This document shows positions 1 to 64,000 of a DNA stretch of 64,000 bases, in pieces (the stretch's first letter is position 1; every line of letters begins with the position of its first letter). The notes under the pieces are model-generated. The model saw nothing but the letters and a program-made list of their open reading frames with translations, had not been told where the DNA came from and ran no database searches. Origin of the DNA: Halobellus rarus (lineage in GTDB: Archaea; Halobacteriota; Halobacteria; Halobacteriales; Haloferacaceae); contig NZ_JANHDI010000004.1 in assembly GCF_024494595.1 (NCBI RefSeq), forward strand, positions 62,001 through 126,000, in the 5' to 3' direction. Position numbers and translations under genes: made by a program.

Positions 1-442
1 TCGCGTCGCCGTCGACCGCGCCGTCGAGGCGGACGTCCGCCGCGCCGGCTTCGAGGCCGCCGACGCGCGATCCCTCGCGGAGTTCGAGCGACGCGCCGCC
101 GACGGTGAGCGCGCCCTCGACGACGCCTTCGATCACGACGCTGCCCGCCGCGGCGTCGAGCGAGCCGGTCACCCGTCCGGAGTCGGTGACGATGACCGAC
201 CCGGCCGCCGCGGAGACGTCGCCCTCGACGGTGCCGGCGATGACGACGCTTCCCGCGGCGGCGTCTAAGTTACCCTGATACGTTTCTCCGGCGTCGACGC
301 GGACGGTGCCGCCGACCGCTCCGTCGGAGCCCGATCCGCTCGGGCCGAACTGCTGTGCGCCCGCGATCGTCGGCACCCCGCCGAAAACGACGAGAGCGGT
401 GACGAGGAGGACTGCGAGTCGTCTGCGCGTGTGTCGTGACAT
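1..442 (-). CDS. Secreted polymer-forming (bactofilin-like) protein, N-terminal part
   Basis: The gene runs off the left edge, so only its first 147 codons are visible. Residues 1-29 form a signal peptide: basic n-region (SRHTRRR), hydrophobic core, then an AGA-Q cleavage-like site. After it come repeated short strands with the recurring pattern AAAGSVVIAGTVEGD, which fits the right-handed beta-helix of polymer-forming (bactofilin/DUF583-type) domains. Known bactofilins are cytoplasmic filament proteins. The signal peptide suggests that this one is exported, so a cell-surface structural role is only an inference. The start was placed at the ATG that opens the signal peptide. The C-terminus and any membrane anchor are outside the window. 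Confidence 0.6.
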   Translation of the reverse strand, partial: MSRHTRRRLAVLLVTALVVFGGVPTIAGAQQFGPSGSGSDGAVGGTVRVDAGETYQGNLDAAAGSVVIAGTVEGDVSAAAGSVIVTDSGRVTGSLDAAAGSVVIEGVVEGALTVGGASLELREGSRVGGLEAGAADVRLDGAVDGDA

Positions 443-571
443 CGTTTTCACGAGAGGAGGGACCTCTCAACTCAACGATACGATGGCATCGGACTTAATT
501 GCTCCTGAGTGACAGGCCGCCTGAACGCCCTGCTCGTGTGGCTTTTTGACCCTCCGATGCGTGCGTTCGCT

Positions 572-1549
572 ATGGAGTATACGACCCTCGGCGGGACGGG
601 AACGACCGTCTCGAAGATCTGTCTGGGCTGTATGAGCTTCGGAGACACCGACTGGCGCGAGTGGGTGCTCGACGCGGAGGAGGGAAAGGAACTCGTCGAG
701 CGGGCCATCGAACTGGGCGTGAACTTCTTCGACACGGCCAATATGTACTCCCGCGGTGGCTCCGAGCGCGTCCTGGGCGACGCCCTCTCGGAGTACGACC
801 CCGACGAGTTCGTCGTCGCCTCGAAGGTGTACTTTCAGATGGACGACGACGATCCCAACTCGGGCGGGCTCTCGCGGAAGGCGATCGAACAGGAACTCGA
901 CGCCTCGCTGGACCGCCTCGGAATGGACACGCTGGATCTGCTACAGATCCACCGCTGGGACTACGACACGCCGATCGAACGGACGATGCGAACCCTCGAC
1001 GACGCCGTGGATCGAGGGAAAGCGAGATACCTCGGGGCGTCGTCGATGTGGGCTCACCAGTTCGCCGAGGCGCAACACGTCGCCGACCGCGAGGGACTGA
1101 CGCCGTTTTCGACGATGCAGAACCACTACAACCTGCTCTATCGGGAGGAAGAGCGCGAGATGCTACCGCTGTGTGAGAAACAGGGCGTCGGGGTCATCCC
1201 GTGGTCGCCGCTCGCTCGCGGGTGGCTCGCGCGCCCCCACGAGGAGTCGCGGTCGACGACCCGGGGCGAGACCGACGATCACGCCCACCAGCACCCGTAT
1301 CTGGAGGGCGGCGGCCGCGAGGTCAACGAGCGCGTGCAGGAACTCGCCGACGAGAAGGGCGTGAAGATGGCGCAGATCGGCCTCGCGTGGCTGTTCGAAG
1401 ACGACCGTGTCGACGCGCCGATCGTCGGCACGACGAGCGTCGAGCACCTCGAAGACGCCGTCGAAGCGCTATCGATCGATCTCTCGGAGTCCGATATCGA
1501 GTACCTCGAGGCGCCCTACGAACCGGTCCGCGTCTCCGGCCACGAGTAG
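572..1549 (+). CDS. Aldo/keto reductase
   Basis: NAD(P)H-dependent carbonyl reductase of the aldo/keto reductase superfamily, 325 residues, cytoplasmic. The catalytic tetrad is visible: Asp54 and Tyr59 in FFDTANMYS, Lys85 in VVASKVYF and His127 in LLQIHRWD. The C-terminal nucleotide-binding segment (APIVGTTSVEHLEDAV) matches the YajO/Tas-like branch. An in-frame extension to 509 exists, but the MEYTTLGGTG start aligns with the usual N-terminus of the family, so the ATG at 572 was chosen. The natural substrate cannot be told from sequence. Its 3' end overlaps the convergent MFS gene by 34 bp. Confidence 0.9.
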   Translation: MEYTTLGGTGTTVSKICLGCMSFGDTDWREWVLDAEEGKELVERAIELGVNFFDTANMYSRGGSERVLGDALSEYDPDEFVVASKVYFQMDDDDPNSGGLSRKAIEQELDASLDRLGMDTLDLLQIHRWDYDTPIERTMRTLDDAVDRGKARYLGASSMWAHQFAEAQHVADREGLTPFSTMQNHYNLLYREEEREMLPLCEKQGVGVIPWSPLARGWLARPHEESRSTTRGETDDHAHQHPYLEGGGREVNERVQELADEKGVKMAQIGLAWLFEDDRVDAPIVGTTSVEHLEDAVEALSIDLSESDIEYLEAPYEPVRVSGHE

Positions 1550-2733
1550 TCGGAGTCAGAATCGGGGCCCGATCCCGAAATCCGCCAGACCGCCCGGGCG
1601 GCGACTATCGCGATCGCCACCTCCGAGAGGCCAACGACGAGGAACGCGGCGAGATAACCCGCCGTCGACGTCGTCGTTCCGCCGAGCAGGAAGCCCGCGA
1701 GGAAGCCGAGGCTGCCGAAGACGTTGAACCCGCCGAGCGCTGCGCCGCGGGTCTCGACCGAGGCGACGTCGGTCACGAGCGCCATCGTCGCGGGCGCGAC
1801 GAGGGCCCCGAGGGCGCCGACGGCGGCCATCGCCGCGATCGCGACCCAGAGAACCGGGGCGACGCCGACGGCGATGATACCGAGCCCGTAACAGACCGAG
1901 CCGACGATCACCGGGATGGCCCGCCCGATCCGGTCGGAGAGAACCCCCGCAGGATACTGCAGCAGCGCGAACGGGACGAAGAAGGCGGCGAGCGCCAGCC
2001 CCGCGCCGGCGGCGTTCAACCCGAACGACTCCCGGAAGTAGTAGACGCCCACGAGCGCGAAAAAGCCCGCAGTCATCCGGTCGATGAACCCGAACGCGTA
2101 GGGGACGGCGAGCACCGGTCGCCGTCGGAGCCGACCGAGCACGTCGCCGACGCGGAGGCGCTCGCCGCTCGGAAGCTCCTCGGAGATCGTCACGAAGAGG
2201 ATCCCGACCGCCACGAGCGTCCCGGCGGCCGCGTACAGCGGGTACAGGGGGTCCGCGTCGGCGAGGCGGCCGCCGACGACCGACCCGAGCGCCGCGCCGA
2301 GGCCGATCGCGATTCCAGCCGCGCCCATGTTCCGTCCGTTTCCCCCCGAAAGGTCCGCGAGCGCCGTGATGGCGAGCGAGAACGCGCCGATCGTCGCCGC
2401 GCCGCCGACGAGTCGGACGACGAGGACGCCCGTGAACGGGAGTCCGACGATCGGTGCCGCCGCGAGGACGAGATAGCCTGCCGCGCCGCCGAATGCGCCC
2501 GCCGCGGCCAGCGGCATCCGTCGGCCGACGGCGTCGCTGGCGGCACCCCACACGCTGGCGAAGGCAACGAAAGCGGCGAACTCGGCGACGAGGAACCACA
2601 TCCCCGCTCGGATGGTTCCGCCGCCGCCGAGCGCGGCGACGATGTCCTCGACGCCGGGGTACAGAAAGACCTGCGAGACGAGGACTCCCCAGACCCCGAC
2701 GGCGAGTCGAACGCGAGTCCCGCGGCGTGTCAC
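1516..2733 (-). CDS. MFS transporter
   Basis: Integral membrane transporter of the major facilitator superfamily, 405 residues with about 12 hydrophobic helices. The N-terminal half carries the helix-1 pattern typical of drug-efflux-like MFS proteins (VWGVLVSQVFLYPGVED). Loop 2-3 has the basic GAASDAVGRR version of the MFS A motif, and an echo in the second half reads GVLSDRIGR. The substrate is unknown. The polar tail (SGSGPDSDSDYSWPETR) is encoded in DNA shared with the 3' end of the convergent aldo/keto reductase. It is probably transcribed alone. Confidence 0.85.
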   Translation of the reverse strand: MTRRGTRVRLAVGVWGVLVSQVFLYPGVEDIVAALGGGGTIRAGMWFLVAEFAAFVAFASVWGAASDAVGRRMPLAAAGAFGGAAGYLVLAAAPIVGLPFTGVLVVRLVGGAATIGAFSLAITALADLSGGNGRNMGAAGIAIGLGAALGSVVGGRLADADPLYPLYAAAGTLVAVGILFVTISEELPSGERLRVGDVLGRLRRRPVLAVPYAFGFIDRMTAGFFALVGVYYFRESFGLNAAGAGLALAAFFVPFALLQYPAGVLSDRIGRAIPVIVGSVCYGLGIIAVGVAPVLWVAIAAMAAVGALGALVAPATMALVTDVASVETRGAALGGFNVFGSLGFLAGFLLGGTTTSTAGYLAAFLVVGLSEVAIAIVAARAVWRISGSGPDSDSDYSWPETRTGS

Positions 2734-2820
2734 GGGGAGCGGTTGGCTCTCCGCACAAATATCCGCGTCGTTTCCGGGACGTATCCGAATCCACTTAGCC
2801 GTCCGTCGCGTAACCCAGGT

Positions 2821-4122
2821 ATGTTCGGCGGGGGAGACGAGACGAGCCGACGGGCGGTTCTGAAGGGGGCCGTCGCCGTCGGCGGCGCGGCGGCGCTGTC
2901 AGCGTGTCTGGAGGAAACCGATCCGGAGCCGGTGCCGAGCGGTCCCGAGGACCCGTCGTCGCTCTCGGAGCGTCAGCACGCCTGGAACGACCGCGTTCGA
3001 ACCGACGATCACGGTAACACTCTTCTCCCACGCCACCAGCTCCTCCTGTATCTCACGCTGCCAGGGGACGGGCCGCCGGAGGCCGCCGCCAGACGAGACG
3101 TCGAATCCGCGCTCCGGACGCTCGATCGGGCCTACGAGCGGAGCAGCGACGGCCTCCTGCACTCGCTCGCCTACTCGCCGCGGTACTTCGATCGCTTCGG
3201 GGTAGACCTCCCGGCGTCGATCGACCTCCCCGAACCGCGGGCGCTCTCGCCGTTCGAGGCGCCGGAGTTCGACCGACAGGACGCGCTCCTGCACCTGGCC
3301 TCGGACCGCGCGGACGTCGTTCTCGCCGCCGAGGAGGCGCTTCGGGGCAACGAACCGACGGCGAACGGTCGGGATCTGGAATCGGCACTGACAGACGTCT
3401 TCGAGGTCACAGACCGACGAAGCGGGTTCGTCGGTGCCGGGATGCCCGCGGAGCGACAGGACGGCCTCGCGGGGATTCCATCCTCGAACCCGGTCCCCGA
3501 GGAGTCGCCGTTGTTTATGGGATTCGTGGCCGGGTTTCGGAAGAACCAGGCGACGGAAGATTACGTCACCCTCTCGGACGGCCCGTTCGCGGGCGGCACG
3601 ACGAAGCACGTCTCGAATCTCCGGATGCGCCTCGACGACTGGTACGGCGAGCAGTCCTTCGAGGAGCGCGTCGCGGAGCTGTTCTCACCCGTCCACGCGG
3701 CGGACGGGCTGGTCGACGGGGTCGGCGCGAATCTCGGTGACGACAGCGGAATCACACCGGAGATGATCGACGAGATCCGACAGCACGCTCGGCGGTTCGG
3801 TCGCGTCGGCCACGCACAAAAAGCAGCGCGGGCGAACCGGAACGAAGACGGCACCGTCCGAACGCTCAGACGCCACTTCGAGTCCACGGACGACGACGAG
3901 GCGAGCCTCCACTTCCCGAGCCTCCAGCGGGGGATCACGACGTTCGAGGAGGTCCGGGAAGCGATGAACGGAACGGACCTCGCGGACGTTCCGACGATCC
4001 GCCAGCGCGTGAACAACGGGATACTGGAGTACGTCTTCGTCAAGCGCCGCGGCAACTTCCTCGTCCCGCCGCGCTCGCAGCGATCGCTCCCGACGCCGAC
4101 GGGCGAGACGCCCGGGATCTGA
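2821..4122 (+). CDS. Tat-exported lipoprotein, DyP-peroxidase-like (DUF7405-type)
   Basis: 433 residues. The N-terminus is a Tat lipoprotein signal: twin arginine at 10-11 (TSRRAVLKG), a hydrophobic stretch, then LSAC with the lipidated Cys29. The remaining protein looks like the haloarchaeal family related to dye-decolourising peroxidases: two alpha+beta halves, a glycine-rich RSGFVGAGMP segment where DyP enzymes have GFxDG, and later basic residues near RQHARRFGRVGHAQK. The DyP aspartate of GFxDG is not obvious in that segment, so peroxidase activity is uncertain. The ATG at 2821 was chosen because it gives the complete signal peptide. It starts 87 bp from the divergent MFS gene. Confidence 0.65.
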   Translation: MFGGGDETSRRAVLKGAVAVGGAAALSACLEETDPEPVPSGPEDPSSLSERQHAWNDRVRTDDHGNTLLPRHQLLLYLTLPGDGPPEAAARRDVESALRTLDRAYERSSDGLLHSLAYSPRYFDRFGVDLPASIDLPEPRALSPFEAPEFDRQDALLHLASDRADVVLAAEEALRGNEPTANGRDLESALTDVFEVTDRRSGFVGAGMPAERQDGLAGIPSSNPVPEESPLFMGFVAGFRKNQATEDYVTLSDGPFAGGTTKHVSNLRMRLDDWYGEQSFEERVAELFSPVHAADGLVDGVGANLGDDSGITPEMIDEIRQHARRFGRVGHAQKAARANRNEDGTVRTLRRHFESTDDDEASLHFPSLQRGITTFEEVREAMNGTDLADVPTIRQRVNNGILEYVFVKRRGNFLVPPRSQRSLPTPTGETPGI

Positions 4123-4205
4123 TACTGTCGGCCGTGACTACGTGAAGGGTCCTCGACACTCCGGGTGCCGAAATCATACACAGATGTACGTCCGACAGTA
4201 CGAGC

Positions 4206-4877
4206 TCACAGCTGACTGTCGATCGCCGAACTGACCGCGTCCCACTGGTAGTCGTCGAGCAGTTCCCCGTTCACGTAGACGGCCGGCGTTCCGGGAATGT
4301 CCCGATCAGAACCCGTCTGTCGATCCGCCTCGACGACCTCGCGGTAGGGTTCCTGGTCGGCGGCCGCGGCGACCGCACAGCCGTCGACGCCGAGTTCGTC
4401 TGCCAGATCGTGGACGATCTGATACCCGTTCTCGCTCAGATCGCCCTGGTTCTCGTAGACGCCCTCGGTGAAGGCAAAGAACGTCTCGTCGTCGGCGCGG
4501 TCCTGCACCGCGCGGGCGGCGGAGGCGGCCGCCCACGACCACGTCTCGTCGACGGGAATCGGGAAATCGAAGAACCGATACCGGACGTCCCCGGCGTCGA
4601 CGTAGTTCGATTTGATCTCCGGGTACACGTCGGTCGTGAACGTCTGGCAGTGCGGACAGGCGAAGTCCTCGAACACCTCGACGGTCACCGGAGCGTCCTC
4701 TGGACCGAGGGTCGGGCGGGGCAGTGAGGAGACCGACTCCAGCGTGCCGACGTCGCAACCGTCGGGCAGATCTGCGCTCTCTGATCCCGATCCCGATCCG
4801 CCGAGACAGCCTGCCGTAGCGCCGACCGCCGCCGTTCCACCGATCGCAGCGAGGTAGGCCCGTCGTGTGGGTCGCAT
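4206..4877 (-). CDS. DsbA-family thioredoxin-fold lipoprotein
   Basis: 223 residues. A Tat-like signal (RPTRRAYLAAIGG) ends in a TAGC lipobox with Cys24, so the protein should be anchored outside the membrane. The thioredoxin-fold domain begins at about residue 58 (GPEDAPVTVEVFEDFACPHC) and contains the CPHC redox motif at 74-77. A helical insertion follows, then the cis-proline segment (IPGTPAVYVNG). This layout matches DsbA/DsbG-like disulfide oxidoreductases, which oxidise or isomerise disulfides in exported proteins. The gene stands alone between two plus-strand genes. Confidence 0.85.
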   Translation of the reverse strand: MRPTRRAYLAAIGGTAAVGATAGCLGGSGSGSESADLPDGCDVGTLESVSSLPRPTLGPEDAPVTVEVFEDFACPHCQTFTTDVYPEIKSNYVDAGDVRYRFFDFPIPVDETWSWAAASAARAVQDRADDETFFAFTEGVYENQGDLSENGYQIVHDLADELGVDGCAVAAAADQEPYREVVEADRQTGSDRDIPGTPAVYVNGELLDDYQWDAVSSAIDSQL

Positions 4878-5017
4878 AGCTGTGTGAACGAATCGGCGAC
4901 ATATATACCGTGCCGATCCCGAACGAGTGCTTCCCCATAGGGCCGCGTCGCTCCGCAGCGGCGTCGCGCCCGGTCAGAACCAGTCGACTTTTCACCGCCG
5001 CGGCTCCCTTCTCCCGT

Positions 5018-5215
5018 ATGGAGTTCGAAGAGGACGACAGCGTGGTACTGCACGACAAGCACAGCGAGTTCGACGGCGAGACCGGCACGATCACGCAGGT
5101 CGTCGAGACGATGTTCGGCGACGCCACCTACACCGTCAGCTTCGAGGACGGTCAGGAGGTCGGCATCTCCGCCGACCAGCTCGACCCCGCAGACGAGGCC
5201 GACGACGAGGAGTAG
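5018..5215 (+). CDS. Small acidic SH3/KOW-like barrel protein
   Basis: A 65-residue protein with a beta-rich pattern (VVLHDKHSEFDGETGTITQV ... TYTVSFEDGQEVG) and an acidic tail. It fits a single small SH3-like barrel similar to DUF1918 or KOW-type domains. Short proteins of this kind are common in haloarchaea, but their role is not known to me. The ATG at 5018 was preferred over a longer in-frame reading from 4910, because the extension is Arg/Ser-rich and looks non-coding. It is followed 35 bp later by the RNA-binding protein gene in the same direction, so the two may be co-transcribed. Confidence 0.65.
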   Translation: MEFEEDDSVVLHDKHSEFDGETGTITQVVETMFGDATYTVSFEDGQEVGISADQLDPADEADDEE

Positions 5216-5250
5216 CGGAGTTTTTCCCCTCTCGGCGCGAAGCGTCCCCA

Positions 5251-5700
5251 ATGCCCCGGATCCCGTTTCACTACGTCGATCTGCGGACCTTCTGCTACGA
5301 GACCGAGGACGAAAAGCGGGTCGAGAGCGCGCTGCGGACGTTTCTCCCCGAGGAGTTCGACCTGACCCGAACCGAGAGCGCGGGCCACCACGGCGACCGG
5401 ATCGTCGTCCTCTCCGCGCGCGTCGAGAACGCCGACGACGTCCGGCACGTCCTCGCTCGCCTGAGCGAACTCCCCGAGTTCGAGACGCTGCTCTCGGAAC
5501 TCGACGAGCGCGTCACCGACAACACGGAACTGTTCCTGCGGCTCGACAAGCAGGCGGCCTTCCGTGGCGACGCCCGGCGCGGCGACGGTATCACCCTCCG
5601 CGCAAAGGTGGAGGCCTACCCCGCGACGAAGGAGGCGGCGGTCGAGAACGCCCGCGAGGCGCTCGAACGAGCGGACGCGCTCGACTCGGATACCGAATAG
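5251..5700 (+). CDS. RNA-binding protein, exosome-associated type (COG1325-like)
   Basis: 149 residues, beginning MPRIPFHYVDLRTFCYETED. The sequence matches the archaeal RNA-binding protein family (COG1325) regarded as a predicted exosome accessory subunit. It combines an alpha/beta core with conserved segments FLPEEFDLTRTESAGHHGDRIVVLSAR and the FLRLDKQAAFRGDARRGDGITLRAKVEAYP region, where the Lys/Arg-rich loop probably contacts RNA. The length is normal for the family. It lies 35 bp downstream of a small barrel protein on the same strand. The exosome link is family knowledge and is not shown here by neighbouring exosome genes. Confidence 0.8.
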   Translation: MPRIPFHYVDLRTFCYETEDEKRVESALRTFLPEEFDLTRTESAGHHGDRIVVLSARVENADDVRHVLARLSELPEFETLLSELDERVTDNTELFLRLDKQAAFRGDARRGDGITLRAKVEAYPATKEAAVENAREALERADALDSDTE

Positions 5701-5880
5701 TGGCGAACAGGCAGCACGGGCGGTCGCCGCAGGGCGCTGTGCTACGCAACCGCGGCACGCCCCGCGTCAGCGGTCAGTACACGGCGTGCGTGGTCCCGCA
5801 TTCGGATATAAACGCTCGCGAGAGGAAGCCGCTCTCGTTCGGAGCGAACCGGTACTACGATACCGACTCGGCCCAGTCGA

Positions 5881-6444
5881 TCAGTCCTCGGTCCACTTGA
5901 TCGAACAGCCCTGCGACGGCGTCTCTTCGACCGGAATCATCTCACCCGCGAGCAGTGCCTCGACGGCTTCGCGCATCTCGTATCGCTCCGGTTCCGCGTC
6001 GGGGTTCATCGCGTCGTCGATTCGAGAGTGGAAAGCCAGTCGGAAGGCGTCGCCGTCGCGTTCGAAGAGGAACGGGTCGGGCGTACAGACCGCGCCGTAC
6101 TCGCGAGCGACGTCCTGAGACTCGTCACGGAGGTACGCCGTGTAGCGGATTTCGCCGTCTTCGACGCGCTCGCGCATCCGCTCGAAGGAGTCGTCGGGGT
6201 ACTCCTCGGCGTCGTTCGGGTTGATACCGACGACGGCGAGGTCGTCGTACGCCTCGCTCAGGTGGTTGAGTTCGTCGACCTTCGCTTCGGCGTAGGGGCA
6301 GTGGTTACACGTGAAGACGACGAGCAGCGCGTCGTGGTCGGCGAAATCGGAGAGCGCGTACGTCTCGCCGTCGGCACCCGGGAGTTCGAACGCCGGTGCC
6401 TCGTCGCCGTGCGCCAATTCCGAATCGGATTCGACCAGGACCAT
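5881..6444 (-). CDS. Thioredoxin-fold peroxiredoxin-like protein
   Basis: 187 residues, cytoplasmic (no signal peptide). The AhpC/TSA-like fold starts at HGDEAPAFELPGADG and carries the redox motif CNHCP with Cys46 and Cys49. A longer loop with a second cysteine (REYGAVCTPDPFLFE) follows, and another cysteine sits near the C-terminus (SQGCSIKW). This pattern matches the thioredoxin-family/alkyl hydroperoxide reductase group that uses CxxC rather than the classic PxxxTxxC peroxidatic site. It probably reduces disulfides or peroxides. It is a monocistronic gene on the minus strand. Confidence 0.8.
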   Translation of the reverse strand: MVLVESDSELAHGDEAPAFELPGADGETYALSDFADHDALLVVFTCNHCPYAEAKVDELNHLSEAYDDLAVVGINPNDAEEYPDDSFERMRERVEDGEIRYTAYLRDESQDVAREYGAVCTPDPFLFERDGDAFRLAFHSRIDDAMNPDAEPERYEMREAVEALLAGEMIPVEETPSQGCSIKWTED

Positions 6445-6499
6445 ACCCGTCGATTGGGTCCCGAGACAGAAGTGGTGTTCGTTCGCCCGGGACCGGCAC

Positions 6500-6925
6500 T
6501 CACTCGACGCTGACGAGGTAGACCGCGACGACGCCGAGGCCGATTCCGAGCAGTTTCCGCGCGGTCAGGGACTCGTTCAGGAACGCGATCCCGAGGATCG
6601 AACTGAGGACGAGGAACATCCCGAAGATGGGCGAGACGACGCTGACGGGGCCGAGCGAGAGCGCTCGGTAGTACGCGAGGATGCCCACCGTCAGACAGAC
6701 GCCCGCGAGGACGACGTAGCCGACTTTCGGATGCGTCACGTACCCCAACGCGTCTTCGCCGTTGTAGAGGACGATGCCGGCGGTCAGAACGACCAGGATC
6801 GTGTTCGTCATCATCGTCGCGACGTTGCTCGGAATCTGCGCCGTGCCGGTCGTCGCGACCCGCATAAACGGGGCCACGAGGGAGTAGGCGACGAGCGCGA
6901 GGATCGCCCACGGGAGGTAGCTCAT
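6500..6925 (-). CDS. EamA/EmrE-like small membrane transporter
   Basis: 141 residues with about five hydrophobic helices and the pattern of a single EamA repeat (FGMFLVLSSILGIAFLNESLTARKLLGIGLG). The E in the LNESLT segment and the glycine-rich last helix are typical of the family. Full EamA proteins have two such repeats, so a one-repeat protein would have to act as a dimer, as EmrE does. The substrate is unknown. The start at 6925 (MSYLPWAILALVAY) puts the first helix at the N-terminus. The longer in-frame reading upstream is Arg/Ser-rich and looks non-coding. Confidence 0.8.
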   Translation of the reverse strand: MSYLPWAILALVAYSLVAPFMRVATTGTAQIPSNVATMMTNTILVVLTAGIVLYNGEDALGYVTHPKVGYVVLAGVCLTVGILAYYRALSLGPVSVVSPIFGMFLVLSSILGIAFLNESLTARKLLGIGLGVVAVYLVSVE

Positions 6926-7025
6926 ACCCGACTCTCCGCACAGGCGCGGATTCATCGTTTCGATCGCAGACGGGCGGTCCGGCCGTCCATCGGCGCGGAC
7001 GCGGACGCCACCGCTGCCGCGGGGA

Positions 7026-8279
7026 TCAGTCGTCAGCGGCGGCTGACGCCGTCGTCGAGGTGGTCTGTTGGGCGACGCGGGCGATCCGCCATCCCAGCGC
7101 GAGCGAGCACGCGCCGAGCACGGCGACGAGCGCGAACGACGCCGCGAGTCCGACCGCATCGATCAGGTAACCGAACAGCGGCGGCGCGACCGCGCCGCCG
7201 AGCGAGATGCCGATGGTGACCAGCGCGAAGTTCTTTCCGAGGTCGGCCCGCGCCGAGAGCGCGTCCGCCAGCGACGACCGGGCCGGCCGGGAGAGGCTGA
7301 TGCTGCCGCTGAAGAGGAGCACGATTCCGAGCGCGAGCGGTGGGAGCGCGAGCGTCGCGAGCAGGGCGGCGACGACGGTCAGAAGCCCGTAGCCAGCGAC
7401 GACGACCGGGCCCGTTCCGATTCGGTCGGTCAGCGCGCCGCCGACGAGGATGAGCCCCGAACCGACGACGAGCATCGCGGCGGTGAGCGCGCTCGCGGTC
7501 CCCTCGGGTAGCCCGTACCCCGCAGCTAGGAGGCTGGGCGTGTACGTCCGGATCGCCCACGCCGAGACCGAGGTGAGGAAGGCGAGGACCGTCAGCGCGA
7601 GGATCCCGCGCGAGGAGGCGAGCGTCCGGAGGAGAGACTGGACTCGCCCGGGGACCGAACGGAGCGTCGGTCGCCCGTCGGGGCGCTCCGCGAGCCCCGG
7701 GCGCGTGACCTCGTCGTCGACGGAGCGGAACCCGTACAGACAGTACGCGGCGTAGCTCCCTCCGACGACGGTCACGACGCCGATAGCGACGCGCCAGGAG
7801 AGCCCGAGCGCCGTCGTCGCGGCGACCACCGCGTAGGGGGCGGCGAGGCCGACCGCGCCGCCGAAGGCGTGGGCGCTGTAGGCCCGCCCGCGATTTTCGG
7901 CGGTCGAGACAGCCGCCAGGAGCGGGTAATGCGCCGGGTGGTGGCCGGCGACGCCGACCCCGAGGATCACCTGCGCGCCGAGCAGCCACCAGTAGGAGGG
8001 AGACAGCGCCGTGAGCGCGGCGCCGAGGGTGCCGACCACGAGCGAGATCCCGAGGACGAGCGTCCGGCTGTAGGCGTCGGAGACGTACCCGAAGGGGAGC
8101 TGGAGGGCGAGGACGACGGCGTTCTGCACGCCGATCGCGAGCCCGATCGCGGCGATACTGACGTCGAATCGCGCCGCGAGAACGGTGACGAGCGGGGCCA
8201 ACATCACGATGTACGCGTGGTTGACGAAGTGCGAGCCGGCGACGAGGCCGACCACCCGGCGGTCCTGCGCGTCAGTCAC
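7026..8279 (-). CDS. MFS transporter (fosmidomycin-resistance-like group)
   Basis: 417 residues with about 12 membrane helices. The first helices read GLVAGSHFVNHAYIVMLAPLV, with an FGYVSDAYSR loop matching the MFS A motif. This arrangement resembles the Fsr/CynX-like MFS group. The second half repeats the motif as GGALTDRIGTG. The direction of transport and the substrate cannot be deduced. It is flanked by a 100-bp gap to the EamA-like gene on the same strand and a 128-bp gap to the DUF58 operon. Confidence 0.85.
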   Translation of the reverse strand: MTDAQDRRVVGLVAGSHFVNHAYIVMLAPLVTVLAARFDVSIAAIGLAIGVQNAVVLALQLPFGYVSDAYSRTLVLGISLVVGTLGAALTALSPSYWWLLGAQVILGVGVAGHHPAHYPLLAAVSTAENRGRAYSAHAFGGAVGLAAPYAVVAATTALGLSWRVAIGVVTVVGGSYAAYCLYGFRSVDDEVTRPGLAERPDGRPTLRSVPGRVQSLLRTLASSRGILALTVLAFLTSVSAWAIRTYTPSLLAAGYGLPEGTASALTAAMLVVGSGLILVGGALTDRIGTGPVVVAGYGLLTVVAALLATLALPPLALGIVLLFSGSISLSRPARSSLADALSARADLGKNFALVTIGISLGGAVAPPLFGYLIDAVGLAASFALVAVLGACSLALGWRIARVAQQTTSTTASAAADD

Positions 8280-8407
8280 GGCTGACTGTCACCCCCGGAC
8301 GGAAATATAGTCGCCGAATGCGATCCGGAGAGAGGTTCGCATCCCCCGGGGAAGCGTGGCGTCCGTTCCCCCCGCCGCGGAGCGTGTTCCACGGCACCCG
8401 TGGGCCC

Positions 8408-9301
8408 TCAGCCGCGAGTCGCCCGCGAACGCTTCTCTTCCCGCGTCGCCCACACCTCGGCGAACGCGTCGAAGAAGTCCGCGCCGGTGTCGACGACCAC
8501 GTGTTCGGCGCGGTACCGCCGCGCCCGCGCTTCGATCTCGTCGACGTGGGCGGAGAGCCGCTTCCGATACGACTCGACGGTCGACCCCGCGAAGTACGCC
8601 CGATGGGTCGACCCCGTCTCGGGGTCCTCGAAGACGGTGTCGCCGACGACGTCGGGGTCGCGCTCCTCGGGCGCGACGACGTGAACCAAGAGAACGTCGG
8701 TGTCGCCGAGGGCCGCGAGTCCGTCCTCGATCGCCTCGGGGTCCTCCAGGAAGTCGCTCACGACGACGACGAGCGACCGCGAGCGGATCGTTCGGGCGTA
8801 CGCGGACAGCGACTCGACGAAGTCCGTGCGGTCGTCCGGGTCGATCGCGTTGACCGAATCGAGGAGGCCGAGCAGTTCGCCGCGCGTCGACCGACCGCGA
8901 TCGAGTCTCTCGAAGTCGGTCCCGATCGTCGAAAAGCGGAACGAGTCGTGGCCCGCGGCCGCGATGTAGGCGAACGCCAGGCCGACGCGCGCGGCGAACT
9001 CGAACTTGTTTTCGCTCCCGTCGCCGAAGTCCATCGACGCCGAGGTGTCGAGGAGCACGTGGACCGTGAGGTTCCGCTCGGCCTCGTACTGCTTGATGAA
9101 GTACTCGTCCGTCCGGGCGTAGACGCGCCAGTCGATCAACCTGACGTCGTCGCCGGGAGTGTATCGACGGTAGTCACTGAAGGTGAGACCCTCGCCGACG
9201 TTCGGCGACTGCTGTTCGCCCTGCTGCCGCGAGTCGGTCTGCTGGCGCAGCGACCGCTCCAGGCGGGCGAGTTCGTCGAAGAAGGCGGGCTCGATCGGCA
9301 T
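8408..9301 (-). CDS. DUF58 domain protein
   Basis: 297 residues, the last gene of the MoxR/VWA operon. It has the DUF58 signature (GLTFSDYRRYTPGDDVRLIDWRVYARTDE) at about 39-66, followed by a VWA-like fold whose metal site DTSAS lies at 85-89. DUF58 proteins nearly always sit beside MoxR ATPases and are thought to be assembly or chaperone partners; the client is unknown. The ATG at 9301 was used. A GTG at 9307 overlaps the TGA of moxR (GTGA) and would add two residues. Translational coupling to moxR is therefore likely. Confidence 0.88.
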   Translation of the reverse strand: MPIEPAFFDELARLERSLRQQTDSRQQGEQQSPNVGEGLTFSDYRRYTPGDDVRLIDWRVYARTDEYFIKQYEAERNLTVHVLLDTSASMDFGDGSENKFEFAARVGLAFAYIAAAGHDSFRFSTIGTDFERLDRGRSTRGELLGLLDSVNAIDPDDRTDFVESLSAYARTIRSRSLVVVVSDFLEDPEAIEDGLAALGDTDVLLVHVVAPEERDPDVVGDTVFEDPETGSTHRAYFAGSTVESYRKRLSAHVDEIEARARRYRAEHVVVDTGADFFDAFAEVWATREEKRSRATRG

Positions 9302-9303
9302 CG

Positions 9304-10245
9304 TCACAGCAGCGCCGAGACGGCGTCGTCGGGGGTCACGCCCTCGCGCTCGGCCCGGAAGTCGACGATGAGCCGGTGTCTGAGCACCGGGTGGGCCATC
9401 GCCTCGACGTCCGCCCAGGAGACGTGCGCCCGGCCGTCGAGGAACGCCCGAGCCTTCGCGGCGAGGACGAGTCCCATACTGGCCCGCGGGCTCGCGCCGA
9501 ACTCGACGTCCTCGGCCGTTCGCGTCGCCCGTACCAGGTCGATCACGTCGTCGCGGACGTCGTCGGCGATGGGGACCTGGCGGGTCAACTGCTGGGCGCG
9601 CTGGAGGCCGTCCCGCGAGAGCACCCGATCGACGGTGGGATCGGGCGCGCCCGTCGTGTACCGGTCGACGATCTCCCGCTCCTCGTCGCGGTCGGGGTAG
9701 TCGACGAGGATCTTCAGGAGGAAGCGGTCGGTCTGGGCCTCCGGCAGGGGATAGGTCCCCTCCTGATCGATCGGGTTCTGCGTCGCGAGCACGAAGAAGG
9801 GCCGCGGCAGCTCGCGGGTCTCCCCGGCGGTCGTCACCTGCTTCTCCTGCATCGCTTCGAGGAGCGCGGCCTGGGTCTTCGGCGTCGCGCGGTTGATCTC
9901 GTCGGCGAGGACGAGGTTCGCGAACACGGGGCCGCGCTCGAAGACGAACTCCCGCTCCCCGCCGACCTCCCGGATGATCTCCGTGCCGGTGATGTCGGCG
10001 GGCATCAGGTCGGGCGTGTTCTGGATTCGGGAGAAGGAGAGGTCCGTCGCCTCCGCGACCGTTCGCACGAGCGTCGTCTTGCCGAGCCCGGGGTTGCTCT
10101 CGATGAGGGCGTTGCCGTCGCAGAGCAGGCAGACGAGGAGCTGTTCGACGACGTCGGACTGGCCGACGATTCGCTTCGCGACCTCCTCGCGGAGGGCGGC
10201 GAGTCTGCGCTGTATCCGGTCGATCTCCTCGTTCGTTCCGTTCAT
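9304..10245 (-). CDS. MoxR-family AAA ATPase
   Basis: 313 residues. It contains Walker A (ESNPGLGKTT, 49-58), Walker B (LVLADEINRATPKTQ), sensor 1 (FFVLATQNPIDQEGTYPLPEAQTDRF region) and a C-terminal lid, the standard MoxR order. MoxR ATPases act as chaperones that help VWA-domain proteins mature or load metal. Here the gene lies inside a co-directional run with two VWA membrane proteins upstream and DUF58 downstream, which is the classic association. The stop codon overlaps the possible GTG start of the DUF58 gene, and only 3 bp separate it from the preceding gene. Confidence in the family is very high. Confidence 0.95.
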   Translation of the reverse strand: MNGTNEEIDRIQRRLAALREEVAKRIVGQSDVVEQLLVCLLCDGNALIESNPGLGKTTLVRTVAEATDLSFSRIQNTPDLMPADITGTEIIREVGGEREFVFERGPVFANLVLADEINRATPKTQAALLEAMQEKQVTTAGETRELPRPFFVLATQNPIDQEGTYPLPEAQTDRFLLKILVDYPDRDEEREIVDRYTTGAPDPTVDRVLSRDGLQRAQQLTRQVPIADDVRDDVIDLVRATRTAEDVEFGASPRASMGLVLAAKARAFLDGRAHVSWADVEAMAHPVLRHRLIVDFRAEREGVTPDDAVSALL

Positions 10246-10248
10246 AGG

Positions 10249-11283
10249 TTAGCGTGCATCGTTCGTGGTTCCGTCTTCGTCGTCGTCGAGTTCCCTGATC
10301 CGGAGGTTGTACTCGCGGACGAGTTCGGCGTCTTCGATCCGCTCCTCGCCGGCGAAGCCGGCCTGCTGGCTGTCGAACTCGCCGGTACCGCCGCCCCCGC
10401 CGAAGCCGTCGCCCGGCCCGGTCGGGGCGTCGCCGCTCCCCTCGCCGGTCCCCGGGACCGAGATGTTCTCGAACTCGTCGCCGGCCTCGACGTCCTCGGG
10501 ATCGCCGAGGATCTGATCGCCGTCCTGCAGTTCGTCGTCGTCCGGTCGATCGACGGACGGGTCGCCGCCGCCGGCCCCCAACAGCCCGGCGAGGTCGGGG
10601 TCGACGACGGCGATTTGAACGCTCGCGAGGCTCACGATGACGACCAGGACGACGGTCACCGCCACGCGGCGCGTCTCGACGAGTTCGAGCGTCGAGGTGC
10701 GCCCCAGGGTCTCGATCACGTCCCCGTAGAGCCGACGCGCCATCTCGGTGTCGGCGCCGTGGTCGACCGCGTCGCGGGCGGTTCGCAGCGCCTCCCGGAC
10801 CGGCGGGTTCGCGGCCTCGAACTGCTCGACGAGCGGGCGGCGCAGCCTGAGGGCGTACTCCCCGGCGAACGCGACGAGGCCGATGGCGACGGCGACGAGC
10901 GACGTCGCGTCGACCGCCCGCGGGGCGAAGTCGCCGACGAGCGGGGCTGCCCCGAGCGCTTCGGCGAGAAGTCCCGGAATCCGGACGTCGACAGCGAGCC
11001 ACGGCGGTTCGATCAGCGCGAGGACGAGATTCGCGAGGAGCGCGAGGAGCGCGGCGTCGACGGCGGCGTGGACGACGGCGGCCTTGCGAACCTCGGCTCT
11101 GACCTCGTCGAGCGCGTCGCGGATCCGCGCGGTCGACTCCTCGGCGCCGGCTTCGACACCGTCGCCCGCCTCGCCGTCGGCACCGTCGTTGATGCCGTCG
11201 CTCGACGGGCCGCCGTCGACGAACCCCGGGTCGGCGTCGAACCGCCCGTCCTCGTCGGGTCCGTGTTGCTCCGGATCAGACAT
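10249..11283 (-). CDS. Haloarchaeal membrane protein of the MoxR/DUF58 operon
   Basis: 344 residues. An acidic, Gly/Asp-rich N-terminus (about 1-45) is followed by two or three hydrophobic helices (about 65-135). A soluble helical segment containing EMARRLYGDVIETLGR, another helix (VAVTVVLVVIVSLASVQIAVV) and a long acidic low-complexity tail come next. I do not recognise a catalytic domain. The soluble part between helices recalls DUF4129-type proteins, which also accompany MoxR operons. The ATG lies inside the end of the upstream coiled-coil gene (8-bp overlap), so the two are translationally coupled. The protein probably helps form the membrane platform for the MoxR/VWA system. Confidence 0.65.
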   Translation of the reverse strand: MSDPEQHGPDEDGRFDADPGFVDGGPSSDGINDGADGEAGDGVEAGAEESTARIRDALDEVRAEVRKAAVVHAAVDAALLALLANLVLALIEPPWLAVDVRIPGLLAEALGAAPLVGDFAPRAVDATSLVAVAIGLVAFAGEYALRLRRPLVEQFEAANPPVREALRTARDAVDHGADTEMARRLYGDVIETLGRTSTLELVETRRVAVTVVLVVIVSLASVQIAVVDPDLAGLLGAGGGDPSVDRPDDDELQDGDQILGDPEDVEAGDEFENISVPGTGEGSGDAPTGPGDGFGGGGGTGEFDSQQAGFAGEERIEDAELVREYNLRIRELDDDEDGTTNDAR

Positions 11284-11632
11284 CCTCGCACTCCTCCGGG
11301 ACGCTGTCGTTCTCCTCCCGCAACTGCTCACAGACCGAGCGCAGGTCCTCTCGGTAGCCGTCGCGCTCGGACCGGACCTCGGCCAGCGTTTCGTTCGCCG
11401 CCGCCAGTTCCGACTCCAGGCTGCTCACTCGCGTCTCTAAGGATTCGATCCGGTCGCGAGCGGACCGGAGCTCCTCGCGGAGCTGTTCGTTCTGCGCCCG
11501 CAACTGCTCGTTCTGGGCCTCGACTTCGGAGACGCCGGACTGAAAGAGCGCCGTGGCTCCGACCGTCCCCGCGGCGAGGACGAGGAGGGCGGCGACGAGC
11601 GCGATGTTCAGTCGGCGACCGACGTACGTCAC
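11276..11632 (-). CDS. Membrane-anchored coiled-coil protein
   Basis: 118 residues: one N-terminal membrane helix (about 9-27, IALVAALLVLAAGTVGATAL), then a continuous coiled coil from about 35 to 105 with QNEQLRAQNEQLREELRS heptads, ending in a short acidic tail with two cysteines (SVCEQL and PEECEDV). It has no catalytic motif. The start codon is GTG overlapping the TGA of the preceding VWA gene (GTGA). The function is unknown. Position inside the MoxR operon suggests it is a scaffold or spacer subunit of that complex. The coiled coil points outside the membrane if the helix is read as a signal anchor. Confidence 0.6.
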   Translation of the reverse strand: MTYVGRRLNIALVAALLVLAAGTVGATALFQSGVSEVEAQNEQLRAQNEQLREELRSARDRIESLETRVSSLESELAAANETLAEVRSERDGYREDLRSVCEQLREENDSVPEECEDV

Positions 11633-14064
11633 GGGAGACCTCCGTCAGAGGTGGTCGTTCGGCGACGAACTTGAAGCCGCCGATAGCTCACCTCGGCCGT
11701 GAAGACGAGCAGTCCGGCCAGGAGGAACAGCCACGTCCAGTCGGTCTTCACGGGTTCTACGCCGCGGGCGCGCTGGCTCGCGAACCGCGCGATCTCTGCC
11801 CCCTGGGCGGCGGTGAACTCTCGACCGCCAGTGTCGGCGACGAGCGTGTCGAGAGCCGGATCCGGCCCGAACGCGGCGTACTCCCGCGGGTAGTTCGCGG
11901 CGTACGTCGCGCCGAGGACGTCGTGGTAGCCCGTCTCCTCGGGCGTTACCGTCGCCCGGAACGTCTCCTCGCCGACCCGCTGGAACGACGCCCCCGCAGC
12001 CTCGGGTCGCTCGGTACCGCGGTACGTCACCGCCGTCGACTCGCCCACGCGCGTGTCGGAGATTCCGGTGACCCCGGTCGCCTTCCGCTCGGGATCGCCG
12101 ACGGCGTAGTTCGTCGTCCGCGTCAGGAGCAGCGAGTCGGGCTCGCGGAGCAGGCCGTCGAGCGTCCCGTCCTCGCCGTGGGCGGTGAGCGTCGCCACCC
12201 GGCCCAGCCCGTAGCGCCACGTCGCGAGCGCGGGCTGGCCGTTGCCGCCGGCGACGAGGAAGTCCGCGCCCTGCCGGACTGAGACGTCGTTGAACGCCCC
12301 CGGCGACGACGTCAGCGTGACGCCACTGGTGACGAACGAGCGCCGATCCAGGACGACGAGTTCGGACGCACCGGCTGCTCCCGAGCCGCCGAAGAGGATG
12401 CCGAGGCGGGTCGTCTCGGTCGCGCGGAAGTAACTGCCGCTGCCGGCGCCGGCGATCGTCTGCAGCGTGCGCTCGTTGACGCGTTCGCCGGCACCGACGG
12501 TGACGACGCGGACGCCGCGGTCCGATAATTGCGCGGCGACGCCGGCGGCCTCGTCGGGGCTGTCGTGACCGTCGCTGACGAGGATGATCGTCCCCGGGCG
12601 ATCGCCGAGGAGGTCGCCGCCCCCGCGGACGCCCGCGGCGATGTCCGTCGCGCCGCCGGCGCGGAGCCGTCGGATCGTGTCTTCGAGTTGGGCGCGGTTG
12701 TCCGAGAGGGGTTCGACGTCCGCGACGCGGTAGGCCTGGTAGTTGAAGCCGACGATCCCGACCTCGTTCTCGTCGCCCAACTGATCGAGCACCGAGAGCG
12801 CCGCGGACTTCTGTATCGCCATCCCCTCCCGGGCGCTCCCCGAGACGTCGACCGCGAGGACGATGTTCGTCGCGCGGGCCTGGCCCTCGCCGGTCGTGAC
12901 CGGGAGCATCGACGCGAGGTTCGACCCCTCGTAGCCGCCGCTCTCGAAGGAGTTGGGGCCGCCGACGACGAACAGGCCGCCGCCGTCGATGACGAACCGC
13001 TGGAGCCGGTCGACGTTCCCCACCGAACCGGCTGGCGCGTCCTGGACGACGACGGCGTAGTACGGCGAGAGGTCCTCGGGCACTTCGTCGGCCGTCTCCA
13101 CGTCGTACAGGTCGCCGAGGTAGTCGCGGAAGGGGTACTCGCCGGGGGAGAGATACAGAATCTTCGGTTGCTCGACCACGCGGACGGTCTTTCCGAAGAC
13201 GTCGTTCTCCTCGAACCGGTCGGTCGTCTCGATCTCGGCGGTGATCGTGTGGCTGCCGGTCGACTCGAACGTGTGGTTGAACTGGGCCGTCGTCGGGGCA
13301 TCCTCGAAAGACCGTTCGAGCACCCGCTCGCCGTCGACGCGAACCGTGAGTGTCGCCGACGTGTTCGGGCCGACGCCGTCGACGCGAGCGGCGAAGGCGT
13401 TCTCGACGCCGAGACTCACCTTCTCGGGCCCGGCGACGCTGACGTACCGCTCGGCGAACTGCGGCTCCGGCGAGACGACGGAGACCGTCGCGTTGACCGA
13501 GCGCGCGAGCGTCGCCGCCTCCTGCAGCGACTGGCCGCTCGTCACCCGACCGTCGCTGAGGAGCACCAGATTGCCGTCCGCTTGGACGTTCGCCGCGACG
13601 GCCTCGCCGACGGGCGAGGAATCGTTCGTGCCGACCGGGACCCGCCGGACGGAGACGCCCTCGCTCTCGATCGATTCGGTGATCCGGTCCGCGACGTTCG
13701 GCGTGACCGCGGTGCTGTCGGACTCGTCGACGAGCAGCGTCACGCTGGGGTCGCCTGCGGTCACCTGCGACTGGACGGTGTAGGGGCCGGCCGCCGAGAG
13801 GACGAGAAGCGCGACGACGACGACCCGCGCGAGGAGGAACCACCGTCTGGAGCGTTCCGACGCCGTCCCGTCGGCATCGCGAAAGACGAGCGCCCAGAGC
13901 GCGACGGCCGCGATCGGGAACGCGAGGAGGAGCAGCGGTCGCTCGACGCCCACCGAGAGCGCCTCCGTGAGTTCGACGGCGGCGGCGAGCGGAGAGGGTG
14001 GCTGCCCCGAAGACAGTGGCCCGCGATAAACCGGAAGTGACGATATCAAACTACGCATCATCAC
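11629..14064 (-). CDS. VWA-domain membrane protein (BatB/large VWA type)
   Basis: About 811 residues. Two helices near the N-terminus (LLLLAFPIAAVALWALVF and FLLARVVVVALLVLSAAGPY) precede a first Rossmann-like segment (SVTLLVDESDSTAVTPN). In the middle lies a true VWA domain with the metal site DVSGS (VLAVDVSGSAREG). Near residue 325-385 a glutamine-amidotransferase-like segment (LYLSPGEYPFRDYL ... RFVIDGGGLFVVGGP) is visible, and a C-terminal helix (WTWLFLLAGLLVFTAEV) closes it. This layout matches large VWA/GATase-like membrane proteins found beside MoxR. The start is a GTG-ATG-ATG triplet overlapping the upstream TGA, so any of three codons could be used. Confidence 0.85.
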   Translation of the reverse strand: MMMRSLISSLPVYRGPLSSGQPPSPLAAAVELTEALSVGVERPLLLLAFPIAAVALWALVFRDADGTASERSRRWFLLARVVVVALLVLSAAGPYTVQSQVTAGDPSVTLLVDESDSTAVTPNVADRITESIESEGVSVRRVPVGTNDSSPVGEAVAANVQADGNLVLLSDGRVTSGQSLQEAATLARSVNATVSVVSPEPQFAERYVSVAGPEKVSLGVENAFAARVDGVGPNTSATLTVRVDGERVLERSFEDAPTTAQFNHTFESTGSHTITAEIETTDRFEENDVFGKTVRVVEQPKILYLSPGEYPFRDYLGDLYDVETADEVPEDLSPYYAVVVQDAPAGSVGNVDRLQRFVIDGGGLFVVGGPNSFESGGYEGSNLASMLPVTTGEGQARATNIVLAVDVSGSAREGMAIQKSAALSVLDQLGDENEVGIVGFNYQAYRVADVEPLSDNRAQLEDTIRRLRAGGATDIAAGVRGGGDLLGDRPGTIILVSDGHDSPDEAAGVAAQLSDRGVRVVTVGAGERVNERTLQTIAGAGSGSYFRATETTRLGILFGGSGAAGASELVVLDRRSFVTSGVTLTSSPGAFNDVSVRQGADFLVAGGNGQPALATWRYGLGRVATLTAHGEDGTLDGLLREPDSLLLTRTTNYAVGDPERKATGVTGISDTRVGESTAVTYRGTERPEAAGASFQRVGEETFRATVTPEETGYHDVLGATYAANYPREYAAFGPDPALDTLVADTGGREFTAAQGAEIARFASQRARGVEPVKTDWTWLFLLAGLLVFTAEVSYRRLQVRRRTTTSDGGLP

Positions 14065-15872
14065 AGATCACCCCGCCGGCGGAGGAAGGCGACCTCACCG
14101 AGCGCGACGGCGGCGAGTCCGAGCGCGACCCACTCGGTCAGCGGACCCGGCACGGTCCGCTCTTCTTCCCTCGTTGTCGGTCCGCCGCCGGCGTCGGACT
14201 CGACCGGCGTTGCCGATACGTCCGATTCCTGCGGATCCAACAGCGACGCGCTGTATCGGCTCCCGTCGGCGACGTAGAAGCCGGCGTCCGTGGCGTCGAT
14301 TCGCGAGGCCGTCACCTCGCCGCGCGGCGTCTCGATCGTCGTCTCGTTGTCGAAGGAGAGCCGATCGCCCGTCTCGCGGTTCAGCTCCGACAGCGACTCC
14401 CGGCCCGCGAGCGCGTAGACGCTCCGCTTCCAGAAGATCGGATACTCGAAGTCGAACTTGAACGACGACGCCGACTCGATGTACCCGTAGTAGAGCACCC
14501 GTCCGTCGCCCCGGCGCTCGGTCGCGACGATCGGCGTGCCGTCGTTCGTCGAGACGAGCGCCCGTCCCGACCGGAGGTCACCGCGGACGTACCGCTCCGG
14601 CGGCGGGAAGGTGACCTCGCGCGTCAGTTCGTCCGCTGCGGGCGTCGCGAGCGTCGGGTTCGTTCCCATCGCGTCGGGGGCGAGCAAGAGCAGGTCGCCG
14701 TAGGCCTCGACCGGCATCGACTCGTCCGCCTGGATGCCGACGCCGCCGCCCGCCGCGAGGGCGTCGCGGCCGGCGGAGACGTGAGAGTCCCGGATCTCGT
14801 CGGCGTCGACGTTGCTGTAGAGGACGACGTCGTAAGTCTCCTCGGGCGGTTCGGGGATCGAGTCCGGCGGTTCGACGATCGTCAGTTCGACCGGACTGAT
14901 CACCGAAAGTGCCGTCGTGAGATAGCGGTTCTCGTCGTTAGTGACGAGAAGCACGTCGACGGCGGCGTCCTCGGGCGCAGCGACGTACGCGGTGTCGTCG
15001 GTGGGGAAGGAGTCACCCGGCGAGAGCCGGATCTCGCCCCCGCCGGCGGGCACCGGGAGCGTGACGCTGCGGACGTCGCCGGGAGCGAGCGAGACGCTCT
15101 CTTCGGCTTCGCCCAGCGCGACCTGTCTGGTGACCGCCTCGCTCCCGAAGTTCTGCACCGAGACGGTCACTTCCTCCCCCGAGAACTCCCGGTCGACGAT
15201 ACCGACGTTGCCGTCGCCGCCGCCGTCGAACTGCCGGAGGTCGACCGTCAGCCCGCGGGCGCGGGCGGACTGGATCGCCGCCTCCCAGTCGGTGTCGCCG
15301 GCGAAGTCGCTGAGGACGACGATCCGGGCGTTCTCGCCGGCGAGACTCGACCCGCGCGCGACCGCCGTCCGGAGGTCGCCGGGCGCGTCGGTGGCGCGGA
15401 GGTCCGAGAGCGTCTCCGCCGCGTCGCTCGCGGTGCCGGCTCTGAGGGCGATCGAGGACTGCCCGTCGACGACGACCACCGAGGTCGTCGAGGAGGTCTC
15501 CTCGCGTGCGGCGGCGACGGCGCGTTCGAAGCGCGTCCGGCCGTCGCTCTCGGCGTTCATACTCGCGCTGGCGTCGACGACGAGGACCGTCTCCTCGACG
15601 GTCTCGGACTCCGAAACCGGAACGTACGGCGTCGCGAGCGCCGTCGCGAAGAGGACGATCGCGAGCAGTTGGAGGAGCAGCAGGGCGCTGCGCTTCAGGC
15701 GTTCGAGCAGCGGCCGCGACGAGGACCTGCCGTCCGAATCCGACAGGAAACGGACGGTCGGCAGCGTCACGCGTCGCGGATCCGGTCGGATCAGGTACAG
15801 GAGTACCACGGGAACCGCAGCGAGGAGGGCAGCGAGTCCGAGCGGGGAGAGGAAGGCGTCCGAGAGGGCCAT
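14061..15872 (-). CDS. BatA-like N-terminal domain/VWA membrane protein
   Basis: 603 residues, the first gene of the MoxR operon. The N-terminus is a BatA (aerotolerance regulator N-terminal) domain: helix PLGLAALLAAVPVVLLYLIRPDPRR, the conserved LPTVRFL segment, then a second helix (LLLLQLLAIVLFATALATPY). A VWA domain follows with the metal site DASAS at 100-104. A CARDB-like beta domain and a GATase-like segment come next, and a C-terminal helix (EWVALGLAAVALGEVAFL) ends it. The protein should display its VWA domain outside or at the membrane surface. It is divergent from the Lrp/AsnC gene, with a 127-bp shared upstream region. Confidence 0.88.
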   Translation of the reverse strand: MALSDAFLSPLGLAALLAAVPVVLLYLIRPDPRRVTLPTVRFLSDSDGRSSSRPLLERLKRSALLLLQLLAIVLFATALATPYVPVSESETVEETVLVVDASASMNAESDGRTRFERAVAAAREETSSTTSVVVVDGQSSIALRAGTASDAAETLSDLRATDAPGDLRTAVARGSSLAGENARIVVLSDFAGDTDWEAAIQSARARGLTVDLRQFDGGGDGNVGIVDREFSGEEVTVSVQNFGSEAVTRQVALGEAEESVSLAPGDVRSVTLPVPAGGGEIRLSPGDSFPTDDTAYVAAPEDAAVDVLLVTNDENRYLTTALSVISPVELTIVEPPDSIPEPPEETYDVVLYSNVDADEIRDSHVSAGRDALAAGGGVGIQADESMPVEAYGDLLLLAPDAMGTNPTLATPAADELTREVTFPPPERYVRGDLRSGRALVSTNDGTPIVATERRGDGRVLYYGYIESASSFKFDFEYPIFWKRSVYALAGRESLSELNRETGDRLSFDNETTIETPRGEVTASRIDATDAGFYVADGSRYSASLLDPQESDVSATPVESDAGGGPTTREEERTVPGPLTEWVALGLAAVALGEVAFLRRRGDL

Positions 15873-15999
15873 CGTGCGTGAGGCGGTCCCCCGGGGTATT
15901 GTGCCTTTCCCACCTGCGGCGCGAACGGTGGGCGGTCGCCGCCGACACGTCGGGGACGGGAGAGCAAACCCTTTCAATCGGGGCCGCTTCGGATCGCGT

Positions 16000-16488
16000 A
16001 TGGAAGCGAAGCGGGAACTGCTCGACCTGTTGCTGAGCGACGCTCGACAGAGCACCGAGGACATCGCGCGACAACTCGGCGTGGACGCAGCAACGGTCGA
16101 GAAACTGGTCGACGAACTGGAGTCCGAGGGCGCGGTCCGCGGCTACCAGGCGGTCGTCGACTGGGACAGCGTAGACGAGGAACACGTCCGTGCGGAGGTC
16201 GAGTTGAACGTCGAACTCGACCGCGAGACCGGCTACGAGGAGATCGCCCGGCGCATCGCGAAGTTCCCCGAGGTGGCGTCGCTGCGGCTCATCTCCGGGA
16301 GTTACGACTTCGCCGTCGACGTCGAGGGCGAGTCGATGCACGACGTCTCGAACTTCGTCTCCGAGCAGATCGCGCCGATCCCGGAGGTCACCCAGACGGT
16401 GACGCACTTCGTGATGCGGACCTACAAGGAGCGCGGCGTCTACTTCGGCGACGGCGACGACGACGACCGCCTCGCCGTCTCGCCATGA
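16000..16488 (+). CDS. Lrp/AsnC-family transcriptional regulator
   Basis: 162 residues. An N-terminal winged-helix domain (KRELLDLLLSDARQSTEDIARQLGV ... ELESEGAVRGY) precedes a C-terminal RAM/AsnC effector domain (VRAEVELNVELDRETGYEEIARRIAKFPEVASL ... SGSYDFAVDV). Such proteins bind amino acids and control metabolic genes. The TGA of this gene overlaps the ATG of the next aminotransferase gene (ATGA), which is strong evidence of an operon and suggests that the regulator senses the amino acid handled by that enzyme. It may also control the divergent MoxR operon, but no operator was identified. Confidence 0.93.
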   Translation: MEAKRELLDLLLSDARQSTEDIARQLGVDAATVEKLVDELESEGAVRGYQAVVDWDSVDEEHVRAEVELNVELDRETGYEEIARRIAKFPEVASLRLISGSYDFAVDVEGESMHDVSNFVSEQIAPIPEVTQTVTHFVMRTYKERGVYFGDGDDDDRLAVSP

Positions 16489-17648
16489 CAGGTCCGACAG
16501 AGCGGCTCTCCCGGCGGGCCAGAGAGACGCCGCCGTCGGGGATCAGGCGGTTCTTCGAACTCGCCGAGGAGATGGACGACCTCGTCTCGCTCGGCGTCGG
16601 CGAACCCGACTTCTCAGCGCCGTGGGCGGCCCGAACGGCGGCGATCGACTCCCTGGAGCGGGGACGGACCTCCTACACGGCCAACCGTGGGCGACGGGAC
16701 CTCCGCGAGCGGATCGCAGAGCACGTCACGCGCTACGACCTCTCCTACGATCCCGACGACGAGATCCTCGTCAGCACGGGCGCGAGCGAGGCGGTCGACC
16801 TCGCGATGCGTGCGCTCATCGACCCCGGCGACGCCGTCGCGGTCCCGCAGCCCTCGTACATCTCCTACGGACCGACGGTGACGTTCTCGGGCGGCGAGGT
16901 CGTTCCGGTGGAGACCCACGCGGAGAACGACTTCGTCCTCACGTACGAGGATCTCGAACGCGCCGGTGCCGACGAGGCCTCGATCCTCGTGCTCTGTTAC
17001 CCGAACAATCCCACGGGCGCGGTGATGACGCGAGAGGAACTTGCGGAGGTCGCGGAGTTCGTCCGCGAGCACGACCTCTTCGTCCTCTCCGACGAGATCT
17101 ACGCGGCGCTCCGCTACGAGGACGAGCACGTCTCGATCGCGACGCTGCCGGAGATGCGCGAGCGGACCGTCGTGTTCAACGGGTTCTCGAAAGCGTACGC
17201 GATGACGGGGATGCGGCTCGGGTACGCGCTCGGGCCCTCGGCGGTGATCGACGCGATGAACCGGATCCACCAGTACACGATGCTGTCGGCGCCGACGACC
17301 GCGCAGTTCGCCGCGATCGAAGCGCTCGACTCCTGCGACGGCGCGGTCGAAGAGATGCGCCGGGAGTTCGACCGCCGTCGTCAGTTCGTCATCTCGCGGT
17401 TCAACGAGATCGGGATGGACTGCTTCGAGGCGAAGGGCGCGTTCTACGTCTTCCCGAAGTGCCCGCCGGGCTGGGAGGACGACGAGGCGTTCGCGGAGGC
17501 GCTCATCCGTGAGGAGCGCGTCGCACTCGTCCCCGGCCGCGTCTTCGGCGACGGGGGAGAGGGACACCTCCGCGTGTCGTACGCGTCCAGTATGGGAGAG
17601 CTGAAAGAGGCGCTGAACCGGATCGAATCGTTCGTCGAGAGCCGCTGA
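16485..17648 (+). CDS. Class I/II pyridoxal-phosphate aminotransferase
   Basis: 387 residues, cytoplasmic, PLP-dependent transaminase of the aspartate/aromatic aminotransferase fold. The PLP lysine is Lys236 in the FNGFSKAYAMTGMRLGY motif. Other conserved elements are LCYPNNPTGAV (Asn for PLP), SDEIYAALRY (Asp/Tyr for PLP) and the C-terminal arginine region HLRVSYASS. The substrate could be an aromatic, branched or dicarboxylic amino acid. It is translationally coupled to the upstream Lrp/AsnC regulator, as often seen for haloarchaeal aminotransferases. Confidence 0.93.
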   Translation: MTGPTERLSRRARETPPSGIRRFFELAEEMDDLVSLGVGEPDFSAPWAARTAAIDSLERGRTSYTANRGRRDLRERIAEHVTRYDLSYDPDDEILVSTGASEAVDLAMRALIDPGDAVAVPQPSYISYGPTVTFSGGEVVPVETHAENDFVLTYEDLERAGADEASILVLCYPNNPTGAVMTREELAEVAEFVREHDLFVLSDEIYAALRYEDEHVSIATLPEMRERTVVFNGFSKAYAMTGMRLGYALGPSAVIDAMNRIHQYTMLSAPTTAQFAAIEALDSCDGAVEEMRREFDRRRQFVISRFNEIGMDCFEAKGAFYVFPKCPPGWEDDEAFAEALIREERVALVPGRVFGDGGEGHLRVSYASSMGELKEALNRIESFVESR

Positions 17649-17785
17649 CCTCCGTCGTCGCGAGGGACCGCCCCCGTCTCATCAGTCGGGAGGTACCGAC
17701 GTCGTGGTCGACCGATGGCCGACGATCCGCCCGAACGTTTCGTATCACAAACTATTACTTCGATCGATGCGTACGGAAGTGACGA

Positions 17786-18607
17786 ATGCACACAGGTGGC
17801 GGTACCGACGGGAATACCGTCGGTGCCACTGTGGGCGTCGCGACCGCCCTCGACGATCTGAAGTCCCGCGGCAGCGCGCTCTTGGTCGTCGGAACAGTCC
17901 CCGAAGACGTCTACACTCGGGTCTCCGCGTGCCTCCTCGGCGGGAACGGCGACGCGGACCGCCGGCGACTCGTCGTCGAACGTGGGTCGGGTTCGGACGT
18001 CCGGTTCGATCAGATCGATCGCTGGACGCCGGAGTGGACGCGGATCCTCAGCGTCGACCTCGCCGCCCGGAACTCGACAGCGGACGCGTCGGGAGCGACT
18101 GGTGCAAGCGATCGGCTCGGCCCGGACGGGTCCAGCGGCCTCGCTTCGCCGACTGCCCCACCGTCACCGACGTCGGATTCGACGTCGTTCGACGCGTACG
18201 GCGGCGATCGGACCCGGGACGACGCAACGGTCACAGTCGAGGGATCGATCGTCGATCTCGGCGTCGAGATCGGCACGGCGATCCGGGAGTTCGACGCCGT
18301 CGCGGGTGATCTCGACCCCGCCGAGTTACGCGTCGCGTTCGACTGTGTGGCCCCGTTGCTTTCGGAGTACGACAGACAGACCGTGTTTCGCTTCCTCCAC
18401 CTGCTCGCGAACGATGTCAGGTCCGTCGGGGGTATGGGACACGTCCGCGTGCCCGAACCGTTCGATTCGGAGATCGTCCGCCTCTTCGCGCCGCTTTTCG
18501 ACGCGGTCGTCGAACTGCGGCTCGACGGCAGAGAGCCACAGCAGCGCTGGCATCTCCGCGACGCCGGGCTCACCTCGGAGTGGCTCCCGATCGACGACGG
18601 GCGGTAG
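17786..18607 (+). CDS. RecA/KaiC-like haloarchaeal protein (DUF7504-type)
   Basis: 273 residues. The N-terminal half begins like the core of KaiC/RecA-fold proteins (LKSRGSALLVVGTVPEDVYTRVSACLLG), but a normal Walker A GxxxxGK[ST] is absent, so ATP binding may be lost. The middle is a Ser/Thr/Asp-rich linker (about 95-140). The C-terminal part (ELRVAFDCVAPLLSEYDRQTVFRFLHLL ... LFDAVVELRLDG) closely resembles the haloarchaeal DUF7504/DUF835-like KaiC-related family. A TATA-like box (CTATTAC, 17750-17756) sits about 30 bp upstream. It precedes the CHAT protease gene by 47 bp in the same direction, suggesting a common role, possibly as sensor or partner. Confidence 0.6.
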   Translation: MHTGGGTDGNTVGATVGVATALDDLKSRGSALLVVGTVPEDVYTRVSACLLGGNGDADRRRLVVERGSGSDVRFDQIDRWTPEWTRILSVDLAARNSTADASGATGASDRLGPDGSSGLASPTAPPSPTSDSTSFDAYGGDRTRDDATVTVEGSIVDLGVEIGTAIREFDAVAGDLDPAELRVAFDCVAPLLSEYDRQTVFRFLHLLANDVRSVGGMGHVRVPEPFDSEIVRLFAPLFDAVVELRLDGREPQQRWHLRDAGLTSEWLPIDDGR

Positions 18608-18654
18608 CCCGACCACCAGTACGCTTTTTGCGGCGTAAGTGATGTATTGTCACG

Positions 18655-20841
18655 ATGGAAGGGCTCGGGGGCCGTACGACGCCAGCGGGGGAGCGAGCCG
18701 GATCGACCGGTTCGAATCACCTCCAGATCGAGTTCGATAGCTCGACCGAACGGACCGAACTCGAAGTCTCCGACCCGATCGAGCGGAGCCAGTTCGTGCT
18801 CTCCTCGCCCGATCCGATGCGGATTAGGGAGGCCGATCCGGACGCGTTCCGATTCCCGGCAGATGGGGCGGTGAGCGTTCGAACCGACCGGTTAGACCTC
18901 GAGACCGTCGTGTCGGTCTGCATTCGCGACGGCGGGGGGAACATGATCGCACAGGCCGAACACTTCGCCGACGAGACGTTTCCGCGGGGGACCTACAGCG
19001 TCGAACTGTTCGCTCCGATCAAACTCTACCTCCGCGTCGACTCGTCGCTGCGCGTGGTCTCGGACGCGACGCAGACGCGAGTGGAGTTCGGCGAGGAGAC
19101 CGACGTGCTCGTCGGGGCGCGGTCGCACCACAAGCGCCCGGCGGCGACGATCCGGACCACGGATCGGCCGCGGGACGCGATGCGTGCGGTCTCGCTTCTG
19201 GGATCGGCGCTGAAGACGACGAGCGTCGAGCGATCGTACCCCACGCTCCGCGGGCATCCCCCGGTCATCGAGCGTGGCGACCGGTTCGAGGCACCCGACG
19301 GACTGGAGCCGCCCGAGACCGACGTCACGATCGAACTGCCCGAGACGCGCCGGCACGTCTACGTCGCCGCGCCGCTGGCGTACTACCTCGGCGCGACCGT
19401 CGTACCCGGGGACTCGCCCCGAATCGTGACCGAGGGCGGGTTCAGCCACGATCTCGACGGCCCAGACGGCTTCGAGGCGTCCGTCGAACGCGTGCTCAAA
19501 CAGACGTTCTTCTTGGACTGTCTCACCCGGACCGAGGGCTACTACGAGGTCGACCTCCACGAGCGGCGGACGCTCGAACCGAGACTCGGGTTGGACTTCG
19601 CAGACCTCTACGACCGTTCGATCGGCGAGCAGCTAGAGGCGTATCTCGGCGTCCCGTACGAGATCGTCGAATCCGAGATTCCCGACTGGAAGTTGACCGC
19701 GCACGTCGCGCCGTCGACGTCGAACGTGGAGGTGCTGCCGTTCGTCGCAAACGACCTCGCCGTGGTGACGACGCCGCAGTCGAAACCGACCGCCGGGTCG
19801 GCGGTCCAGGCAAATGCCGTCGCGGAGTTCGTCCGTGGACCCCCGGAACCGACGGCGACGCCGTCGAGGGTCGAGGAGTTCACGCGTAGCACGAGCACGC
19901 GGAGCCGCGACGCTCGAACCGCCGACGCCGAGCGGACGTACGTCCAGCCCCCCGAGACCGACTCGTTGGAACAGGCGTGGCTCGGGACGGGGATCCCGAT
20001 CGGCGCGAGCAAGGCGTCCCTGCAGGCGTATCGGAACCGCCTGACGCGGGAGCCGATCGAGGGCGACATCGGTATCACCGTTGTCTGCAACGACCCGCGA
20101 ATGGCCGAGGAACGCGACGCCGTCGAGGCGGTGTACGGATCGCGCGAGGAACTCCCGTTCGACATCAGGACGCACTACGAACTGACCGTCGCGGAACTCC
20201 GGTCCGTGCTCGCAGAGGAGACGGAGTTCCTCCACTACATCGGGCACATCGACGAGGACGGCTTTCAGTGCCCGGACGGCGCGCTCGACGTCACGAGCAT
20301 CGAGACGATCGGCGTGGACTCGTTCCTCCTCAACGCCTGTCAGTCCTACGAGCAGGGGATGGAACTCATCGAACGGGGCGCGATCGCGGGCATCGTCACC
20401 CTCAGCGACGTCGTCAACAGCGGGGCGGTCGACATCGGCCGCAGTCTGGCCCGACTGTTGAACTACGGGTTCCCGATCAGGATCTCGCTGGATCTGGCCT
20501 GCAGAGACAGCTACATCGGCAGCGACTACATCGTCGTCGGCGACGGGAGTTTCTCCGTGGCGCAGGTTCAGGCGATGCTCCCGAATATGGTGAAGATAAC
20601 GAAGGACACTGATCAGTACCTTTTGGAGTATGTCACATACCCTGCCGCTGAGTTCGGCCTCGGGAGCCTCGTCAGTCCGTACGTGCCCGGCAACGATCGT
20701 CACTATCTGTCGTCGGGGACGATCGACACGTTCCGACTGTCGCGCGGGGAAGCCGCGGACTTTCTCTCTCTAGAGAATATACCAGTGTTGATCAATCAGC
20801 AACTCCGGTGGAGCGATACCGTCGATCTCGAAGATCTGTAA
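18655..20841 (+). CDS. CHAT-domain (caspase-like) protein
   Basis: 728 residues. The first two thirds are beta-rich and lack a domain I can name. The C-terminal part (about 470-660) is a CHAT domain of the caspase-like peptidase clan. The catalytic pair is visible as His531 in FLHYIGHIDEDG and Cys562 in FLLNACQSYEQG, with the usual hydrophobic strands before each. CHAT proteases such as separase-like and TPR-CHAT enzymes cleave specific partners in cell-death or signalling systems. A TATA-like stretch at about 18627 and the ATG at 18655 fit leaderless expression. It is flanked by a KaiC-like gene and a convergent membrane peptide gene whose stop lies 6 bp away. Confidence 0.75.
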   Translation: MEGLGGRTTPAGERAGSTGSNHLQIEFDSSTERTELEVSDPIERSQFVLSSPDPMRIREADPDAFRFPADGAVSVRTDRLDLETVVSVCIRDGGGNMIAQAEHFADETFPRGTYSVELFAPIKLYLRVDSSLRVVSDATQTRVEFGEETDVLVGARSHHKRPAATIRTTDRPRDAMRAVSLLGSALKTTSVERSYPTLRGHPPVIERGDRFEAPDGLEPPETDVTIELPETRRHVYVAAPLAYYLGATVVPGDSPRIVTEGGFSHDLDGPDGFEASVERVLKQTFFLDCLTRTEGYYEVDLHERRTLEPRLGLDFADLYDRSIGEQLEAYLGVPYEIVESEIPDWKLTAHVAPSTSNVEVLPFVANDLAVVTTPQSKPTAGSAVQANAVAEFVRGPPEPTATPSRVEEFTRSTSTRSRDARTADAERTYVQPPETDSLEQAWLGTGIPIGASKASLQAYRNRLTREPIEGDIGITVVCNDPRMAEERDAVEAVYGSREELPFDIRTHYELTVAELRSVLAEETEFLHYIGHIDEDGFQCPDGALDVTSIETIGVDSFLLNACQSYEQGMELIERGAIAGIVTLSDVVNSGAVDIGRSLARLLNYGFPIRISLDLACRDSYIGSDYIVVGDGSFSVAQVQAMLPNMVKITKDTDQYLLEYVTYPAAEFGLGSLVSPYVPGNDRHYLSSGTIDTFRLSRGEAADFLSLENIPVLINQQLRWSDTVDLEDL

Positions 20842-20847
20842 TCTCTC

Positions 20848-20991
20848 TCAGGGACCCGAGATTGCGGTGTGATTCCCGGCGGCGACGGTTCCAGCCTGCG
20901 AGAGCAGGAGGAGCGCGGTGAAGAGGACGCCCATCGCGCGGGGGTGGTCAGCGAGGTACTGTGCGACCGCGTTGGTGTCATTTTCGGACAT
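20848..20991 (-). CDS. 47-residue single-helix membrane peptide (DUF7503-type)
   Basis: The peptide starts MSENDTNAVAQYLADHPRAM, has one hydrophobic helix (about 20-38, GVLFTALLLLSQAGTVAAG) and ends in AGNHTAISGP. Short proteins of just this layout are annotated in haloarchaea (DUF7503-like), often near KaiC-like DUF7504 genes. An upstream in-frame ATG at 21036 would give 62 residues. However, the strong TATA-like sequence at 21014-21028 on the minus strand places the transcript start close to 20991, so the shorter form was chosen. It is convergent with the CHAT protease gene, with only 6 bp between the stop codons. A toxin, pore or anchor role is possible but unproven. Confidence 0.65.
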   Translation of the reverse strand: MSENDTNAVAQYLADHPRAMGVLFTALLLLSQAGTVAAGNHTAISGP

Positions 20992-21009
20992 GACGATTGG
21001 TACGTCGGC

Positions 21010-21062
21010 GCGCTTTAAAATAAAATTTTCTGACACTTTCTGATATAATATTATCTTAATTT
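21010..21062 (-). promoter_or_regulatory. AT-rich promoter of the 47-residue membrane peptide
   Basis: A block of about 50 bp that is almost entirely A/T (AAAATTTTATTTTAAAG on the minus strand) stands out in very GC-rich DNA. The TTTTATTTTAAA core lies about 25-35 bp before the ATG at 20991, the expected distance of an archaeal TATA box from a leaderless start. The rest of the block could be an upstream activator site or simply easily melted DNA. Confidence 0.55.
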
Positions 21063-21178
21063 AGTCAATGAAGAACGACACAAAAAGATGTACAGCGACG
21101 AGAGTGCCTCTCGAAGCCGGGTGGTTCTTAATTCGGCTTAATTGCCGTCCTTCGGAAAAAACCGCAGCGGACCTGTCG

Positions 21179-21778
21179 TCACTCGGAACTGTCAGCGTCG
21201 ACGTCGAAGTCGCCGCCGAGATCCCGGTACATCGCCGTGAAGTCGTGCTCCTCGTCGAACGTGGTGAGCGTGTCGTCGAGCTGCGCCCGGAGGTTCTGAA
21301 CGCGCTCTGTGAGCTTCTGGTACTCCTCGTGCTCTTCGAGGGTGGCCGCGTCCTTCTCGGACTCCAAGAGCGCCTTTTTCGAGGCGAGCGCGAACAGTTC
21401 TTGGATGCCGTCGTCGTAACTGTTCCGACGGAGCAGGTTCTCGACGGTCTCCTTCAGCGAGTCCCGTGACACCGGTTTGACAAGGTAGTCGTCGAAGCCC
21501 ATCGCGACGATGTCGAAATCGGGCTCGACGGCGGTGACCATCGCGACGCGGCAGCCGACATCGCGCTCTCGTATCGCTTCCAGCGCCTCGTCGCCCGAGA
21601 GATCCGGCATCCGTCGATCGAGCAGGACCACCTCGACCTCCTCGTCGAGTTCCTCGAGCGCCTCGCGACCGCCGTAGGCGACGCGAACGCGATACTCGTC
21701 TCTCAACCACGTTGCGTACAGGTCGGCGAGGTCTGGCTCGTCTTCCACGACGAGCACCATCGGCGGATCAGCACTCAT
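21179..21778 (-). CDS. HalX-domain response regulator
   Basis: 199 residues. The receiver domain spans about 5-120: acidic pocket Glu12/Asp13, phospho-acceptor Asp54 in VVLLDRRMPDLSG, Thr in VAMVTAV and the Lys of the YLVKPVSRDSL motif. A HalX domain follows (about 125-190, KETVENLLRRNSYDDGIQEL ... LTERVQNLRAQLDD), which is helical and typical of haloarchaeal response regulators. There is no DNA-binding output, so it probably works by protein contacts. No histidine kinase gene lies beside it; the partner must be elsewhere. Confidence 0.93.
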   Translation of the reverse strand: MSADPPMVLVVEDEPDLADLYATWLRDEYRVRVAYGGREALEELDEEVEVVLLDRRMPDLSGDEALEAIRERDVGCRVAMVTAVEPDFDIVAMGFDDYLVKPVSRDSLKETVENLLRRNSYDDGIQELFALASKKALLESEKDAATLEEHEEYQKLTERVQNLRAQLDDTLTTFDEEHDFTAMYRDLGGDFDVDADSSE

Positions 21779-21918
21779 TGGTTAGTCTGCGGTGTTCTGA
21801 GACACCGATACGAAGGATTGGCTGCCGAGGGCATATCAAGATACCCCTTGTGAGTTCGTCAGTGACGAGTCGGAAAAATCGCAGACCTGAACGGGTTAAT
21901 ATCGGGTTAAGACTCGGA

Positions 21919-23418
21919 TCAGTTCCCGTCGGGGCTGTAGTTCGGTGCCTCGTCGGTGATCATCACGTCGTGGGGGTGGCCCTCGGTCTGTCCGGCGCTG
22001 GAGACGCGGACGAACTCGGCGCGGTCTTTGAATTCGGGGATCGTTCCGGCGCCGACGTAACCCATCCCCGAGCGCATTCCACCGACGAGCTGGTGGAGCT
22101 CCGAGGCGAGCGTGCCCTTGTACGGCGTCGCGGCCTCGACGCCCTCGGGGACGAACTCCTCGTCCTCCTCGCTGTCCTTGAGGTAGCGCTCGCTCCCGCC
22201 GGACTTCATCGCGCCGACGGAGCCCATCCCCCGGTACTGCTTGTACTTCTTGCCGTTCATCGTGATGACGCGGCCGGGCGCTTCCTCGGTCCCCGCGAAG
22301 TAAGAGCCGAGCATCACGGCGTCCGCGCCCGCGGCGATGGCCTTGATCGCGTCGCCGGAGTAGCGGATGCCGCCGTCGGCGATGACGGGGACGCCCTCGG
22401 ACGCGGCCACGTCTGCGACCTGCGCGACGGCGGTGATCTGCGGCATCCCCGCGCCGGAGACGACGCGCGTGGTGCAAATCGATCCCGGCCCGATGCCGAC
22501 CTTCACGCCGTCGGCGAAGTCGACCGCCGCCTCGGCGGCCTCGCGGGTGCCGATGTTGCCGACGACGACGTCCGCGTCGACCGAGGCTTTGATCTCCCGG
22601 GCGCTATCGAGGACGTTGAGATTGTGCGCGTGAGCGCAGTCGATGAAGATCACGTCCGCGCCCGCCTCGTCGGCGGCCTCCGCGCGGTCGGCGTCGAACG
22701 GGCCGACGGCGACGCCGACGCGCAGGCGGCCGCTCTCGTCGCGGGCGGCGTTCTCGTGTTCGCGTCGCTGGAGGATCCCCTGCATCGTGACGAGGCCGAC
22801 GAGTCGATCGTCGTCGTCGACGATCGGGACCCGCTCGATCTTGTGGTCGTACATCAGTTCGAGCCCCTCGCGGGCCCCGACGTCGCGCGGCGCGGTGACG
22901 ACCTCGTCGGTCATCGCCTCCCGGACCTCGTCGGTCTCGCCGACCTCGAGATACGGCCGGATGTCCGTCCCGGAGATGATCCCGAGGACGGTGTCGTCGT
23001 CGTCGACGACGGGCGCACCGGAGACGCCTTCGCGCTCCATCATCTCGTCCACGTCGCGGACCGTCTGTGTCGGACTCGCAGTCACGACGTTCTCCCGACG
23101 GATCACCAGTTCGTCGGCGCGCTTGACGCGCTCGATTTCGGCGACCATCCGCTCGGTATCCATATTTTGGTGGAGAACGCCGAGACCGCCTTCCCGTGCC
23201 ATACCGATGGCCATCCTGCCCTCCGTGACGGTGTCCATCGCGGCCGAGAGGATCGGGATGTTCAACTCGACGTTCTTCGAGACGTGTGTGGAGACGTCCG
23301 CCGAATCGGGTTCGACGCGGCTCTCCATCGGTCGGAGCAGGACGTCGTCGAACGTGAGCGCTTCCGGTACCTGTAGCTTTTCGGAGAATAGTTCCCGTGT
23401 AGAACCGTCTTTCGCCAT
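21919..23418 (-). CDS. guaB: IMP dehydrogenase
   Basis: Oxidises IMP to XMP with NAD+, the committed step of GMP synthesis in the cytoplasm. The protein has 499 residues, a normal length. The N-terminal segment [18 protein letters not shown] opens the TIM barrel. Two CBS domains are inserted at about 105-225 ([23 protein letters not shown] and [19 protein letters not shown]). The catalytic loop [10 protein letters not shown] holds Cys315, and the flap has [13 protein letters not shown]. The ATG at 23418 ([15 protein letters not shown]) fits the usual haloarchaeal N-terminus; upstream in-frame ATGs would add an unlikely extension. Confidence 0.96.
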
Positions 23419-23964
23419 ATAAACGGTCCACAGCCTATCGACAAAAGCATTGCGAGACATCGTCGCTGTGGCGGCTGTTGTCATATCTTCACGTCCCAAG
23501 GCACAGATGCCGTCGCGTATCTGTCGCGTGCCTGTCTCGGCCGTCACTCTCCCACGGCGGAGGAAGACCAGTAGGTAATCGCCGCAAAGTTTGCCAGTAG
23601 ATCCATCCAGAGACGACGCTTTGAGTGAATTCGTCCGTATTTCTCGAAGATCACGTAGTTCTCGGCGGCTCTGCTGTAAGAGACTCAGAACCGTGAGCAC
23701 CAGTCCCACACAACGTTTAATATCCCACTCCGACACAATTCAGGTATGGACTCCGAGTGTCCCTCTGCATCGCGCATCGCAGGTCAGCAGACCACGGAAT
23801 TCGATGCGAACTTTACATTTACAGCGATGCAGAACTTCAAACGCGGGAACTGGACGCTCCCCGCGCTCGATTCGCTCGGAGTGCTCGGGCAGCCCCACGG
23901 CGCATCCGCGCCGGGCTTGCGCCCGCATCGCCGTCTGGCCGATGGTGACGGCCGTTAGTCCCGA
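23419..23964. other. 546-bp stretch upstream of guaB with no certain gene
   Basis: This space separates the divergent guaB and DUF5794 genes. It holds the guaB upstream region and one TATA-like box (GTTTAATAT, 23715-23723) followed at 23746 by a small open frame described separately. No RNA hairpin or repeat was recognised. Open frames extending guaB upstream lack a family match. Confidence 0.5.
23746..23958 (+). CDS. Possible small protein, 70 residues
   Basis: An open frame starting MDSECPSASRIAGQQTTEFD lies 25-30 bp after a TATA-like sequence (GTTTAATAT at 23715-23723), the right spacing for a leaderless transcript. It ends 6 bp before the DUF5794 gene. I do not recognise the protein, and its C-terminal part is Pro/Arg/Gly-rich like many chance frames in GC-rich DNA. 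The promoter spacing is the only argument for it. It could instead be the leader of a transcript reading into the next gene. Confidence 0.25.
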   Translation: MDSECPSASRIAGQQTTEFDANFTFTAMQNFKRGNWTLPALDSLGVLGQPHGASAPGLRPHRRLADGDGR

Positions 23965-24942
23965 ATGAGCGTCTCACGACACCCCGTCGCACTACGCCTC
24001 GAGCAGCGGGTGGGCGGTGCGACCCGACTCCTGGCGACGGTGATGGCTCTCCCGCTCGTCGACGGGATCTTCCCGGCACTCATCATCGCGGGAGCCCTCA
24101 GCACCCCGATGGGCATCATCGAGACGGGACTGCTGATATTCGGTGGTTCGGCGACCGTCGCGGTCATCCTCGCGGAGATGGACGGCACCCGTCGCGAACA
24201 GGTGACGTCGGTGCTCATCCTCGGCGCGCTCCTGCTCCCCGTGGCGGGGATCGAGGCCCTCTTCGCGGAGACGCTGAAGAGCGTGCTGAACTTCGAGGTC
24301 TTCCACCGGTTCGCGGGGCTCGTCATCCTCGCGGTGGCCGCGAAGACCGCCTCGGCGAAGATCGGCGAGTACCTCCCCTCGCCGAGCGTCATCATCGGCT
24401 TCGGGCTGATCGCGAGCCTGGAGGTCGGCGGCGCATCGCTCGTGATCAACCCCGACCCCGGGACGATCCTCCGGGCCGTCGCGGCCGCCGGCGTCGGCGT
24501 CGCGTTCGCACTCGCGGTGGCAGTCTTCGCCCCGCGGCTCCGCGGCGCGGTCGATATCGACCGCTTCCGCTTCGGGAGTTCAGTCGCGCTCGGAATGCTC
24601 GCGGTCGACGTGCTGGGGCTGCTTCCCACCCAGGCGCCCGTCGCACTGGCCGTGCTTGGCGTCACCGCCCTATTCGCCTACGACCCGGACGCGAGTCTGG
24701 AGAATGCCGAGGCCGCCGACCCCGCGGAGGCGTCCGAGGGGCCCGATCCCGACGTCACGCCGGAACCGTCGTCCGGATCCGCACTCTCCTCGCTGCGGGC
24801 CGCCGTCGCGGACGGCGGCAACCGCGAGGAAGACGGCGACGGTGACTCGCCTGACGAACGGGATTCAGAGGAGAGCGGCGGCGACGTCGGATACGGCTAC
24901 CCCGATTCCGACAGCTCCGGTTCTCGGGCTCCGTGGCTCTGA
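23965..24942 (+). CDS. Haloarchaeal membrane protein (DUF5794-type)
   Basis: 325 residues. Roughly the first 230 hold six to eight hydrophobic helices (for example LPLVDGIFPALIIAGALST, LILGALLLPVAGIEALF, FGSSVALGMLAVDVLGLLP). The last 90 are a charged Asp/Glu/Ser-rich tail ending SRAPWL. I match it to the conserved haloarchaeal DUF5794 family, whose function is unknown. The next gene downstream encodes a DUF5795-type zinc ribbon, and the two families commonly sit together, which suggests a shared job. No transport or enzyme motif could be identified. Confidence 0.75.
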   Translation: MSVSRHPVALRLEQRVGGATRLLATVMALPLVDGIFPALIIAGALSTPMGIIETGLLIFGGSATVAVILAEMDGTRREQVTSVLILGALLLPVAGIEALFAETLKSVLNFEVFHRFAGLVILAVAAKTASAKIGEYLPSPSVIIGFGLIASLEVGGASLVINPDPGTILRAVAAAGVGVAFALAVAVFAPRLRGAVDIDRFRFGSSVALGMLAVDVLGLLPTQAPVALAVLGVTALFAYDPDASLENAEAADPAEASEGPDPDVTPEPSSGSALSSLRAAVADGGNREEDGDGDSPDERDSEESGGDVGYGYPDSDSSGSRAPWL

Positions 24943-25034
24943 TGTGGCCCCGTCGACGAGCGTCGCCTCGCTGACGCACCGCTCACCCAGAGACGGCACG
25001 ACGGATTTACCACGCTCCGCGTCGTCTTCGTGGT

Positions 25035-25256
25035 ATGAGCAACCGCGTCGTCGAGGGACGGATGGTCACGCCGAAACGGCTCGCCGAACTCGTCGAGGGC
25101 GAAGCCCCGCTAGAAGCGGAGTCGATCGAGGACGCCGAGATCGACTGCCCCGAGTGCGGAGAAAACGTCATCTCTGTCGGGTACATGCCGAGCGTGACCG
25201 AATTCGTGACGGCCTACAAGTGCCAAGAATGCTCCTGGTCGGACACCGACCGGTAA
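25035..25256 (+). CDS. Small zinc-ribbon protein (DUF5795-type)
   Basis: 73 residues. The N-terminal half (MSNRVVEGRMVTPKRLAELV) is helical, and the C-terminal half is a zinc ribbon with two CxxC pairs: CPEC and, 25 residues on, CQEC. This fits the haloarchaeal DUF5795 family, found next to DUF5794 as here. It is too small for an enzyme and could bind nucleic acid or a partner protein. A gap of 92 bp separates it from the membrane protein gene, so it may have its own promoter. The tRNA-Trp gene follows on the same strand. Confidence 0.75.
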   Translation: MSNRVVEGRMVTPKRLAELVEGEAPLEAESIEDAEIDCPECGENVISVGYMPSVTEFVTAYKCQECSWSDTDR

Positions 25257-25305
25257 CTCCGGACCGCAGACCTCTTCGCCGCCGGCCCGCCGACCGATCG
25301 TAATT

Positions 25306-25329
25306 CCTTTATGCCGTATCGGCATACGG
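25306..25329 (+). promoter_or_regulatory. Promoter region of the tRNA-Trp gene
   Basis: A TATA-like CCTTTATG lies about 33-38 bp before the first base of the tRNA, a normal distance when a few leader bases are removed by RNase P. Just behind it is a small inverted repeat, CCGTAT-CGGC-ATACGG (25314-25329), that could form a hairpin in the 5' leader or be a protein site. Confidence 0.5.
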
Positions 25330-25344
25330 ACGGATGCACACACA

Positions 25345-25524
25345 GGGGCCGTGGCCAAGCCCGGCATGGCGACTGACTCCAGAGGCTTGGCGCCCGGTGA
25401 CGACACTCCAGACTGATATACCGAGCGGCCGACTGATCATCGGCTCGCAATGACGACCCTCTGGAGTACCGAGGCGCGTACCGGAGATATCAGTCGATCG
25501 GGGGTTCAAATCCCTCCGGCCCCA
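25345..25524 (+). tRNA. trnW: tRNA-Trp (CCA) with a 106-nt intron
   Basis: Exon 1 is 25345-25382 and exon 2 is 25489-25524. The acceptor stem pairs GGGGCCG with CGGCCCC. The anticodon stem is ACTGA/TCAGT, the anticodon CCA lies at 25379-25381, the T arm is GGGGG-TTCAAAT-CCCTC, and the discriminator base is A. CCA is not encoded. The exon-intron junctions form a bulge-helix-bulge: CTCC pairs with GGAG, flanked by three-base bulges AGA (25381-25383) and ATA (25487-25489). Cutting after the second base of each bulge gives exactly the mature tRNA. Splicing by the archaeal tRNA endonuclease is family knowledge. Confidence 0.95.
25383..25488 (+). ncRNA. Box C/D guide RNA inside the tRNA-Trp intron
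   Basis: The intron contains box C GTGACGA (25397-25403), box D' CCGA (25421-25424), box C' ATGACGA (25450-25456) and box D CCGA (25469-25472). The guide before D' (GACTGATATA, 25411-25420) pairs with the 3' anticodon stem, and the fifth base before D' faces U39. The guide before D (CTCTGGAGTA, 25459-25468) pairs with the anticodon loop, and its fifth base faces C34. Both therefore obey the N+5 rule for 2'-O-methylation. This agrees with the known haloarchaeal pre-tRNA-Trp system, in which the intron guides methylation of C34 and U39. Confidence 0.88.
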
Positions 25525-25683
25525 TTTCAAACTTAGTCCTTGCGAAAGAAAGTAATAGAGGCACTTCTACGGCCGGAAAAGGATTTGCTGACCTAACGTT
25601 AATTTTGGTCAGATTTCGGGGGTGTTGGCGGTGACGCTGGAGCGTCGCGTCGACGCCGGCGGTCAAACGATCCGCGGACGGTG

Positions 25684-25894
25684 ACTCTTCGAGGGGCGCG
25701 ACGACGGACAGCACGCGGCGCTGCTCGATGCGAACGCCTACTACGCGCTGCCGATCTACGACGACGTCGACGGAGATCGTCTCGGTTCGGGACAAGAACG
25801 GCTCGGCATCGAGAAGGGTGACGACGTCTTCGTCAAAGGCGAAGGCGGCGACACGTCCCTGGAGGTCAAACCCACCGCCGGGCTGTTCGACTAA
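25684..25894 (+). pseudogene. Coding remnant of an unrecognised protein
   Basis: An open stretch without a start codon follows an in-frame TGA and reads LFEGRDDGQHAALLDANAYY through to KPTAGLFD before TAA at 25892. Strong acidic haloarchaeal codon use (GAC, GAG, GTC) argues that it was real coding DNA. I do not recognise the family. The short beta-rich style with DVFVKGEGGD is compatible with a structural or viral protein, but that is a guess. Confidence 0.35.
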
Positions 25895-25973
25895 TGACTC
25901 CGATCGCCTAGGAGACGGGTCTTCGGCGCGACACCGTACAGTCACACGTCGACGAAAACCGAGCCGGCGAATT

Positions 25974-26000
25974 GCACAAGCGGATTAGCTCCGCTTGTGC
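25974..26000 (+). terminator. Strong hairpin, 11-bp stem
   Basis: GCACAAGCGGA and TCCGCTTGTGC form a perfect 11-bp inverted repeat around the loop TTAGC. It is followed by GAAAATC, not by a T run on the plus strand; on the minus strand the stem is followed by AATTCGCC. It may be a terminator, a regulatory site or an end of a lost element. Confidence 0.35.
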
Positions 26001-26132
26001 GAAAATCAGCGGGAAGTGTGTGCCTCTGACACGCGGCGTCAGCCGGTTGTCACGTAGGTTTATAAAAAGATTCATCGAGCGGAGCGCTCAGTCGGTCGAG
26101 ATCGACGCCGGTTCGAGGGGGTTGTGCAAGAA

Positions 26133-26330
26133 ATGAGGACCGAGAGCACCGACGAACGACAGCGACTCTGAGAGAATCTCTTCGAAGCGACCGACGAGAA
26201 CGCGAAGTCGAAGGCGCTCGACGACGCGCGGTATTACTGTCGGTTCGGTGGCGACGATGCAGGACGGCTCGGGGTCGCTCGAACGAGCCTCCGGTGGAGC
26301 GTGGAAGTGCTTGTCCGGAGCGTTCGGTTT
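26133..26330 (+). pseudogene. Interrupted small protein, possible antitoxin-like remnant
   Basis: The frame starts MRTESTDERQRL, meets a TGA at 26169, and continues in the same frame as ENLFEATDENAKSKALDDAR-YYC. The continuing part strongly resembles a recurring haloarchaeal small-protein motif in which a short helix is followed by SKALDxAxxYY. Such proteins are annotated as small DNA-binding or toxin-antitoxin-associated proteins in haloarchaea. One nonsense codon in an otherwise recognisable frame argues for a decayed gene. The downstream end (after about 26255) is not recognisable. Confidence 0.35.
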
Positions 26331-26480
26331 CGGGTGGTAGTCGAACCGGAAGTTCACTCCCTGTTCGTCCTGTAGTGGAAGCTGTAGTAGCCCCGCTGGA
26401 ACCACCGGACGTCGAATCGACACCAATCGGCGTTCCCGTCGGCGAAGTGTATCTCCAGAGTCGTGGGATCCAATCGGCTG
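26225..26480 (-). pseudogene. Frameshifted TumE-like toxin-antitoxin component remnant
   Basis: Reading on the minus strand, one frame gives DPTTLEIHFADGNADWC ... WFQRGYYSFHYRTNRE and stops. A second frame takes over at once with QDEQGVNFRFDYHPKPNAPD, then KHFHAPPEARSSDPEPSCI. Together they make one continuous protein resembling haloarchaeal TumE/DUF6516-type toxins, where FRFDYHP and HFHPPPDAP motifs recur. A single frameshift between the halves, near 26355, explains the break. The 3' end overlaps the interrupted plus-strand frame. The family assignment is from memory of motif patterns and should be verified by a profile search. Confidence 0.4.
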
Positions 26481-26618
26481 TCGAAGCCCACCGATCTTCG
26501 GAGGATTCGGCATCGACCATACAAACCGAGAGTCGTTCTAGGGACAAGATGCTGCCCGCTAAAAAAGCAATTTTTCGTCTATAGGGGAACCGTCGCGTTC
26601 CGACTGGTCTGAGCGTGG

Positions 26619-27014
26619 CTACGTATCGCCGTCGACGACGGCGACGGCCTCGATCTCGACGAGGAGTTCGGGGCTGATCAGTCGGCTCACTTCGAGCATA
26701 CTCGTCGCCGGTCGGATGTCACCGAAGTACTCGCCGTGGGCGTCGCCGATCACCTCCCAATCGTCGATGTCGGTGACGAACATCCGAGTCCGAACGACGT
26801 CGTCGAGCGAGGCGTTAGCTTCCTTGAAGGCGGCCTCGATGTTCGAGAGCGCCTGTTTGGTCTGTTCGTAGGGATCGCCCTCGCCGACGACGTCGCCCTC
26901 GTCGTCGGTCGCGGTCGTCCCGGAGACGTGGATCTGAGAGCCGGCGCGGACCGCTCGGGAGTACCCGACCCGCGATTCCCACTCTGTGCCGGAAGAGATG
27001 CGACGACGTTCCAT
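26619..27014 (-). CDS. RidA-family protein
   Basis: 131 residues of the RidA/YjgF/UK114 family. Members hydrolyse reactive enamine/imine intermediates produced by PLP enzymes, or have related roles. Conserved elements are visible: SRAVRAGSQIHVSGTTATDDEG near the N-terminus, QTKQALSNIEAAFKEANASLDDVVRTRMFVTD in the middle, and RPATSMLEVSRLISPELLVEIEAVA at the C-terminus. The arginine of RPATSM is where RidA enzymes bind the substrate carboxylate. The length is normal. The ATG at 27014 (MERRRISSGTEWE) was chosen over an upstream ATG at 27077, because the extension has no family match. Confidence 0.88.
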   Translation of the reverse strand: MERRRISSGTEWESRVGYSRAVRAGSQIHVSGTTATDDEGDVVGEGDPYEQTKQALSNIEAAFKEANASLDDVVRTRMFVTDIDDWEVIGDAHGEYFGDIRPATSMLEVSRLISPELLVEIEAVAVVDGDT

Positions 27015-27180
27015 ACGTACTGTGCATAGGCGATTCTCAAACCGGTTTCGGCAAGGACGGGAGTCACACGGCATCACTCAATTTCTTTTCTCTCGATGAG
27101 GAGACACGAGACAGTAGACGCACAGTCCTCTGAGGTGTTACAGGAAAATTACTAGTTCCGCGTTGACCGAATCACAGTGT

Positions 27181-27762
27181 ATGATATGTCCGTACTGCGG
27201 AACGGTCGATACCTCGATCTCGAATCCGAACGTCTCTCGCGGAGATCGAGCGGTTCTGACTGATTGTCCGGACTGTGGCGAGACGATCCACGCCGTCGGT
27301 ACGACCGACGAGGACGAAGACTCACCGCTGGAGACGGTCCACGAATACGAGACTGAAGAGGGGTGGGCTGTCGATCTGTACGTACAGCGTGAGCTTCCGA
27401 ACGGATCGACACACGAAGATCGGGAGACAGACATTGACCGGGAGATCCGCGGGCCAGACGGGGAAATCGATCACTTCCTCGAATACAAGAGCCGGACCTG
27501 CAGCATCAACGCCTACGACGACACAATGTTCCGCGATCGGAAACTGAAGGAGGCCCGCGAGCTGCACTCGGAACACGATGTCCCGGTCAAGTTCCTCATT
27601 CGCTTCCTCGACTGTTGGGCGATTCACGAATACCAACCGAATCGAGAGTACGAGATCCGCGGGATGTACCGGAGCGACCGCGGACAGTACGAGGACCACG
27701 CGCTCGTTCCCGTGGAGGAATTCCGGATACTCGGCTGGCAGGAACACCTCCAGGGCGTCTGA
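27181..27762 (+). CDS. Zinc-ribbon protein with possible PD-(D/E)xK nuclease core
   Basis: 193 residues. The N-terminus is a zinc ribbon with CPYC and, 26 residues on, CPDC. The middle reads IDREIRGPDGEIDHFLEYKSRTC followed by MFRDRKLKEARELHSEHDVPVKFLIRF. This spacing of an acidic residue (Asp in GEIDHF), ExK (LEYKSR), helix and strand resembles the PD-(D/E)xK fold of resolvase- and restriction-like nucleases. I do not recognise the exact family, and the nuclease idea is an inference. The ATG at 27181 was preferred over a TTG at 27163. It stands alone, flanked by RidA (divergent) and a relic. Confidence 0.5.
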   Translation: MICPYCGTVDTSISNPNVSRGDRAVLTDCPDCGETIHAVGTTDEDEDSPLETVHEYETEEGWAVDLYVQRELPNGSTHEDRETDIDREIRGPDGEIDHFLEYKSRTCSINAYDDTMFRDRKLKEARELHSEHDVPVKFLIRFLDCWAIHEYQPNREYEIRGMYRSDRGQYEDHALVPVEEFRILGWQEHLQGV

Positions 27763-27823
27763 ACCCAGAGGCGCTTTCGTTCACGGCCCCCACAGCAGTT
27801 TATCGGCATCCCCTGTAGTCGAA

Positions 27824-27940
27824 TCAGCCGTCGTCACCCGGTTCGGGGTCGGGGGCGAGCTCGTCGACGTCGTCGACGTCGGACCGCTCGCGGACCTCCT
27901 GCAGTTCTGTGTGGCGTGCGGCCGAGACCGACGACTGGGT
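27824..27940 (-). pseudogene. Possible C-terminal gene fragment
   Basis: On the minus strand a short open stretch after an in-frame TGA reads AARHTELQEVRERSDVDDVD and ends ELAPDPEPGDDG before TGA at 27824-27826. The acidic tail with helical LQEVRERS looks like the end of a real haloarchaeal protein whose front is lost. It is too short to identify and could be chance. Confidence 0.2.
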
Positions 27941-27993
27941 TCAGTCGAGACAAAAATCCGTTTTCGGGTGAATCTCGTTCGTCTTGTGGGCTG

Positions 27994-28398
27994 TCACTCG
28001 GAGCCGTCGAGGTACGAATCGAGCGGAATACGTTCGACGCCGACGGTGTCGTAATCCTGCTCCGTGGAGAGGACGGTGTCGCCGTTGCCGTGCGCGATTC
28101 CGGCGTGTACAGAGTCGAACGGTGTAGTTCCGTACTCCTCGATGAAGGATATGGCCGCGAGGAGCGCTTCCTCGTGTTCGGCGGGGCGGACCGGAACGAG
28201 TTCGAGGAGGTTCGGAACGATCGTCGCGGCGTCGACGGCGTACTGGCCCGCGTCTTCGTCGTACCAGTACACCAGAAACTCCGTGTAGGCGGTGAGCGAC
28301 GTGTAGATGTCTTCGGACTCGAGCGCGGCCTTCGCGTTCTCCTTCAGCCAGTCTTCGGGCTTCGCGAGCGCGAACAGAAAATCGCTCTCGACGTACAT
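27994..28398 (-). CDS. PIN-domain ribonuclease toxin (VapC-like)
   Basis: 134 residues, a single PIN domain. The metal-binding acidic residues are visible: Asp6 in MYVESDFLFALAK, Glu40 in TAYTEFLVYW, and the Asp of TPFDSVHAGIA followed by DTVLSTEQDYD. PIN toxins of VapBC modules cut RNA, often tRNA. The gene starts 6 bp downstream of an AbrB-type antitoxin gene on the same strand, the normal VapB-VapC order. The complete acidic set suggests that it is active. Confidence 0.85.
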   Translation of the reverse strand: MYVESDFLFALAKPEDWLKENAKAALESEDIYTSLTAYTEFLVYWYDEDAGQYAVDAATIVPNLLELVPVRPAEHEEALLAAISFIEEYGTTPFDSVHAGIAHGNGDTVLSTEQDYDTVGVERIPLDSYLDGSE

Positions 28399-28404
28399 CC
28401 GGAG

Positions 28405-28659
28405 TCAGGCCCCTTCCTCGTCGCGTTCGGCTGCGACCTCGCGGGCCGCTTTCGAGCGGGCTTCGGCTTTGAGCTCGTCGACGTCTTTGCCAGCCAGGGC
28501 GTCGCCGACTTCGTCCTCGATCGCGGCGAGCGGGTCGTCGGCGACGGGGAACAGCGCGACGTGCGAGGGCAGTTCGACGATGCGGTATTTTCGCCCGTGC
28601 TTCTCCCGGATCTCCTTGGGAAGATAGATCCGGCCCCGCTTGTCGGCTTTCGAGGTCAT
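28405..28659 (-). CDS. AbrB/SpoVT-type antitoxin (VapB-like)
   Basis: 84 residues. The swapped-hairpin AbrB/MazE DNA-binding domain covers about 1-45 (KADKRGRIYLPKEIREKHG ... RIVELPSHVALFPV). A charged helical tail follows (about 60-84, KDVDELKAEARSKAAREV) that should wrap the toxin. The protein should neutralise the downstream PIN toxin and repress its own operon. The ATG at 28659 was chosen over an upstream in-frame reading, because MTSKADKRGRIYLP is the usual N-terminus. Confidence 0.85.
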   Translation of the reverse strand: MTSKADKRGRIYLPKEIREKHGRKYRIVELPSHVALFPVADDPLAAIEDEVGDALAGKDVDELKAEARSKAAREVAAERDEEGA

Positions 28660-28737
28660 AGAGGTACGTTCGGCCCGTACAAACAAAATCCTTCCCGTAC
28701 TTCGACTGATTTTCCCGTATTATCTCGCGGGTCGAAT

Positions 28738-28968
28738 CTACCGAGCCGGCTCGTCTTGCGAGTCCGATTTGGACTGCTTGGGGAGGTTCTTTCGCTCCGA
28801 GAAGTAGTACAGAATCACGACGAAGCCGATCGTGGGGACGACGACGCCGAGCCAATACTGTTCGGGGTCCTGCAGGTCAAGTCGCTTCGCGTCGAAGTAC
28901 ATCACGACGCCGAACAGGAGTTGGACGAGCGTCACACCGACCAACAGCAGGATCACCGGTTCAGTCAT
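28738..28968 (-). CDS. Small two-helix membrane protein
   Basis: 76 residues with two hydrophobic helices: residues 4-24 (PVILLLVGVTLVQLLFGVVMY) and about 38-55 (YWLGVVVPTIGFVVILYYF). They are separated by a conserved-looking FDAKRLDLQDPEQYW loop, and a polar Lys/Ser/Asp tail follows. Similar proteins are common in haloarchaea, and the helix-loop-helix recalls PLDc_N/SHOCT-less small membrane domains. No function can be assigned. It lies 78 bp upstream of the antitoxin gene on the same strand and probably has its own promoter. Confidence 0.65.
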   Translation of the reverse strand: MTEPVILLLVGVTLVQLLFGVVMYFDAKRLDLQDPEQYWLGVVVPTIGFVVILYYFSERKNLPKQSKSDSQDEPAR

Positions 28969-29101
28969 CGACCCTGTCTACACGTTTCCAGCGGATTACG
29001 GTTCCGTCAGATGGTGTTGCACAGAGTATACCAGTCATACCGAATTTGAATGACCGATATGCGTGCGTATAGATCGGGCCGTCGATCGGGGGACGAGTCC
29101 G

Positions 29102-29142
29102 TATAAAAGCCCAATATCTGGAAGATCCAACCCTCAAATATG
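29102..29142 (+). promoter_or_regulatory. TATA box before the 70-residue protein gene
   Basis: TATAAAAG at 29103-29110 is close to a perfect archaeal TATA element and lies about 30-37 bp before the ATG at 29140, implying a very short or absent leader. Confidence 0.6.
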
Positions 29143-29352
29143 GTTATCTCGACCACTTCGGTATGGGATGAGGTCGCTGAGGAGTTAACGTCCGAATCCG
29201 TAATCGAGTACGAAAAAGCGACCGTATACGGCGACTTTGAACAGGAACGAGTGATCCACCAGGGTAGCATTCGTCTACTGCCGAACGGGTGGATCGCCTT
29301 GCCGACCGGTCGTCTGCTGTCTCCCGAGGCAGTTCATCATATCGATCCATAG
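29140..29352 (+). CDS. Small haloarchaeal protein of unknown function
   Basis: 70 residues, soluble, beginning MVISTTSVWDEVAEELTSES, with a likely helix followed by beta strands (YEKATVYGDFEQERVIHQGSIRLLPNGWIALPTG). The strand-rich second half ends RLLSPEAVHHIDP. I do not recognise a named family. The TATA box at 29103 and the ATG position give good support that it is expressed. The downstream YccF gene starts 101 bp later in the same direction. Confidence 0.6.
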   Translation: MVISTTSVWDEVAEELTSESVIEYEKATVYGDFEQERVIHQGSIRLLPNGWIALPTGRLLSPEAVHHIDP

Positions 29353-29453
29353 AATCTGTCCCGAGCGAATCGGAAGCCTCACAGGCGCGTTCCTCGAGAA
29401 GAAGTGGTACGTTCGTCCGCGGTGTTAAACCCATTCTCAACGTAGTCTCGCCT

Positions 29454-29921
29454 ATGAACGGCTCACCGACAGAGAACCAGACCGACGCCGGTGTGGATGT
29501 CACCGTCGAACAGCGTGACACGACGCCCTCGATCGTGGTTCGCGCAGTGTACTTCCTCCTCATCGGATGGTGGGCGAGCGGGATCTGGCTGAGCATCGCG
29601 TGGTTCCTCAACCTCACGATCATCGGGATGCCGCTCGGGATCAAGATGATCAACAAAGTGCCGAAGATCGTCTCACTGAAGAATCAGAAGGTCACGGTGA
29701 CGATTGCGCGAACCGAGGCAGGCGACGTGACCGTCACCGAATCCACGAGCGAGCAGTACTCACTCGTCGTTCGTGGGGTGTACTTCCTCCTGATCGGCTG
29801 GTGGTTCAGCGGAGTCTGGATGTCGATCGCGTGGCTCGCTTCGATTAGCATCGTCGGACTCCCGGTGGCAGTCTGGATGTACGACCGCCTTCCGTTCGTC
29901 GTCTCGCTGTACAAGTACTGA
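29454..29921 (+). CDS. YccF-type membrane protein with two repeats
   Basis: 155 residues containing two copies of the YccF module: VRAVYFLLIGWWASGIWLS ... LTIIGMPLGIKMINKVPKIV at about 27-75, and VRGVYFLLIGWWFSGVWMS ... SIVGLPVAVWMYDRLPFVV at about 106-152. Each has two membrane helices, and the GLP/GMP turn is diagnostic. A short beta-like segment rich in Thr/Val lies between them. The function of YccF proteins is not settled. The start at 29454 (MNGSPTENQTDAG) gives a short soluble N-terminus; a longer in-frame reading from 29289 overlaps the previous gene and was rejected. Confidence 0.8.
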   Translation: MNGSPTENQTDAGVDVTVEQRDTTPSIVVRAVYFLLIGWWASGIWLSIAWFLNLTIIGMPLGIKMINKVPKIVSLKNQKVTVTIARTEAGDVTVTESTSEQYSLVVRGVYFLLIGWWFSGVWMSIAWLASISIVGLPVAVWMYDRLPFVVSLYKY

Positions 29922-30026
29922 GCTCTCTTGATCCGGCCGAACAGATAATCACAGTACGACTACCGCAAAAGCACACGTTGGTCGATGTATGGCCAATTCA
30001 GTGGAAATCTGGCGTTCGACGGTCGT

Positions 30027-30132
30027 GTTTAGTTAAGCGATTGCTGGCCAGAGAGCCGTTGCTGGGTGGGAATGGAAGGGGCTTCCAAAGTCTTCTCTAC
30101 ACAATTCCTGACAATTTCCCTCCTAACTAAAC
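30027..30132. repeat. 9-bp inverted repeat bounding an 88-bp segment
   Basis: GTTTAGTTA (30027-30035) and TAACTAAAC (30124-30132) are perfect inverse copies enclosing non-coding DNA. The pair resembles ends of a tiny non-autonomous element, but no target-site duplication was recognised, and the arms are AT-rich and short. Confidence 0.3.
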
Positions 30133-30186
30133 AGTATCGCCACAGTACACGAACGATTTACGGTCGTCGAAACTGGTACTGTAGCT

Positions 30187-33100
30187 ATGTGTGCTGTGGG
30201 TGCCCTCGCGCCACGCGTCGCCGTACTGGGTGAGCGACGGGCCGTGCGGGCTATCTCCGAAGAGGGGGGTGGGAACGGCGATTCACTGGTCGCCGAAGCG
30301 GTCGATCCGGCGACTGTGACGTCCGAAGCCGGCCCAGACCCGGTCGACTGCCTGGTTCTGGACAGCACACATCCGGACGTCGACGCGGTCGAGACGGTCG
30401 GTCAGTGGGCCGAAGAACGCCCGGCCGTACCGGTCATCGTTCTCACTGGTGAGTGGGACGAAGAACGGGTTCTCCAGATGGTGAACGCTGGCGCTGCCGA
30501 AACGCTCCCGGGGGAGATCGTCGACAGCGATCCGGAGTTGTTCGTGGAACGGGTGTCCGCTGCGGTCGACAGCGCAGTCGAGGAACGGAGTTTGACCGAC
30601 GTCTACGACGACGTCGGTGACGGTGTCACGCTCCACGATCCGTTGGCCGGTGAACTCCTCGAAGCTAACGGAAAAATGAGTGAGCTGACCGGCTACGACC
30701 AGGAGACGCTACGGGAACGTGGCATCGGGGGCATCAGCGTGGCCGAGGAGGGCTACACCGAAGCGCGGGCTTACGAGATCCTGCGTGCGGTCGCGACGAG
30801 CGGGGACGCCGAGTCCGTCGAGTGGGTGATAGAGACGGCCGCGGGCGAGCGCAGACGTCTGGAGGCGAATTTCACCGCGGCGACGATGGGGGGTGGACGG
30901 GCCGCCATCCTCTTCCGAGACCTGACCGAGCGCCGGGAACTCGAGGAAACGTACCGAGAGATATTCGAGAACGTCTCGGACGGGCTCGTCGTCCACCATC
31001 CCGAAACCGGGGAGATCCTCGACGTCAACGATCGGTTCTGTGAGATGAACGGGTACGATCGCGAGGAGCTCCTCGGCGAAACGGTCGACATCGTCACGGG
31101 GTCCGGCTACACGTACGAGTGCGTCCTGGAGCGAATCCGAGCGGCCCGCGAAGAGGGCGCACAGTTGTTCGAGTGGCGCAACCAGCGCGCCGACGGAGAG
31201 ACGTTCCCGGTCGAAGTCCATCTGAGCGTGGTCAGTATCCGCGGAAAGGAGCGCGTCCTCGGGAGCGTTCGCGACATCACCGACCGCCGGCGAACGGAGC
31301 GGCGACTCACGGCGATCCTCGACCGGATCGACGACGCGATCTATCTGACGTCGGCGACGGAGCTCACCCGGCCGTCGCAGACGCCGGACTACCTGAGTTC
31401 GGGATACGAAGACATCTGGGGACAGCCGCTCGATAGCCTCAGAGAAAAGTACGAGAACGGGTTCTTCGAGACGCTCCACCCGGAGGACGAAGCCGAGTAC
31501 CGGGAGTTCGTCGAGCGACTCGCTCGCGAGATCGAAACCGACGACGCGGCGGACAGTTACACGATGGAGTACCGGATCGAACGCCCCGACGGGGAGATCC
31601 GCTGGGTACACTCGGAGTACTACCCACTCGATTGGGGGCGGACGCCGCGTCGGGTCGTGATCGTGAGCCGCGACGTCACCGAACGCAAGCGCACCGCGCG
31701 GAACCTCCGGATGATCGCCGAGCGCGTCGACGAGGCCATCTACATGTCCTCGCCGGACAAATCCGAGGTGTACTACGCCTCGCCGTCGTTCGAGGACCTC
31801 TGGGACATCCCGACCGAACGGATCTACGAGGATCCACAGGCGTTCATCGACCGCGTCCACCCCGACGACAGAGAGTGGTTCCGCGAGGAGTACGAACGGA
31901 TCCGGCGGGACCTGACGGACCCCGACCGCGAGCCGCAGGACACCTACGAACTGGAGTACCGCGTTCGCCACGGTGACGATTCCGTCCGCTGGATCAGCGT
32001 CCGCGGCTACCCCGTCTACGACGGCACCGGCGACGTCGACCGGTGGATCGCGGTCAACCGAGAGGTGACAGAGCGCAAGGCGCGCGAACGCCGCATCGCC
32101 TCCTTCGACGACGCCACCGACGACTTGGCGACGGCGGACACGCCCGAGGAAGCGGCCGAGATGGCCGTGACGGCGGCGACCGAGACCCTGAACCTCCCCG
32201 CCGTCGCCGTCTTCCTCTACGACGACGACGACGGCGTCCTCCGACCGGAGGCGTTCGTCGGCGCGTTCTCCGAGGATATCGAGAGCGAGCCGATCAGAGC
32301 CGGCGACGGCAGGCTCTGGGAGACGTTCACGAAGGGGTCAGTCGCCGCGGCGGACAGCGCGGGAGACCGGAGCGGCGTCGCCGACGGTGGGGTGTCCGAA
32401 CCCCTTGCGGAACTGGCGGACTGGCGCGCGCTCTCGTTGGGGACGCACGGAGTGCTGCTCGCCGGGTCCACCGACGAATCGTTCGACCCCGAGACGGTCC
32501 AGGCGACGCACATCCTCGCGGCGACGCTGGAGGCCGCACTCAACCATCTCCGGGGACAGCGTCGCCTCGCCGCACAAGAAGAGCAGCTCAGGACGCAGAC
32601 GGAGCGCGCGGAACGGCTGGACCGGATCGCGAGCCTCACACAACAGGTCGAGGCCGCGATCACGGACGCCTCGACGTCGGGTGACGTCGAACGGGCGGTC
32701 TGCCAGCGCCTCGTCGACCCCGGTCCGTACGACCTCGCGTGGATCGGGGACGCCGGGGTCGGGGCCGAGCGCCTGACGCCCCGGACCGTCGTCGGTGCGT
32801 CAGAGGAATTCGTCCAGACGAACGACCTCCGAACGGACGAGGACACCGCAGACCCCCATCCTGCGGTGACCGCCTGGGAGAGCGGCGAGGTGCGGGTCGA
32901 GAACTCGCTGGTGAATAGCGGCCTGACCGGCGAATGGCGACAGCACGGGCTCTCGGCGGGGTACCAGTCGATCTGTGCCGTTCCGTTGACCGACGACGGG
33001 ATCACCCACGGCGTGTTGGTCATCGGCAACGACGAACCGGGTGCCTTCGGCGACCGGGAGCGGGACGTGCTCTCGCAGTTGGGGACGTCGATCGCGAACG

Positions 33101-33795
33101 CGCTGGCTGCGATCGAACGTCGTCGCGCCCTCGAGTCCGACGAAACTGTCGAACTGGAGTTCCGGGGTTCGGGAGACGAGCTGTCTTTCGCCGCCGCGGC
33201 CGCCGCCGCCGACTGTCGCGTGCGACTCGAACGGACCGTCGCCAGACAGGACGGGTCCGTGAGCCTCTACTTCAGTTTCGAGGGGGATGTTCCGAGCGAC
33301 CTGGAGGCGGTCGTAGACCGGACCTTCCCCGGATCGGTCGACGTCGTGGCCGACGGTTCGTCGCCGCTGTTCGAGGTGCGGACGGACGGGTGGTTCGGCG
33401 CGCCGCTGGCGGAGTACGGCGGGATGCTGCGGGAGGCCTCGGCGGATCCCGGCGAGACGACGATCGTCGTCGAGGTCCCCGAGCAGGCCGACGTCAGGTC
33501 GTTCGTCGAGCGGTTGCAAGCCGTTGCCCCCTCTCTCGAACTCGTCGCGAAACGACAGCACCGAGAGCGCGATCGAACTCCGGCGACGATAAGCGACCGG
33601 CTCGGTTCGGAACTCACCGACCGTCAGCTCGAAGTCCTGCAGACCGCGCTCTCGGCGGGCTACTTCGAGTGGCCCCGCGACCACGACGGCAGCGAGGTCG
33701 CGGACCGGCTCGGAATCACCCAGCCGACGTTCAACAAGCACCTCCGGATCGCGGAACGAGAGACCTTCGAACTCCTGTTCGGCGACGGTCCCTGA
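30187..33795 (+). CDS. Multi-PAS/GAF sensor with bacterio-opsin-activator HTH-10 output
   Basis: 1202 residues. Order seen: a receiver-like segment (about 45-130, VDCLVLDSTHPDVDAV and VIVLTGEWDE), then four PAS domains (about 135-625, with motifs such as GDGVTLHDPLAGELLEANG and SDGLVVHHPETGEILDVND). Next come a GAF domain (about 640-790), a linker helix, a second GAF (about 815-975), a BAT domain (about 985-1125) and a C-terminal HTH-10 (LTDRQLEVLQTALSAGYFEWP ... ITQPTFNKHLRIAE). It is a one-component, soluble sensor that probably binds DNA directly. The signal is unknown, although PAS/GAF sets often sense redox or light. The second PAS-like group shows conserved DITDRRRTERR junctions. Confidence 0.92.
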   Translation: MCAVGALAPRVAVLGERRAVRAISEEGGGNGDSLVAEAVDPATVTSEAGPDPVDCLVLDSTHPDVDAVETVGQWAEERPAVPVIVLTGEWDEERVLQMVNAGAAETLPGEIVDSDPELFVERVSAAVDSAVEERSLTDVYDDVGDGVTLHDPLAGELLEANGKMSELTGYDQETLRERGIGGISVAEEGYTEARAYEILRAVATSGDAESVEWVIETAAGERRRLEANFTAATMGGGRAAILFRDLTERRELEETYREIFENVSDGLVVHHPETGEILDVNDRFCEMNGYDREELLGETVDIVTGSGYTYECVLERIRAAREEGAQLFEWRNQRADGETFPVEVHLSVVSIRGKERVLGSVRDITDRRRTERRLTAILDRIDDAIYLTSATELTRPSQTPDYLSSGYEDIWGQPLDSLREKYENGFFETLHPEDEAEYREFVERLAREIETDDAADSYTMEYRIERPDGEIRWVHSEYYPLDWGRTPRRVVIVSRDVTERKRTARNLRMIAERVDEAIYMSSPDKSEVYYASPSFEDLWDIPTERIYEDPQAFIDRVHPDDREWFREEYERIRRDLTDPDREPQDTYELEYRVRHGDDSVRWISVRGYPVYDGTGDVDRWIAVNREVTERKARERRIASFDDATDDLATADTPEEAAEMAVTAATETLNLPAVAVFLYDDDDGVLRPEAFVGAFSEDIESEPIRAGDGRLWETFTKGSVAAADSAGDRSGVADGGVSEPLAELADWRALSLGTHGVLLAGSTDESFDPETVQATHILAATLEAALNHLRGQRRLAAQEEQLRTQTERAERLDRIASLTQQVEAAITDASTSGDVERAVCQRLVDPGPYDLAWIGDAGVGAERLTPRTVVGASEEFVQTNDLRTDEDTADPHPAVTAWESGEVRVENSLVNSGLTGEWRQHGLSAGYQSICAVPLTDDGITHGVLVIGNDEPGAFGDRERDVLSQLGTSIANALAAIERRRALESDETVELEFRGSGDELSFAAAAAAADCRVRLERTVARQDGSVSLYFSFEGDVPSDLEAVVDRTFPGSVDVVADGSSPLFEVRTDGWFGAPLAEYGGMLREASADPGETTIVVEVPEQADVRSFVERLQAVAPSLELVAKRQHRERDRTPATISDRLGSELTDRQLEVLQTALSAGYFEWPRDHDGSEVADRLGITQPTFNKHLRIAERETFELLFGDGP

Positions 33796-33830
33796 CTCCG
33801 ACCCAACTGTTCCATCGGATTCGGTGAGAA

Positions 33831-33950
33831 CGACGATACGCTCGATCGGGTCGGCGACGATGCGTTCGATCGTGTCGGCGACGGTTCGCTCGACCGTGTC
33901 GGCGACGGTTCGCTCAATCGTGTCGACGACGGTTCGCTCGATCGTGTCGG
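33831..33950. repeat. 24-bp tandem repeat, five units
   Basis: Five consecutive 24-bp units of the form CGACGGTTCGCTCGATCGTG-TCGG, with a few changes in the first two and the fourth. They lie 36 bp after the stop of the HTH-10 sensor gene and before a convergent winged-helix gene. Because 24 is a multiple of three, every frame stays open, giving spurious 8-residue repeats such as VADTIERT on the minus strand. Confidence 0.85.
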
Positions 33951-34037
33951 CCCCAACGGCGGCTCCCTTCACCGGTGATTCTGCGCGATTCGACGTCCTG
34001 GTTTTCGTGGGCGTGCTCGGCCCGAACCGCGCTCCTT

Positions 34038-34448
34038 TCAGTCACCCGAAGAGGGGACCGGCTCGGACGGCAGCTGATCTGATACCGTCTGGTAGACCTC
34101 ACCCGCTTCCGACTGCGTGCCGACGATCAGCACCAGCGGGTCGCCGGCCGGCGCGTACACGTCCATCCGCCGTCCCTTCTCGGAGTACCACTGGTCGATC
34201 ACCTCGGCGAGACCGGCCTCGACGAGGTTGTCGAGGTGGTAGCTGGCGTTCTGGATCGAGGTGTCGATCCGATCTGCGAGCTCCGACTGCGTCGCCGGAC
34301 CGCGGTACAGTTCCGTGAGGATCGAACGAGCGACCGTCGAGGACAGCGTGGAGAACACGCTCTCCGACTCGCTGTCGTCGAGATCGACGACCCGTGAGAC
34401 GTGGTCCGGTCGGTCGGCGGTAGTCTCCCGCTGAAGGACGTGACTCAT
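34038..34448 (-). CDS. Winged-helix (ArsR-like) transcriptional regulator
   Basis: 136 residues. The HTH region is at about 28-90 (ESVFSTLSSTVARSILTELYRGPATQSELADRIDTSIQNASYHLDNLVEAGLAE), the form typical of haloarchaeal ArsR-like regulators. A wing and short C-terminal region follow (VIDQWYSEKGRRMDVYAPAGDPLVLIVG), ending in a Ser/Pro-rich tail. The ATG at 34448 was chosen because the preceding in-frame sequence is Arg/Ser-rich. It is followed by the 24-bp tandem repeat region, and the next minus-strand gene upstream is the LolA-like protein. Its target is unknown; it might regulate that LolA/ABC set. Confidence 0.85.
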   Translation of the reverse strand: MSHVLQRETTADRPDHVSRVVDLDDSESESVFSTLSSTVARSILTELYRGPATQSELADRIDTSIQNASYHLDNLVEAGLAEVIDQWYSEKGRRMDVYAPAGDPLVLIVGTQSEAGEVYQTVSDQLPSEPVPSSGD

Positions 34449-34614
34449 ACGTTCCACGTCGGGTCGGATCCCCACAAGCGCACTCACTACGCCCGTAGAT
34501 GACCGGTCCGTTCGCGGGCAACGTGGATTGACCGATGCGGCGACGAGCTCCGACGTCGGTCGGGAGTCAGCACGCACCGTCGATAGGCAGCAACACCGTC
34601 GGCAGGCGGCGTCG

Positions 34615-35691
34615 TTACGTCGACAACCGACCGGCGATCTCGATCGCGCGATCGGTCGATCCCTCGACGACGACCGCAGTCGTCACGCCGTCCTCGGACC
34701 ACGCCGCGACGGAACGGTTCTCAGCGGTGCTCACCGTGACCGTCCGGTTGTCGACCGTCGTCGTGGAGGCGTTCTCCGCCAGCCGATCGAACCGATCGGC
34801 CGCGGTCGTCGAGACGATGCTCACGTTCCCGCCGTCGGTGACGTACCGCTGCGCGACGATCGTCTCGCCCTGACGAACGGTGACCGTCGCCTCCGCGAAG
34901 GTGCCGTCGAGGCGGGGCAGCGTCAGGTCCGTGGCCGACTGCGCGGCCGCGAAGTCGTCGTGGCGCTCGAACGTCGAGAGCGCGACGCGATCGGTCGGCG
35001 GGTCGAACGTGCTGTCGTGGATCGACACGTCGAACGCGGTCGATTCGACGGAGACCACAGTTCGGTTCGTGCCGTCGGTGGCCACCGCGCGGACGACCCG
35101 GTAGTCGTCCTGTGCGACCCACAGGGACGTGGACCCGTCCGCCTCGGGGTGTGTCAGTTCAACCTCGTAGGTATCGACCCCGTCGACCGACGGCGTGCCG
35201 ACGAGCGTCGCCGTGACGTTCGAGGCGTTCACCGTCGGGTGGCCGTGCCGAGACAGACGTTCGCTGTGCTCGCTCGACGTCACGCCCGCGGGGCCGGCGG
35301 GTCGGGCAACCGCTTCCCGGTCACCCTCCGCGAGATCGTCGGCGGACCAGGCGGCCGATCGGTTCGGGCCGACAGCCCAGACGACGCTCCCGTTCGATCC
35401 CACACGGTACGTCGCCCCGTCGTGAGTCACGACCGTGCGGCTCCGGTTGTCGGCGGCGGCGACCTCGACGGTCGCGGTCGTCGACGCGCTCTCGTTTTCG
35501 ATCGTCACCGCGGCCGTCGTCGTGATCGACTCGGCGCTCTCGTAGCGCTCCTCGACGCGGTCGAGCACTTCGTCGCCGGAGGGTTGCTGGAACGGTCCGA
35601 TCGCACCCGTGACGGCTGCCGACCCTGCGAGGGCGAGGGCGACCGCCACGAGGACGACCAGACCGCGACCTCCTCCCAATCGGGAACTCAT
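34615..35691 (-). CDS. LolA-like exported protein
   Basis: 358 residues. The N-terminal hydrophobic segment (about 10-30, GLVVLVAVALALAGSAAVTGAIG) is a signal peptide or anchor. The rest is beta-rich and resembles the LolA/LolB-like fold of lipoprotein-carrier-type proteins (COG2834): repeated strands with LDRVEERYESAESITTTAAVTIENES, then LWVAQDDYRVVRAVATD. A second DUF4179-like segment covers about 230-350. Archaea have no outer membrane, so the role is not lipoprotein sorting to one; binding a lipid or hydrophobic ligand at the cell surface is an inference. It is divergent from a MacB/LolCDE-like ABC transporter 95 bp away. Confidence 0.65.
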   Translation of the reverse strand: MSSRLGGGRGLVVLVAVALALAGSAAVTGAIGPFQQPSGDEVLDRVEERYESAESITTTAAVTIENESASTTATVEVAAADNRSRTVVTHDGATYRVGSNGSVVWAVGPNRSAAWSADDLAEGDREAVARPAGPAGVTSSEHSERLSRHGHPTVNASNVTATLVGTPSVDGVDTYEVELTHPEADGSTSLWVAQDDYRVVRAVATDGTNRTVVSVESTAFDVSIHDSTFDPPTDRVALSTFERHDDFAAAQSATDLTLPRLDGTFAEATVTVRQGETIVAQRYVTDGGNVSIVSTTAADRFDRLAENASTTTVDNRTVTVSTAENRSVAAWSEDGVTTAVVVEGSTDRAIEIAGRLST

Positions 35692-35785
35692 AGGTGCCGG
35701 TTAGGACTGGAAGATGAAGTGTGTTCCTGCGGGCGTTCCCTCTCCCGGACAACGCTGATACGCGTCGCCGTCTAAGTGGGCCCGA

Positions 35786-36487
35786 ATGGGACAGGCAGAC
35801 GCGGACGACGTAGTGACCCTGACGGACGTCCGGAAGACGTACGACCTCGGCGGTACCGTGCAGGCGCTCGGCGGTGTGTCGCTGTCGTTGCCACGCGGAT
35901 CCTACACGGCCGTGATGGGACCGAGCGGCTCCGGGAAGAGCACGCTCTTGAACCTCGTCGGCGGCCTGGATACCCCCTCCGAGGGACGTGTCACCGTCGG
36001 CGGGCGGGACCTCTCGACGGCGACGGAGGCCGAGCGGGCCGCGATCCGCGGGAGCCGGGTCGGGTTCGTCTTCCAGACGTTCAACCTGATGCCTCGGCTC
36101 ACGGCGGTCGAGAACGTCGCGATGCCGCTCGTGTTCGACGGGTGGGACCGAAGCCGACGTCGCGAGCGCGCACGGGAGTTGTTGAGCGAGGTGGGACTCG
36201 GAAACCGACTGGACCACAAGCCGACGGAGCTCAGCGGCGGCCAGCGGCAGCGGGTCGCCATCGCTCGCGCGCTCGCGCCGGACCCGGAGTTGATCCTCGC
36301 CGACGAGCCGACCGGCAACGTCGACACCGAGACCGGCGAACGGATTATGGGCTTGCTCGGAGACCTCCACGCCGACGGGCACACGATTCTGCTCGTCACC
36401 CACGAGCGGCGGATCGCCGAACGCGCCGAGCGGATCGTTCACGTGCGGGACGGTGTCGTCGAGCGGACCGAGGAGTTGATCGACTGA
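35786..36487 (+). CDS. ABC transporter ATP-binding protein (LolD/MacB type)
   Basis: 233 residues, cytoplasmic ATPase. Walker A is GPSGSGKSTLLNL, the Q-loop lies in VFQTFNLMPRLTAVENV, the signature is LSGGQRQRVAIARAL, Walker B is ELILADEPTGNVD, and the H-loop is LLVTHERR. The LTAVENV and PTGNVDTETG patterns are typical of the MacB/LolD/FtsE branch. The last base of its TGA is the first base of the ATG of the permease gene (TGATG), so translation is coupled. Together they form a MacB-like mechanotransmission or export system. Confidence 0.95.
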   Translation: MGQADADDVVTLTDVRKTYDLGGTVQALGGVSLSLPRGSYTAVMGPSGSGKSTLLNLVGGLDTPSEGRVTVGGRDLSTATEAERAAIRGSRVGFVFQTFNLMPRLTAVENVAMPLVFDGWDRSRRRERARELLSEVGLGNRLDHKPTELSGGQRQRVAIARALAPDPELILADEPTGNVDTETGERIMGLLGDLHADGHTILLVTHERRIAERAERIVHVRDGVVERTEELID

Positions 36488-37722
36488 TGGACCCGCGGGA
36501 GTCGTTCACCATCGCGGCCCGGTCGATCCGCTCGCACAAACTCCGGTCGGCGCTGACGGTGATCGGAGTCGTCATCGGAATCGCCTCGGTCGTCGCCTTC
36601 GCGACGTTCGGCGCGAGCGTCGAGTCGGAGATCGTCGGCAGCATCTCCGACTCCGGCGCGAACAACGTCTACGTCCTCGGCCAGCCCGCCGACGAGGAGG
36701 GCTTCGAGCAGGCGCTCCAACCGGTGTTCACCGAGTACGACATCGCCCGGCTGTCGGAGATCCCGGGCGTCGAAGCGGTCATCCCGCGCGGCTCGATCCC
36801 CGCCAACTCTGTGACACACCGCGGCGAGACGGTGTCGATCCAAGGGGCGACCGCGACGACGCCGGCGGCGGTGACGAACGAGACGCTCGTCGCGGGTCGA
36901 AGCTTCCGGAGCGGCGCGGACGAGACCGTTCTCAACCGCGCAGCGGCGGAGACGACGTTCGAGGGGAACGTCACCGTCGGCGACGAGATCACGGTCCGCC
37001 GGACCGACGAGACGTGGAACCTCACCGTCGTCGGGGTCGTCAACGGCACCGCGGGCGAACTGCCGGTGGGCAACTTCGGGCCGCAGCCGCAGTTCTACGT
37101 CCCCGCCGACCCCTATTACCAGGCCGTCGTCGAGAGCCCCGGTGCGAACGCCCGACAGCGCGCGTACCCGCAGCTAACCGTCGTCGCGGTCCCGGCCGAG
37201 ACGCTCGCGGTTACAGAGCGCGTCGAGACGTACCTCCGGGAAGAGTCTGACGCTCGCCACCTCGCGCCCAGCGGCGTCGACCTGGTCGCGCGGACCAGCG
37301 GCGACTTCGCCGAGCAGATCAGCGACGTGATCCAGCAGATCACCCGCTTCGTCACCGGTATCGCCGTCATCGCCCTCGTCGTCGGCGCGATCGGCATCGC
37401 CAACATCATGCTGGTCAGCGTGACCGAACGCACCCGCGAGATCGGGATTATGAAGGCCGTCGGGGCGCGCAACCGCGACGTGATGGAGCTGTTCCTGCTC
37501 GAGGCGACGCTGCTCGGAGCCGTCGGGGCGGTCCTGGGGCTTCCGCTGGGCCTCGCGGTCGGCTGGGCGGCGACCCGCTACGCCGAAGTCGGGTTCGCCT
37601 TCGCGCCGTACTGGTCGGCGCTCGCCGTCCTCGTCGGCGTCCTCGTCGGCGTGGTCGCCGGGCTCTACCCCGCGTGGCGGGCGGCCCGGGTCGATCCGAT
37701 CGACGCGCTGCGGTACGAGTGA
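36487..37722 (+). CDS. ABC transporter permease (MacB/FtsX/LolE type)
   Basis: 411 residues. One N-terminal membrane helix (about 20-43, LRSALTVIGVVIGIASVVAF) precedes a large extracellular MacB-type core domain of about 230 residues (NVYVLGQPADEEGFEQALQP ... ASDVIQ region). Three C-terminal helices (ITRFVTGIAVIALVVGAIGIA, LEATLLGAVGAVLGLPLGLAVG and LAVLVGVLVGVVAGLYPAWRA) contain the family motif VTERTREIGIMKAVGA. This is the standard layout of type VII ABC permeases, which move substrates outside the membrane by mechanical coupling. The gene partner is the ATPase just upstream, and a LolA-like protein lies divergently. Confidence 0.93.
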   Translation: MDPRESFTIAARSIRSHKLRSALTVIGVVIGIASVVAFATFGASVESEIVGSISDSGANNVYVLGQPADEEGFEQALQPVFTEYDIARLSEIPGVEAVIPRGSIPANSVTHRGETVSIQGATATTPAAVTNETLVAGRSFRSGADETVLNRAAAETTFEGNVTVGDEITVRRTDETWNLTVVGVVNGTAGELPVGNFGPQPQFYVPADPYYQAVVESPGANARQRAYPQLTVVAVPAETLAVTERVETYLREESDARHLAPSGVDLVARTSGDFAEQISDVIQQITRFVTGIAVIALVVGAIGIANIMLVSVTERTREIGIMKAVGARNRDVMELFLLEATLLGAVGAVLGLPLGLAVGWAATRYAEVGFAFAPYWSALAVLVGVLVGVVAGLYPAWRAARVDPIDALRYE

Positions 37723-37782
37723 CGTCTTTGAGGCGACTTTCGAGGGAAGTTTCCGCCGTGTCCGAAAATAGTACGCGTGTTG

Positions 37783-38433
37783 CTAGACGGCTGTCGCGGA
37801 GAGGCTCAGGCTCCCCGAGATCTCGTCTGTCGTCGTGCCTTCCAGTGCGTTGACGATGAACGAGAGTCCGATCGATTCGCCGGTGGCCAACTGAGCGTCC
37901 AGTTGGCCGGTTATCGGACTCGTCGCGAGTCCCTCCCGTGAACCGCTACCGCCCTGGGAGGACTGCAGCTCGAAGGCGTACTCGGTACCGCCATCGATGT
38001 CGTCGTTCAGCTCGAAGTCGATCGTGATCGAGAGGTCTTCGGCGGACTGGTTCACGACGGCCAACGCTGATTCGAGGGAGTCCTGGCCATCGCTCATATC
38101 AGAGGGATCGTCGTCCGTGACCACGGAGAACGTGTCGCCCGTGATGTCGCTCACGTCGTCGTCGGTGACGAACGCGCCGAACTGATAGACCGAGCTGACG
38201 TTCACGCCGGGATCACCGTCGCCGAGCGAGACGGTCAGTTCGCCGCCACTACTCATTCGAACCCCCGCGATCGCCTCGTTGGCGACCAGTCCGATCAGCC
38301 CGTCGCTGTCGTCGACGACCTCGATCTTCGACCGCCGGGAGACCTCCGCAGCACCGAACGCCCCGGTACCGGAGGCTAGCGCTCCCGTACCGACCAGTGC
38401 TCCCAGCCCGGCCAAGACGTCACGTCGGTTCAT
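37783..38433 (-). CDS. Secreted protein, paralogue 1 of a three-member family
   Basis: 216 residues. The N-terminus MNRRDVLAGLGALVGTGALAS is a Tat-like signal followed by GTGAFGAAEVSRRSKIEVVDD, a motif shared with the next gene and partly with the protein at 40214. The body is acidic and beta-rich (FTDDDVSDITGDTFSVV), without enzyme motifs. It resembles the DUF1102-like/camelysin-like secreted proteins of haloarchaea, thought to be surface or matrix components. It lies 21 bp from the paralogue gene at 38455 on the same strand, so the pair is probably one transcript. Function unknown. Confidence 0.7.
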   Translation of the reverse strand: MNRRDVLAGLGALVGTGALASGTGAFGAAEVSRRSKIEVVDDSDGLIGLVANEAIAGVRMSSGGELTVSLGDGDPGVNVSSVYQFGAFVTDDDVSDITGDTFSVVTDDDPSDMSDGQDSLESALAVVNQSAEDLSITIDFELNDDIDGGTEYAFELQSSQGGSGSREGLATSPITGQLDAQLATGESIGLSFIVNALEGTTTDEISGSLSLSATAV

Positions 38434-38454
38434 AGTTGAATCCCCGTGGTGGAG

Positions 38455-39186
38455 TTACTGATCAGCGGTGCTGAAATCGTCGTGACTCCCCGCGCGGACA
38501 GTGATATCGCCGTCCAGATCGTCACCTGTATCCGCGTCGCCGACGACGACGAGGAGGCTGATCTTGACGTCCTTCCCCGAATCGACGTCTGTCGAGTAGT
38601 CAGTGTCGTCGGAGTAGATGATACTCGCCTCCCGAGCATCGGGCGTCGCCGACGCGATGAGTGCGCTCGTCTGCTCCGAGTCATCTTGCCCCTCCTCGTA
38701 CTGAGAGACCATATACACTTCAGCTTCCGACGGGAAATCTTCATTGGCCTCGTACGCCACTTCTATTGCTTGGTCCGACCCGGACTGGTTGAGCAGTTTG
38801 AACGCGTAGTGGTCCTCAATGTCACTGTCCGTGTCGATTGCGACATCCTCAACGGTGGTATCCAGCGTCGGGTTTCCAGGGACTTCGTCGAGGTTGCCGA
38901 TTCCCCCGAGTCCACCAACTTGGTACTTCGAATTCGGATTGACACCATCTCCGGGCCCATCCGGGTTGAAGTTGATGACGAGTTCGTTGTCGTTGGAGCC
39001 CCCATCATTCGAGACGAGTTCGCTGTCGCCTGCTTCAAGACCGATCAGCCCGTTCGTGTCATCCACGACACCGATGTTCGCTTCCCGACCGTCGAGTTCC
39101 GCGGCAGTGAACGCGCCTGTCCCCATCGCGGCCGCGCTTCCTGAAGCCAATGCACCGAGTCCGATCACGAATTTGCGTCGTTCCAT
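38455..39186 (-). CDS. Secreted protein, paralogue 2 of a three-member family
   Basis: 243 residues, related to the downstream gene over the N-terminal half. The signal segment MERRKFVIGLGALASGSAAAM has an ERRKF twin-arginine-like motif and is followed by GTGAFTAAELDGREANIGVV and the shared DDTNGLIGLEAG motif. The body is acidic and Gly/Ser/Asp-rich. It may form a surface or matrix layer with its neighbour. The 446-bp region upstream (to 39632) contains the divergent regulator gene start. The ATG at 39186 gives the full signal peptide; an earlier in-frame reading has no such signal. Confidence 0.7.
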   Translation of the reverse strand: MERRKFVIGLGALASGSAAAMGTGAFTAAELDGREANIGVVDDTNGLIGLEAGDSELVSNDGGSNDNELVINFNPDGPGDGVNPNSKYQVGGLGGIGNLDEVPGNPTLDTTVEDVAIDTDSDIEDHYAFKLLNQSGSDQAIEVAYEANEDFPSEAEVYMVSQYEEGQDDSEQTSALIASATPDAREASIIYSDDTDYSTDVDSGKDVKISLLVVVGDADTGDDLDGDITVRAGSHDDFSTADQ

Positions 39187-39632
39187 AGCGTATCTCACCT
39201 GTGTTGGCACCCCCGCGACCCGCCGTCCGGGCCGGGAGTGCTCACCTGATCCATAGGGAGGATGGTACTTCGTTATGAGATTCTCGACACGAGAGCGAGA
39301 CTGTCTCGATGAATAGCGTGTGTGTCTCGATACGCCGAAGGGACGTCTCGCTGTCGACATCAGGACGACCCTGAAACGTTATAGCCGCCGCCTATAGCCG
39401 TTCAGGACCTCGTCTCGTGAGAAGCTGTGACCTAGAGGCGTTGCTTCAAATTTCACCGTGAATTCAGGCCGCCCCTTCGCGATCGATAGAGATCGACTAT
39501 TCGTATCAGATCTTTGAACCTGACCAGTTAACTATCCAACCTATTTATGATGTCTCCTCTCACACATTTGACCGAAATAGCCGGCCCGGGGTGGGGACCC
39601 ACCGGCGAACGAAACAAGGGAGGATCACAACA
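39187..39632. other. Divergent intergenic region with promoter features
   Basis: This 446-bp stretch separates the paralogue-2 gene (minus) from the DUF7344-type gene (plus). It contains TATA-like CTATTTATGA at 39541-39550 and a Shine-Dalgarno-like GGAGG at 39619-39623, nine bases before the ATG at 39633, so the plus-strand gene seems to have a leader. Other repeats of GTCTCGA-type words around 39270-39350 may be operators, but I cannot assign them. Confidence 0.45.
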
Positions 39633-40217
39633 ATGCTATCTGCCATCACTACAGGGAAGCAGTCGGCGGTGAACGGAGGTGACCTATCGGAAGACGACAT
39701 CTTCGAAGTGCTGTCGAATCGGCGGCGACGCTACGTCGTCCACGCGCTCAAACGCGCCCAGGAGCCGGTCGAGATCGCCGACCTCTCCACGCACGTGACC
39801 GCGTGGGAGGTCGATATCGACCCGGAGGACGTCCGCTACGAGGACCGTCGGAACGTGTACAGCACGTTGCAGCGCACGCACCTGCCGAAGATGGAGGAGA
39901 AGAATCTCGTGACGATCGACGAAGAGGAGAACCTCGTCCGAGCGACGGACAGGCTGGAAGACCTGGACATCTACGTCGAGGTTCTCCAGAGCACGGAGAT
40001 CCCGTGGAGTCTCTACTACGTGGGGCTCGCGGGCATCGCCCTCTCACTCCTGCTCGCGGTCGCGACCGGCACGCCGGGATTCGCGACGCTCGCGCCGATC
40101 GACGTCGGGGCGTTCATCGCCACCGCCTTCGGGGTGTCCTCGATCGTTCACTACGTCGTCGGAAAGCGGACCCGTCTCGGGACGTCCGAACGACCGCCCG
40201 AACTCCGGCAGATATGA
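39633..40217 (+). CDS. DUF7344-type regulator with C-terminal membrane helices
   Basis: 194 residues. The N-terminal winged-helix domain reads EDDIFEVLSNRRRRYVVHALKRAQEPVEIADLSTHVTAW ... VYSTLQRTHLPKMEEKNLVTIDE, as in haloarchaeal DUF7344 proteins. The C-terminal third has two membrane helices (IPWSLYYVGLAGIALSLLLAV and IDVGAFIATAFGVSSIVHYVVG). A membrane-tethered DNA-binding protein is the natural reading. Its stop overlaps the ATG of the secreted-protein gene at 40214 (ATGA), so these two are translationally coupled. It is divergent from the two paralogues and probably controls them. Confidence 0.8.
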   Translation: MLSAITTGKQSAVNGGDLSEDDIFEVLSNRRRRYVVHALKRAQEPVEIADLSTHVTAWEVDIDPEDVRYEDRRNVYSTLQRTHLPKMEEKNLVTIDEEENLVRATDRLEDLDIYVEVLQSTEIPWSLYYVGLAGIALSLLLAVATGTPGFATLAPIDVGAFIATAFGVSSIVHYVVGKRTRLGTSERPPELRQI

Positions 40218-41095
40218 CCCGGACCATCCGGAAACCACCGACGCGACGTATGAGCGCGCTCCGCACGCTGAGCCTCGTGCTCGCGTTCACCGCGGCCGTC
40301 GGACTCGTGTTCGGGACGGCCGGGTTCACGGCGGTCAACGCCGACCGCGGCCTCGCCGTCAACGTGACCGACGACGACTCGGCCTACCTCGGATACGAAC
40401 CGCTCGCGGACGAAGTCCGTGACGACGAATCCACCGCCGTCGTCGAGTACCACAATCAGTTCGGCCAGGACCTCGATACGTTCGGCGTCAACGTCTCGAT
40501 CGTCAACGCCGAGAGCGGGGCGACGATCGAGTCTGTCGACGCTCCCGACCGCCTCGGTGGGGGCGCAGCGGACACCGTCGACGTCACCCTCGATTGCCCG
40601 ACCGAAGAGGACGTCACGCTCCTGTTCGAGGCCGACGGGGGCGGTGGCGGGGTGAGCGTCTCCCTCGACCGCGTACACGCGGTCACGTGTCTCCCGGGCG
40701 ATACCAGCGTGACCGGAGTCAGGTTCGACGGTGCCGGAAACGCGGAGATCGAGACTCAGGGTGGCGACGGGCGCATCCCCGCGCGGGTGTGGCTCGCCGA
40801 AAAGCCGCCGGAAAAAGAGGTGACGGAACTCTCGGTCGTGACGCTCGACGGCGACGAGAAGCTCGAAACCGGCGTCCCGGTCCGTCCGCAGGTCAACCGG
40901 ACTCCCGACGACTGGACCATCGTGGCCATCGAGTCCCCCGACGCGGACGTCGCGTACGTCCACCCAGGGTGGAACGCCGGCGTCTACGACACGCCGAAGT
41001 CGGGCAGCGGCGTCGCCTACGGAGATCTGCCGCTGGACGAGCATTCCCTGTTGAACGCGTCCGTCACGAACGGCAGCGTCGGTCGGAGCGAATAG
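40214..41095 (+). CDS. Secreted protein, more distant member of the paralogue family
   Basis: 293 residues from the ATG that overlaps the previous stop; an alternative ATG at 40250 gives 281. A basic n-region and helix (ALRTLSLVLAFTAAVGLVFG) form the signal. The mature part begins TAGFTAVNADRGLAVNVTDDDS and carries AYLGYEP. The order [GT-x2-F-x-A], then V-x-V-x-DD, then [L-x-G] matches the two divergent paralogues. The rest is beta-rich with a cysteine pair (LDCPTEED and AVTCLPGD) that could form a disulfide outside the cell. A surface or matrix role is likely but unproven. The coupling to the regulator suggests co-regulation. Confidence 0.7.
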   Translation: MTRTIRKPPTRRMSALRTLSLVLAFTAAVGLVFGTAGFTAVNADRGLAVNVTDDDSAYLGYEPLADEVRDDESTAVVEYHNQFGQDLDTFGVNVSIVNAESGATIESVDAPDRLGGGAADTVDVTLDCPTEEDVTLLFEADGGGGGVSVSLDRVHAVTCLPGDTSVTGVRFDGAGNAEIETQGGDGRIPARVWLAEKPPEKEVTELSVVTLDGDEKLETGVPVRPQVNRTPDDWTIVAIESPDADVAYVHPGWNAGVYDTPKSGSGVAYGDLPLDEHSLLNASVTNGSVGRSE

Positions 41096-41317
41096 GGACG
41101 ATATCGCCTCCGCCGGTGCGGCTCCCGTCGGGGCTGAGATCGCCGGGCGTGCCGAGGGCTAAGATCGCCGAGCGTACCGAGTAATCCGAGACGTGAGTTC
41201 CGCCGTCGAAATTCTCACCGCGTAGAGGTTTCGATCCATCTCCGGGGCCTTTGGTAACTAATTGTAACCGGGTCACCATACGTAACCATTAGGTGGCTGT
41301 AGGAGGTACACGTTCGT

Positions 41318-41695
41318 ATGTCGAAAAGCGGGGAGCCTTCCGACGCCGAGGTGAAGCTCGAAGTGTGGTGTGCGGGCGAGGAGTGGTGTCCGGTGACGAC
41401 GACGTCGTCGCTCATTGGAAAGAAGTGGCATCCGGTGATCGTCCACCGTCTCCTGGAGCACGGCCCCAGCGGGTTCAACGAACTCAAGAAGAACGTCGAC
41501 GGCATCTCCAGTAAGGTCCTCTCGGACAGCCTCGAAGACCTCGGCGAGAAGCAACTCGTCGACAGGGAGATCATCAGCGAGAAGCCGGTCCGGGTCCAGT
41601 ACTCGCTGACGGGACACGGCCGCTCGCTCGAGCCGGTGATCTACGCGATGCGGGACTGGGGGCTCGAACACCTCACGGAGCCGTCCGACGAGTAG
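41318..41695 (+). CDS. HxlR-family transcriptional regulator
   Basis: 125 residues. The winged-helix domain includes the typical HxlR block: TTSSLIGKKWHPVIVHRLLEHGPSGFNELKKNVDGISSKVLSDSLEDL. It ends with YSLTGHGRSLEPVIYAMRDWG. An N-terminal cysteine-containing stretch (WCAGEEWCPVTTT) may sense redox or electrophiles, as in HypR/YodB-type members. It stands alone before the convergent NAD(P)HX epimerase gene; no partner enzyme is adjacent. Confidence 0.9.
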   Translation: MSKSGEPSDAEVKLEVWCAGEEWCPVTTTSSLIGKKWHPVIVHRLLEHGPSGFNELKKNVDGISSKVLSDSLEDLGEKQLVDREIISEKPVRVQYSLTGHGRSLEPVIYAMRDWGLEHLTEPSDE

Positions 41696-41723
41696 GTGTC
41701 GGAATCCCCAGAGAGCCGCCGGA

Positions 41724-42440
41724 TCAAGCGCGCAACCCCACCCAGAAACCTCGACCAAAGGGGTTCTCGTACTCGATTTCGAGCCGGTCGTAGACCGCCC
41801 GCGGGATCCCGAGATCGGCGAGAAAGACCGTTTCGGCGCGATCCCGCAGCCCGGTCTTCGGAAGCCCCAGCGTGACGGTGCGGTCGGGATCGACCGCGTC
41901 ACCCAGCGTCTCTCCGGTCGTCGCGTCGACGCCGGAGGGCACGTCGAGCGAGACCGCCGGCGCGCCGTGTCGGTTCACCGCTCGGATCAGTTCGTCCGCC
42001 GGTTCGCGGACCGGCCCGGTGAGTCCGTACCCGATGAGCGCGTCGACCACGACGTCGGCCGAGTCGTTCTCGGAGACGAAACCGGGACCGACGTGGGTCG
42101 GGACTCCCATCTGCTGGAGGATACGGTGCTGCTGGGCGGCGGCACCGGTCAGTTCGTCGGGGTCGCGGTCCAGCACGAGCGACACGTCGACCTCGCGGTT
42201 CGCGAGATGGCGAGCACAGGCCAGCCCGCCGCCGTTGCCTCCGTTCCCAGCGACGACGAGGGCCGAACCGCCGCCGACGCGGAGGACGTGGAAAGCGAGG
42301 GTTCGACCCGCGTGCTCCATCATCTGGAGGAGTTCGATTCCGACGTCGTCGACGGCGACGCGGTCGACGCGCCGCATCGTCTCCGCGGTCACTGCCGGGA
42401 CTGGGGTTCCGGTCGACGTGTGAAACCGCCCCGTTGCCAT
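41724..42440 (-). CDS. nnrE: NAD(P)H-hydrate epimerase, stand-alone domain
   Basis: 238 residues of the YjeF N-terminal/NnrE family, which epimerises damaged R-NADHX/NADPHX so that dehydratase can repair it. Key elements: PVPAVTAETMRRVDRVAVDDVGIELLQMMEHAG near the N-terminus, the glycine-rich VVAGNGGNGGGLACARHLA loop, DVVVDALIGYGLTGPVR and VSLDVPSGVDATTG. Many bacterial and archaeal proteins fuse this domain to the ADP-dependent dehydratase; here the dehydratase domain is absent and must be encoded elsewhere. The ATG at 42440 was chosen as the start of conserved sequence. Confidence 0.85.
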   Translation of the reverse strand: MATGRFHTSTGTPVPAVTAETMRRVDRVAVDDVGIELLQMMEHAGRTLAFHVLRVGGGSALVVAGNGGNGGGLACARHLANREVDVSLVLDRDPDELTGAAAQQHRILQQMGVPTHVGPGFVSENDSADVVVDALIGYGLTGPVREPADELIRAVNRHGAPAVSLDVPSGVDATTGETLGDAVDPDRTVTLGLPKTGLRDRAETVFLADLGIPRAVYDRLEIEYENPFGRGFWVGLRA

Positions 42441-42545
42441 ACTCGTCGTTCCGGGCGCGGTCGATAAAACGCTGTGTCCGTCGGGGACTACCGCCGAATC
42501 CGACGGGCGAAACCTTCGTATGCGGGCGATCACGTATCGAACACG

Positions 42546-42959
42546 ATGGATATACGGGGACGGCCGATCGGCGTCTGGCTCGTGTTCGTCGCGCTCGGTC
42601 AGCTTTCGATTCGGGCGCTCCTCGGGGGGAGTGCGCTCGTCTTGGACCCCTCGGGGTCGATGGTCGGCCTCTCGGTCGGCACGCTCGCCGGGACGCCGTT
42701 CGGGAACTTCCTCGTGCCGGGAGTCGTGCTCGTCGTTATCTTCGGCCTGCTGCCCGCCGCCGTCACCTACGCGCTCTATGCGGGACGGCGATGGGGACGG
42801 CCCGCGACGGTGGTCGTCGCCGTCGCCCTGATCGGGTGGGTGCTCGTCGAGGTCGTCGTCGGATTCGACCGTCCCACGGTGTACTTGAACCTCGCCACCG
42901 CCGCCGCGCTCGTCGTGCTCTCCGCTCACCCCGAAGTGCGTCGCGAGAGCCGAGGCTAG
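42546..42959 (+). CDS. Four-helix membrane protein of unknown function
   Basis: 137 residues with four hydrophobic helices: GVWLVFVALGQLSIRALLGG, FLVPGVVLVVIFGLLPAAVTYALY, ATVVVAVALIGWVLVEVVVG and LNLATAAALVVLSAHPEV. Residues GGSALVLDPSG and AGRRWG lie in loops. It has a four-TM DUF-like pattern seen in many haloarchaea. No function can be assigned. The start at 42546 gives the helix near the N-terminus; a longer reading begins upstream at 42474 but is not supported by family length. Confidence 0.65.
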   Translation: MDIRGRPIGVWLVFVALGQLSIRALLGGSALVLDPSGSMVGLSVGTLAGTPFGNFLVPGVVLVVIFGLLPAAVTYALYAGRRWGRPATVVVAVALIGWVLVEVVVGFDRPTVYLNLATAAALVVLSAHPEVRRESRG

Positions 42960-42960
42960 T

Positions 42961-43095
42961 GTGGTGAGCGTGATTTTTCACAGACGTACGAGGCGGAAGC
43001 CACGGCTGCAGTCGTTGATTATCGGCTTCGTCGGACACGCGCTCTGGGGATCGGTACTCGGCGTCGCCTACCGGGAGATCGGGCGCCCGAGGTAA
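42961..43095 (+). pseudogene. Short coding-like fragment
   Basis: A GTG-initiated 44-residue frame reads VVSVIFHRRTRRKPRLQSLI and ends GVAYREIGRPR. Its hydrophobic segment IIGFVGHALWGSVLGVAY looks like the last helix of a membrane protein whose front is missing. No start signal or promoter supports it. It may be a remnant or a small protein; the evidence is weak. Confidence 0.25.
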
Positions 43096-43205
43096 CCGGA
43101 CATCCGTGACAGCGGGGTGGCCTTCGCGCCCCGCTAGACCGATGCAGCGGGGGTTACCAAGAGGTTAGGGAGCGCTTTTGCCGTTCTACGACGAATACAG
43201 AGGCA

Positions 43206-44378
43206 ATGACGCGACTTCTCACTCGCCGGGCCGTCCTTGCCGGTATCGGAGTCGCATCGCTCGCCGGCTGTCTCGGCGGGGGACGCGTCGGTGGCTCCGG
43301 CGACTCCGGGGGTGCGGGCGGCTCCGGCGACACCGGCGAACGATCGTCGGCCGAGCCCGGCGAAAACGGAGAAGCGCCGTCCGGAGAACCGAGCGGGGGG
43401 GAATCGGCCCCGCCGACGCGAGACGCTCGACTCCCGCTTCCGATGGAGCCGTCCGCGCTGCGGAACGAGGCGGTGTCCGGCGGCCCGCCGAAGGACGGCA
43501 TCCCGGCGATCGAGCGGCCGAAGTTCGTCTCGGCCGACGAAGCGTCGGCGGATCTCGATCCGGGCGATCCGGTGTTCGGGATCGCGATGGGTGGCGAGCC
43601 GAAAGCGTATCCCCAGTCGATACTGGTCGCACACGAGATCTGTAACGACGTCGTCGACGGGACGCCCGTGAGCGTCACCTACTGCCCCCTGACGGGCACC
43701 GCGATGGGGTTCGAACGCGGCGAGACCACCTTTGGCGTCTCCGGGCGGTTGGTGAACAACAACCTGATTATGTACGACCGCGCCACGGAGACGTGGTGGC
43801 CGCAGGTGCTCTCGACCGCCATTCCCGGCCCGTGGAACGAGAATCCCGAAATCCGGTCGCTCCGCGAGTTCCGAGTCGTCTGGACGACGTGGGAGCGATG
43901 GACGAACCGGTTCCCCGAGACGCGCGTTCTCTCGCGTGACACCGGGTTCGCGAAGAACTACGATCGGGACCCCTACGGATCGTACAACCCCCGGGCGGGG
44001 TATTACGCCCCGGAGGCACGCCCGATGTTTCGCTCGCTCTCGGAGGACGATCGCCTCCAGCCGAAGCGGGTCGTGATCGGTGCGCGGACGCCCGGCGGAG
44101 CGGCCGCATTCGAGAAAGACACGCTCAGAGAGGAGAAGCTCATCGACGGGCAACTCGGCGGTACGCCGGTTCTCGCGGTCTACGAACCGACCCTCGACAC
44201 GGGTTACGTCTACGAGAACCCCGACGAGGCGGCGTTCGAGCACCGCGACGGTCGGGTGCTCGGAGAAAACGGCGACGCCCACGCGCCGGACGCGCTCCCC
44301 CTGAAACGGGTACTCGCGTTCGACGCGATGTGGTTCGCGTGGAGCGGTTTCTACCCCGACACGACGCTGTATACCTGA
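43206..44378 (+). CDS. DUF3179-domain lipoprotein
   Basis: 390 residues. A signal with twin arginine (LLTRRAVLAGIGVASLAGC) has the lipobox Cys22, so the protein is exported and lipid-anchored. A Gly/Ser/Glu-rich linker (about 25-75) precedes the DUF3179 domain: KDGIPAIERPKFVSADEAS ... VFGIAMGGEPKAYPQSILVAHEICND, then SVTYCPLTGTAMGFER. The cysteines in AHEICND and YCPLTGTA are conserved in the family, whose function is unknown. The next gene starts 1 bp after the stop, so the two are one operon. TATA-like GCTTTTG lies about 28 bp before the ATG. Confidence 0.9.
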   Translation: MTRLLTRRAVLAGIGVASLAGCLGGGRVGGSGDSGGAGGSGDTGERSSAEPGENGEAPSGEPSGGESAPPTRDARLPLPMEPSALRNEAVSGGPPKDGIPAIERPKFVSADEASADLDPGDPVFGIAMGGEPKAYPQSILVAHEICNDVVDGTPVSVTYCPLTGTAMGFERGETTFGVSGRLVNNNLIMYDRATETWWPQVLSTAIPGPWNENPEIRSLREFRVVWTTWERWTNRFPETRVLSRDTGFAKNYDRDPYGSYNPRAGYYAPEARPMFRSLSEDDRLQPKRVVIGARTPGGAAAFEKDTLREEKLIDGQLGGTPVLAVYEPTLDTGYVYENPDEAAFEHRDGRVLGENGDAHAPDALPLKRVLAFDAMWFAWSGFYPDTTLYT

Positions 44379-44379
44379 A

Positions 44380-44994
44380 ATGGACCACGCAACCGCGGAG
44401 ACGAACTCGGCCGGGACGCTCCCTCGGACAGCCGCCGCTCTCGAAGCCGCAGGGAGGCGATGGGACTCGCGGCTGGTGTTTCTCGGGACCGGCGGGGCCT
44501 ACCTCGTACTGTATCTCGTGACGGTGGGAGATCTCTCGTTCGTGAGCGGCGGGACGGGCGGGTTCGCGGTCCGGACCGTCGACGACCTCTCCCGCGCGTT
44601 CGCAAGCCTCGGGTTCTTCCGGTTCGACGCCGTCGCGGTCGTGTCGGCCGGGCCGGTCACCTACCTGTTTTCGCCGTTGAATCTGCTGGTCACCGTCGTC
44701 CTGTCGACCCTCGTGGGAGCGAACTTCGCGCTCTCGTACCTCGGCGTGATCCAGCCGCGGGCCTGCGGTCTGGAGAGTTCGACCGGCGTCCTGGCGGGCG
44801 TCCCGGCCCTGTTGTCGGGCGCGGCCTGCTGCGGACCGACGATACTGCTCGTGATCGGCGTCCAGGCGAGTGCGACCGTCATCACGGGCTTTCAGTTCCT
44901 GGTTCCGGTCGCGCTCGCGATGCTCGTCGGCGGACTCCTGCTCGTCGGTCGCCAGGTCGACCTCGAACTGCTGTCCGGCGGGATCGGAAGCTGA
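44380..44994 (+). CDS. Membrane protein with a Cys-Cys motif, partner of DUF3179
   Basis: 204 residues with five likely helices (for example LVFLGTGGAYLVLYLVTVG, VVSAGPVTYLFSPLNLLVTVV and ITGFQFLVPVALAMLVGGLLL). The motif GVPALLSGAACCGPTILLVIG, with a vicinal Cys-Cys followed by GPT, resembles the metal- or thiol-binding helix of MerT-type and related transporters. A redox or metal role is therefore plausible. It overlaps almost directly the end of the DUF3179 gene (1 bp gap), implying that the two proteins work together. No named family is certain. Confidence 0.7.
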   Translation: MDHATAETNSAGTLPRTAAALEAAGRRWDSRLVFLGTGGAYLVLYLVTVGDLSFVSGGTGGFAVRTVDDLSRAFASLGFFRFDAVAVVSAGPVTYLFSPLNLLVTVVLSTLVGANFALSYLGVIQPRACGLESSTGVLAGVPALLSGAACCGPTILLVIGVQASATVITGFQFLVPVALAMLVGGLLLVGRQVDLELLSGGIGS

Positions 44995-45050
44995 CCGGTC
45001 CCGCCGCGCTTCGGACGGTCGATATTCTCAGTTGACGCTCGACGTCGGCA

Positions 45051-45734
45051 TCAGACGCCTAACGCGTCGGCCAGTTCGTGGAACGATTCGACCGCGAGAT
45101 CGGGTTCGCCGTCGAACGGCTCCCAGGGCGTCCCTTTCCGATCGACCCAGACGCCCTGCATCCCGGCGTGTTTCGCTCCCATCACGTCGAACCAGCCCGC
45201 TGTGACGTGGGCGAGCTCCCCGATCGGCGTCCCCGTCCGTCCGGCGGCGTGGCGATAGATCTCGGCGTCGGGCTTGAACGTCCGGACCTCGTCGGCGCTG
45301 ATCGCGTCTTCGATCAGGTCGCCGATCCCGGCGTGTTCGACCATCGACAACAGCATCTCGGGGTCGCCGTTCGAGACGACGTAGCAGTCGTACCCGCCCG
45401 AACGGAGTCGTTCGATGCCGCCGCGGACGTCGTCGAACACGTCGAGTTCGTGGTACACGGCCAGGATCTCGTCGCGCTCGTCCGCCGAGATTCTCTCGTC
45501 GTGAGCGTCCAGCGCGTACTGGAGGGCGTCGCGGTTCATCTCGTAGAAGGGCTGGTAGGCGTCGACGTGGTTGGCGACGAACGTGTACTCGATCGATCGC
45601 GAGCGCCAGAGCTTCGAGACGCGCTCGGGCGCTTCGACGCGGTCGGCCAGCGCCTTTTCGGCCGCGTCGACGTCGACGAGCGTGCTGTACGAGTCGAACG
45701 TGACCGTTCTCACGCGGTCGGGCTCGAACGTCAT
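45051..45734 (-). CDS. HAD-superfamily haloacid dehalogenase-type hydrolase
   Basis: 227 residues. Motif I is TVTFDSYSTLVDVD, in which the first Asp would be the nucleophile and the second acidic residue is replaced by Ser-Tyr as in L-2-haloacid dehalogenases. Motif II is CYVVSNGDPEML. Motif III/IV is TFKPDAEIYRHAAGR followed by HVTAGWFDVMGAKHAG and VWVDRKGTPWE. The absence of the second Asp of phosphatase motif I favours 2-haloacid dehalogenase over phosphatase. The natural substrate is unknown. A 20-bp tandem repeat lies 48 bp upstream of its start. Confidence 0.85.
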   Translation of the reverse strand: MTFEPDRVRTVTFDSYSTLVDVDAAEKALADRVEAPERVSKLWRSRSIEYTFVANHVDAYQPFYEMNRDALQYALDAHDERISADERDEILAVYHELDVFDDVRGGIERLRSGGYDCYVVSNGDPEMLLSMVEHAGIGDLIEDAISADEVRTFKPDAEIYRHAAGRTGTPIGELAHVTAGWFDVMGAKHAGMQGVWVDRKGTPWEPFDGEPDLAVESFHELADALGV

Positions 45735-45782
45735 CGTACACAAGACGGCGGGCAGGCTGATAGTACTCGGTGTTCTCCACCC

Positions 45783-45822
45783 GGGTTCGGATCGCGCTAG
45801 TAGGGTTCGGATCGCGCTAGTT
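45783..45822. repeat. Two tandem copies of a 20-bp sequence
   Basis: GGGTTCGGATCGCGCTAGTA occurs twice in a row with one change (19/20 identical). It is non-coding and lies upstream of the HAD hydrolase on the minus strand, where two spaced copies could act as a regulator site. The flanks also repeat TGTTCTCCACCC / TGTTTTGCACCCC. Confidence 0.75.
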
Positions 45823-45860
45823 GGTGTTTTGCACCCCGATTCAGACGGCATCAGTTCGTT

Positions 45861-46049
45861 TCACCTCGACGAGTCGATCCGGATCGAAGACGATCGCTCA
45901 GAGCCGTCTCGGGTGTGTTCTGGAGACGACGAACCGGTCTCAGATCCTCTCAGATACGTCTCGCTCACTGAATAGCGCAGTTCTTCCGTCTCGCCCGGTT
46001 CGACCCGGCCACCCTCGAAGGCGAACGCTTCGGATTCCGCGTCGGTCAT
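45861..46049 (-). pseudogene. N-terminal fragment of an AstE/AspA-type desuccinylase
   Basis: The frame opens MTDAESEAFAFEGGRVEPGE and continues TEELRYSVSETYL, which is the conserved start of the haloarchaeal succinylglutamate desuccinylase/aspartoacylase family. There the zinc-binding HPGP/GDE region should follow. Instead the sequence turns into unrelated Ser/Arg-rich codons (RGSETGSSSPEHT) and stops after 62 codons, so the catalytic domain is lost. AstE-like genes are usual neighbours of RimK and RimB genes, and the RimK-RimB fusion gene lies just beside it, divergent. This looks like a deletion remnant of that trio. Confidence 0.6.
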
Positions 46050-46160
46050 GGCTATCTCAACGGTTTGGGAGCGGATTAAATCAGTAATGCGCGTGTAACT
46101 ATTTTGCACGGTCACCGAACCGATAATACGTTGTCCCGACAACACGAAAGCGACTCCCCC

Positions 46161-47540
46161 ATGACCGCCGCTACCGGTTCCGCAGAGCGGGAAGGAGCGA
46201 CGGAGCTACATCGCTCGGGGACTGGTGAGCCAGGGGCCGCGTCCGAGAAACGACGTGTCGGCGTGCTGAGCCTCCACAACAGCAAGGAGACCAAGGCGAT
46301 TCTGAACGCCGTCCGGGCGTTGGGGCACGAACCGGTGTGGATCCGAGACGAGAACGTCACCTCGCGGATCCGAGACGGGCGTTTTCAGCTTTCGCCCCGC
46401 GTGGACGTACTCGTCAACCGGATGTTGCTCACGAAAAGCGAGTCACGGCTCGAAGACCTCCAACTCGCGTTCCTCTACGAGGAGACGACCCCAGTCGTGA
46501 ACTCGCCGCGGGCGGTCGCGAACACGCTCCACAAGTACCGGGCCGCGGCGAAACTCGCCGCGGCCGGGATCCCGGTTCCCGACGCGTATTTCGGGCGGTC
46601 TCCCAGAACCGTCGAGGCGTGGCCCGAGCATCTACCCGGCGATGCGGTCCACAAGCACACGGTCGGTACGAACGGACGGCACATGTCGGTCGTCTCGCCG
46701 GACGACCCGGTGGGGCCGATGATCGTCAATCGACGCTCGTTCCTCCAGGAATTCCTGGACGCATCGGACGGTCGACCGTCGGACGTGCGGGTGTACGTCG
46801 TCGGCGACGCGGTCGTCGGGGCGATGCGCCGGAAGGCCCCCGAGGACGACTGGCGGGCGAACGTCGCGCTCGGCGGCGACGTGGAAGGCATCACCGACAG
46901 CCTCGGCCGGGAGCCCCGACGACTCGCGATAGAGTCGACGGCCGCGCTCGATCTGGATCTCGCCGGGGTCGACCTGATGTCTGTCGACGACGACTGGTTC
47001 GTTCTCGAACTCAACGCTACCGCCGGGTTCAAGGGCCTGTTCGACGCGACCGGAGTCTCGGTGGCGCCGCACATCGCCCGGTTGGCGATCGAACGCGCCG
47101 GCGGGAGCGTCGACGCGGCACGGGTGAGGGATCTCGAATCGACGCTCGACGATTCGGTTCCCGACTGTAAGCCGCCGCTCGTCGAGCGAGGCACGGACGA
47201 GGTCCTCGGATACACGACGCGGATACGTATCAACGGCCACGGCGGAACCGAAACGGTCGTCGCCAAGTCCGACACGGGGGCGAAACGGACGAGCATCGAC
47301 ACCGACCTCGCCGGACGGATCGGCGCCGGCCCGCTCGTCGGGACGACGCAAGTGCGGTCGGGTATCGGAAGCGGTACCGAAACCCGTGCCCTCGTCGACG
47401 TCGACCTGCGTCTCAACGGACGGTGGCGGCCCGTCACGACCAGCGTCACCGATCGGTCGGGGATGCGGTATCCGGTGCTTCTCGGTCGCGACGTCCTGGA
47501 GTCGTACACGCTCGACGTTAGTCGGACGGTGGAGGAATAG
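46161..47540 (+). CDS. RimK-like ATP-grasp ligase fused to RimB-like aspartic protease domain
   Basis: 459 residues. Residues about 35-345 are a RimK-type ATP-grasp domain. It begins RRVGVLSLHNSKETKAILNAV and includes ANTLHKYRAAAKLAAAGIPVPDAYF, the ATP-binding KHTVGTNGRHMS loop, LQEFLDASDGRPSDVRVYVVG and WFVLELNATAGFKGL. From residue 350 a second domain (GYTTRIRINGHGGTE) carries the retropepsin-like Asp371 in AKSDTGAKRTSIDTD and LLGRDVLESY, as in the RimB/DUF785 'ATP-dependent zinc protease' family. RimK adds amino acids to carboxylates and RimB cuts such tails; here both are in one chain. The ATG at 46161 follows the usual N-terminus. Confidence 0.82.
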   Translation: MTAATGSAEREGATELHRSGTGEPGAASEKRRVGVLSLHNSKETKAILNAVRALGHEPVWIRDENVTSRIRDGRFQLSPRVDVLVNRMLLTKSESRLEDLQLAFLYEETTPVVNSPRAVANTLHKYRAAAKLAAAGIPVPDAYFGRSPRTVEAWPEHLPGDAVHKHTVGTNGRHMSVVSPDDPVGPMIVNRRSFLQEFLDASDGRPSDVRVYVVGDAVVGAMRRKAPEDDWRANVALGGDVEGITDSLGREPRRLAIESTAALDLDLAGVDLMSVDDDWFVLELNATAGFKGLFDATGVSVAPHIARLAIERAGGSVDAARVRDLESTLDDSVPDCKPPLVERGTDEVLGYTTRIRINGHGGTETVVAKSDTGAKRTSIDTDLAGRIGAGPLVGTTQVRSGIGSGTETRALVDVDLRLNGRWRPVTTSVTDRSGMRYPVLLGRDVLESYTLDVSRTVEE

Positions 47541-47684
47541 CCGTGGTGATCAACCACCAACCCTCGGGCGGCTATCGATCCGACCGATCGCTGTCGCCGG
47601 CGGCCACGGTCGGGAGCGTCCGATGATGTCACGGCCGCGGGTGCCGAAACCACCGAAACGGGGCGGCGAACGGGTGTTTCAGCC

Positions 47685-47993
47685 GTGAGACGACGTGCCG
47701 TCTTGGAACACGTCGCCGGGGCGATCGGCTGTCTCGGGATGCGGGCCTGCGACTCGAACAACTGCCCCGTGGGAATCGCGACACAGCGAGAGGACGTCCG
47801 GAATCGAGTGGTGACCGATTCCGCCGCCGAGGGACTGAAGAACTTCTTCGAGGCCACCGTCTCGCTGATGAAGGTGATGGCCAGAGCCTGTGGACACGAC
47901 AGCCTCTCGGGCTTCGAGCGACGGGATCTGACGACCTGGAAGCGGGAGATCGCCGACCTGACCGGCGTCGAGTACGCGGGCGTCGGCCGGTAG
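47685..47993 (+). pseudogene. C-terminal fragment of FMN-dependent glutamate synthase
   Basis: From a GTG at 47685 the reading frame gives VAGAIGCLGMRACDSNNCPV then GIATQREDVRNRV and MARACGHDSLSGFERRDLTTWKREIADLTGVEYAGVGR. The NNCPVGIATQ block is the conserved cysteine-containing region near the end of the glutamate synthase (GltB-like, COG0069) FMN domain. Its TIM barrel and amidotransferase parts are missing. The upstream sequence to 47550 contains no matching coding frame. It is therefore a remnant of a once larger gene. Confidence 0.6.
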
Positions 47994-48088
47994 CGGCGGG
48001 ACAAGAGAGTATATATAACTATCGCTCGCGTGTACAGTCAGAGGCGGCGCGCGATAGCAACATACTCCTTTGCTACCTTCCGTGATCT

Positions 48089-48361
48089 ATGGCGACGAGA
48101 ACGACCGCGCCGGAACCGACGCCGGAACGGGGTGACGTCCTCCCGGACTCCTACGCGGTGTACGTGGGCGCAGAGCGCATCAACGTGTGGCAGTATCGGG
48201 TCAACATCTCCGAGCGGGACGGGGCCTGGTACTTCGTCGAGTCTCTCGATCGGGAGCAGGGCCCGAAGCTTTCGATGGACCAGGCGTCGCCGATGCCGCC
48301 GAGCGCGGAGGGATACTGGATATACAGCCGGACCTACGACTGTGAACTGGACTGTGAGTAG
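48089..48361 (+). CDS. Conserved-looking small protein of unknown function
   Basis: 90 residues beginning MATRTTAPEPTPERGDVLPD, with a beta-rich body (SYAVYVGAERINVWQYRVNI) and a tail with two cysteines (YSRTYDCELDCE). The CxxxxC near the end could bind a metal or form a disulfide. No family is recognised. TATATATAA at 48009-48017 lies about 70 bp upstream and would fit a transcript with a leader. It is an isolated plus-strand gene inside the gene-fragment region. Confidence 0.5.
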   Translation: MATRTTAPEPTPERGDVLPDSYAVYVGAERINVWQYRVNISERDGAWYFVESLDREQGPKLSMDQASPMPPSAEGYWIYSRTYDCELDCE

Positions 48362-48479
48362 CGACGGGGTCCGGGGATCGACAGCTATCGAGCCTATCCC
48401 GGCGGTAACGGGGAACAAGGCCCCGTCGGTTTCGCTCCGCTGGGATGGGTCTTTAGGTTCGGGGGGTGTGCGTAGCGGT

Positions 48480-48899
48480 ATGATATCAAATACCAGGATC
48501 TACGGCGCGGCGATCGCCTTCGCTTCCGGGCTGTACTCGCTGTGGAGCGCGTCGATGGCGACGCGAATGACCACGAGCGGGTGGATTATGGGCCTCCTCG
48601 GGGTCGTTGTGCTCCTCCACGGAGCGGTCCTGCTCACCGACTACGCCGACAGGCTCGGGGCCGCCAGCGGTCCGCTGATGATCGCCTACTCGCTCGTGAT
48701 GCTCCTCAATCAGGCCCTCCTCGGGACCGGAATGATGAACGGCGGCGCGATGGGCGGAAGCGCGATGGGGATGAACGGCGGGAGCACGGTGACCGCCGGA
48801 ATGGGATGGGACGCCGGGATGGCCGTCCTCGCCGCACTGATGCTGGTGAGCGGCGTGATAATGGCTCGGAACGGAGGTTCCAGTACCGATGGAATGTGA
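48480..48899 (+). CDS. Methionine- and glycine-rich membrane protein
   Basis: 139 residues with three or four helices: IYGAAIAFASGLYSLWSASMA, WIMGLLGVVVLLHGAVLLTDY, GPLMIAYSLVMLLNQALLGTG and MAVLAALMLVSGVIMARNG. A loop between the last helices is strikingly Met/Gly-rich (GMMNGGAMGGSAMGMNGG). Met-rich extracellular loops can bind copper or silver ions, but that is only a suggestion here. The ATG at 48480 was chosen as the start of the first helix. It is a single gene among remnants; no partner is clear. Confidence 0.6.
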   Translation: MISNTRIYGAAIAFASGLYSLWSASMATRMTTSGWIMGLLGVVVLLHGAVLLTDYADRLGAASGPLMIAYSLVMLLNQALLGTGMMNGGAMGGSAMGMNGGSTVTAGMGWDAGMAVLAALMLVSGVIMARNGGSSTDGM

Positions 48900-48927
48900 G
48901 CCGTCGCAACCCGGTACGATGGGATAA

Positions 48928-49067
48928 ACGTCAGATCCGTCCTCCCGAGAGACGCGATTCCGGGTATCGACGACCCGTCGTTCGGCCGGGACTACGTCGG
49001 CGAGGACGACGAGGTCGTGGTCGTCGCCGACGCGTCGCCGGAGGGTGCTCCGACAGCGGATTATTGA
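48928..49067 (+). pseudogene. N-terminal-region fragment of a DUF3179 protein
   Basis: The frame reads VRSVLPRDAIPGIDDPSFGR and then DYVGEDDEVVVVADASPEGAP before TGA at 49065. The motif PRDAIPxIDDPxF followed by GEDDEVVVV is the start of the DUF3179 domain, seen here also in the intact gene at 43206 (KDGIPAIERPKF). The following AHEICND and YCPLTGT motifs are absent. It has no start codon and ends in a stop, so it is a truncated duplicate. Confidence 0.45.
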
Positions 49068-49140
49068 TCCGTTCCGAGTGTGTGTGCGGGCTACACCACC
49101 CACGTACGTTCAAATACCGGAACGGACACGAGACATACTA

Positions 49141-49638
49141 ATGGGTGCTACAGACGGCGTGACTCGGGAGGCGGAATCGGAATCTGACGGGACGAAGAAC
49201 GCGCTGCCGTACGTCGGTGCGATACTCACTGCGCTCGTCGCGGCCATTCACCTCTTTCACCCCGAACACGGCATCATCGGACTGGCCAGTGCGCTGACCG
49301 CGAATCCGACCGCCCTCGTGTTCGACCCCCGTCCCCTCGCGTTCGTGCTCTCGGGAACCGCGCTGTTCGTCGGCCTCTCGCTGAGCCGGAACGCACCGAA
49401 TCGTCGACCGTACTACGCCGCGGGCGTCCTGATCGCCGCCACGTACGTCGTCGGCTACTTCGCCTGGCACTTCACCGGTCACGGCGGGTTCCTCCCCGGA
49501 CGAGAACCACTGTTTCACGGACTCACGCCCGTCGAGAACGTCGCATCACATCTCACCGGCGACGCCTGGGCCGCGGCCTCGAAACTCGCCGAGGTGGGGA
49601 TGGCCTTGACAGTGGGCCTGCTGTACCGCAGAGCGTAG
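49141..49638 (+). CDS. Small membrane protein with four helices
   Basis: 165 residues with helices LPYVGAILTALVAAIHLFHPE, PLAFVLSGTALFVGLSLSRN, YYAAGVLIAATYVVGYFAWHF and a final TGDAWAAASKLAEVGMALTVGLLYRRA. His-rich patches (AIHLFHPEHG, WHFTGHGGF) in or near helices suggest a metal or heme contact. I do not recognise the family. The start at 49141 (MGATDGVTREAESESD) gives a soluble acidic N-terminus; a longer reading from 49045 was rejected. It is followed by the frameshifted reductase 112 bp later. Confidence 0.6.
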   Translation: MGATDGVTREAESESDGTKNALPYVGAILTALVAAIHLFHPEHGIIGLASALTANPTALVFDPRPLAFVLSGTALFVGLSLSRNAPNRRPYYAAGVLIAATYVVGYFAWHFTGHGGFLPGREPLFHGLTPVENVASHLTGDAWAAASKLAEVGMALTVGLLYRRA

Positions 49639-49749
49639 CCGATAGCGTCGGCCGCCGGACGCCGTCCGCTCCCCCGCGTTCGGATCGGGTGTGGGGAGCG
49701 CTTGCCGGTCCGGGATACGCTTTTTTAGACCACCACGGTCTGTTGTCGT

Positions 49750-50767
49750 ATGGCAGAGGACCTTCCCACCGATGAGTACGAAGTCGTCGTCGTTGGCGGC
49801 GGGCCGGCCGGACAGACCGCGGCGCTCTACAGCACGCGTCTCGGACATCAGACGGCACTGGTCGATCGCGGCGGCGGGCGTGCGGCGATGACGCAGGAGG
49901 TTCACAACCTCATCGGCGTTCGGGAGGAGACCAGCGGAAACGAGTTCCTGGGCGTCGGAAAGGACCAACTGGAGGAGTACGGCTGCGACCTCCACCGGGA
50001 TATGCTCTCGTCCTGTCACCGGACCGAAGACGGAGCGATAGAGCTGTGCGGAAACAGTGCAAACTACCAGGCGGAGTACGTCGTGCTCGCGACCGGCTTC
50101 AACGACGTCCGGCCCGACCCGCCGCTCCCGCGGACCGGCCGCGGCCTCCACATTGTCTGCACTGCGACGCGCATATGTTCGTCGACGAGTCGGTGTACGT
50201 GATGGGCCACTCCGAGAGCGCGGCCCACGTCGCCGCGATTATGTTGACTTCACCGACGAGGTCGACCTGCTCACCCGCGGGGACGACCCCGAGTGGAGCG
50301 ACGAGACCGAGCAGATGTTGCAGAACCACCCCGTCGACGTGGTCCACGAGGACGTCGCCGGCGTGCAGAACGGCGAGGACGGGTGGCTGAAAGCGATGGA
50401 GTTCGAGGACGGGACGGTCCGCGAGTACAAGGGCGGGTTCGCGATGTACGGCGCGGAGTACAACAACGGCTTCGCCCGCGAACTCGGCTGCGAGCTCAAC
50501 GACGACGGCACCGTCGCCGTGGACGATCACGGACAGACCTCCGTCGAAGAGGTGTACGCGGTCGGCGACCTGACGCCCGGACACAACCAGGTCCCAATCG
50601 CGCTGGCGGACGGCGCGAAGGCCGGCATCTCGGTCCACTTCTCCCTCCGCGACTTCCCCCGGGATCCGGACGTCCTCGAGGAGGCGGGACCGGTCCGCTC
50701 CGAGGAGATCCCCGGAATCCCCGACGACCTGCTCGAACAGGCGGTCGACTTCCACACGTACGATTGA
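49750..50767 (+). pseudogene. FAD-dependent thioredoxin-reductase-like gene with two frameshifts
   Basis: The first frame holds the FAD-binding start MAEDLPTDEYEVVVVGGGPAGQ (GGGPAG loop) to about residue 134 (TGRGLH). The reading then jumps frame at about 50152, giving CLHCDAHMFVDESVYVMGHS (CxxC active-site style). It jumps again at about 50245, giving FTDEVDLLTRGDDPEWSDE through to the C-terminal FAD loop VYAVGDLTPGHNQVPIALADG. Each jump corresponds to one missing base. The rest of the protein is intact, so either the gene is recently inactivated or the sequence has two errors. A TATA-like TTTTTTAG lies 27 bp upstream. Confidence 0.8.
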
Positions 50768-50912
50768 GACGGTCCCCAGGAAAAGACGACCGACCGTATG
50801 ACAGCGGTCGACCGGAGAATCCGCGCCTCCGGCGCAGGCTGGTTGGATCACCGAGCCGGATTACCGCCGGGTAGCTTCCCCATTCATTACCCGGCGCACC
50901 GAGTGTAACGGT

Positions 50913-52349
50913 ATGCAAGAGTTCGACTTTCTGGTCATCGGCTCGGGATCCGGTCTCGACGTGGCGAACGTCGCGGCGAATCAGGGACAGTCCGTCGCCG
51001 TCGTCGAGAAGGGGCCGATCGGGGGAACGTGTCTCAACCGGGGCTGTATCCCCTCGAAGCACCTGCTGTACCACGCGGACGTCCTCGAGACGATCGAACG
51101 CGCCGACGAGTTCCACATCGACGCGACGGTCGAGGACGTGGACTTCGCCGACATCGTTCGCGAAGTGAACGAGGAGGTCGAGGCCGACTCGGCGTCGATC
51201 CGCAGCGGCCTGCGCTCGTCGTCGCGGCACGAACTGTTCGAGGGCGAGGGGCGGTTCGTCGACGAACGGACCGTCGAGATCTCCGGCGGGGAAGACGACG
51301 GAGCGCGCCTCCGCGCGGACACCGTCCTGATCGCCGCGGGGACCCGTCCGTCGGTCCCGCCGATCGACGGCATCGACGACGTGGACTACCTGACGAGCAC
51401 CGAGGCGCTGCAGTTGGAGACGCCGCCGGAACACCTGATTATCGTCGGCGGCGGCTACATCGCGGCCGAGCTCGGCCACTTCTTCGGGACGTTCGGGAGC
51501 GAGGTGACGATCGTCGGCCGCCGGCCGAACCTCCTCCCCGAGGCCGACGAGGAGGTCGCCGAGGCGTTCACCGACCGCTACGTCGACCGTTTTACCGTCC
51601 ACACGGGACACGCCGCCACCGCCGTCTCGGAAGACGGCGAGTCGGTGACCGTCGAGGCGCGGCCGTACGAGTACGGCGACGACGGCGGCATCGTCGAAGA
51701 CGAGGAGCCGGTGACGGTGACCGGCGACGCGTTGCTCGTCGCCGCGGGGCGGGTTCCCAACACCGACACGCTGAACCTCGACGCGACCGGCGTCGAGACG
51801 GACGCGCGGGGGTTCGTCGAGACCGACGAGTACCTGGAGACGACCGCCGACGACGTGTGGGCGCTCGGCGACATCGTCGGCGAGTACCTGCTGAAACACA
51901 GCGCCAACCACGAGGCGCGGGCCGTCGCGCGGAATATCTTCGGAGAGGATCTGGAACCGGTCGATTACAGTGCGATGCCGTTCGCGGTGTTCGCCTCGCC
52001 GGAGGTTGCGGGCGTCGGCGCGTCCGAGGGCGATCTCCGGGCCGCGGATCGCGAGTACGCGACGAACACCTACAGCTACGGCGACACCGCCCGGGGCGAC
52101 GCGATGAAGACCGAGGGATTCGTGAAGGTGCTGATCGACCTGGAGGGCGAGATTCTGGGCTGTCACATCATCGGTCCGCAGGCGTCCTCGCTGATCCAGG
52201 AGGTCGTCGTCGCGATGAAGTCCGGGTCGGGAACGGTGCGGGACATTCGCGAGGCCGTCCACATCCACCCGGCACTGCCGGAGGTCGTCCAGCGGGCGTT
52301 CTCCGGGCAGTTCAGCCGCGGTGACGGCGGCCACCGACATCAGCACTGA
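50913..52349 (+). CDS. Dihydrolipoyl dehydrogenase/mercuric-reductase-like pyridine nucleotide-disulfide oxidoreductase
   Basis: 478 residues, cytoplasmic flavoenzyme. The FAD loop is at about 6-12 (FLVIGSGSGLDVAN). The redox disulfide Cys40/Cys45 lies in GGTCLNRGCIPSKHLLYHAD, the NAD-binding loop is IIVGGGYIAAELGHFFGTFG, and the C-terminal FAD motif is DDVWALGDIVGEYLLKHSANHEA. The dimer region ends with the catalytic His-Glu pair in VHIHPALPEVVQ. Because the first loop reads GSGSG, a less standard variant, the substrate may be something other than lipoamide. It lacks any 2-oxoacid dehydrogenase neighbours. It starts about 140 bp after the broken reductase. Confidence 0.88.
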   Translation: MQEFDFLVIGSGSGLDVANVAANQGQSVAVVEKGPIGGTCLNRGCIPSKHLLYHADVLETIERADEFHIDATVEDVDFADIVREVNEEVEADSASIRSGLRSSSRHELFEGEGRFVDERTVEISGGEDDGARLRADTVLIAAGTRPSVPPIDGIDDVDYLTSTEALQLETPPEHLIIVGGGYIAAELGHFFGTFGSEVTIVGRRPNLLPEADEEVAEAFTDRYVDRFTVHTGHAATAVSEDGESVTVEARPYEYGDDGGIVEDEEPVTVTGDALLVAAGRVPNTDTLNLDATGVETDARGFVETDEYLETTADDVWALGDIVGEYLLKHSANHEARAVARNIFGEDLEPVDYSAMPFAVFASPEVAGVGASEGDLRAADREYATNTYSYGDTARGDAMKTEGFVKVLIDLEGEILGCHIIGPQASSLIQEVVVAMKSGSGTVRDIREAVHIHPALPEVVQRAFSGQFSRGDGGHRHQH

Positions 52350-52437
52350 ACGTTCTCTCTCCCCGGTAACACGCGTGTAACTCGGTTACGGGCTCGTTCG
52401 CGTGAGCTTTTGACTCCCCCGAGAGTAGCAAGTGGTG

Positions 52438-52566
52438 ATGACGAAAGCAGCGATCGTGATTCTGGCAGGGACAGACGGACACGCGAACGTCGGTCGAGTC
52501 GTGAACGGACTCGAGACGGCCAAGGAGTTCGCCGAGACCGACGGATCCTCGTTCTCGGGCTCCTGA
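52438..52566 (+). pseudogene. N-terminal fragment of a DsrE-like protein
   Basis: The frame MTKAAIVILAGTDGHANVGR followed by VVNGLETAKEFAETDG is the conserved start of the haloarchaeal DsrE/DsrF-like (COG2044-type) family. After ETDG the sequence switches to SSFSGS and stops, so the cysteine-bearing C-terminal part is missing. Directly afterwards, a different frame reads ILVLGLLTLVGIRLITGGLG and stops at 52613, like the last helix of a membrane protein. The junction looks like a deletion fusing two lost genes. Confidence 0.5.
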
Positions 52567-52613
52567 CTCTCGTGGGCATCCGCCTGATCACCGGCGGCCT
52601 GGGAACCGCGTGA
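52545..52613 (+). pseudogene. C-terminal membrane-helix remnant
   Basis: In a frame different from the DsrE-like fragment, the sequence reads ILVLGLLTLVGIRLITGGLG-TA and ends with TGA. It has no start codon. The helix is strongly hydrophobic and looks like the end of a membrane protein, which joins the DsrE fragment at a deletion breakpoint near 52545. Confidence 0.35.
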
Positions 52614-52713
52614 CTCGGACGGCACGTGCCCGCCGTGATGCCGCTCCCGGGTATCCACACTAACCCTCAACAGAAATGCAAGGAGGAAGCCCACGACTTG
52701 AGTCGCGGCTCGT

Positions 52714-53037
52714 TCACTCGCGACGTTCGAACCGGTAGGTCAGTACCTCGTCGCTGTCGTCCCACTCGAAGCTTCCGGGATGGACCCGCTCCATCCGCGC
52801 TTTGTACGCCGCCAGCGACTTCGAGCCCTCCCGCCGGGCGTCGGCGTCGGTGAACTCGCCGAGCGTTCGGCGTTCGACGCTCGTCACCACGAACGTCTCG
52901 CCGTCGATCTCGAAGGTGTCGCCTTCGCTGGCGTAACGGTTGCCCGCACCGCGGGTCAACTGCGTGATGTCTCCGTCGCGGACGGACTGCTGTACGCGGT
53001 CGTTGGGCAGAAGGTCCCCGGCGTCGATTTCCGACAT
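52714..53037 (-). CDS. ASCH-domain (PUA-like) protein
   Basis: 107 residues with a PUA-like beta-barrel of the ASCH type. It has VQQSVRDGDITQLTRGAGNRYASEGDTFEIDGETFVVTSVERRTLGEF near the N-terminus and FEWDDSDEVLTYRFERRE at the end. ASCH domains bind RNA or act in cofactor or nucleoside hydrolysis; a specific job cannot be assigned. The ATG at 53037 gives the natural N-terminus MSEIDAGDLLPND; a longer reading has no match. It lies 60 bp from the SPFH gene on the same strand and may be downstream of it. Confidence 0.7.
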   Translation of the reverse strand: MSEIDAGDLLPNDRVQQSVRDGDITQLTRGAGNRYASEGDTFEIDGETFVVTSVERRTLGEFTDADARREGSKSLAAYKARMERVHPGSFEWDDSDEVLTYRFERRE

Positions 53038-53097
53038 AGCGTCGCGTAGGATCGCCGCAGTCAAAATCCCATCGCGTGTGACGGGCGACGTCGACGA

Positions 53098-54231
53098 CTA
53101 CTCATCCGGTTCGGTTTCCATTTCCCGGTCGCGTGCGTCGGCTCCTCGATCGACCTCCGTGGTGCTCGCTCCGTTCAGATCCCCGTCTTTGACCGCCCTG
53201 GCCTGCTGTTCGAGGTCCTCGACGTCCATCTGGGCGGCCTTGTCGATCTCGCCGAGAATCTCCTTGATGTCGTCGAGACCGATGAGTTCGCGGGTCTCGG
53301 CGTCGAAGCTCAGGCTGTCGAGCTGCTGTCCGTCTCCGGCGACGTCGCTGCCGGTGAGTTGCTTTCCGTACCGACCGACCAGCGAGGTGAGCTCCTGGGG
53401 GATGACGAAGGTCGTCGACGCCCCCTGTCCGATGCCCTCGAGCGTGTCCATCCCCTTGTCGATGATCGCGCGCTCGCCCATCGACTCGGCGGACCTCGCG
53501 CGCAGGACCGTCGAAATCGCGTCCCCCTGCGCTTCGAGGATCTGACTCTGTTTTTCACCCTGCGCGCGGATGATGTTCGACTGCTTGTCCCCTTCGGCTT
53601 TCTCGACCGCGCTCCGGCGTTCGCCTTGGGCTTCGAGAATCGTGGCCCGGCGTCGCCGCTCCGCGCCGGTCTGCTGCTCCATCGCGGCCTGAACCTCCTG
53701 GCTCGGGTTGACCTCCCGGACCTCGACGGACTCGACGCGGATGCCCCATTCGTCCGTCGGTTCGTCCAGTTCCTTGCGGATGCGAGCGTTGATCTCTTGG
53801 CGCTTGTTCAACGTGTCGTCGAGGTCCATATCACCCAGTACCGCCCGAAGCGTGGTCTGGGCGAGGTTCGAGACCGCCGTCTTGTAGTCTTCGACCTCTA
53901 GGAACGCTCGCTTCGCGTCCATCACACGGAGGTAGACGACGGCATCCGCCGTCACGGGTGAGTTATCCCGCGTGATCGCTTCCTGTCGCGGCACGTCCAT
54001 CGTCTGGGTCCGCATATCGAACGTGTACGTCCGGGAGACGAACGGCGGAATGAAGTTGATACCCGGCTCGAGTAACGTGCGGTACTCGCCGAACACGGTG
54101 AGCACCTGCCTGTCGTAGGCGTCGACGAACCGGACCATCTGCCAGACTGTCACTGCCGCCAGCACCAGAGCCAACAGCCCGACTATCCCGAGCGAGGGCG
54201 TGCCAATCTGCAGTGGGATCGGATGATACAT
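53098..54231 (-). CDS. SPFH/Band 7 (stomatin/prohibitin) protein
   Basis: 377 residues. An N-terminal membrane helix (about 12-33, SLGIVGLLALVLAAVTVWQMV) precedes the SPFH domain: YDRQVLTVFGEYRTLLEPGINFIPPFVSRTYTFDMRTQTMDVPRQEAITRDN and LRAVLGDMDLDDTLNKRQEINARIRKELDEPTDEWGIRVESVEVREV. A long coiled coil follows (QGERRSAVEKAEGDKQSNIIRAQ ...). The C-terminal half (about 240-377) is acidic. SPFH proteins form rings that organise membrane domains and regulate proteases. The usual partner, a NfeD-like protease or membrane protein, is not adjacent here. Confidence 0.95.
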   Translation of the reverse strand: MYHPIPLQIGTPSLGIVGLLALVLAAVTVWQMVRFVDAYDRQVLTVFGEYRTLLEPGINFIPPFVSRTYTFDMRTQTMDVPRQEAITRDNSPVTADAVVYLRVMDAKRAFLEVEDYKTAVSNLAQTTLRAVLGDMDLDDTLNKRQEINARIRKELDEPTDEWGIRVESVEVREVNPSQEVQAAMEQQTGAERRRRATILEAQGERRSAVEKAEGDKQSNIIRAQGEKQSQILEAQGDAISTVLRARSAESMGERAIIDKGMDTLEGIGQGASTTFVIPQELTSLVGRYGKQLTGSDVAGDGQQLDSLSFDAETRELIGLDDIKEILGEIDKAAQMDVEDLEQQARAVKDGDLNGASTTEVDRGADARDREMETEPDE

Positions 54232-54629
54232 CCCTTGGATGGTCTCTCCCGGAGTGAATCAAGGGGAGACATTTTCATCCCCTGTCGGGTTGTGATTATC
54301 TCAGAGACAGCCCTGAGCGCGTCCGTACCGGTGAGTTTCGCGTGCATTCGTTGCTTCATCGATATCGGCGGCATCCACGGTCGTCTCCGCACCGTCCCCG
54401 ACGGTTTCACGGCCGACTATAGTAGCGTTTGCAACCCATTGCTTATCCGATCGTGCGCAGTCGTTCGATCGAGTGAGTAGAGACGTGCAAACGCGACTAT
54501 AATCAGTACCGGGGGCGACCACGAAACGATAACTATCACCGGATGAGTCCGGCACCACTCGCACACGGACAGCACCCCTGTTTCGAGACAATGATAACGC
54601 AGGCGTCACGTTGGTCGCGACGACAGGCG
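54232..54629. other. 398-bp intergenic region with palindromic element A
   Basis: This region separates the SPFH and hydrolase genes (divergent). Besides the palindromic element listed separately (54419-54500), it contains an ordinary stretch with no gene. Reading frames across it are Arg/Ser-rich and lack family resemblance. An in-frame extension of the hydrolase gene starts at 54543 and was not adopted. Confidence 0.5.
54419..54500. repeat. Dispersed palindromic repeat, copy A
   Basis: ATAGTAGCGTTTGCA at one end and TGCAAACGCGACTAT at the other are inverted copies (14 of 15 positions). Between them is a conserved core with CCCATTGC, CCGATCGTGC and CGATCGAGTGAG. Copies B and C lie at 55535-55618 and 58513-58590. 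The element lies in the intergenic space between the SPFH and hydrolase genes. Confidence 0.8.
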
Positions 54630-55484
54630 ATGCACGACGACGAAGGAACCCGGAGCGTACCGCTGGCGGCGGACAGGCGACTCACGTACGCCGAGTACGG
54701 CCCACCGGGCGGAACGCCGGTGGTCTTCCTCCACGGCACACCGGGGTCCCGCCGTCTCGGAGGCCTGTTCGAGACCACCGCCGAGGACTGTGGCGTCCGG
54801 TTGCTCGCGTTCGACCGTCCGGGGTACGGCCGATCGTCGCCGTGGCCGGATCGGTCGGTCCGGGACGGGGCGCGGCTCGTCGCCGCCGTGCTCGACGATG
54901 CGGGCGTCGACAGCGCCGGAGCGGTCGCGTTCTCGGGCGGTGCCCCGTACGCCCTCGCGGCGGCGGCAACCCGATCGGACCGGCTCGATCGCGTCGATAT
55001 CGTCAGCGGCGCGATGCCCCCAGAGATGATCGAGGATCCGCCTGCGATACAGCGGCTCCTCCGCACGACGGCGACGGCGACGCCGCTGCTGCTCCGCGGT
55101 CTCTTCCGCGGCCAGGCGTGGCTCGCGCGGCACCGCAGTCCGTCGTTCGTCGTCTCCCAGTACACGAGCGAGGGAGCCACAGCGGAACTCTCCGAACGTG
55201 TCGCCGAGATCGTGCGGGCGGACTTCCTCGAAGCGCTCTCCTGTCACCGTCAGGGCGTAGTGACCGAGTTCCGGCACGCGGCGAGCGACTGGAACGTCCC
55301 GCTGGCGGAGATCGACGCGGACGTGCGCCTCTGGCACGGCACACGTGACACCAACGTGCCGATCGATGCCGTTCGCCGCCTCGAAGCGGCGCTCCCGACC
55401 GCCCAGTTACGCGTCCGCGAAGAGGCGGATCACCTCCGAACGCTCCTCGAGAGCGTCCCCGTGATTCTGGACGGCTATCGCTAG
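54630..55484 (+). CDS. Alpha/beta-hydrolase fold enzyme
   Basis: 284 residues. Motifs: oxyanion VVFLHGTPGSRR; nucleophile elbow VAFSGGAPYALA, where the usual Gly before the residue preceding Ser is replaced by Ala (AFSGG instead of GxSxG); acid LWHGTRDTNVP; and His in EEADHLRTLLE. The order is correct for the hydrolase fold, and the Ser-Asp-His triad is intact despite the altered elbow. The substrate is unknown. The start at 54630 (MHDDEGTRSVPLAADRRL) matches the family better than an earlier one. The next gene, an HTH-10 regulator, is 212 bp downstream and not clearly linked. Confidence 0.85.
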   Translation: MHDDEGTRSVPLAADRRLTYAEYGPPGGTPVVFLHGTPGSRRLGGLFETTAEDCGVRLLAFDRPGYGRSSPWPDRSVRDGARLVAAVLDDAGVDSAGAVAFSGGAPYALAAAATRSDRLDRVDIVSGAMPPEMIEDPPAIQRLLRTTATATPLLLRGLFRGQAWLARHRSPSFVVSQYTSEGATAELSERVAEIVRADFLEALSCHRQGVVTEFRHAASDWNVPLAEIDADVRLWHGTRDTNVPIDAVRRLEAALPTAQLRVREEADHLRTLLESVPVILDGYR

Positions 55485-55534
55485 TCCCCCCCGGACGGGA
55501 CCCGTCGATCGATTGCGCCTCTCCGGCGAGCCGA

Positions 55535-55618
55535 ACTGTAGTAGGTACACGACCCATTGCGCGTCCGATCGCACGGAGTCGTGCGATCGAGTGAGCGAAG
55601 ACTCGCAAACGCTACTGC
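55535..55618. repeat. Dispersed palindromic repeat, copy B
   Basis: Aligned with copy A over the whole length, it shares GACCCATTGC, the CCGATCGCAC/GTGCGATCGAGTGAG core and the right end CGCAAACGCTACTG. The left end is diverged (CTGTAGTAGGTACACG), so the terminal inverted repeat is weaker than in A. It lies between the hydrolase and HTH-10 genes. Confidence 0.75.
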
Positions 55619-55696
55619 ACGTGCGGCACGCGAAGCCCCCCGACGGTCAGCACGGGAATTGATATATCGACCTCGCGAACACCGCGTAACGGCGGA

Positions 55697-56341
55697 ATGA
55701 AACGCGTCCAGTTCACGGCGACGTACCCGAAAGAACTCGTGCATCCGCTCCACCGGCAGATCATCGACTCCGGACCCATCAGCAGAGCCGAACTGCTGCT
55801 GTGGAGCCCCACCGCAGAGGCGACGACGTTGTTCTGGTGCGATGGTCCTCCGGACGCCACGGCGGCGGCCGTTCGCGCCATCGACTCGCTTCTCGTCAGC
55901 GACCTCGTCGAGGGTTCCGACGGCACGTACGCGTTCCTCCAGCAGAACGACTACGAGTTCGCGACGGCGTTGTTGGACGCGATCGCGGACGCGCGGGCCG
56001 TCTTCGTCCCGCCGGTAGTGTTCTTCGAAACCGGGAGCGTGCAGTTCGAGGCCGTCGGGGAAGCCGCCGCGCTCAGCGCGTTCTACGCGGAACTCTCGGA
56101 CCTCGGGGAGCTGACGATCGACCGGGTCGAGGAGTTCGAGCGGACGCGTTCGTCCTCACGGCTCACCGACCGGCAGCGAGCGGCGTTGGACGCGGCGGTC
56201 GAGGTCGGGTACTACGAGGTTCCCCGAACCGGTGCGATCGCCGACGTCGCAGCGGCGCTCGACTGTTCGACGAGCACGGCCGGGGAGTTGGTGCGGAAAG
56301 CCGAGGCCGCGGTGATCCGCGAATACGCTGAACCACGGTGA
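55697..56341 (+). CDS. Bacterio-opsin activator (HTH-10) family regulator
   Basis: 214 residues. The N-terminal half is a BAT-like domain (VQFTATYPKELVHPLHRQIIDSGPISRAELLLWSPTAEATTLFWCDG), and the C-terminal third is HTH-10: LTDRQRAALDAAVEVGYYEVPRTGAIADVAAALDCSTSTAGELVRKAE. This is the short haloarchaeal type without PAS or GAF sensors. It probably controls neighbouring metabolic genes, for example the sugar-acid set downstream, but no operator was identified. The stop is followed after 17 bp by a 24-bp tandem repeat. Confidence 0.92.
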   Translation: MKRVQFTATYPKELVHPLHRQIIDSGPISRAELLLWSPTAEATTLFWCDGPPDATAAAVRAIDSLLVSDLVEGSDGTYAFLQQNDYEFATALLDAIADARAVFVPPVVFFETGSVQFEAVGEAAALSAFYAELSDLGELTIDRVEEFERTRSSSRLTDRQRAALDAAVEVGYYEVPRTGAIADVAAALDCSTSTAGELVRKAEAAVIREYAEPR

Positions 56342-56357
56342 CGGGCGGCCGCAGGCC

Positions 56358-56489
56358 GAGGACGCGCCGTCGATGAGCGTCGAGGACGCGCCGTCGATGA
56401 GCGTCGAGGACGCGCCGTCGATGAGCGTCGAGGACGCGCCGTCGATGAGCGTCGAGGACGCGCCGTCGATGAGCGTCGAGGACGCGCCG
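56358..56489. repeat. 24-bp tandem repeat, five and a half units
   Basis: GAGGACGCGCCGTCGATGAG-CGTC repeats five times without a single change, followed by a half unit. It begins 17 bp after the stop of the HTH-10 gene. All reading frames are open, giving spurious 8-residue peptide repeats such as MSVEDAPS, so no protein should be called here. Perfect units suggest recent expansion or contraction. Confidence 0.92.
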
Positions 56490-56773
56490 CCGGTCCCCGC
56501 CGCCGCCTCCGACGCTGTGAACGGATCGGGGTATCGACACGCCGGGGCAGTCGCTACGTATCTCAATAACACCTAGTACACAACCCCACATATATGAATC
56601 CAGTATATATAATATTTTAAATGTATTTTATCGGCCCGAAATTGATAGTATGTTACTCGGCGCAGCGTGAGTCCGTAAATTCGTCCGTCGACGCCGCGAC
56701 CCCGCGGCCTCGCACGCGATTTTTCCCTTCGCTCGCCGTGTCTGCGTCCCCTCGACAGAGATCAGCGACCGGA

Positions 56774-56784
56774 AACGATTAATC
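56774..56784 (+). promoter_or_regulatory. TATA-like box of the universal stress protein gene
   Basis: ACGATTAATCC lies 23-33 bp before the ATG at 56807, the right distance for leaderless transcription. Confidence 0.45.
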
Positions 56785-56806
56785 CAGTTCGGGGTATTGA
56801 ACGGGT

Positions 56807-57256
56807 ATGGCTCTCGAAACGATCCTGGTGGCTGTCGGACCCGGAGACGCGAATCGCGCCGAGGAGATGGCGCAGACGAGTATCGATATCGCGGGGCCGT
56901 CCGGTGCTCGAATCGTGCTGACTCACGTATTTACCCGGGACCAGTACGACGAGACGGTCGAGCGGCTGAACGTGGCGGATGGGGCCGAGGTATCGCCGAA
57001 CGAGGTCGCGAGTCAGCACGCGACGATACACACGATCGCGGAGAGACTGGACGAGAACGGAATCAGATACGAGATCAGAGGGTCAGTAGGAGAACACGAC
57101 GAAGAGATTATCAGTATCGCGACAGAGACGAAGTCGGATCTCATCATCGTCGGCGGACGGGAGCGCTCTCCCACGGGCAAGGCCGTGTTCGGCTCGACCG
57201 CGCAAAAGGTCCTGTTGTCCGCCCCTTGCCCAGTCACGTTCGTCAAGGGAAAGTAG
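56807..57256 (+). CDS. Universal stress protein A family
   Basis: 149 residues, a single Usp domain. It starts MALETILVAVGPGDANRAEE, contains RIVLTHVFTR, and ends with the nucleotide-binding motif GGRERSPTGKAVFGSTAQKVLLSAPCPVTFVK. This includes the GxGxxG...GS pattern (here with R and E in place of some Gly), so ATP binding is likely but not certain. USPs are induced under stress and protect cells by unclear means. It lies between the regulator and the sugar dehydrogenase, each probably with its own promoter. Confidence 0.93.
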   Translation: MALETILVAVGPGDANRAEEMAQTSIDIAGPSGARIVLTHVFTRDQYDETVERLNVADGAEVSPNEVASQHATIHTIAERLDENGIRYEIRGSVGEHDEEIISIATETKSDLIIVGGRERSPTGKAVFGSTAQKVLLSAPCPVTFVKGK

Positions 57257-57388
57257 TACCGCTCCGGACGTGGGTGTCGTCGTCTCGTGGTTCCCGGTAT
57301 CGTGACATCTGTACGGAGGCTGTATTCGCTCGTCGGGAGCCGCGCTGCCGTGACTGAAGCGTTCGACGGGTATGAGGTCCCAGGGGAG

Positions 57389-57422
57389 CGTTTATGTTCG
57401 GCGCGGATGGTGGGCACGTATG
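57389..57422 (+). promoter_or_regulatory. TATA-like box of the XacA-like gene
   Basis: GCGTTTATGTT places TTTATG at 57391-57396, 24-29 bp before the ATG at 57420, which supports a leaderless transcript and the chosen start. Confidence 0.5.
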
Positions 57423-58505
57423 GAGCTCGATGCAGTTCTCGAAGACAGCTGTGCGCGTGATTGGCAGACGGTCACTCCCGATTCCGTAGACGAGGTCAGA
57501 TTCGCCGTCATCGGGCTGGGCTGGTTCACCAAGGGTCGTGCATTGCCGGCGCTGGAGAAGAGTGACCGCTGTGAGCCATCGGTGCTGGTCAGCAGTTCGA
57601 CCGAGAAAGCAGAACGCGTCGCGGCCGATACGGAGGGGGCCGAACGGGGAATAACGTACGACGAGTTTCACGACGGCGTGGCGCGGGACGCGTACGACGC
57701 CGTGTACATCGTCACGCCCAATGCGCTCCACCTCGAGTACGTCGAGACCGCGACCGCCTTCGGCAAGGCCGTCCTCTGTGAGAAGCCGATGGAGCGCGAC
57801 AGCGAGCGAGCGAGTGAACTCCGCGACGTCGCGGCCGCAGCGGACGTCGACCTCATGATCGCCTACCGGATGCAGACCGAACCGACCGTCCGTCGGGCCA
57901 GAGAACTCATCGCCGGCGGCTACATCGGCGATCCGATGTCCGTCACCGGCGATATGTCACAGCGGTTGCTCGACCGCGTCAATCCCGATCCCGACCAGTG
58001 GCGGCTGAACGAGACGCTGGCCGGCGGAGGGGCGCTGTTCGACATCGGGATCTACCCGCTCAACACCGCGCGGTTCCTCCTCGAGGAGGACCCGATCGCG
58101 GTGACGGGAAACGTCTCCAGCACGCACGAGGCGTTCGACGACGTCGACGAGACGGTGGCGTTCTCCGTCGAGTTCCCCGGAGAGGTGTACGCCCAGTGCT
58201 ACGCCAGCCACAACGCCCGACAATCGTCGGGAATCACCGTTACCGGTACCGCGGGGCAGGTTCGAATCGAGCCCGCCTTCTTCCAGGACCAGGCACGGCA
58301 ACTCCACATCTCGCGGGGCGACAGTCGCGCTTCGATCACCGTCACGGCGGTCGATCAGATGCGAGAGGAGTTCGACTACTTCGCCGATCGGCTCCGCGGA
58401 GCGAAACCGATCGGTCCCGACGGCGACCACGGACTCGTGGATATGCGCGCGATGGAGGCCGTTTACGAGGCCGCCGAGTCGGACCGCTGGATCACCGTCG
58501 ACTGA
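57420..58505 (+). CDS. Gfo/Idh/MocA sugar dehydrogenase, XacA (xylose/arabinose dehydrogenase)-like
   Basis: 361 residues. An N-terminal Rossmann domain starts VRFAVIGLGWFTKGRALPAL. The GFO/IDH/MocA core then has the highly conserved ITYDEFHDGVARDAYDAVYIVTPNALHLEYVETAT and LCEKPMERDSERA, in which the Lys is catalytic. The C-terminal substrate domain holds DIGIYPLNTARFLLEEDP. The sequence is very close in pattern to Haloferax xylose/arabinose dehydrogenase (XacA). It would oxidise pentose to the lactone, starting oxidative sugar breakdown. The TATA box at 57391 fits this ATG. Neighbours (aldolase, aldehyde dehydrogenase, sugar-binding protein) support the role. Confidence 0.85.
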   Translation: MELDAVLEDSCARDWQTVTPDSVDEVRFAVIGLGWFTKGRALPALEKSDRCEPSVLVSSSTEKAERVAADTEGAERGITYDEFHDGVARDAYDAVYIVTPNALHLEYVETATAFGKAVLCEKPMERDSERASELRDVAAAADVDLMIAYRMQTEPTVRRARELIAGGYIGDPMSVTGDMSQRLLDRVNPDPDQWRLNETLAGGGALFDIGIYPLNTARFLLEEDPIAVTGNVSSTHEAFDDVDETVAFSVEFPGEVYAQCYASHNARQSSGITVTGTAGQVRIEPAFFQDQARQLHISRGDSRASITVTAVDQMREEFDYFADRLRGAKPIGPDGDHGLVDMRAMEAVYEAAESDRWITVD

Positions 58506-58512
58506 GACCGGC

Positions 58513-58590
58513 GTCGTAGCGTTTGTATCTCTTCGCGCATCCGAACCGCGCGATCCTCTGTGATCGAGCGGACGACTTGCAAACGCCGCG
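58513..58590. repeat. Dispersed palindromic repeat, copy C
   Basis: GTAGCGTTTGTATCTCTTCG at the left and CTTGCAAACGCCGCGA at the right match the ends of copy A, with a core of CGCGCATCCG and GTGATCGAGCG. The terminal inverted repeat is GCGTTTG/CAAACGC. It lies between the convergent ends of the XacA-like gene and the aldehyde dehydrogenase gene. Confidence 0.7.
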
Positions 58591-58625
58591 AGTTTCGCCG
58601 GTTCACCGAGGAGTACCGACCGATC

Positions 58626-60107
58626 TCAGGCGTTGAACCCCTGGTGGAAGCCGACGAGTTTCGATCGCGAGAAGTGTTCGACCGCGTACTTGATTCCCTC
58701 TTTACCGACCCCCGAGTCCTTGAATCCGCCGTAGGGCATATGATCCGCCCGGAATCCGCTGACGGTGTTGATGTTCACGCCGCCGGCGTCTATCTCGTCG
58801 GCCGCGCGTTTGGCGCGATCGATGTCCTGGGTGAACAGGCCGGCCTCGAGGCCGTACTCGGTGTTGTTGGCCTCCGCGATCGCTTCCTCGAAGTCCTCGA
58901 CCGCGATCACGGGGACGAGCGGACCGAACGTCTCCGCTTTCGCCGCGGGCATATCGGGCGTCACGTCCGAGAGGACGGTCGGTTCGAACGTCCGCGGCCC
59001 GAGATCACCGCCGTAGTCGCCGCCACACTCGACGGTCGCACCGGCTTCGACGGTCGCCTCGAACAGTTCGACGACGGTCTCGAACTGGTCGTCGTCGACC
59101 ATCGAGGCGACGTCCGTGCCCGCCTCGAACGGATCGCCGACCGTGAGTGACTCGGCGGCGTCGACGAGCGCGTCGACGACTTCGTCTTCGATGTCCTCGG
59201 GGACGAGGACGCGCTCGACGCTGTTACACACCTGACCGGCGTTCGAACAGGCGCCACCGACGACCTGCGCCGCCGCCGCTTCGATGTCCGTGTCGCGCCA
59301 GACGATCGTCGGATCGTTGCCGCCGAGTTCCAGCGTCACTTCGGTCATCCCGCTGTTGTTCGCGAGGTACTTGCCGACCGACGTGGACCCGGTGAAAGAG
59401 ATGGCCTCGACCGCCTCGTGGTCGAGGATGGCGTCACCGACAGTCGAACCGGATCCGGTGACGAGGGTGAACAACCCGTCGGGGACGGAGGCGTCGATCG
59501 TGTCGGCGGCTTCGGCCAGGCATTCGAAGAGCGCCACGGCCGTGAGTGGGGTGTTACTCGCCGGCTTCCCGACGACGCTGTTGCCCGCTGCCAGGGCCGG
59601 CCCGACCTTGTGGACCATCAGGTTCAGCGGGAAATTGAACGGCGTGATGGCGGCGACGACCCCGAGCGGTTCGCGCTGGGTGAAACAGTGGTCCTTCGCG
59701 AAGCCTCGCTGGGCGTCCATCGGGACGTACTCACCGAACATCCGCTTCGCCTGTTCGGCCGAGAGATCCAGGGTCTGAACGGCGCGGTCGACCTCACCGC
59801 GAGCGTCGGGCAGCGGCTTCCCCTGTTCGCTGGTGAGAATGCGTGCGATCTCGTCGGCGCGCTCCTCTACCGCCCGGGCGGTCGCAGAGAGAAGCTCGTA
59901 CCGTTCGTACGCCGACAGATCCGATTCCTCGAAGGCAGCTTCCGCGGCGTCGATGGCTTCCGCCACCTGGCTCTCCGTGGCCATCGGGACGGACCCGACT
60001 CGTTCCCCGTCGTACGGGTGAACGACGTCGGCCCGTTCGTCGGCGTCGACCCACTTGCCACCGATCAGCATCCGCTTGTCGAGACGTGTGACTGCCTGCT
60101 GACTCAT
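58626..60107 (-). CDS. Aldehyde dehydrogenase (NAD(P)+)
   Basis: 493 residues. Oxidises an aldehyde to its acid in the cytoplasm. Conserved elements: the NAD(P)-binding ITPFNFPLNLMVHKVGPALAAGN and the Rossmann GS loop FTGSTSVGKYLA; ELGGNDPTIV with the catalytic Glu; and the nucleophile Cys294 in NAGQVCNSVERV. The cluster context (sugar-acid pathway) suggests 2-oxoglutarate semialdehyde, glycolaldehyde or lactaldehyde as substrate. The start at 60107 gives MSQQAVTRLDKRMLIGGKW, a typical N-terminus. It is divergent from the aldolase gene with an AT-rich shared promoter region. Confidence 0.93.
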   Translation of the reverse strand: MSQQAVTRLDKRMLIGGKWVDADERADVVHPYDGERVGSVPMATESQVAEAIDAAEAAFEESDLSAYERYELLSATARAVEERADEIARILTSEQGKPLPDARGEVDRAVQTLDLSAEQAKRMFGEYVPMDAQRGFAKDHCFTQREPLGVVAAITPFNFPLNLMVHKVGPALAAGNSVVGKPASNTPLTAVALFECLAEAADTIDASVPDGLFTLVTGSGSTVGDAILDHEAVEAISFTGSTSVGKYLANNSGMTEVTLELGGNDPTIVWRDTDIEAAAAQVVGGACSNAGQVCNSVERVLVPEDIEDEVVDALVDAAESLTVGDPFEAGTDVASMVDDDQFETVVELFEATVEAGATVECGGDYGGDLGPRTFEPTVLSDVTPDMPAAKAETFGPLVPVIAVEDFEEAIAEANNTEYGLEAGLFTQDIDRAKRAADEIDAGGVNINTVSGFRADHMPYGGFKDSGVGKEGIKYAVEHFSRSKLVGFHQGFNA

Positions 60108-60247
60108 ACTGCGACCTTGCCTATCAGATACAAAAATGTTACGCAGCTACGACGCCCGATCGGATATCTCGCTGCCGCGTCGGCACGCACGAATACGGGC
60201 GGATGCGGCCGAGAGAGTATCGACCGGTTCCGTCTCGAACGGGGTAT

Positions 60248-60287
60248 GCATCCCAAATTATAATTAACTGGTGTGCCCTACGGAGGG
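60248..60287 (+). promoter_or_regulatory. Promoter and ribosome binding site of the aldolase gene
   Basis: CCAAATTATAATTAAC (60252-60267) is a strong AT-rich box about 25-35 bp before the start, and GGAGG (60282-60286) precedes the ATG at 60289 by only two bases, so Shine-Dalgarno use is doubtful and leaderless initiation seems more likely. Confidence 0.5.
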
Positions 60288-60288
60288 T

Positions 60289-61191
60289 ATGAACCTCTCG
60301 GGAACAGTGGTACCTATGGCGACGCCTACGCGCGGGCCACAGCGAGCGATAAACGAGGACGCCCTCAGGGAGTTCACCGGCCAACTCGTCGAGTCCGGTG
60401 TTCACGGACTCTTTCCGAGCAGCTCTATCGGCGAGTTCCCCAGTCTGACTCGAACCCAGCACAGACAGATACTCGAGACCGTCGCCGACGCCGCCGACGG
60501 GCGAACGAAGATCCTCGCCGGGTGCTGTGAGACAAACATCGACGCGGTGCTCGATAGCGTGGCCACCGCAGAGGCGATGGGAGCGGACGCCGCTGTCGTC
60601 GTTGCACCCTACTACCTCAAGACGACGCAAGGCGGTCTCGAACGGTTCTTCACCACGGTCGCGGACGAATCGTCTCTCCCGGTCTTGCTGTACAACATCC
60701 CGCAGTTGACCGGAAACGAAATCGGCGTGGATCTGGTTCGGCGGCTCGCGGAACACGACTCCATCGTCGGACTGAAAGACACGTCGGGTGACCTGACCTA
60801 TCATTACCGTGTTATCGACGAGACTCCCGGGGAGTTCCTGGTGTTCCAAGGAGCTACCGAACTGGCCACGGCCTCGCTCGACCTCGGGACCGACGGCCTG
60901 ATCGCCGGACCGGCCAACGTGTTCCCCTCGGTGATGACCGACCTCTACGAAGCCTACGACCGCGGTGACCTCGCCGAGGCCCGTCGGCTGATGCGAACTG
61001 TCGTGGCACCGTTCGTCAGTGCGACCAGCGACGTGCCCACGGCGGCGGCGATGAAGCACCTCGTCGAACTGCAGGGCCTCGACATCGGTGCGCCTCTCCC
61101 ACCCCTTCCGGAGTTGACCGACGACCAGCGGGAGGCGCTGACGGCGACGTATCGGCAGATAACCGAACGGTTCGGGGAACAGACGGTTTGA
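60289..61191 (+). CDS. DHDPS-family aldolase, probably 2-keto-3-deoxy sugar acid aldolase
   Basis: 300 residues. A TIM barrel of the dihydrodipicolinate synthase/N-acetylneuraminate lyase family. Schiff-base Lys163 is in IVGLKDTSGD and Tyr135 in VLLYNIPQLTG. The SSSIGEFPSLTRTQHRQI region corresponds to the carboxylate-binding loop, where DapA has GTTGE; the change favours a 2-keto-3-deoxy-acid aldolase over DapA. The family includes archaeal KD(P)G aldolases, which give pyruvate plus an aldehyde. The adjoining aldehyde dehydrogenase fits oxidation of that aldehyde. A strong TATA-like box is at 60252-60267. Confidence 0.82.
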   Translation: MNLSGTVVPMATPTRGPQRAINEDALREFTGQLVESGVHGLFPSSSIGEFPSLTRTQHRQILETVADAADGRTKILAGCCETNIDAVLDSVATAEAMGADAAVVVAPYYLKTTQGGLERFFTTVADESSLPVLLYNIPQLTGNEIGVDLVRRLAEHDSIVGLKDTSGDLTYHYRVIDETPGEFLVFQGATELATASLDLGTDGLIAGPANVFPSVMTDLYEAYDRGDLAEARRLMRTVVAPFVSATSDVPTAAAMKHLVELQGLDIGAPLPPLPELTDDQREALTATYRQITERFGEQTV

Positions 61192-61488
61192 GACGCTCGA
61201 TCGTAACGATGGATCGGCCAGCGCTCCCCGGTGCCGTGGTCGCCAGTGCGAGACGGCGACCGGCCGTGTGAGTCATCGAACCCTGTGGCGGCGTCGCCGC
61301 TGTCGACGTGAATTCCCGAGATGCGTTTCACTCCCTGAGTGGAGACAGTGGCCAATCGGTGGATAACAGCGAGCGAAGACGTGTGAGGCTACCGTGACGG
61401 CCTACCGAGGGAGTGGCTCGTGAATCTCGAATCGCTGCCGGGGTCTCTCGGAACGAATCCGGCCGTCCGTGTCACAGCGGACCCGACA

Positions 61489-62871
61489 TCAGGCGTTGTT
61501 GACTTCGCTGTCGATCTCTTCTTGTGCGTCGTTGAGGGCCTCCTCGGGGGTCTTCTCCTGGACCAGCGCGGCGTTGCAGTTCGTGTAGACGATCTCCGAG
61601 AACGTCGAGTACTGCGGTGTCGCCGGTCGCGCGCTGGTCTGATCGACGATCTGGGCGAACGTCTCGAGCTGGGAGGCCTGTTCGTAGTACTCGTCGGCGT
61701 ACAGTTCCTGGCGAACCGGGAGGCGACTGTGCTCCAGCGCCATCGTCTCTTGTGCCTCCATCGAGGCCATGTAGCTCGCGAACCGCTGTGCCGCCTCCTG
61801 GTTCTCCGAGTTGGCGTTGATGAACAGGTTCCAACCGCCGAGACAGGAGTTGTTCGCGTCCTCGTTCCCCTCGGCTTTCGGCATCGGCGCGACGTCGAAG
61901 TTCCCCTGAACCGGCGAGCCGTCCTCGTTCATAATGGCGACGGCGTATGGCCAGTTGCGCATGAAGATGGTGTTGCCCTGCTGGAACGTCTGGCGGTTCT
62001 GGTCCGTCGACGACGCGGGGATGGACTCGGGAGTGACCTCGTACTCGTGGATGAGGTCGACGGCGTGTGCCAGCGCGTCGATTCCCTCCTGGGAGTTGAC
62101 GACCAGGTCGCCGTCCTGTCGCAGTTCGCCGCCCATTCCCCAGAACCAGTTGAGCCACATAATCGTCAGCCCCTCGTTGGAGCCGCCCTGCCAGATGTAC
62201 CCGTTGAGGTCCTGATCGGACTGGCTCTGGATGTCCTGTGCCATCTCGACGAGTTCCATATACGTCGTCGGCGGGCTGTCGTACCCGTACTCCTCCAGCA
62301 GGTCCGTCCGGTAGTACAGCGCGTTCGCGTCCGTGTGGATCGGCATCCCGTACATCGTGCCGTCGACCGTCACCGAGTCGATCGGCGTCTGGAGCATATT
62401 CTCGGTGTGGCCCTCCGGATCGCTGACCTCGGCGGCCCAGCCGTTCTGGGCGAACTCGGCCGGCCAGATGACGTCCATATTGCCGACGTCGAACGAGGAC
62501 GACCCGGAGACGAACTGGTTCACGTAGTACTCGCGGGTCGAAGAGGCGTCCGAGGGCGTCTGCTGGGATTCGACGGTGATGTTCTCGGCCTGTTCTTCGA
62601 ACATCGGCACGAGGCTCTGGGCGTCGTTGCTGAAGTAGCCCGGATAGACGTACGTCATCGAGAGCGACTCACCGCCGCCATCTCCGGAATCGCCGTCGGT
62701 ATCGCCGCCGCCGCTGTCTCCACCGCTGTCTCCACCGCCGTCGCCGCCGCTGTCTCCACCGCCGTCTCCGTCCCCGCCGTTGCTACTACAGCCCGCGAGA
62801 AGCACCGCGCCGCCGCCGGCCATCGTTTTAAGGAGGTCTCGTCTACGCCTGTCTGTGATTCCGTCTGTCAT
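61489..62871 (-). CDS. ABC sugar transporter substrate-binding lipoprotein
   Basis: 460 residues. The Tat-like signal (DRRRRDLLKTMAGGGAVLLAGC) has Cys28 as the lipidation site. A very Gly/Asp/Ser-rich linker (about 31-70) follows, then a family 1 extracellular solute-binding protein (LSMTYVYPGYFSNDAQSLVPMFEE ... FDVGNMDVIWPAEFAQNGWAAEV ... AIMNEDGSPVQGNFDVAPMPKA). This is the typical architecture of haloarchaeal carbohydrate-binding proteins. The permease and ATPase genes are not in the window, so they lie beyond it or elsewhere. A TATA-like TATTAATAATTAT is about 25-37 bp upstream of the ATG. The 297-bp space downstream, up to the aldolase gene, shows no gene. Confidence 0.9.
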   Translation of the reverse strand: MTDGITDRRRRDLLKTMAGGGAVLLAGCSSNGGDGDGGGDSGGDGGGDSGGDSGGGDTDGDSGDGGGESLSMTYVYPGYFSNDAQSLVPMFEEQAENITVESQQTPSDASSTREYYVNQFVSGSSSFDVGNMDVIWPAEFAQNGWAAEVSDPEGHTENMLQTPIDSVTVDGTMYGMPIHTDANALYYRTDLLEEYGYDSPPTTYMELVEMAQDIQSQSDQDLNGYIWQGGSNEGLTIMWLNWFWGMGGELRQDGDLVVNSQEGIDALAHAVDLIHEYEVTPESIPASSTDQNRQTFQQGNTIFMRNWPYAVAIMNEDGSPVQGNFDVAPMPKAEGNEDANNSCLGGWNLFINANSENQEAAQRFASYMASMEAQETMALEHSRLPVRQELYADEYYEQASQLETFAQIVDQTSARPATPQYSTFSEIVYTNCNAALVQEKTPEEALNDAQEEIDSEVNNA

Positions 62872-62895
62872 ACATATTCCCAATTGAACATCTAC

Positions 62896-62908
62896 TATTA
62901 ATAATTAT
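62896..62908 (-). promoter_or_regulatory. TATA-like box of the sugar-binding protein gene
   Basis: TATTAATAATTAT on the plus strand reads ATAATTATTAATA on the minus strand, 25-37 bp before the ATG at 62871. Confidence 0.5.
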
Positions 62909-63090
62909 CGCAGAAAGGCCGCTCACAGGGGAGCGACAACGCGTCGACCGCCGACGTCCCATACATCGACCCGATACGTCGGTGCCAGAGCGCCGAGACC
63001 GAGTCGGTCCCCGAACACAGATGGGGTCTGCCATCGTACGTCACCCGTCGTAACGGTCAAGAAACCCCGTCACCAACCCGGGGACGACCG

Positions 63091-64000
63091 ATGGCACGCG
63101 AAGCACGTGGACGGGCAGAGAGAACTGTCGCACCCGCCGCAGACGACCGGTCGGACTACGGATACGGGAGCGACAGCGTCGACCGACCGGACCTCGTCGA
63201 GGCGCTCCGTCGGCGAACCGAGGGCGAGGTCCGATTCGACACCTACACCAGGCAGTTGTACGCGACCGACGCCTCCGCGTACGAGGTGACGCCGATCGGC
63301 GTCGTCTTCCCGAAGAGCACAGACGGAGTCGCCGCGGTGGTCTCCTACTGCGCGGATCGGGCGATCCCCGTCCTCCCCCGCGGCGGTGGGACGAGCCTCG
63401 CGGGCCAGACGGTCAACGAGGCGGTCGTCCTCGACTTCACGCGGCACATGGACGGCGTACTCGACGTCGACCGCGACGCCCGGCTCGCTCGCGTGCAGGC
63501 GGGGACCGTTCTGGAAGACCTCAACCGACGTGCGGAGCCCGAGGGGCTGAAATTCGCGCCGGACCCCGCCTCCGGCGATCGGAGCACGGTCGGCGGTGCG
63601 ATCGGGAACAACTCCACGGGCGCGCACTCTCTGAAGTACGGCAAGACGGACGCCTACGTGGAGTCCTGCGAGGTCGTCCTCGCGGACGGCACCGTCGAGA
63701 CCTTCGGCGAGATGGCCGTCTCGGAGCTACGTGAACGGGCCGACGCCGGAACCGAGGACCTCCTCCCCCGGATCTACGCGGGCGTTCTCGAGATCATCGA
63801 CGAACACGCGGCGGAGGTCGAATCCAGATACCCGTCTCTCAAACGCAACGTCTCCGGCTACAACCTCGATCGACTGCTCGAGGAGGCCGAAACGGGAACC
63901 GTGAACCTCGCGCGCCTGCTCGCCGGCAGCGAGGGCACGCTTGCGATCGTCACCGAGGCGACGGTCTCGCTCGAACCGGTCCCGGACACGAAGTCGGTCG
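63091..64000 (+). CDS. FAD-linked oxidase (GlcD/D-lactate dehydrogenase family), N-terminal part
   Basis: The gene starts ATG at 63091 (MAREARGRAERTVAPAADDR) and continues past the window end, so about 303 codons are seen. A PCMH-type FAD domain is clear: VVFPKSTDGVAAVVSYCADRAIPVLPRGGGTSLAGQTVNEAVVLDFT at about 75-120, then FAPDPASGDRSTVGGAIGNNSTGAHSLKYGKTDAYVESCEVVLADG. This resembles the FAD half of large FAD/Fe-S fusion enzymes and GlcD/D-LDH glycolate or lactate oxidases. The proximity to sugar-acid genes fits glycolate oxidation. The start was chosen at the only ATG that covers the whole domain. Confidence 0.85.
   Translation, partial: MAREARGRAERTVAPAADDRSDYGYGSDSVDRPDLVEALRRRTEGEVRFDTYTRQLYATDASAYEVTPIGVVFPKSTDGVAAVVSYCADRAIPVLPRGGGTSLAGQTVNEAVVLDFTRHMDGVLDVDRDARLARVQAGTVLEDLNRRAEPEGLKFAPDPASGDRSTVGGAIGNNSTGAHSLKYGKTDAYVESCEVVLADGTVETFGEMAVSELRERADAGTEDLLPRIYAGVLEIIDEHAAEVESRYPSLKRNVSGYNLDRLLEEAETGTVNLARLLAGSEGTLAIVTEATVSLEPVPDTKSV

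Follow-up and report, generated by a model that had tools for sequence, protein, structure and literature searches.

A widespread 80-bp haloarchaeal palindrome as a miniature inverted-repeat element with IS630-type ends and TA target sites

In the accessible part of its description (PMC3049150), the Repeat Unit of Pneumococcus (RUP) is 107 bp long and present in 110 copies in one strain; its mobilisation in trans by IS630-Spn1 is proposed, and new insertions are described as slow. Within the haloarchaea, the miniature inverted-repeat elements (MITEs) of Haloquadratum walsbyi have only terminal bases in common with their parent transposon, and IS630 is not mentioned in the available portion of that paper (PMC3119063). 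The accessible text on GTAG-tagged REPs (PMC3733652) contains the string 'archae' in its reference list only. We analysed three related repeats in a 64,000-nucleotide stretch of Halobellus rarus DNA (contig NZ_JANHDI010000004.1), hereafter the window, and compared them with these systems.

All three repeats, which an earlier note had reported as palindromic elements, were located where it placed them and are members of a single family of imperfect palindromes 80 bp long (copies A, B and C; Table 1). Profile scores, from a profile built on 120 unique copies, were 75.9, 55.8 and 31.5 bits for A, B and C, above the maximum of 13.7 bits in 30 Markov-simulated windows (1.92 Mb), which rules out chance similarity. 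The proposed GATCGAG core was found in every copy; terminal GCGTTTG...CAAACGC held for A and C but not for B, whose left terminal repeat is eroded and reads GGTACACG, leaving only the right CAAACGC. Open reading frames and Pfam matches bore out that all three are intergenic and that each has its own pair of neighbours: divergent for A, tandem for B and convergent for C. Copy A is flanked by TA at 54418-54419 and 54500-54501, with an outer C at 54417; copy C has lost its flanking TAs. In the window, the copies resemble decayed relics, in keeping with old age, one of two options in the earlier note. A partial B-like copy lies at the corresponding place in Halobellus limi (G010), and copy C is lacking from its gene pair in all five same-genus relatives in which the two genes are adjacent. 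Genome G004 also carries a copy near an aldehyde dehydrogenase gene (L139:992-1070); it has no alignable flank by which it could be equated with insertion C.

Table 1. Copies of the element and flanking genes in the window
Feature	Coordinates	Strand	Basis and remarks
Band_7/SPFH gene, left of A	53098..54231	-	ORF + Pfam
MITE copy A, 80 bp	54420..54499	+	covariance model 96.2 bits; nearly intact ends TATAGTAGCGTTTGCA / TGCAAACGCGACTATA
alpha/beta hydrolase gene, between A and B	54543..55484	+	ORF + Pfam
MITE copy B	55539..55617	+	covariance model 75.5 bits; right end + central palindrome intact
HTH_10 / HVO_0513_N regulator gene, right of B	55697..56341	+	ORF + Pfam
GFO/IDH/MocA oxidoreductase gene, left of C	57372..58505	+	ORF + Pfam
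MITE copy C	58514..58591	+	covariance model 55.1 bits; end repeats kept, interior eroded
aldehyde dehydrogenase gene, right of C	58626..60107	-	ORF + Pfam

The family extends well beyond the window. A covariance model placed copies at 34 or more distinct sites in the genome itself at E<=0.01, a lower bound, as 150 of 3607 candidates were scored; the possibility that no further copies exist can thus be set aside. The GCGTTTG/CAAACGC end pair gave nine forward and eight reverse matches, against 0 and 1 for controls. The suggested search of related genomes likewise yielded copies, in at least 12 of 17 genomes of the genus and at least 73 of 243 of the order, and the named records among the matches listed were haloarchaea. 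No match was found in phages or, with the exact end pattern, in viral contigs. Length was uniform: taken in register and with fixed flanks, 102 of 120 unique copies had a length of exactly 94 nt, giving a short 80-bp core without coding capacity, as befits a MITE. Only 7 of 118 copies lay mostly (>80%) within predicted ORFs, and the best-matching place was free of annotated genes in five of six plasmid records, whose gene tables are incomplete. Clustering exceeded random expectation in G006 alone (reached by 26 of 5000 random placements) and not in G004, G262 or the H. rarus genome, in a test that used listed places only (27 of 34 for the last) and estimated sizes for several contigs. Tandem pairs in G071, joined across an N, were left out as probable assembly artefacts. 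Among the papers listed by a search of mostly openly available literature, no description of the family was recognised.

Three independent empty sites were found, and the proposed check for target-site duplication gave an exact doubling of TA at two of them. The empty site AGAATA-TA-GAATC at L183 corresponds to GGAATA-TA-element-TA-GAATT at L272, and AATC-TA-GTT at L210 to AATC-TA-element-TA-GTT at L073. The third, L187 in G262, is compatible: CGAGC-TA-element-TA-GTC stands against an uninterrupted CGAGCTnGTC. The L187 copy breaks a gene that is uninterrupted in a paralog of the same genome and in ten relatives, which shows that the element can inactivate genes. At this site the uninterrupted sequences read CTAG in 1 of 11 and CTGG in 8 of 11. 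Thirteen further places in G262 are 98-100% identical to the L187 copy and hence recent copies. Among 72 MITE copies with intact ends, C stood on the left in 53 and G on the right in 55; among 30 IS630 elements the corresponding counts were 24 and 21. These comparisons, made between sequences, show that the element has been mobile, where its boundaries lie and that it follows a TA rule, and likewise that C-TA-G is its favoured target.

The ends point to a transposase family. The MITE ends, TATAGTAG plus a box at bases 21-28, match those of an IS630 subfamily in haloarchaea that is annotated ISNpe3/ISNamo16, names also carried by plasmid relatives; its two ORFs encode HTH domains and DDE_3 and fall under NCBIfam IS630. 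TATAGTA...TACTATA ends, with at most one mismatch each and about 1.05 kb apart, were present at 11 of 30 PF13358 loci and likewise at 21 of 30 further loci, and a scan of 16 other IS630-related loci found no transposase domain flanked by such ends. Two chance end pairs with unlike ends were also encountered (L315 and L267). Of 47 chosen MITE copies, only 26 had exact TATAGTAG in the left arm and 25 in the right; it also occurred in 7 of 28 IS 5' ends, most of which read TATAGTAA. At least six of the eight bases of ATTGCTCA were found in the better arm of 40 of the 47 copies, against about 1.2% of shuffled arms. Between octamer and box, MITE and IS ends differ, and similarity over bases 9-35 was significant for some arms only (0, 4 and 10 of 2000 shuffles reached the best arm in three lineages; 129 of 2000 for G216). 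The best-matching arms resemble the IS 3' end, with a weaker 5' match, which weakened the idea that each arm copies one IS630 end. With its empty sites, TA duplication and ends in common with the IS630 subfamily, the element is, on this comparative evidence, a MITE, and the miniature inverted-repeat reading of the earlier note is supported. We consider it probable that it has left A, B and C as decayed copies, inserts at TA and is moved in trans by an IS630-type transposase, most likely an ISNpe3/ISNamo16-like one.

The distribution of this putative partner bears on who moves the element. PF13358 gave no match in 9 of 17 genomes searched, and the MITE-bearing genomes without a match are G004, G006, G245, G283, G029, G052, G257, G071 and G060. 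Half of the 12 MITE-positive genomes of the genus carry the IS630 subfamily and half do not; among the carriers, one has it at 56% identity and several in broken or partial form. Conversely, the Haloferax genome G143 has seven matches to ISNpe3-like IS630 and no MITE at E<=1e-6. Where copies are young, the ISNpe3-like subfamily was found only as a fragment (G262) or gave no PF13358 match (G004, G006, G029, G052, G257 and G071), which argues against it as the current driver, not against an IS630-type mechanism. It is this pattern that would favour another transposase that follows that TA/CTAG rule, encoded by the host, perhaps in a single copy, as the archaeal equivalent of RAYT: G262 holds the freshest copies with only a PF13358 fragment, G004 and G006 hold many copies and no PF13358 match, and neither G006 nor G262 revealed an autonomous element bounded by the 17-bp MITE ends (at most one mismatch). 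In these two genomes, ends facing each other at 0.7-3.5 kb belonged to separate complete copies, except for one G262 pair 1.3 kb apart with no transposase-like ORF between. Yet terminal octamer/heptamer, TA/CTAG target and box offset all equal those of the IS630 subfamily, and the IS may simply have been lost after a burst, so we regard a host transposase as unlikely.

The palindrome itself raises the question of whether the hairpin is kept for a function, as an RNA element, a terminator, or a protein or cruciform site, with mobility secondary. The 18-pair outer stem of the terminal inverted repeats is 92.0% paired in the 47 chosen copies. The covariation check proposed earlier found that both stems covary: 89 double-change cells against a shuffled mean of 30.6 in the outer stem, and 7 against 0.8 and 12 against 3.4 in the inner stem, tallied separately for set A3 (22 copies) and set A4 (33 copies) because g14-type and other copies differ in inner-stem register. 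Something therefore keeps the hairpin. Treated as single-stranded DNA, copy A gives a strong fold (z -4.8) and copy B a moderate one (z -2.7, matched by 2 of 200 shuffles). We read the covariation as maintained palindromy, not proof of RNA; at transposon ends it could also arise from both ends tracking one transposase, or from lineage founders. The fold of copy C is no stronger than that of shuffled sequences (z -0.8), the site of this copy is not conserved, neighbour orientation follows no rule (37 tandem, 27 convergent and 16 divergent among 80 copies with both neighbours called), and a primarily functional hairpin is in our judgement very unlikely. A structural RNA was rejected: Rfam 15 at gathering score matched only a tRNA within the window and no family at the copies, and the RNAalifold covariation term was unfavourable for 18 own-genome copies. 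Of the REP-like structural reading in the earlier note, the paired stems stood, but the 80-bp length, TA duplication and two-sided ends did not fit. Movement of a REP/REPIN-type element by a Y1 (HUH) tyrosine transposase is suggested by GTAG...CTAC at the two ends, whose tip recalls GTAG-tagged REPs, and by palindromic, intergenic, multicopy occurrence. A REP/REPIN would have a one-sided tag and no TA duplication, but the 80-bp element has two-sided, IS630-like ends and doubles TA at empty sites; REPs are not known to cause target duplication. We consider this origin extremely improbable.

Under the preferred IS630-type reading, an 80-bp near-perfect palindrome, TAGTAG...CTACTA, would enter at TA, preferably within C-TA-G, and double the TA. 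IS630 (Tc1/mariner) transposases, likeliest ISNpe3/ISNamo16-like, would move it in trans by cut-and-paste, reading the terminal TATAGTAG and a box near ATTGCTCA at positions 21-28. Copies would persist mainly between genes because CTAG is scarce, presumably more so within genes, and because genic insertions, such as the one in G262, would be selected out. Once the transposase was lost, genomes would retain slowly eroding relics, the apparent state of the window. A further scheme, which we hold to be quite unlikely, is that the palindrome spreads across haloarchaea without an autonomous host partner, through a common transposase that lacks flanking ends and recognises the hairpin or half-sites, with selection or hairpin-templated repair keeping the stems paired; if true, archaea would have a TA-type analogue of REP/RAYT. 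The window contains few CTAG sites, and according to the accessible part of PMC5867850 the motif is m4C-methylated in Haloferax volcanii, which makes insertion sites and methylation testable together. For an intergenic repeat of many haloarchaeal genera, the precise borders are now known, along with the rule of its insertion and its probable partner, and its copies are usable as insertion markers.

Taken together, the 80-bp element adds a new and widespread case to a type of mobile DNA that is already known. As far as its available description goes (PMC3049150), RUP is likewise a non-coding repeat with ends resembling those of IS630, target duplication and predicted folding; its IS630 is resident in the host, whereas several MITE-rich genomes lack the partner presumed for the MITE, and the MITE is archaeal, 80 bp long, GC-rich at its centre, unrelated in sequence and spread over many genera of an order. 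GTAG-tagged REPs, in the accessible text of PMC3733652, share intergenic palindromes with GTAG at an end, but are bacterial, 20-40 bp long and have a RAYT as proposed partner. The Haloquadratum walsbyi MITEs, SMRs and PATEs, compared by description only from the available part of PMC3119063, are also short non-coding mobile haloarchaeal repeats; SMRs and PATEs, unlike the 80-bp MITE, are described there without target duplication. ISNpe3 and ISNamo16 share with the MITE their TATAGTA(G/A) ends, a TA target in CTAG context and, in the IS 3' end, the box at bases 21-28; they differ in their length of about 1.06 kb, two transposase ORFs, asymmetric ends and bases 9-20.

Positions, ORFs and Pfam matches bore out the claim of the earlier note that copies A, B and C represent one palindromic element and that all three are intergenic. 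Against a profile built from 120 unique copies, they scored 75.9, 55.8 and 31.5 bits, respectively, the top score of the same profile in 1.92 Mb of Markov-simulated sequence being 13.7 bits.

Copies of the MITE in the window
Copy	Positions	State	Location
A	54420-54499	nearly intact	intergenic
B	55539-55617	left terminal repeat gone	intergenic
C	58514-58591	ends kept, middle eroded	intergenic

Site C is empty in five relatives of the same genus in which both flanking genes are adjacent (G002, G005, G008, G014 and G015). In genome G004, the left neighbour gene of C is located elsewhere, and another MITE copy (L139:992-1070) lies near the aldehyde dehydrogenase gene; its flanks are not alignable with those of site C, and the same insertion and an independent one are not distinguishable. 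Genome G010 carries a partial copy at the position corresponding to B.

Other features of the window were recorded alongside these copies. A 24-bp unit (CGAGGACGCGCCGTCGATGAGCGT) is repeated in tandem about five times at 56357-56492, shortly 3′ of the HTH_10 gene, and an AT-rich stretch comes next, near 56560-56650. Positions 53900-54300, the start of the Band_7/SPFH gene, gave multiple matches per genome (~80% identity) in many members of the genus, more than expected of a single-copy gene. A tRNA match at 25345-25524 is 180 bases long although the model has 71 positions, and is therefore probably an intron-containing tRNA gene.

The core of the MITE, TAGTAG(C)...(G)CTACTA, measures 80 bp with a TA on each side, and copy length is uniform: 102 of the 120 unique copies fill 94 columns gap-free. 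Locus L219 holds a longer version (~122 nt) with an extended central part and ends of the same kind. Tandem pairs of near-identical copies at L311 and L312 (genome G071), with a single N at the joint, are probably scaffolding artefacts.

The bases of the outer stem vary by lineage, yet pairing is kept, as shown by Haloferax and Halobellus (GCGTTTGCAA/TTGCAAACGC) and by the genus labelled g14 (GCAACTGAAA/TTTCAGTTGC). Covariation was counted for both stems with the effect of shared descent among copies included: in 47 copies hand-chosen for diversity, 90.7% of outer cells were paired (shuffled mean 82.5) and 89 were double-change cells, versus 30.6 in shuffles and at most 18 in slid controls, while further pair types, one of five measures, were not above shuffles (193/500); double-change cells of the inner stem numbered 7 versus 0.8 in 22 g14-type copies and 12 versus 3.4 in 33 other copies, with no excess of pair types over shuffles in either set (56/500 and 82/500, respectively).

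Evidence of mobility came from locus L187 of genome G262, where a MITE copy interrupts a conserved gene that is uninterrupted in a paralog of the same genome and in ten relatives. The empty site reads CGAGCTnGTC and the filled site CGAGC-TA-element-TA-GTC; the paralog retains a 194-aa ORF, and none reaching 80 aa occurs at this position in L187. The base n is G (CTGG) at 8 of the 11 empty sites and A (CTAG) at one. Flank comparison against all fetched loci yielded two further empty sites, in the empty/filled pairs L183/L272 and L210/L073, each with an exactly duplicated TA. Because the L187 empty sites are mostly CTGG, the TA rule rests mainly on these two pairs. IS630-type transposition duplicates TA, according to PMC2170065. 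Thirteen more places in G262 are 98–100% identical to the L187 copy.

Among 72 copies with intact ends, C precedes the left TA in 53, G follows the right TA in 55, and both hold in 38; the MITE target is therefore mainly C-TA-G. IS630 itself reportedly prefers CTAG as its target, a preference attributed to work by Tenzen and Ohtsubo in 1991. CTAG occurs 17 times in the window, where the trinucleotides predict 43.8 occurrences. With ORFs predicted by a simple composition rule rather than taken from annotation, 10 of these 17 lie inside predicted ORFs (74% of bases), as do 32 of 87 CTAGs in 26 named loci (67% of bases). Seven of 118 MITE copies lie mostly inside such ORFs, fewer than target scarcity alone predicts, which suggests that selection, beyond CTAG scarcity, keeps copies out of genes.

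Covariance-model searches placed the MITE at 34 or more distinct places in the genome holding the window (E≤0.01), in at least 12 of 17 genomes of the genus, this one included, and in at least 17 of all 40 genomes searched (both E≤0.001), and across the order in at least 73 of 243 genomes and at least 25 of 73 genera (E≤1e-6). By DNA similarity, copy A matched 39 places on 6 plasmid records, and the L187 copy, from another family, matched 207 places on 52 plasmid records, with Natrinema, Haloarcula and Natronorubrum foremost among the matches listed (40 records). No MITE matches were found in phages, and an exact end-pattern search found none in viral contigs. The plasmid EU080937.1 of haloarchaeon TuA4 has 8 MITE places, the best of which matches the G262-type element with 100% identity across 88 bases.

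ISNpe3-like elements are the likely candidate partner of the MITE. IS630-family elements with TATAGTA...TACTATA ends ~1.05 kb apart, one mismatch being permitted per end, were found at 11 of 30 loci with PF13358, and the same ends at 21 of another 30 loci, which came from a protein search over 148 genomes of the family; such ends flanked a transposase domain at none of 16 other IS630-related loci. These elements have two ORFs, HTH domains plus DDE_3 and an NCBIfam IS630 match, their relatives on plasmids carry the annotations ISNpe3 and ISNamo16, and they are preceded by C in 24/30 and followed by G in 21/30. The 28 IS ends compared were preselected for TATAGTA-like ends, and only the box at bases 21–28 is an unbiased MITE/IS comparison: at the IS 3′ end it reads ATTGCTCA, matched at 7 or more of the 8 bases in 27/28 ends; the IS 5′ end matches more weakly (6 bases in 12/28), and the better MITE arm, at the same offset, has at least 6 of 8 bases in 40/47 copies versus ~1.2% of shuffled arms.

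The distribution of the subfamily weighs on the other side. Of 17 genomes searched with PF13358, 9 gave no match, each of them MITE-bearing, and G262 gave only a fragment. Within the genus, the subfamily occurs in 6 of 12 MITE-positive and none of 5 MITE-negative genomes; two of these five have relatives at 39–40% identity, and two are <75% complete. A Haloferax genome (G143) has seven matches to the subfamily and no MITE at E≤1e-6. The genome holding the window has one copy, with an in-frame stop and one end only found, and inspection of end pairs by eye revealed no autonomous element with the 17-bp MITE ends in G006 or G262. The simplest explanation for MITE-rich genomes without the subfamily is that they lost the partner after bursts.

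On every MITE criterion that was tested, the element behaves as a MITE, and it works like one of IS630 type. The RUP (Repeat Unit of Pneumococcus; PMC3049150) is an IS630-type MITE, and the haloarchaeal element works likewise.
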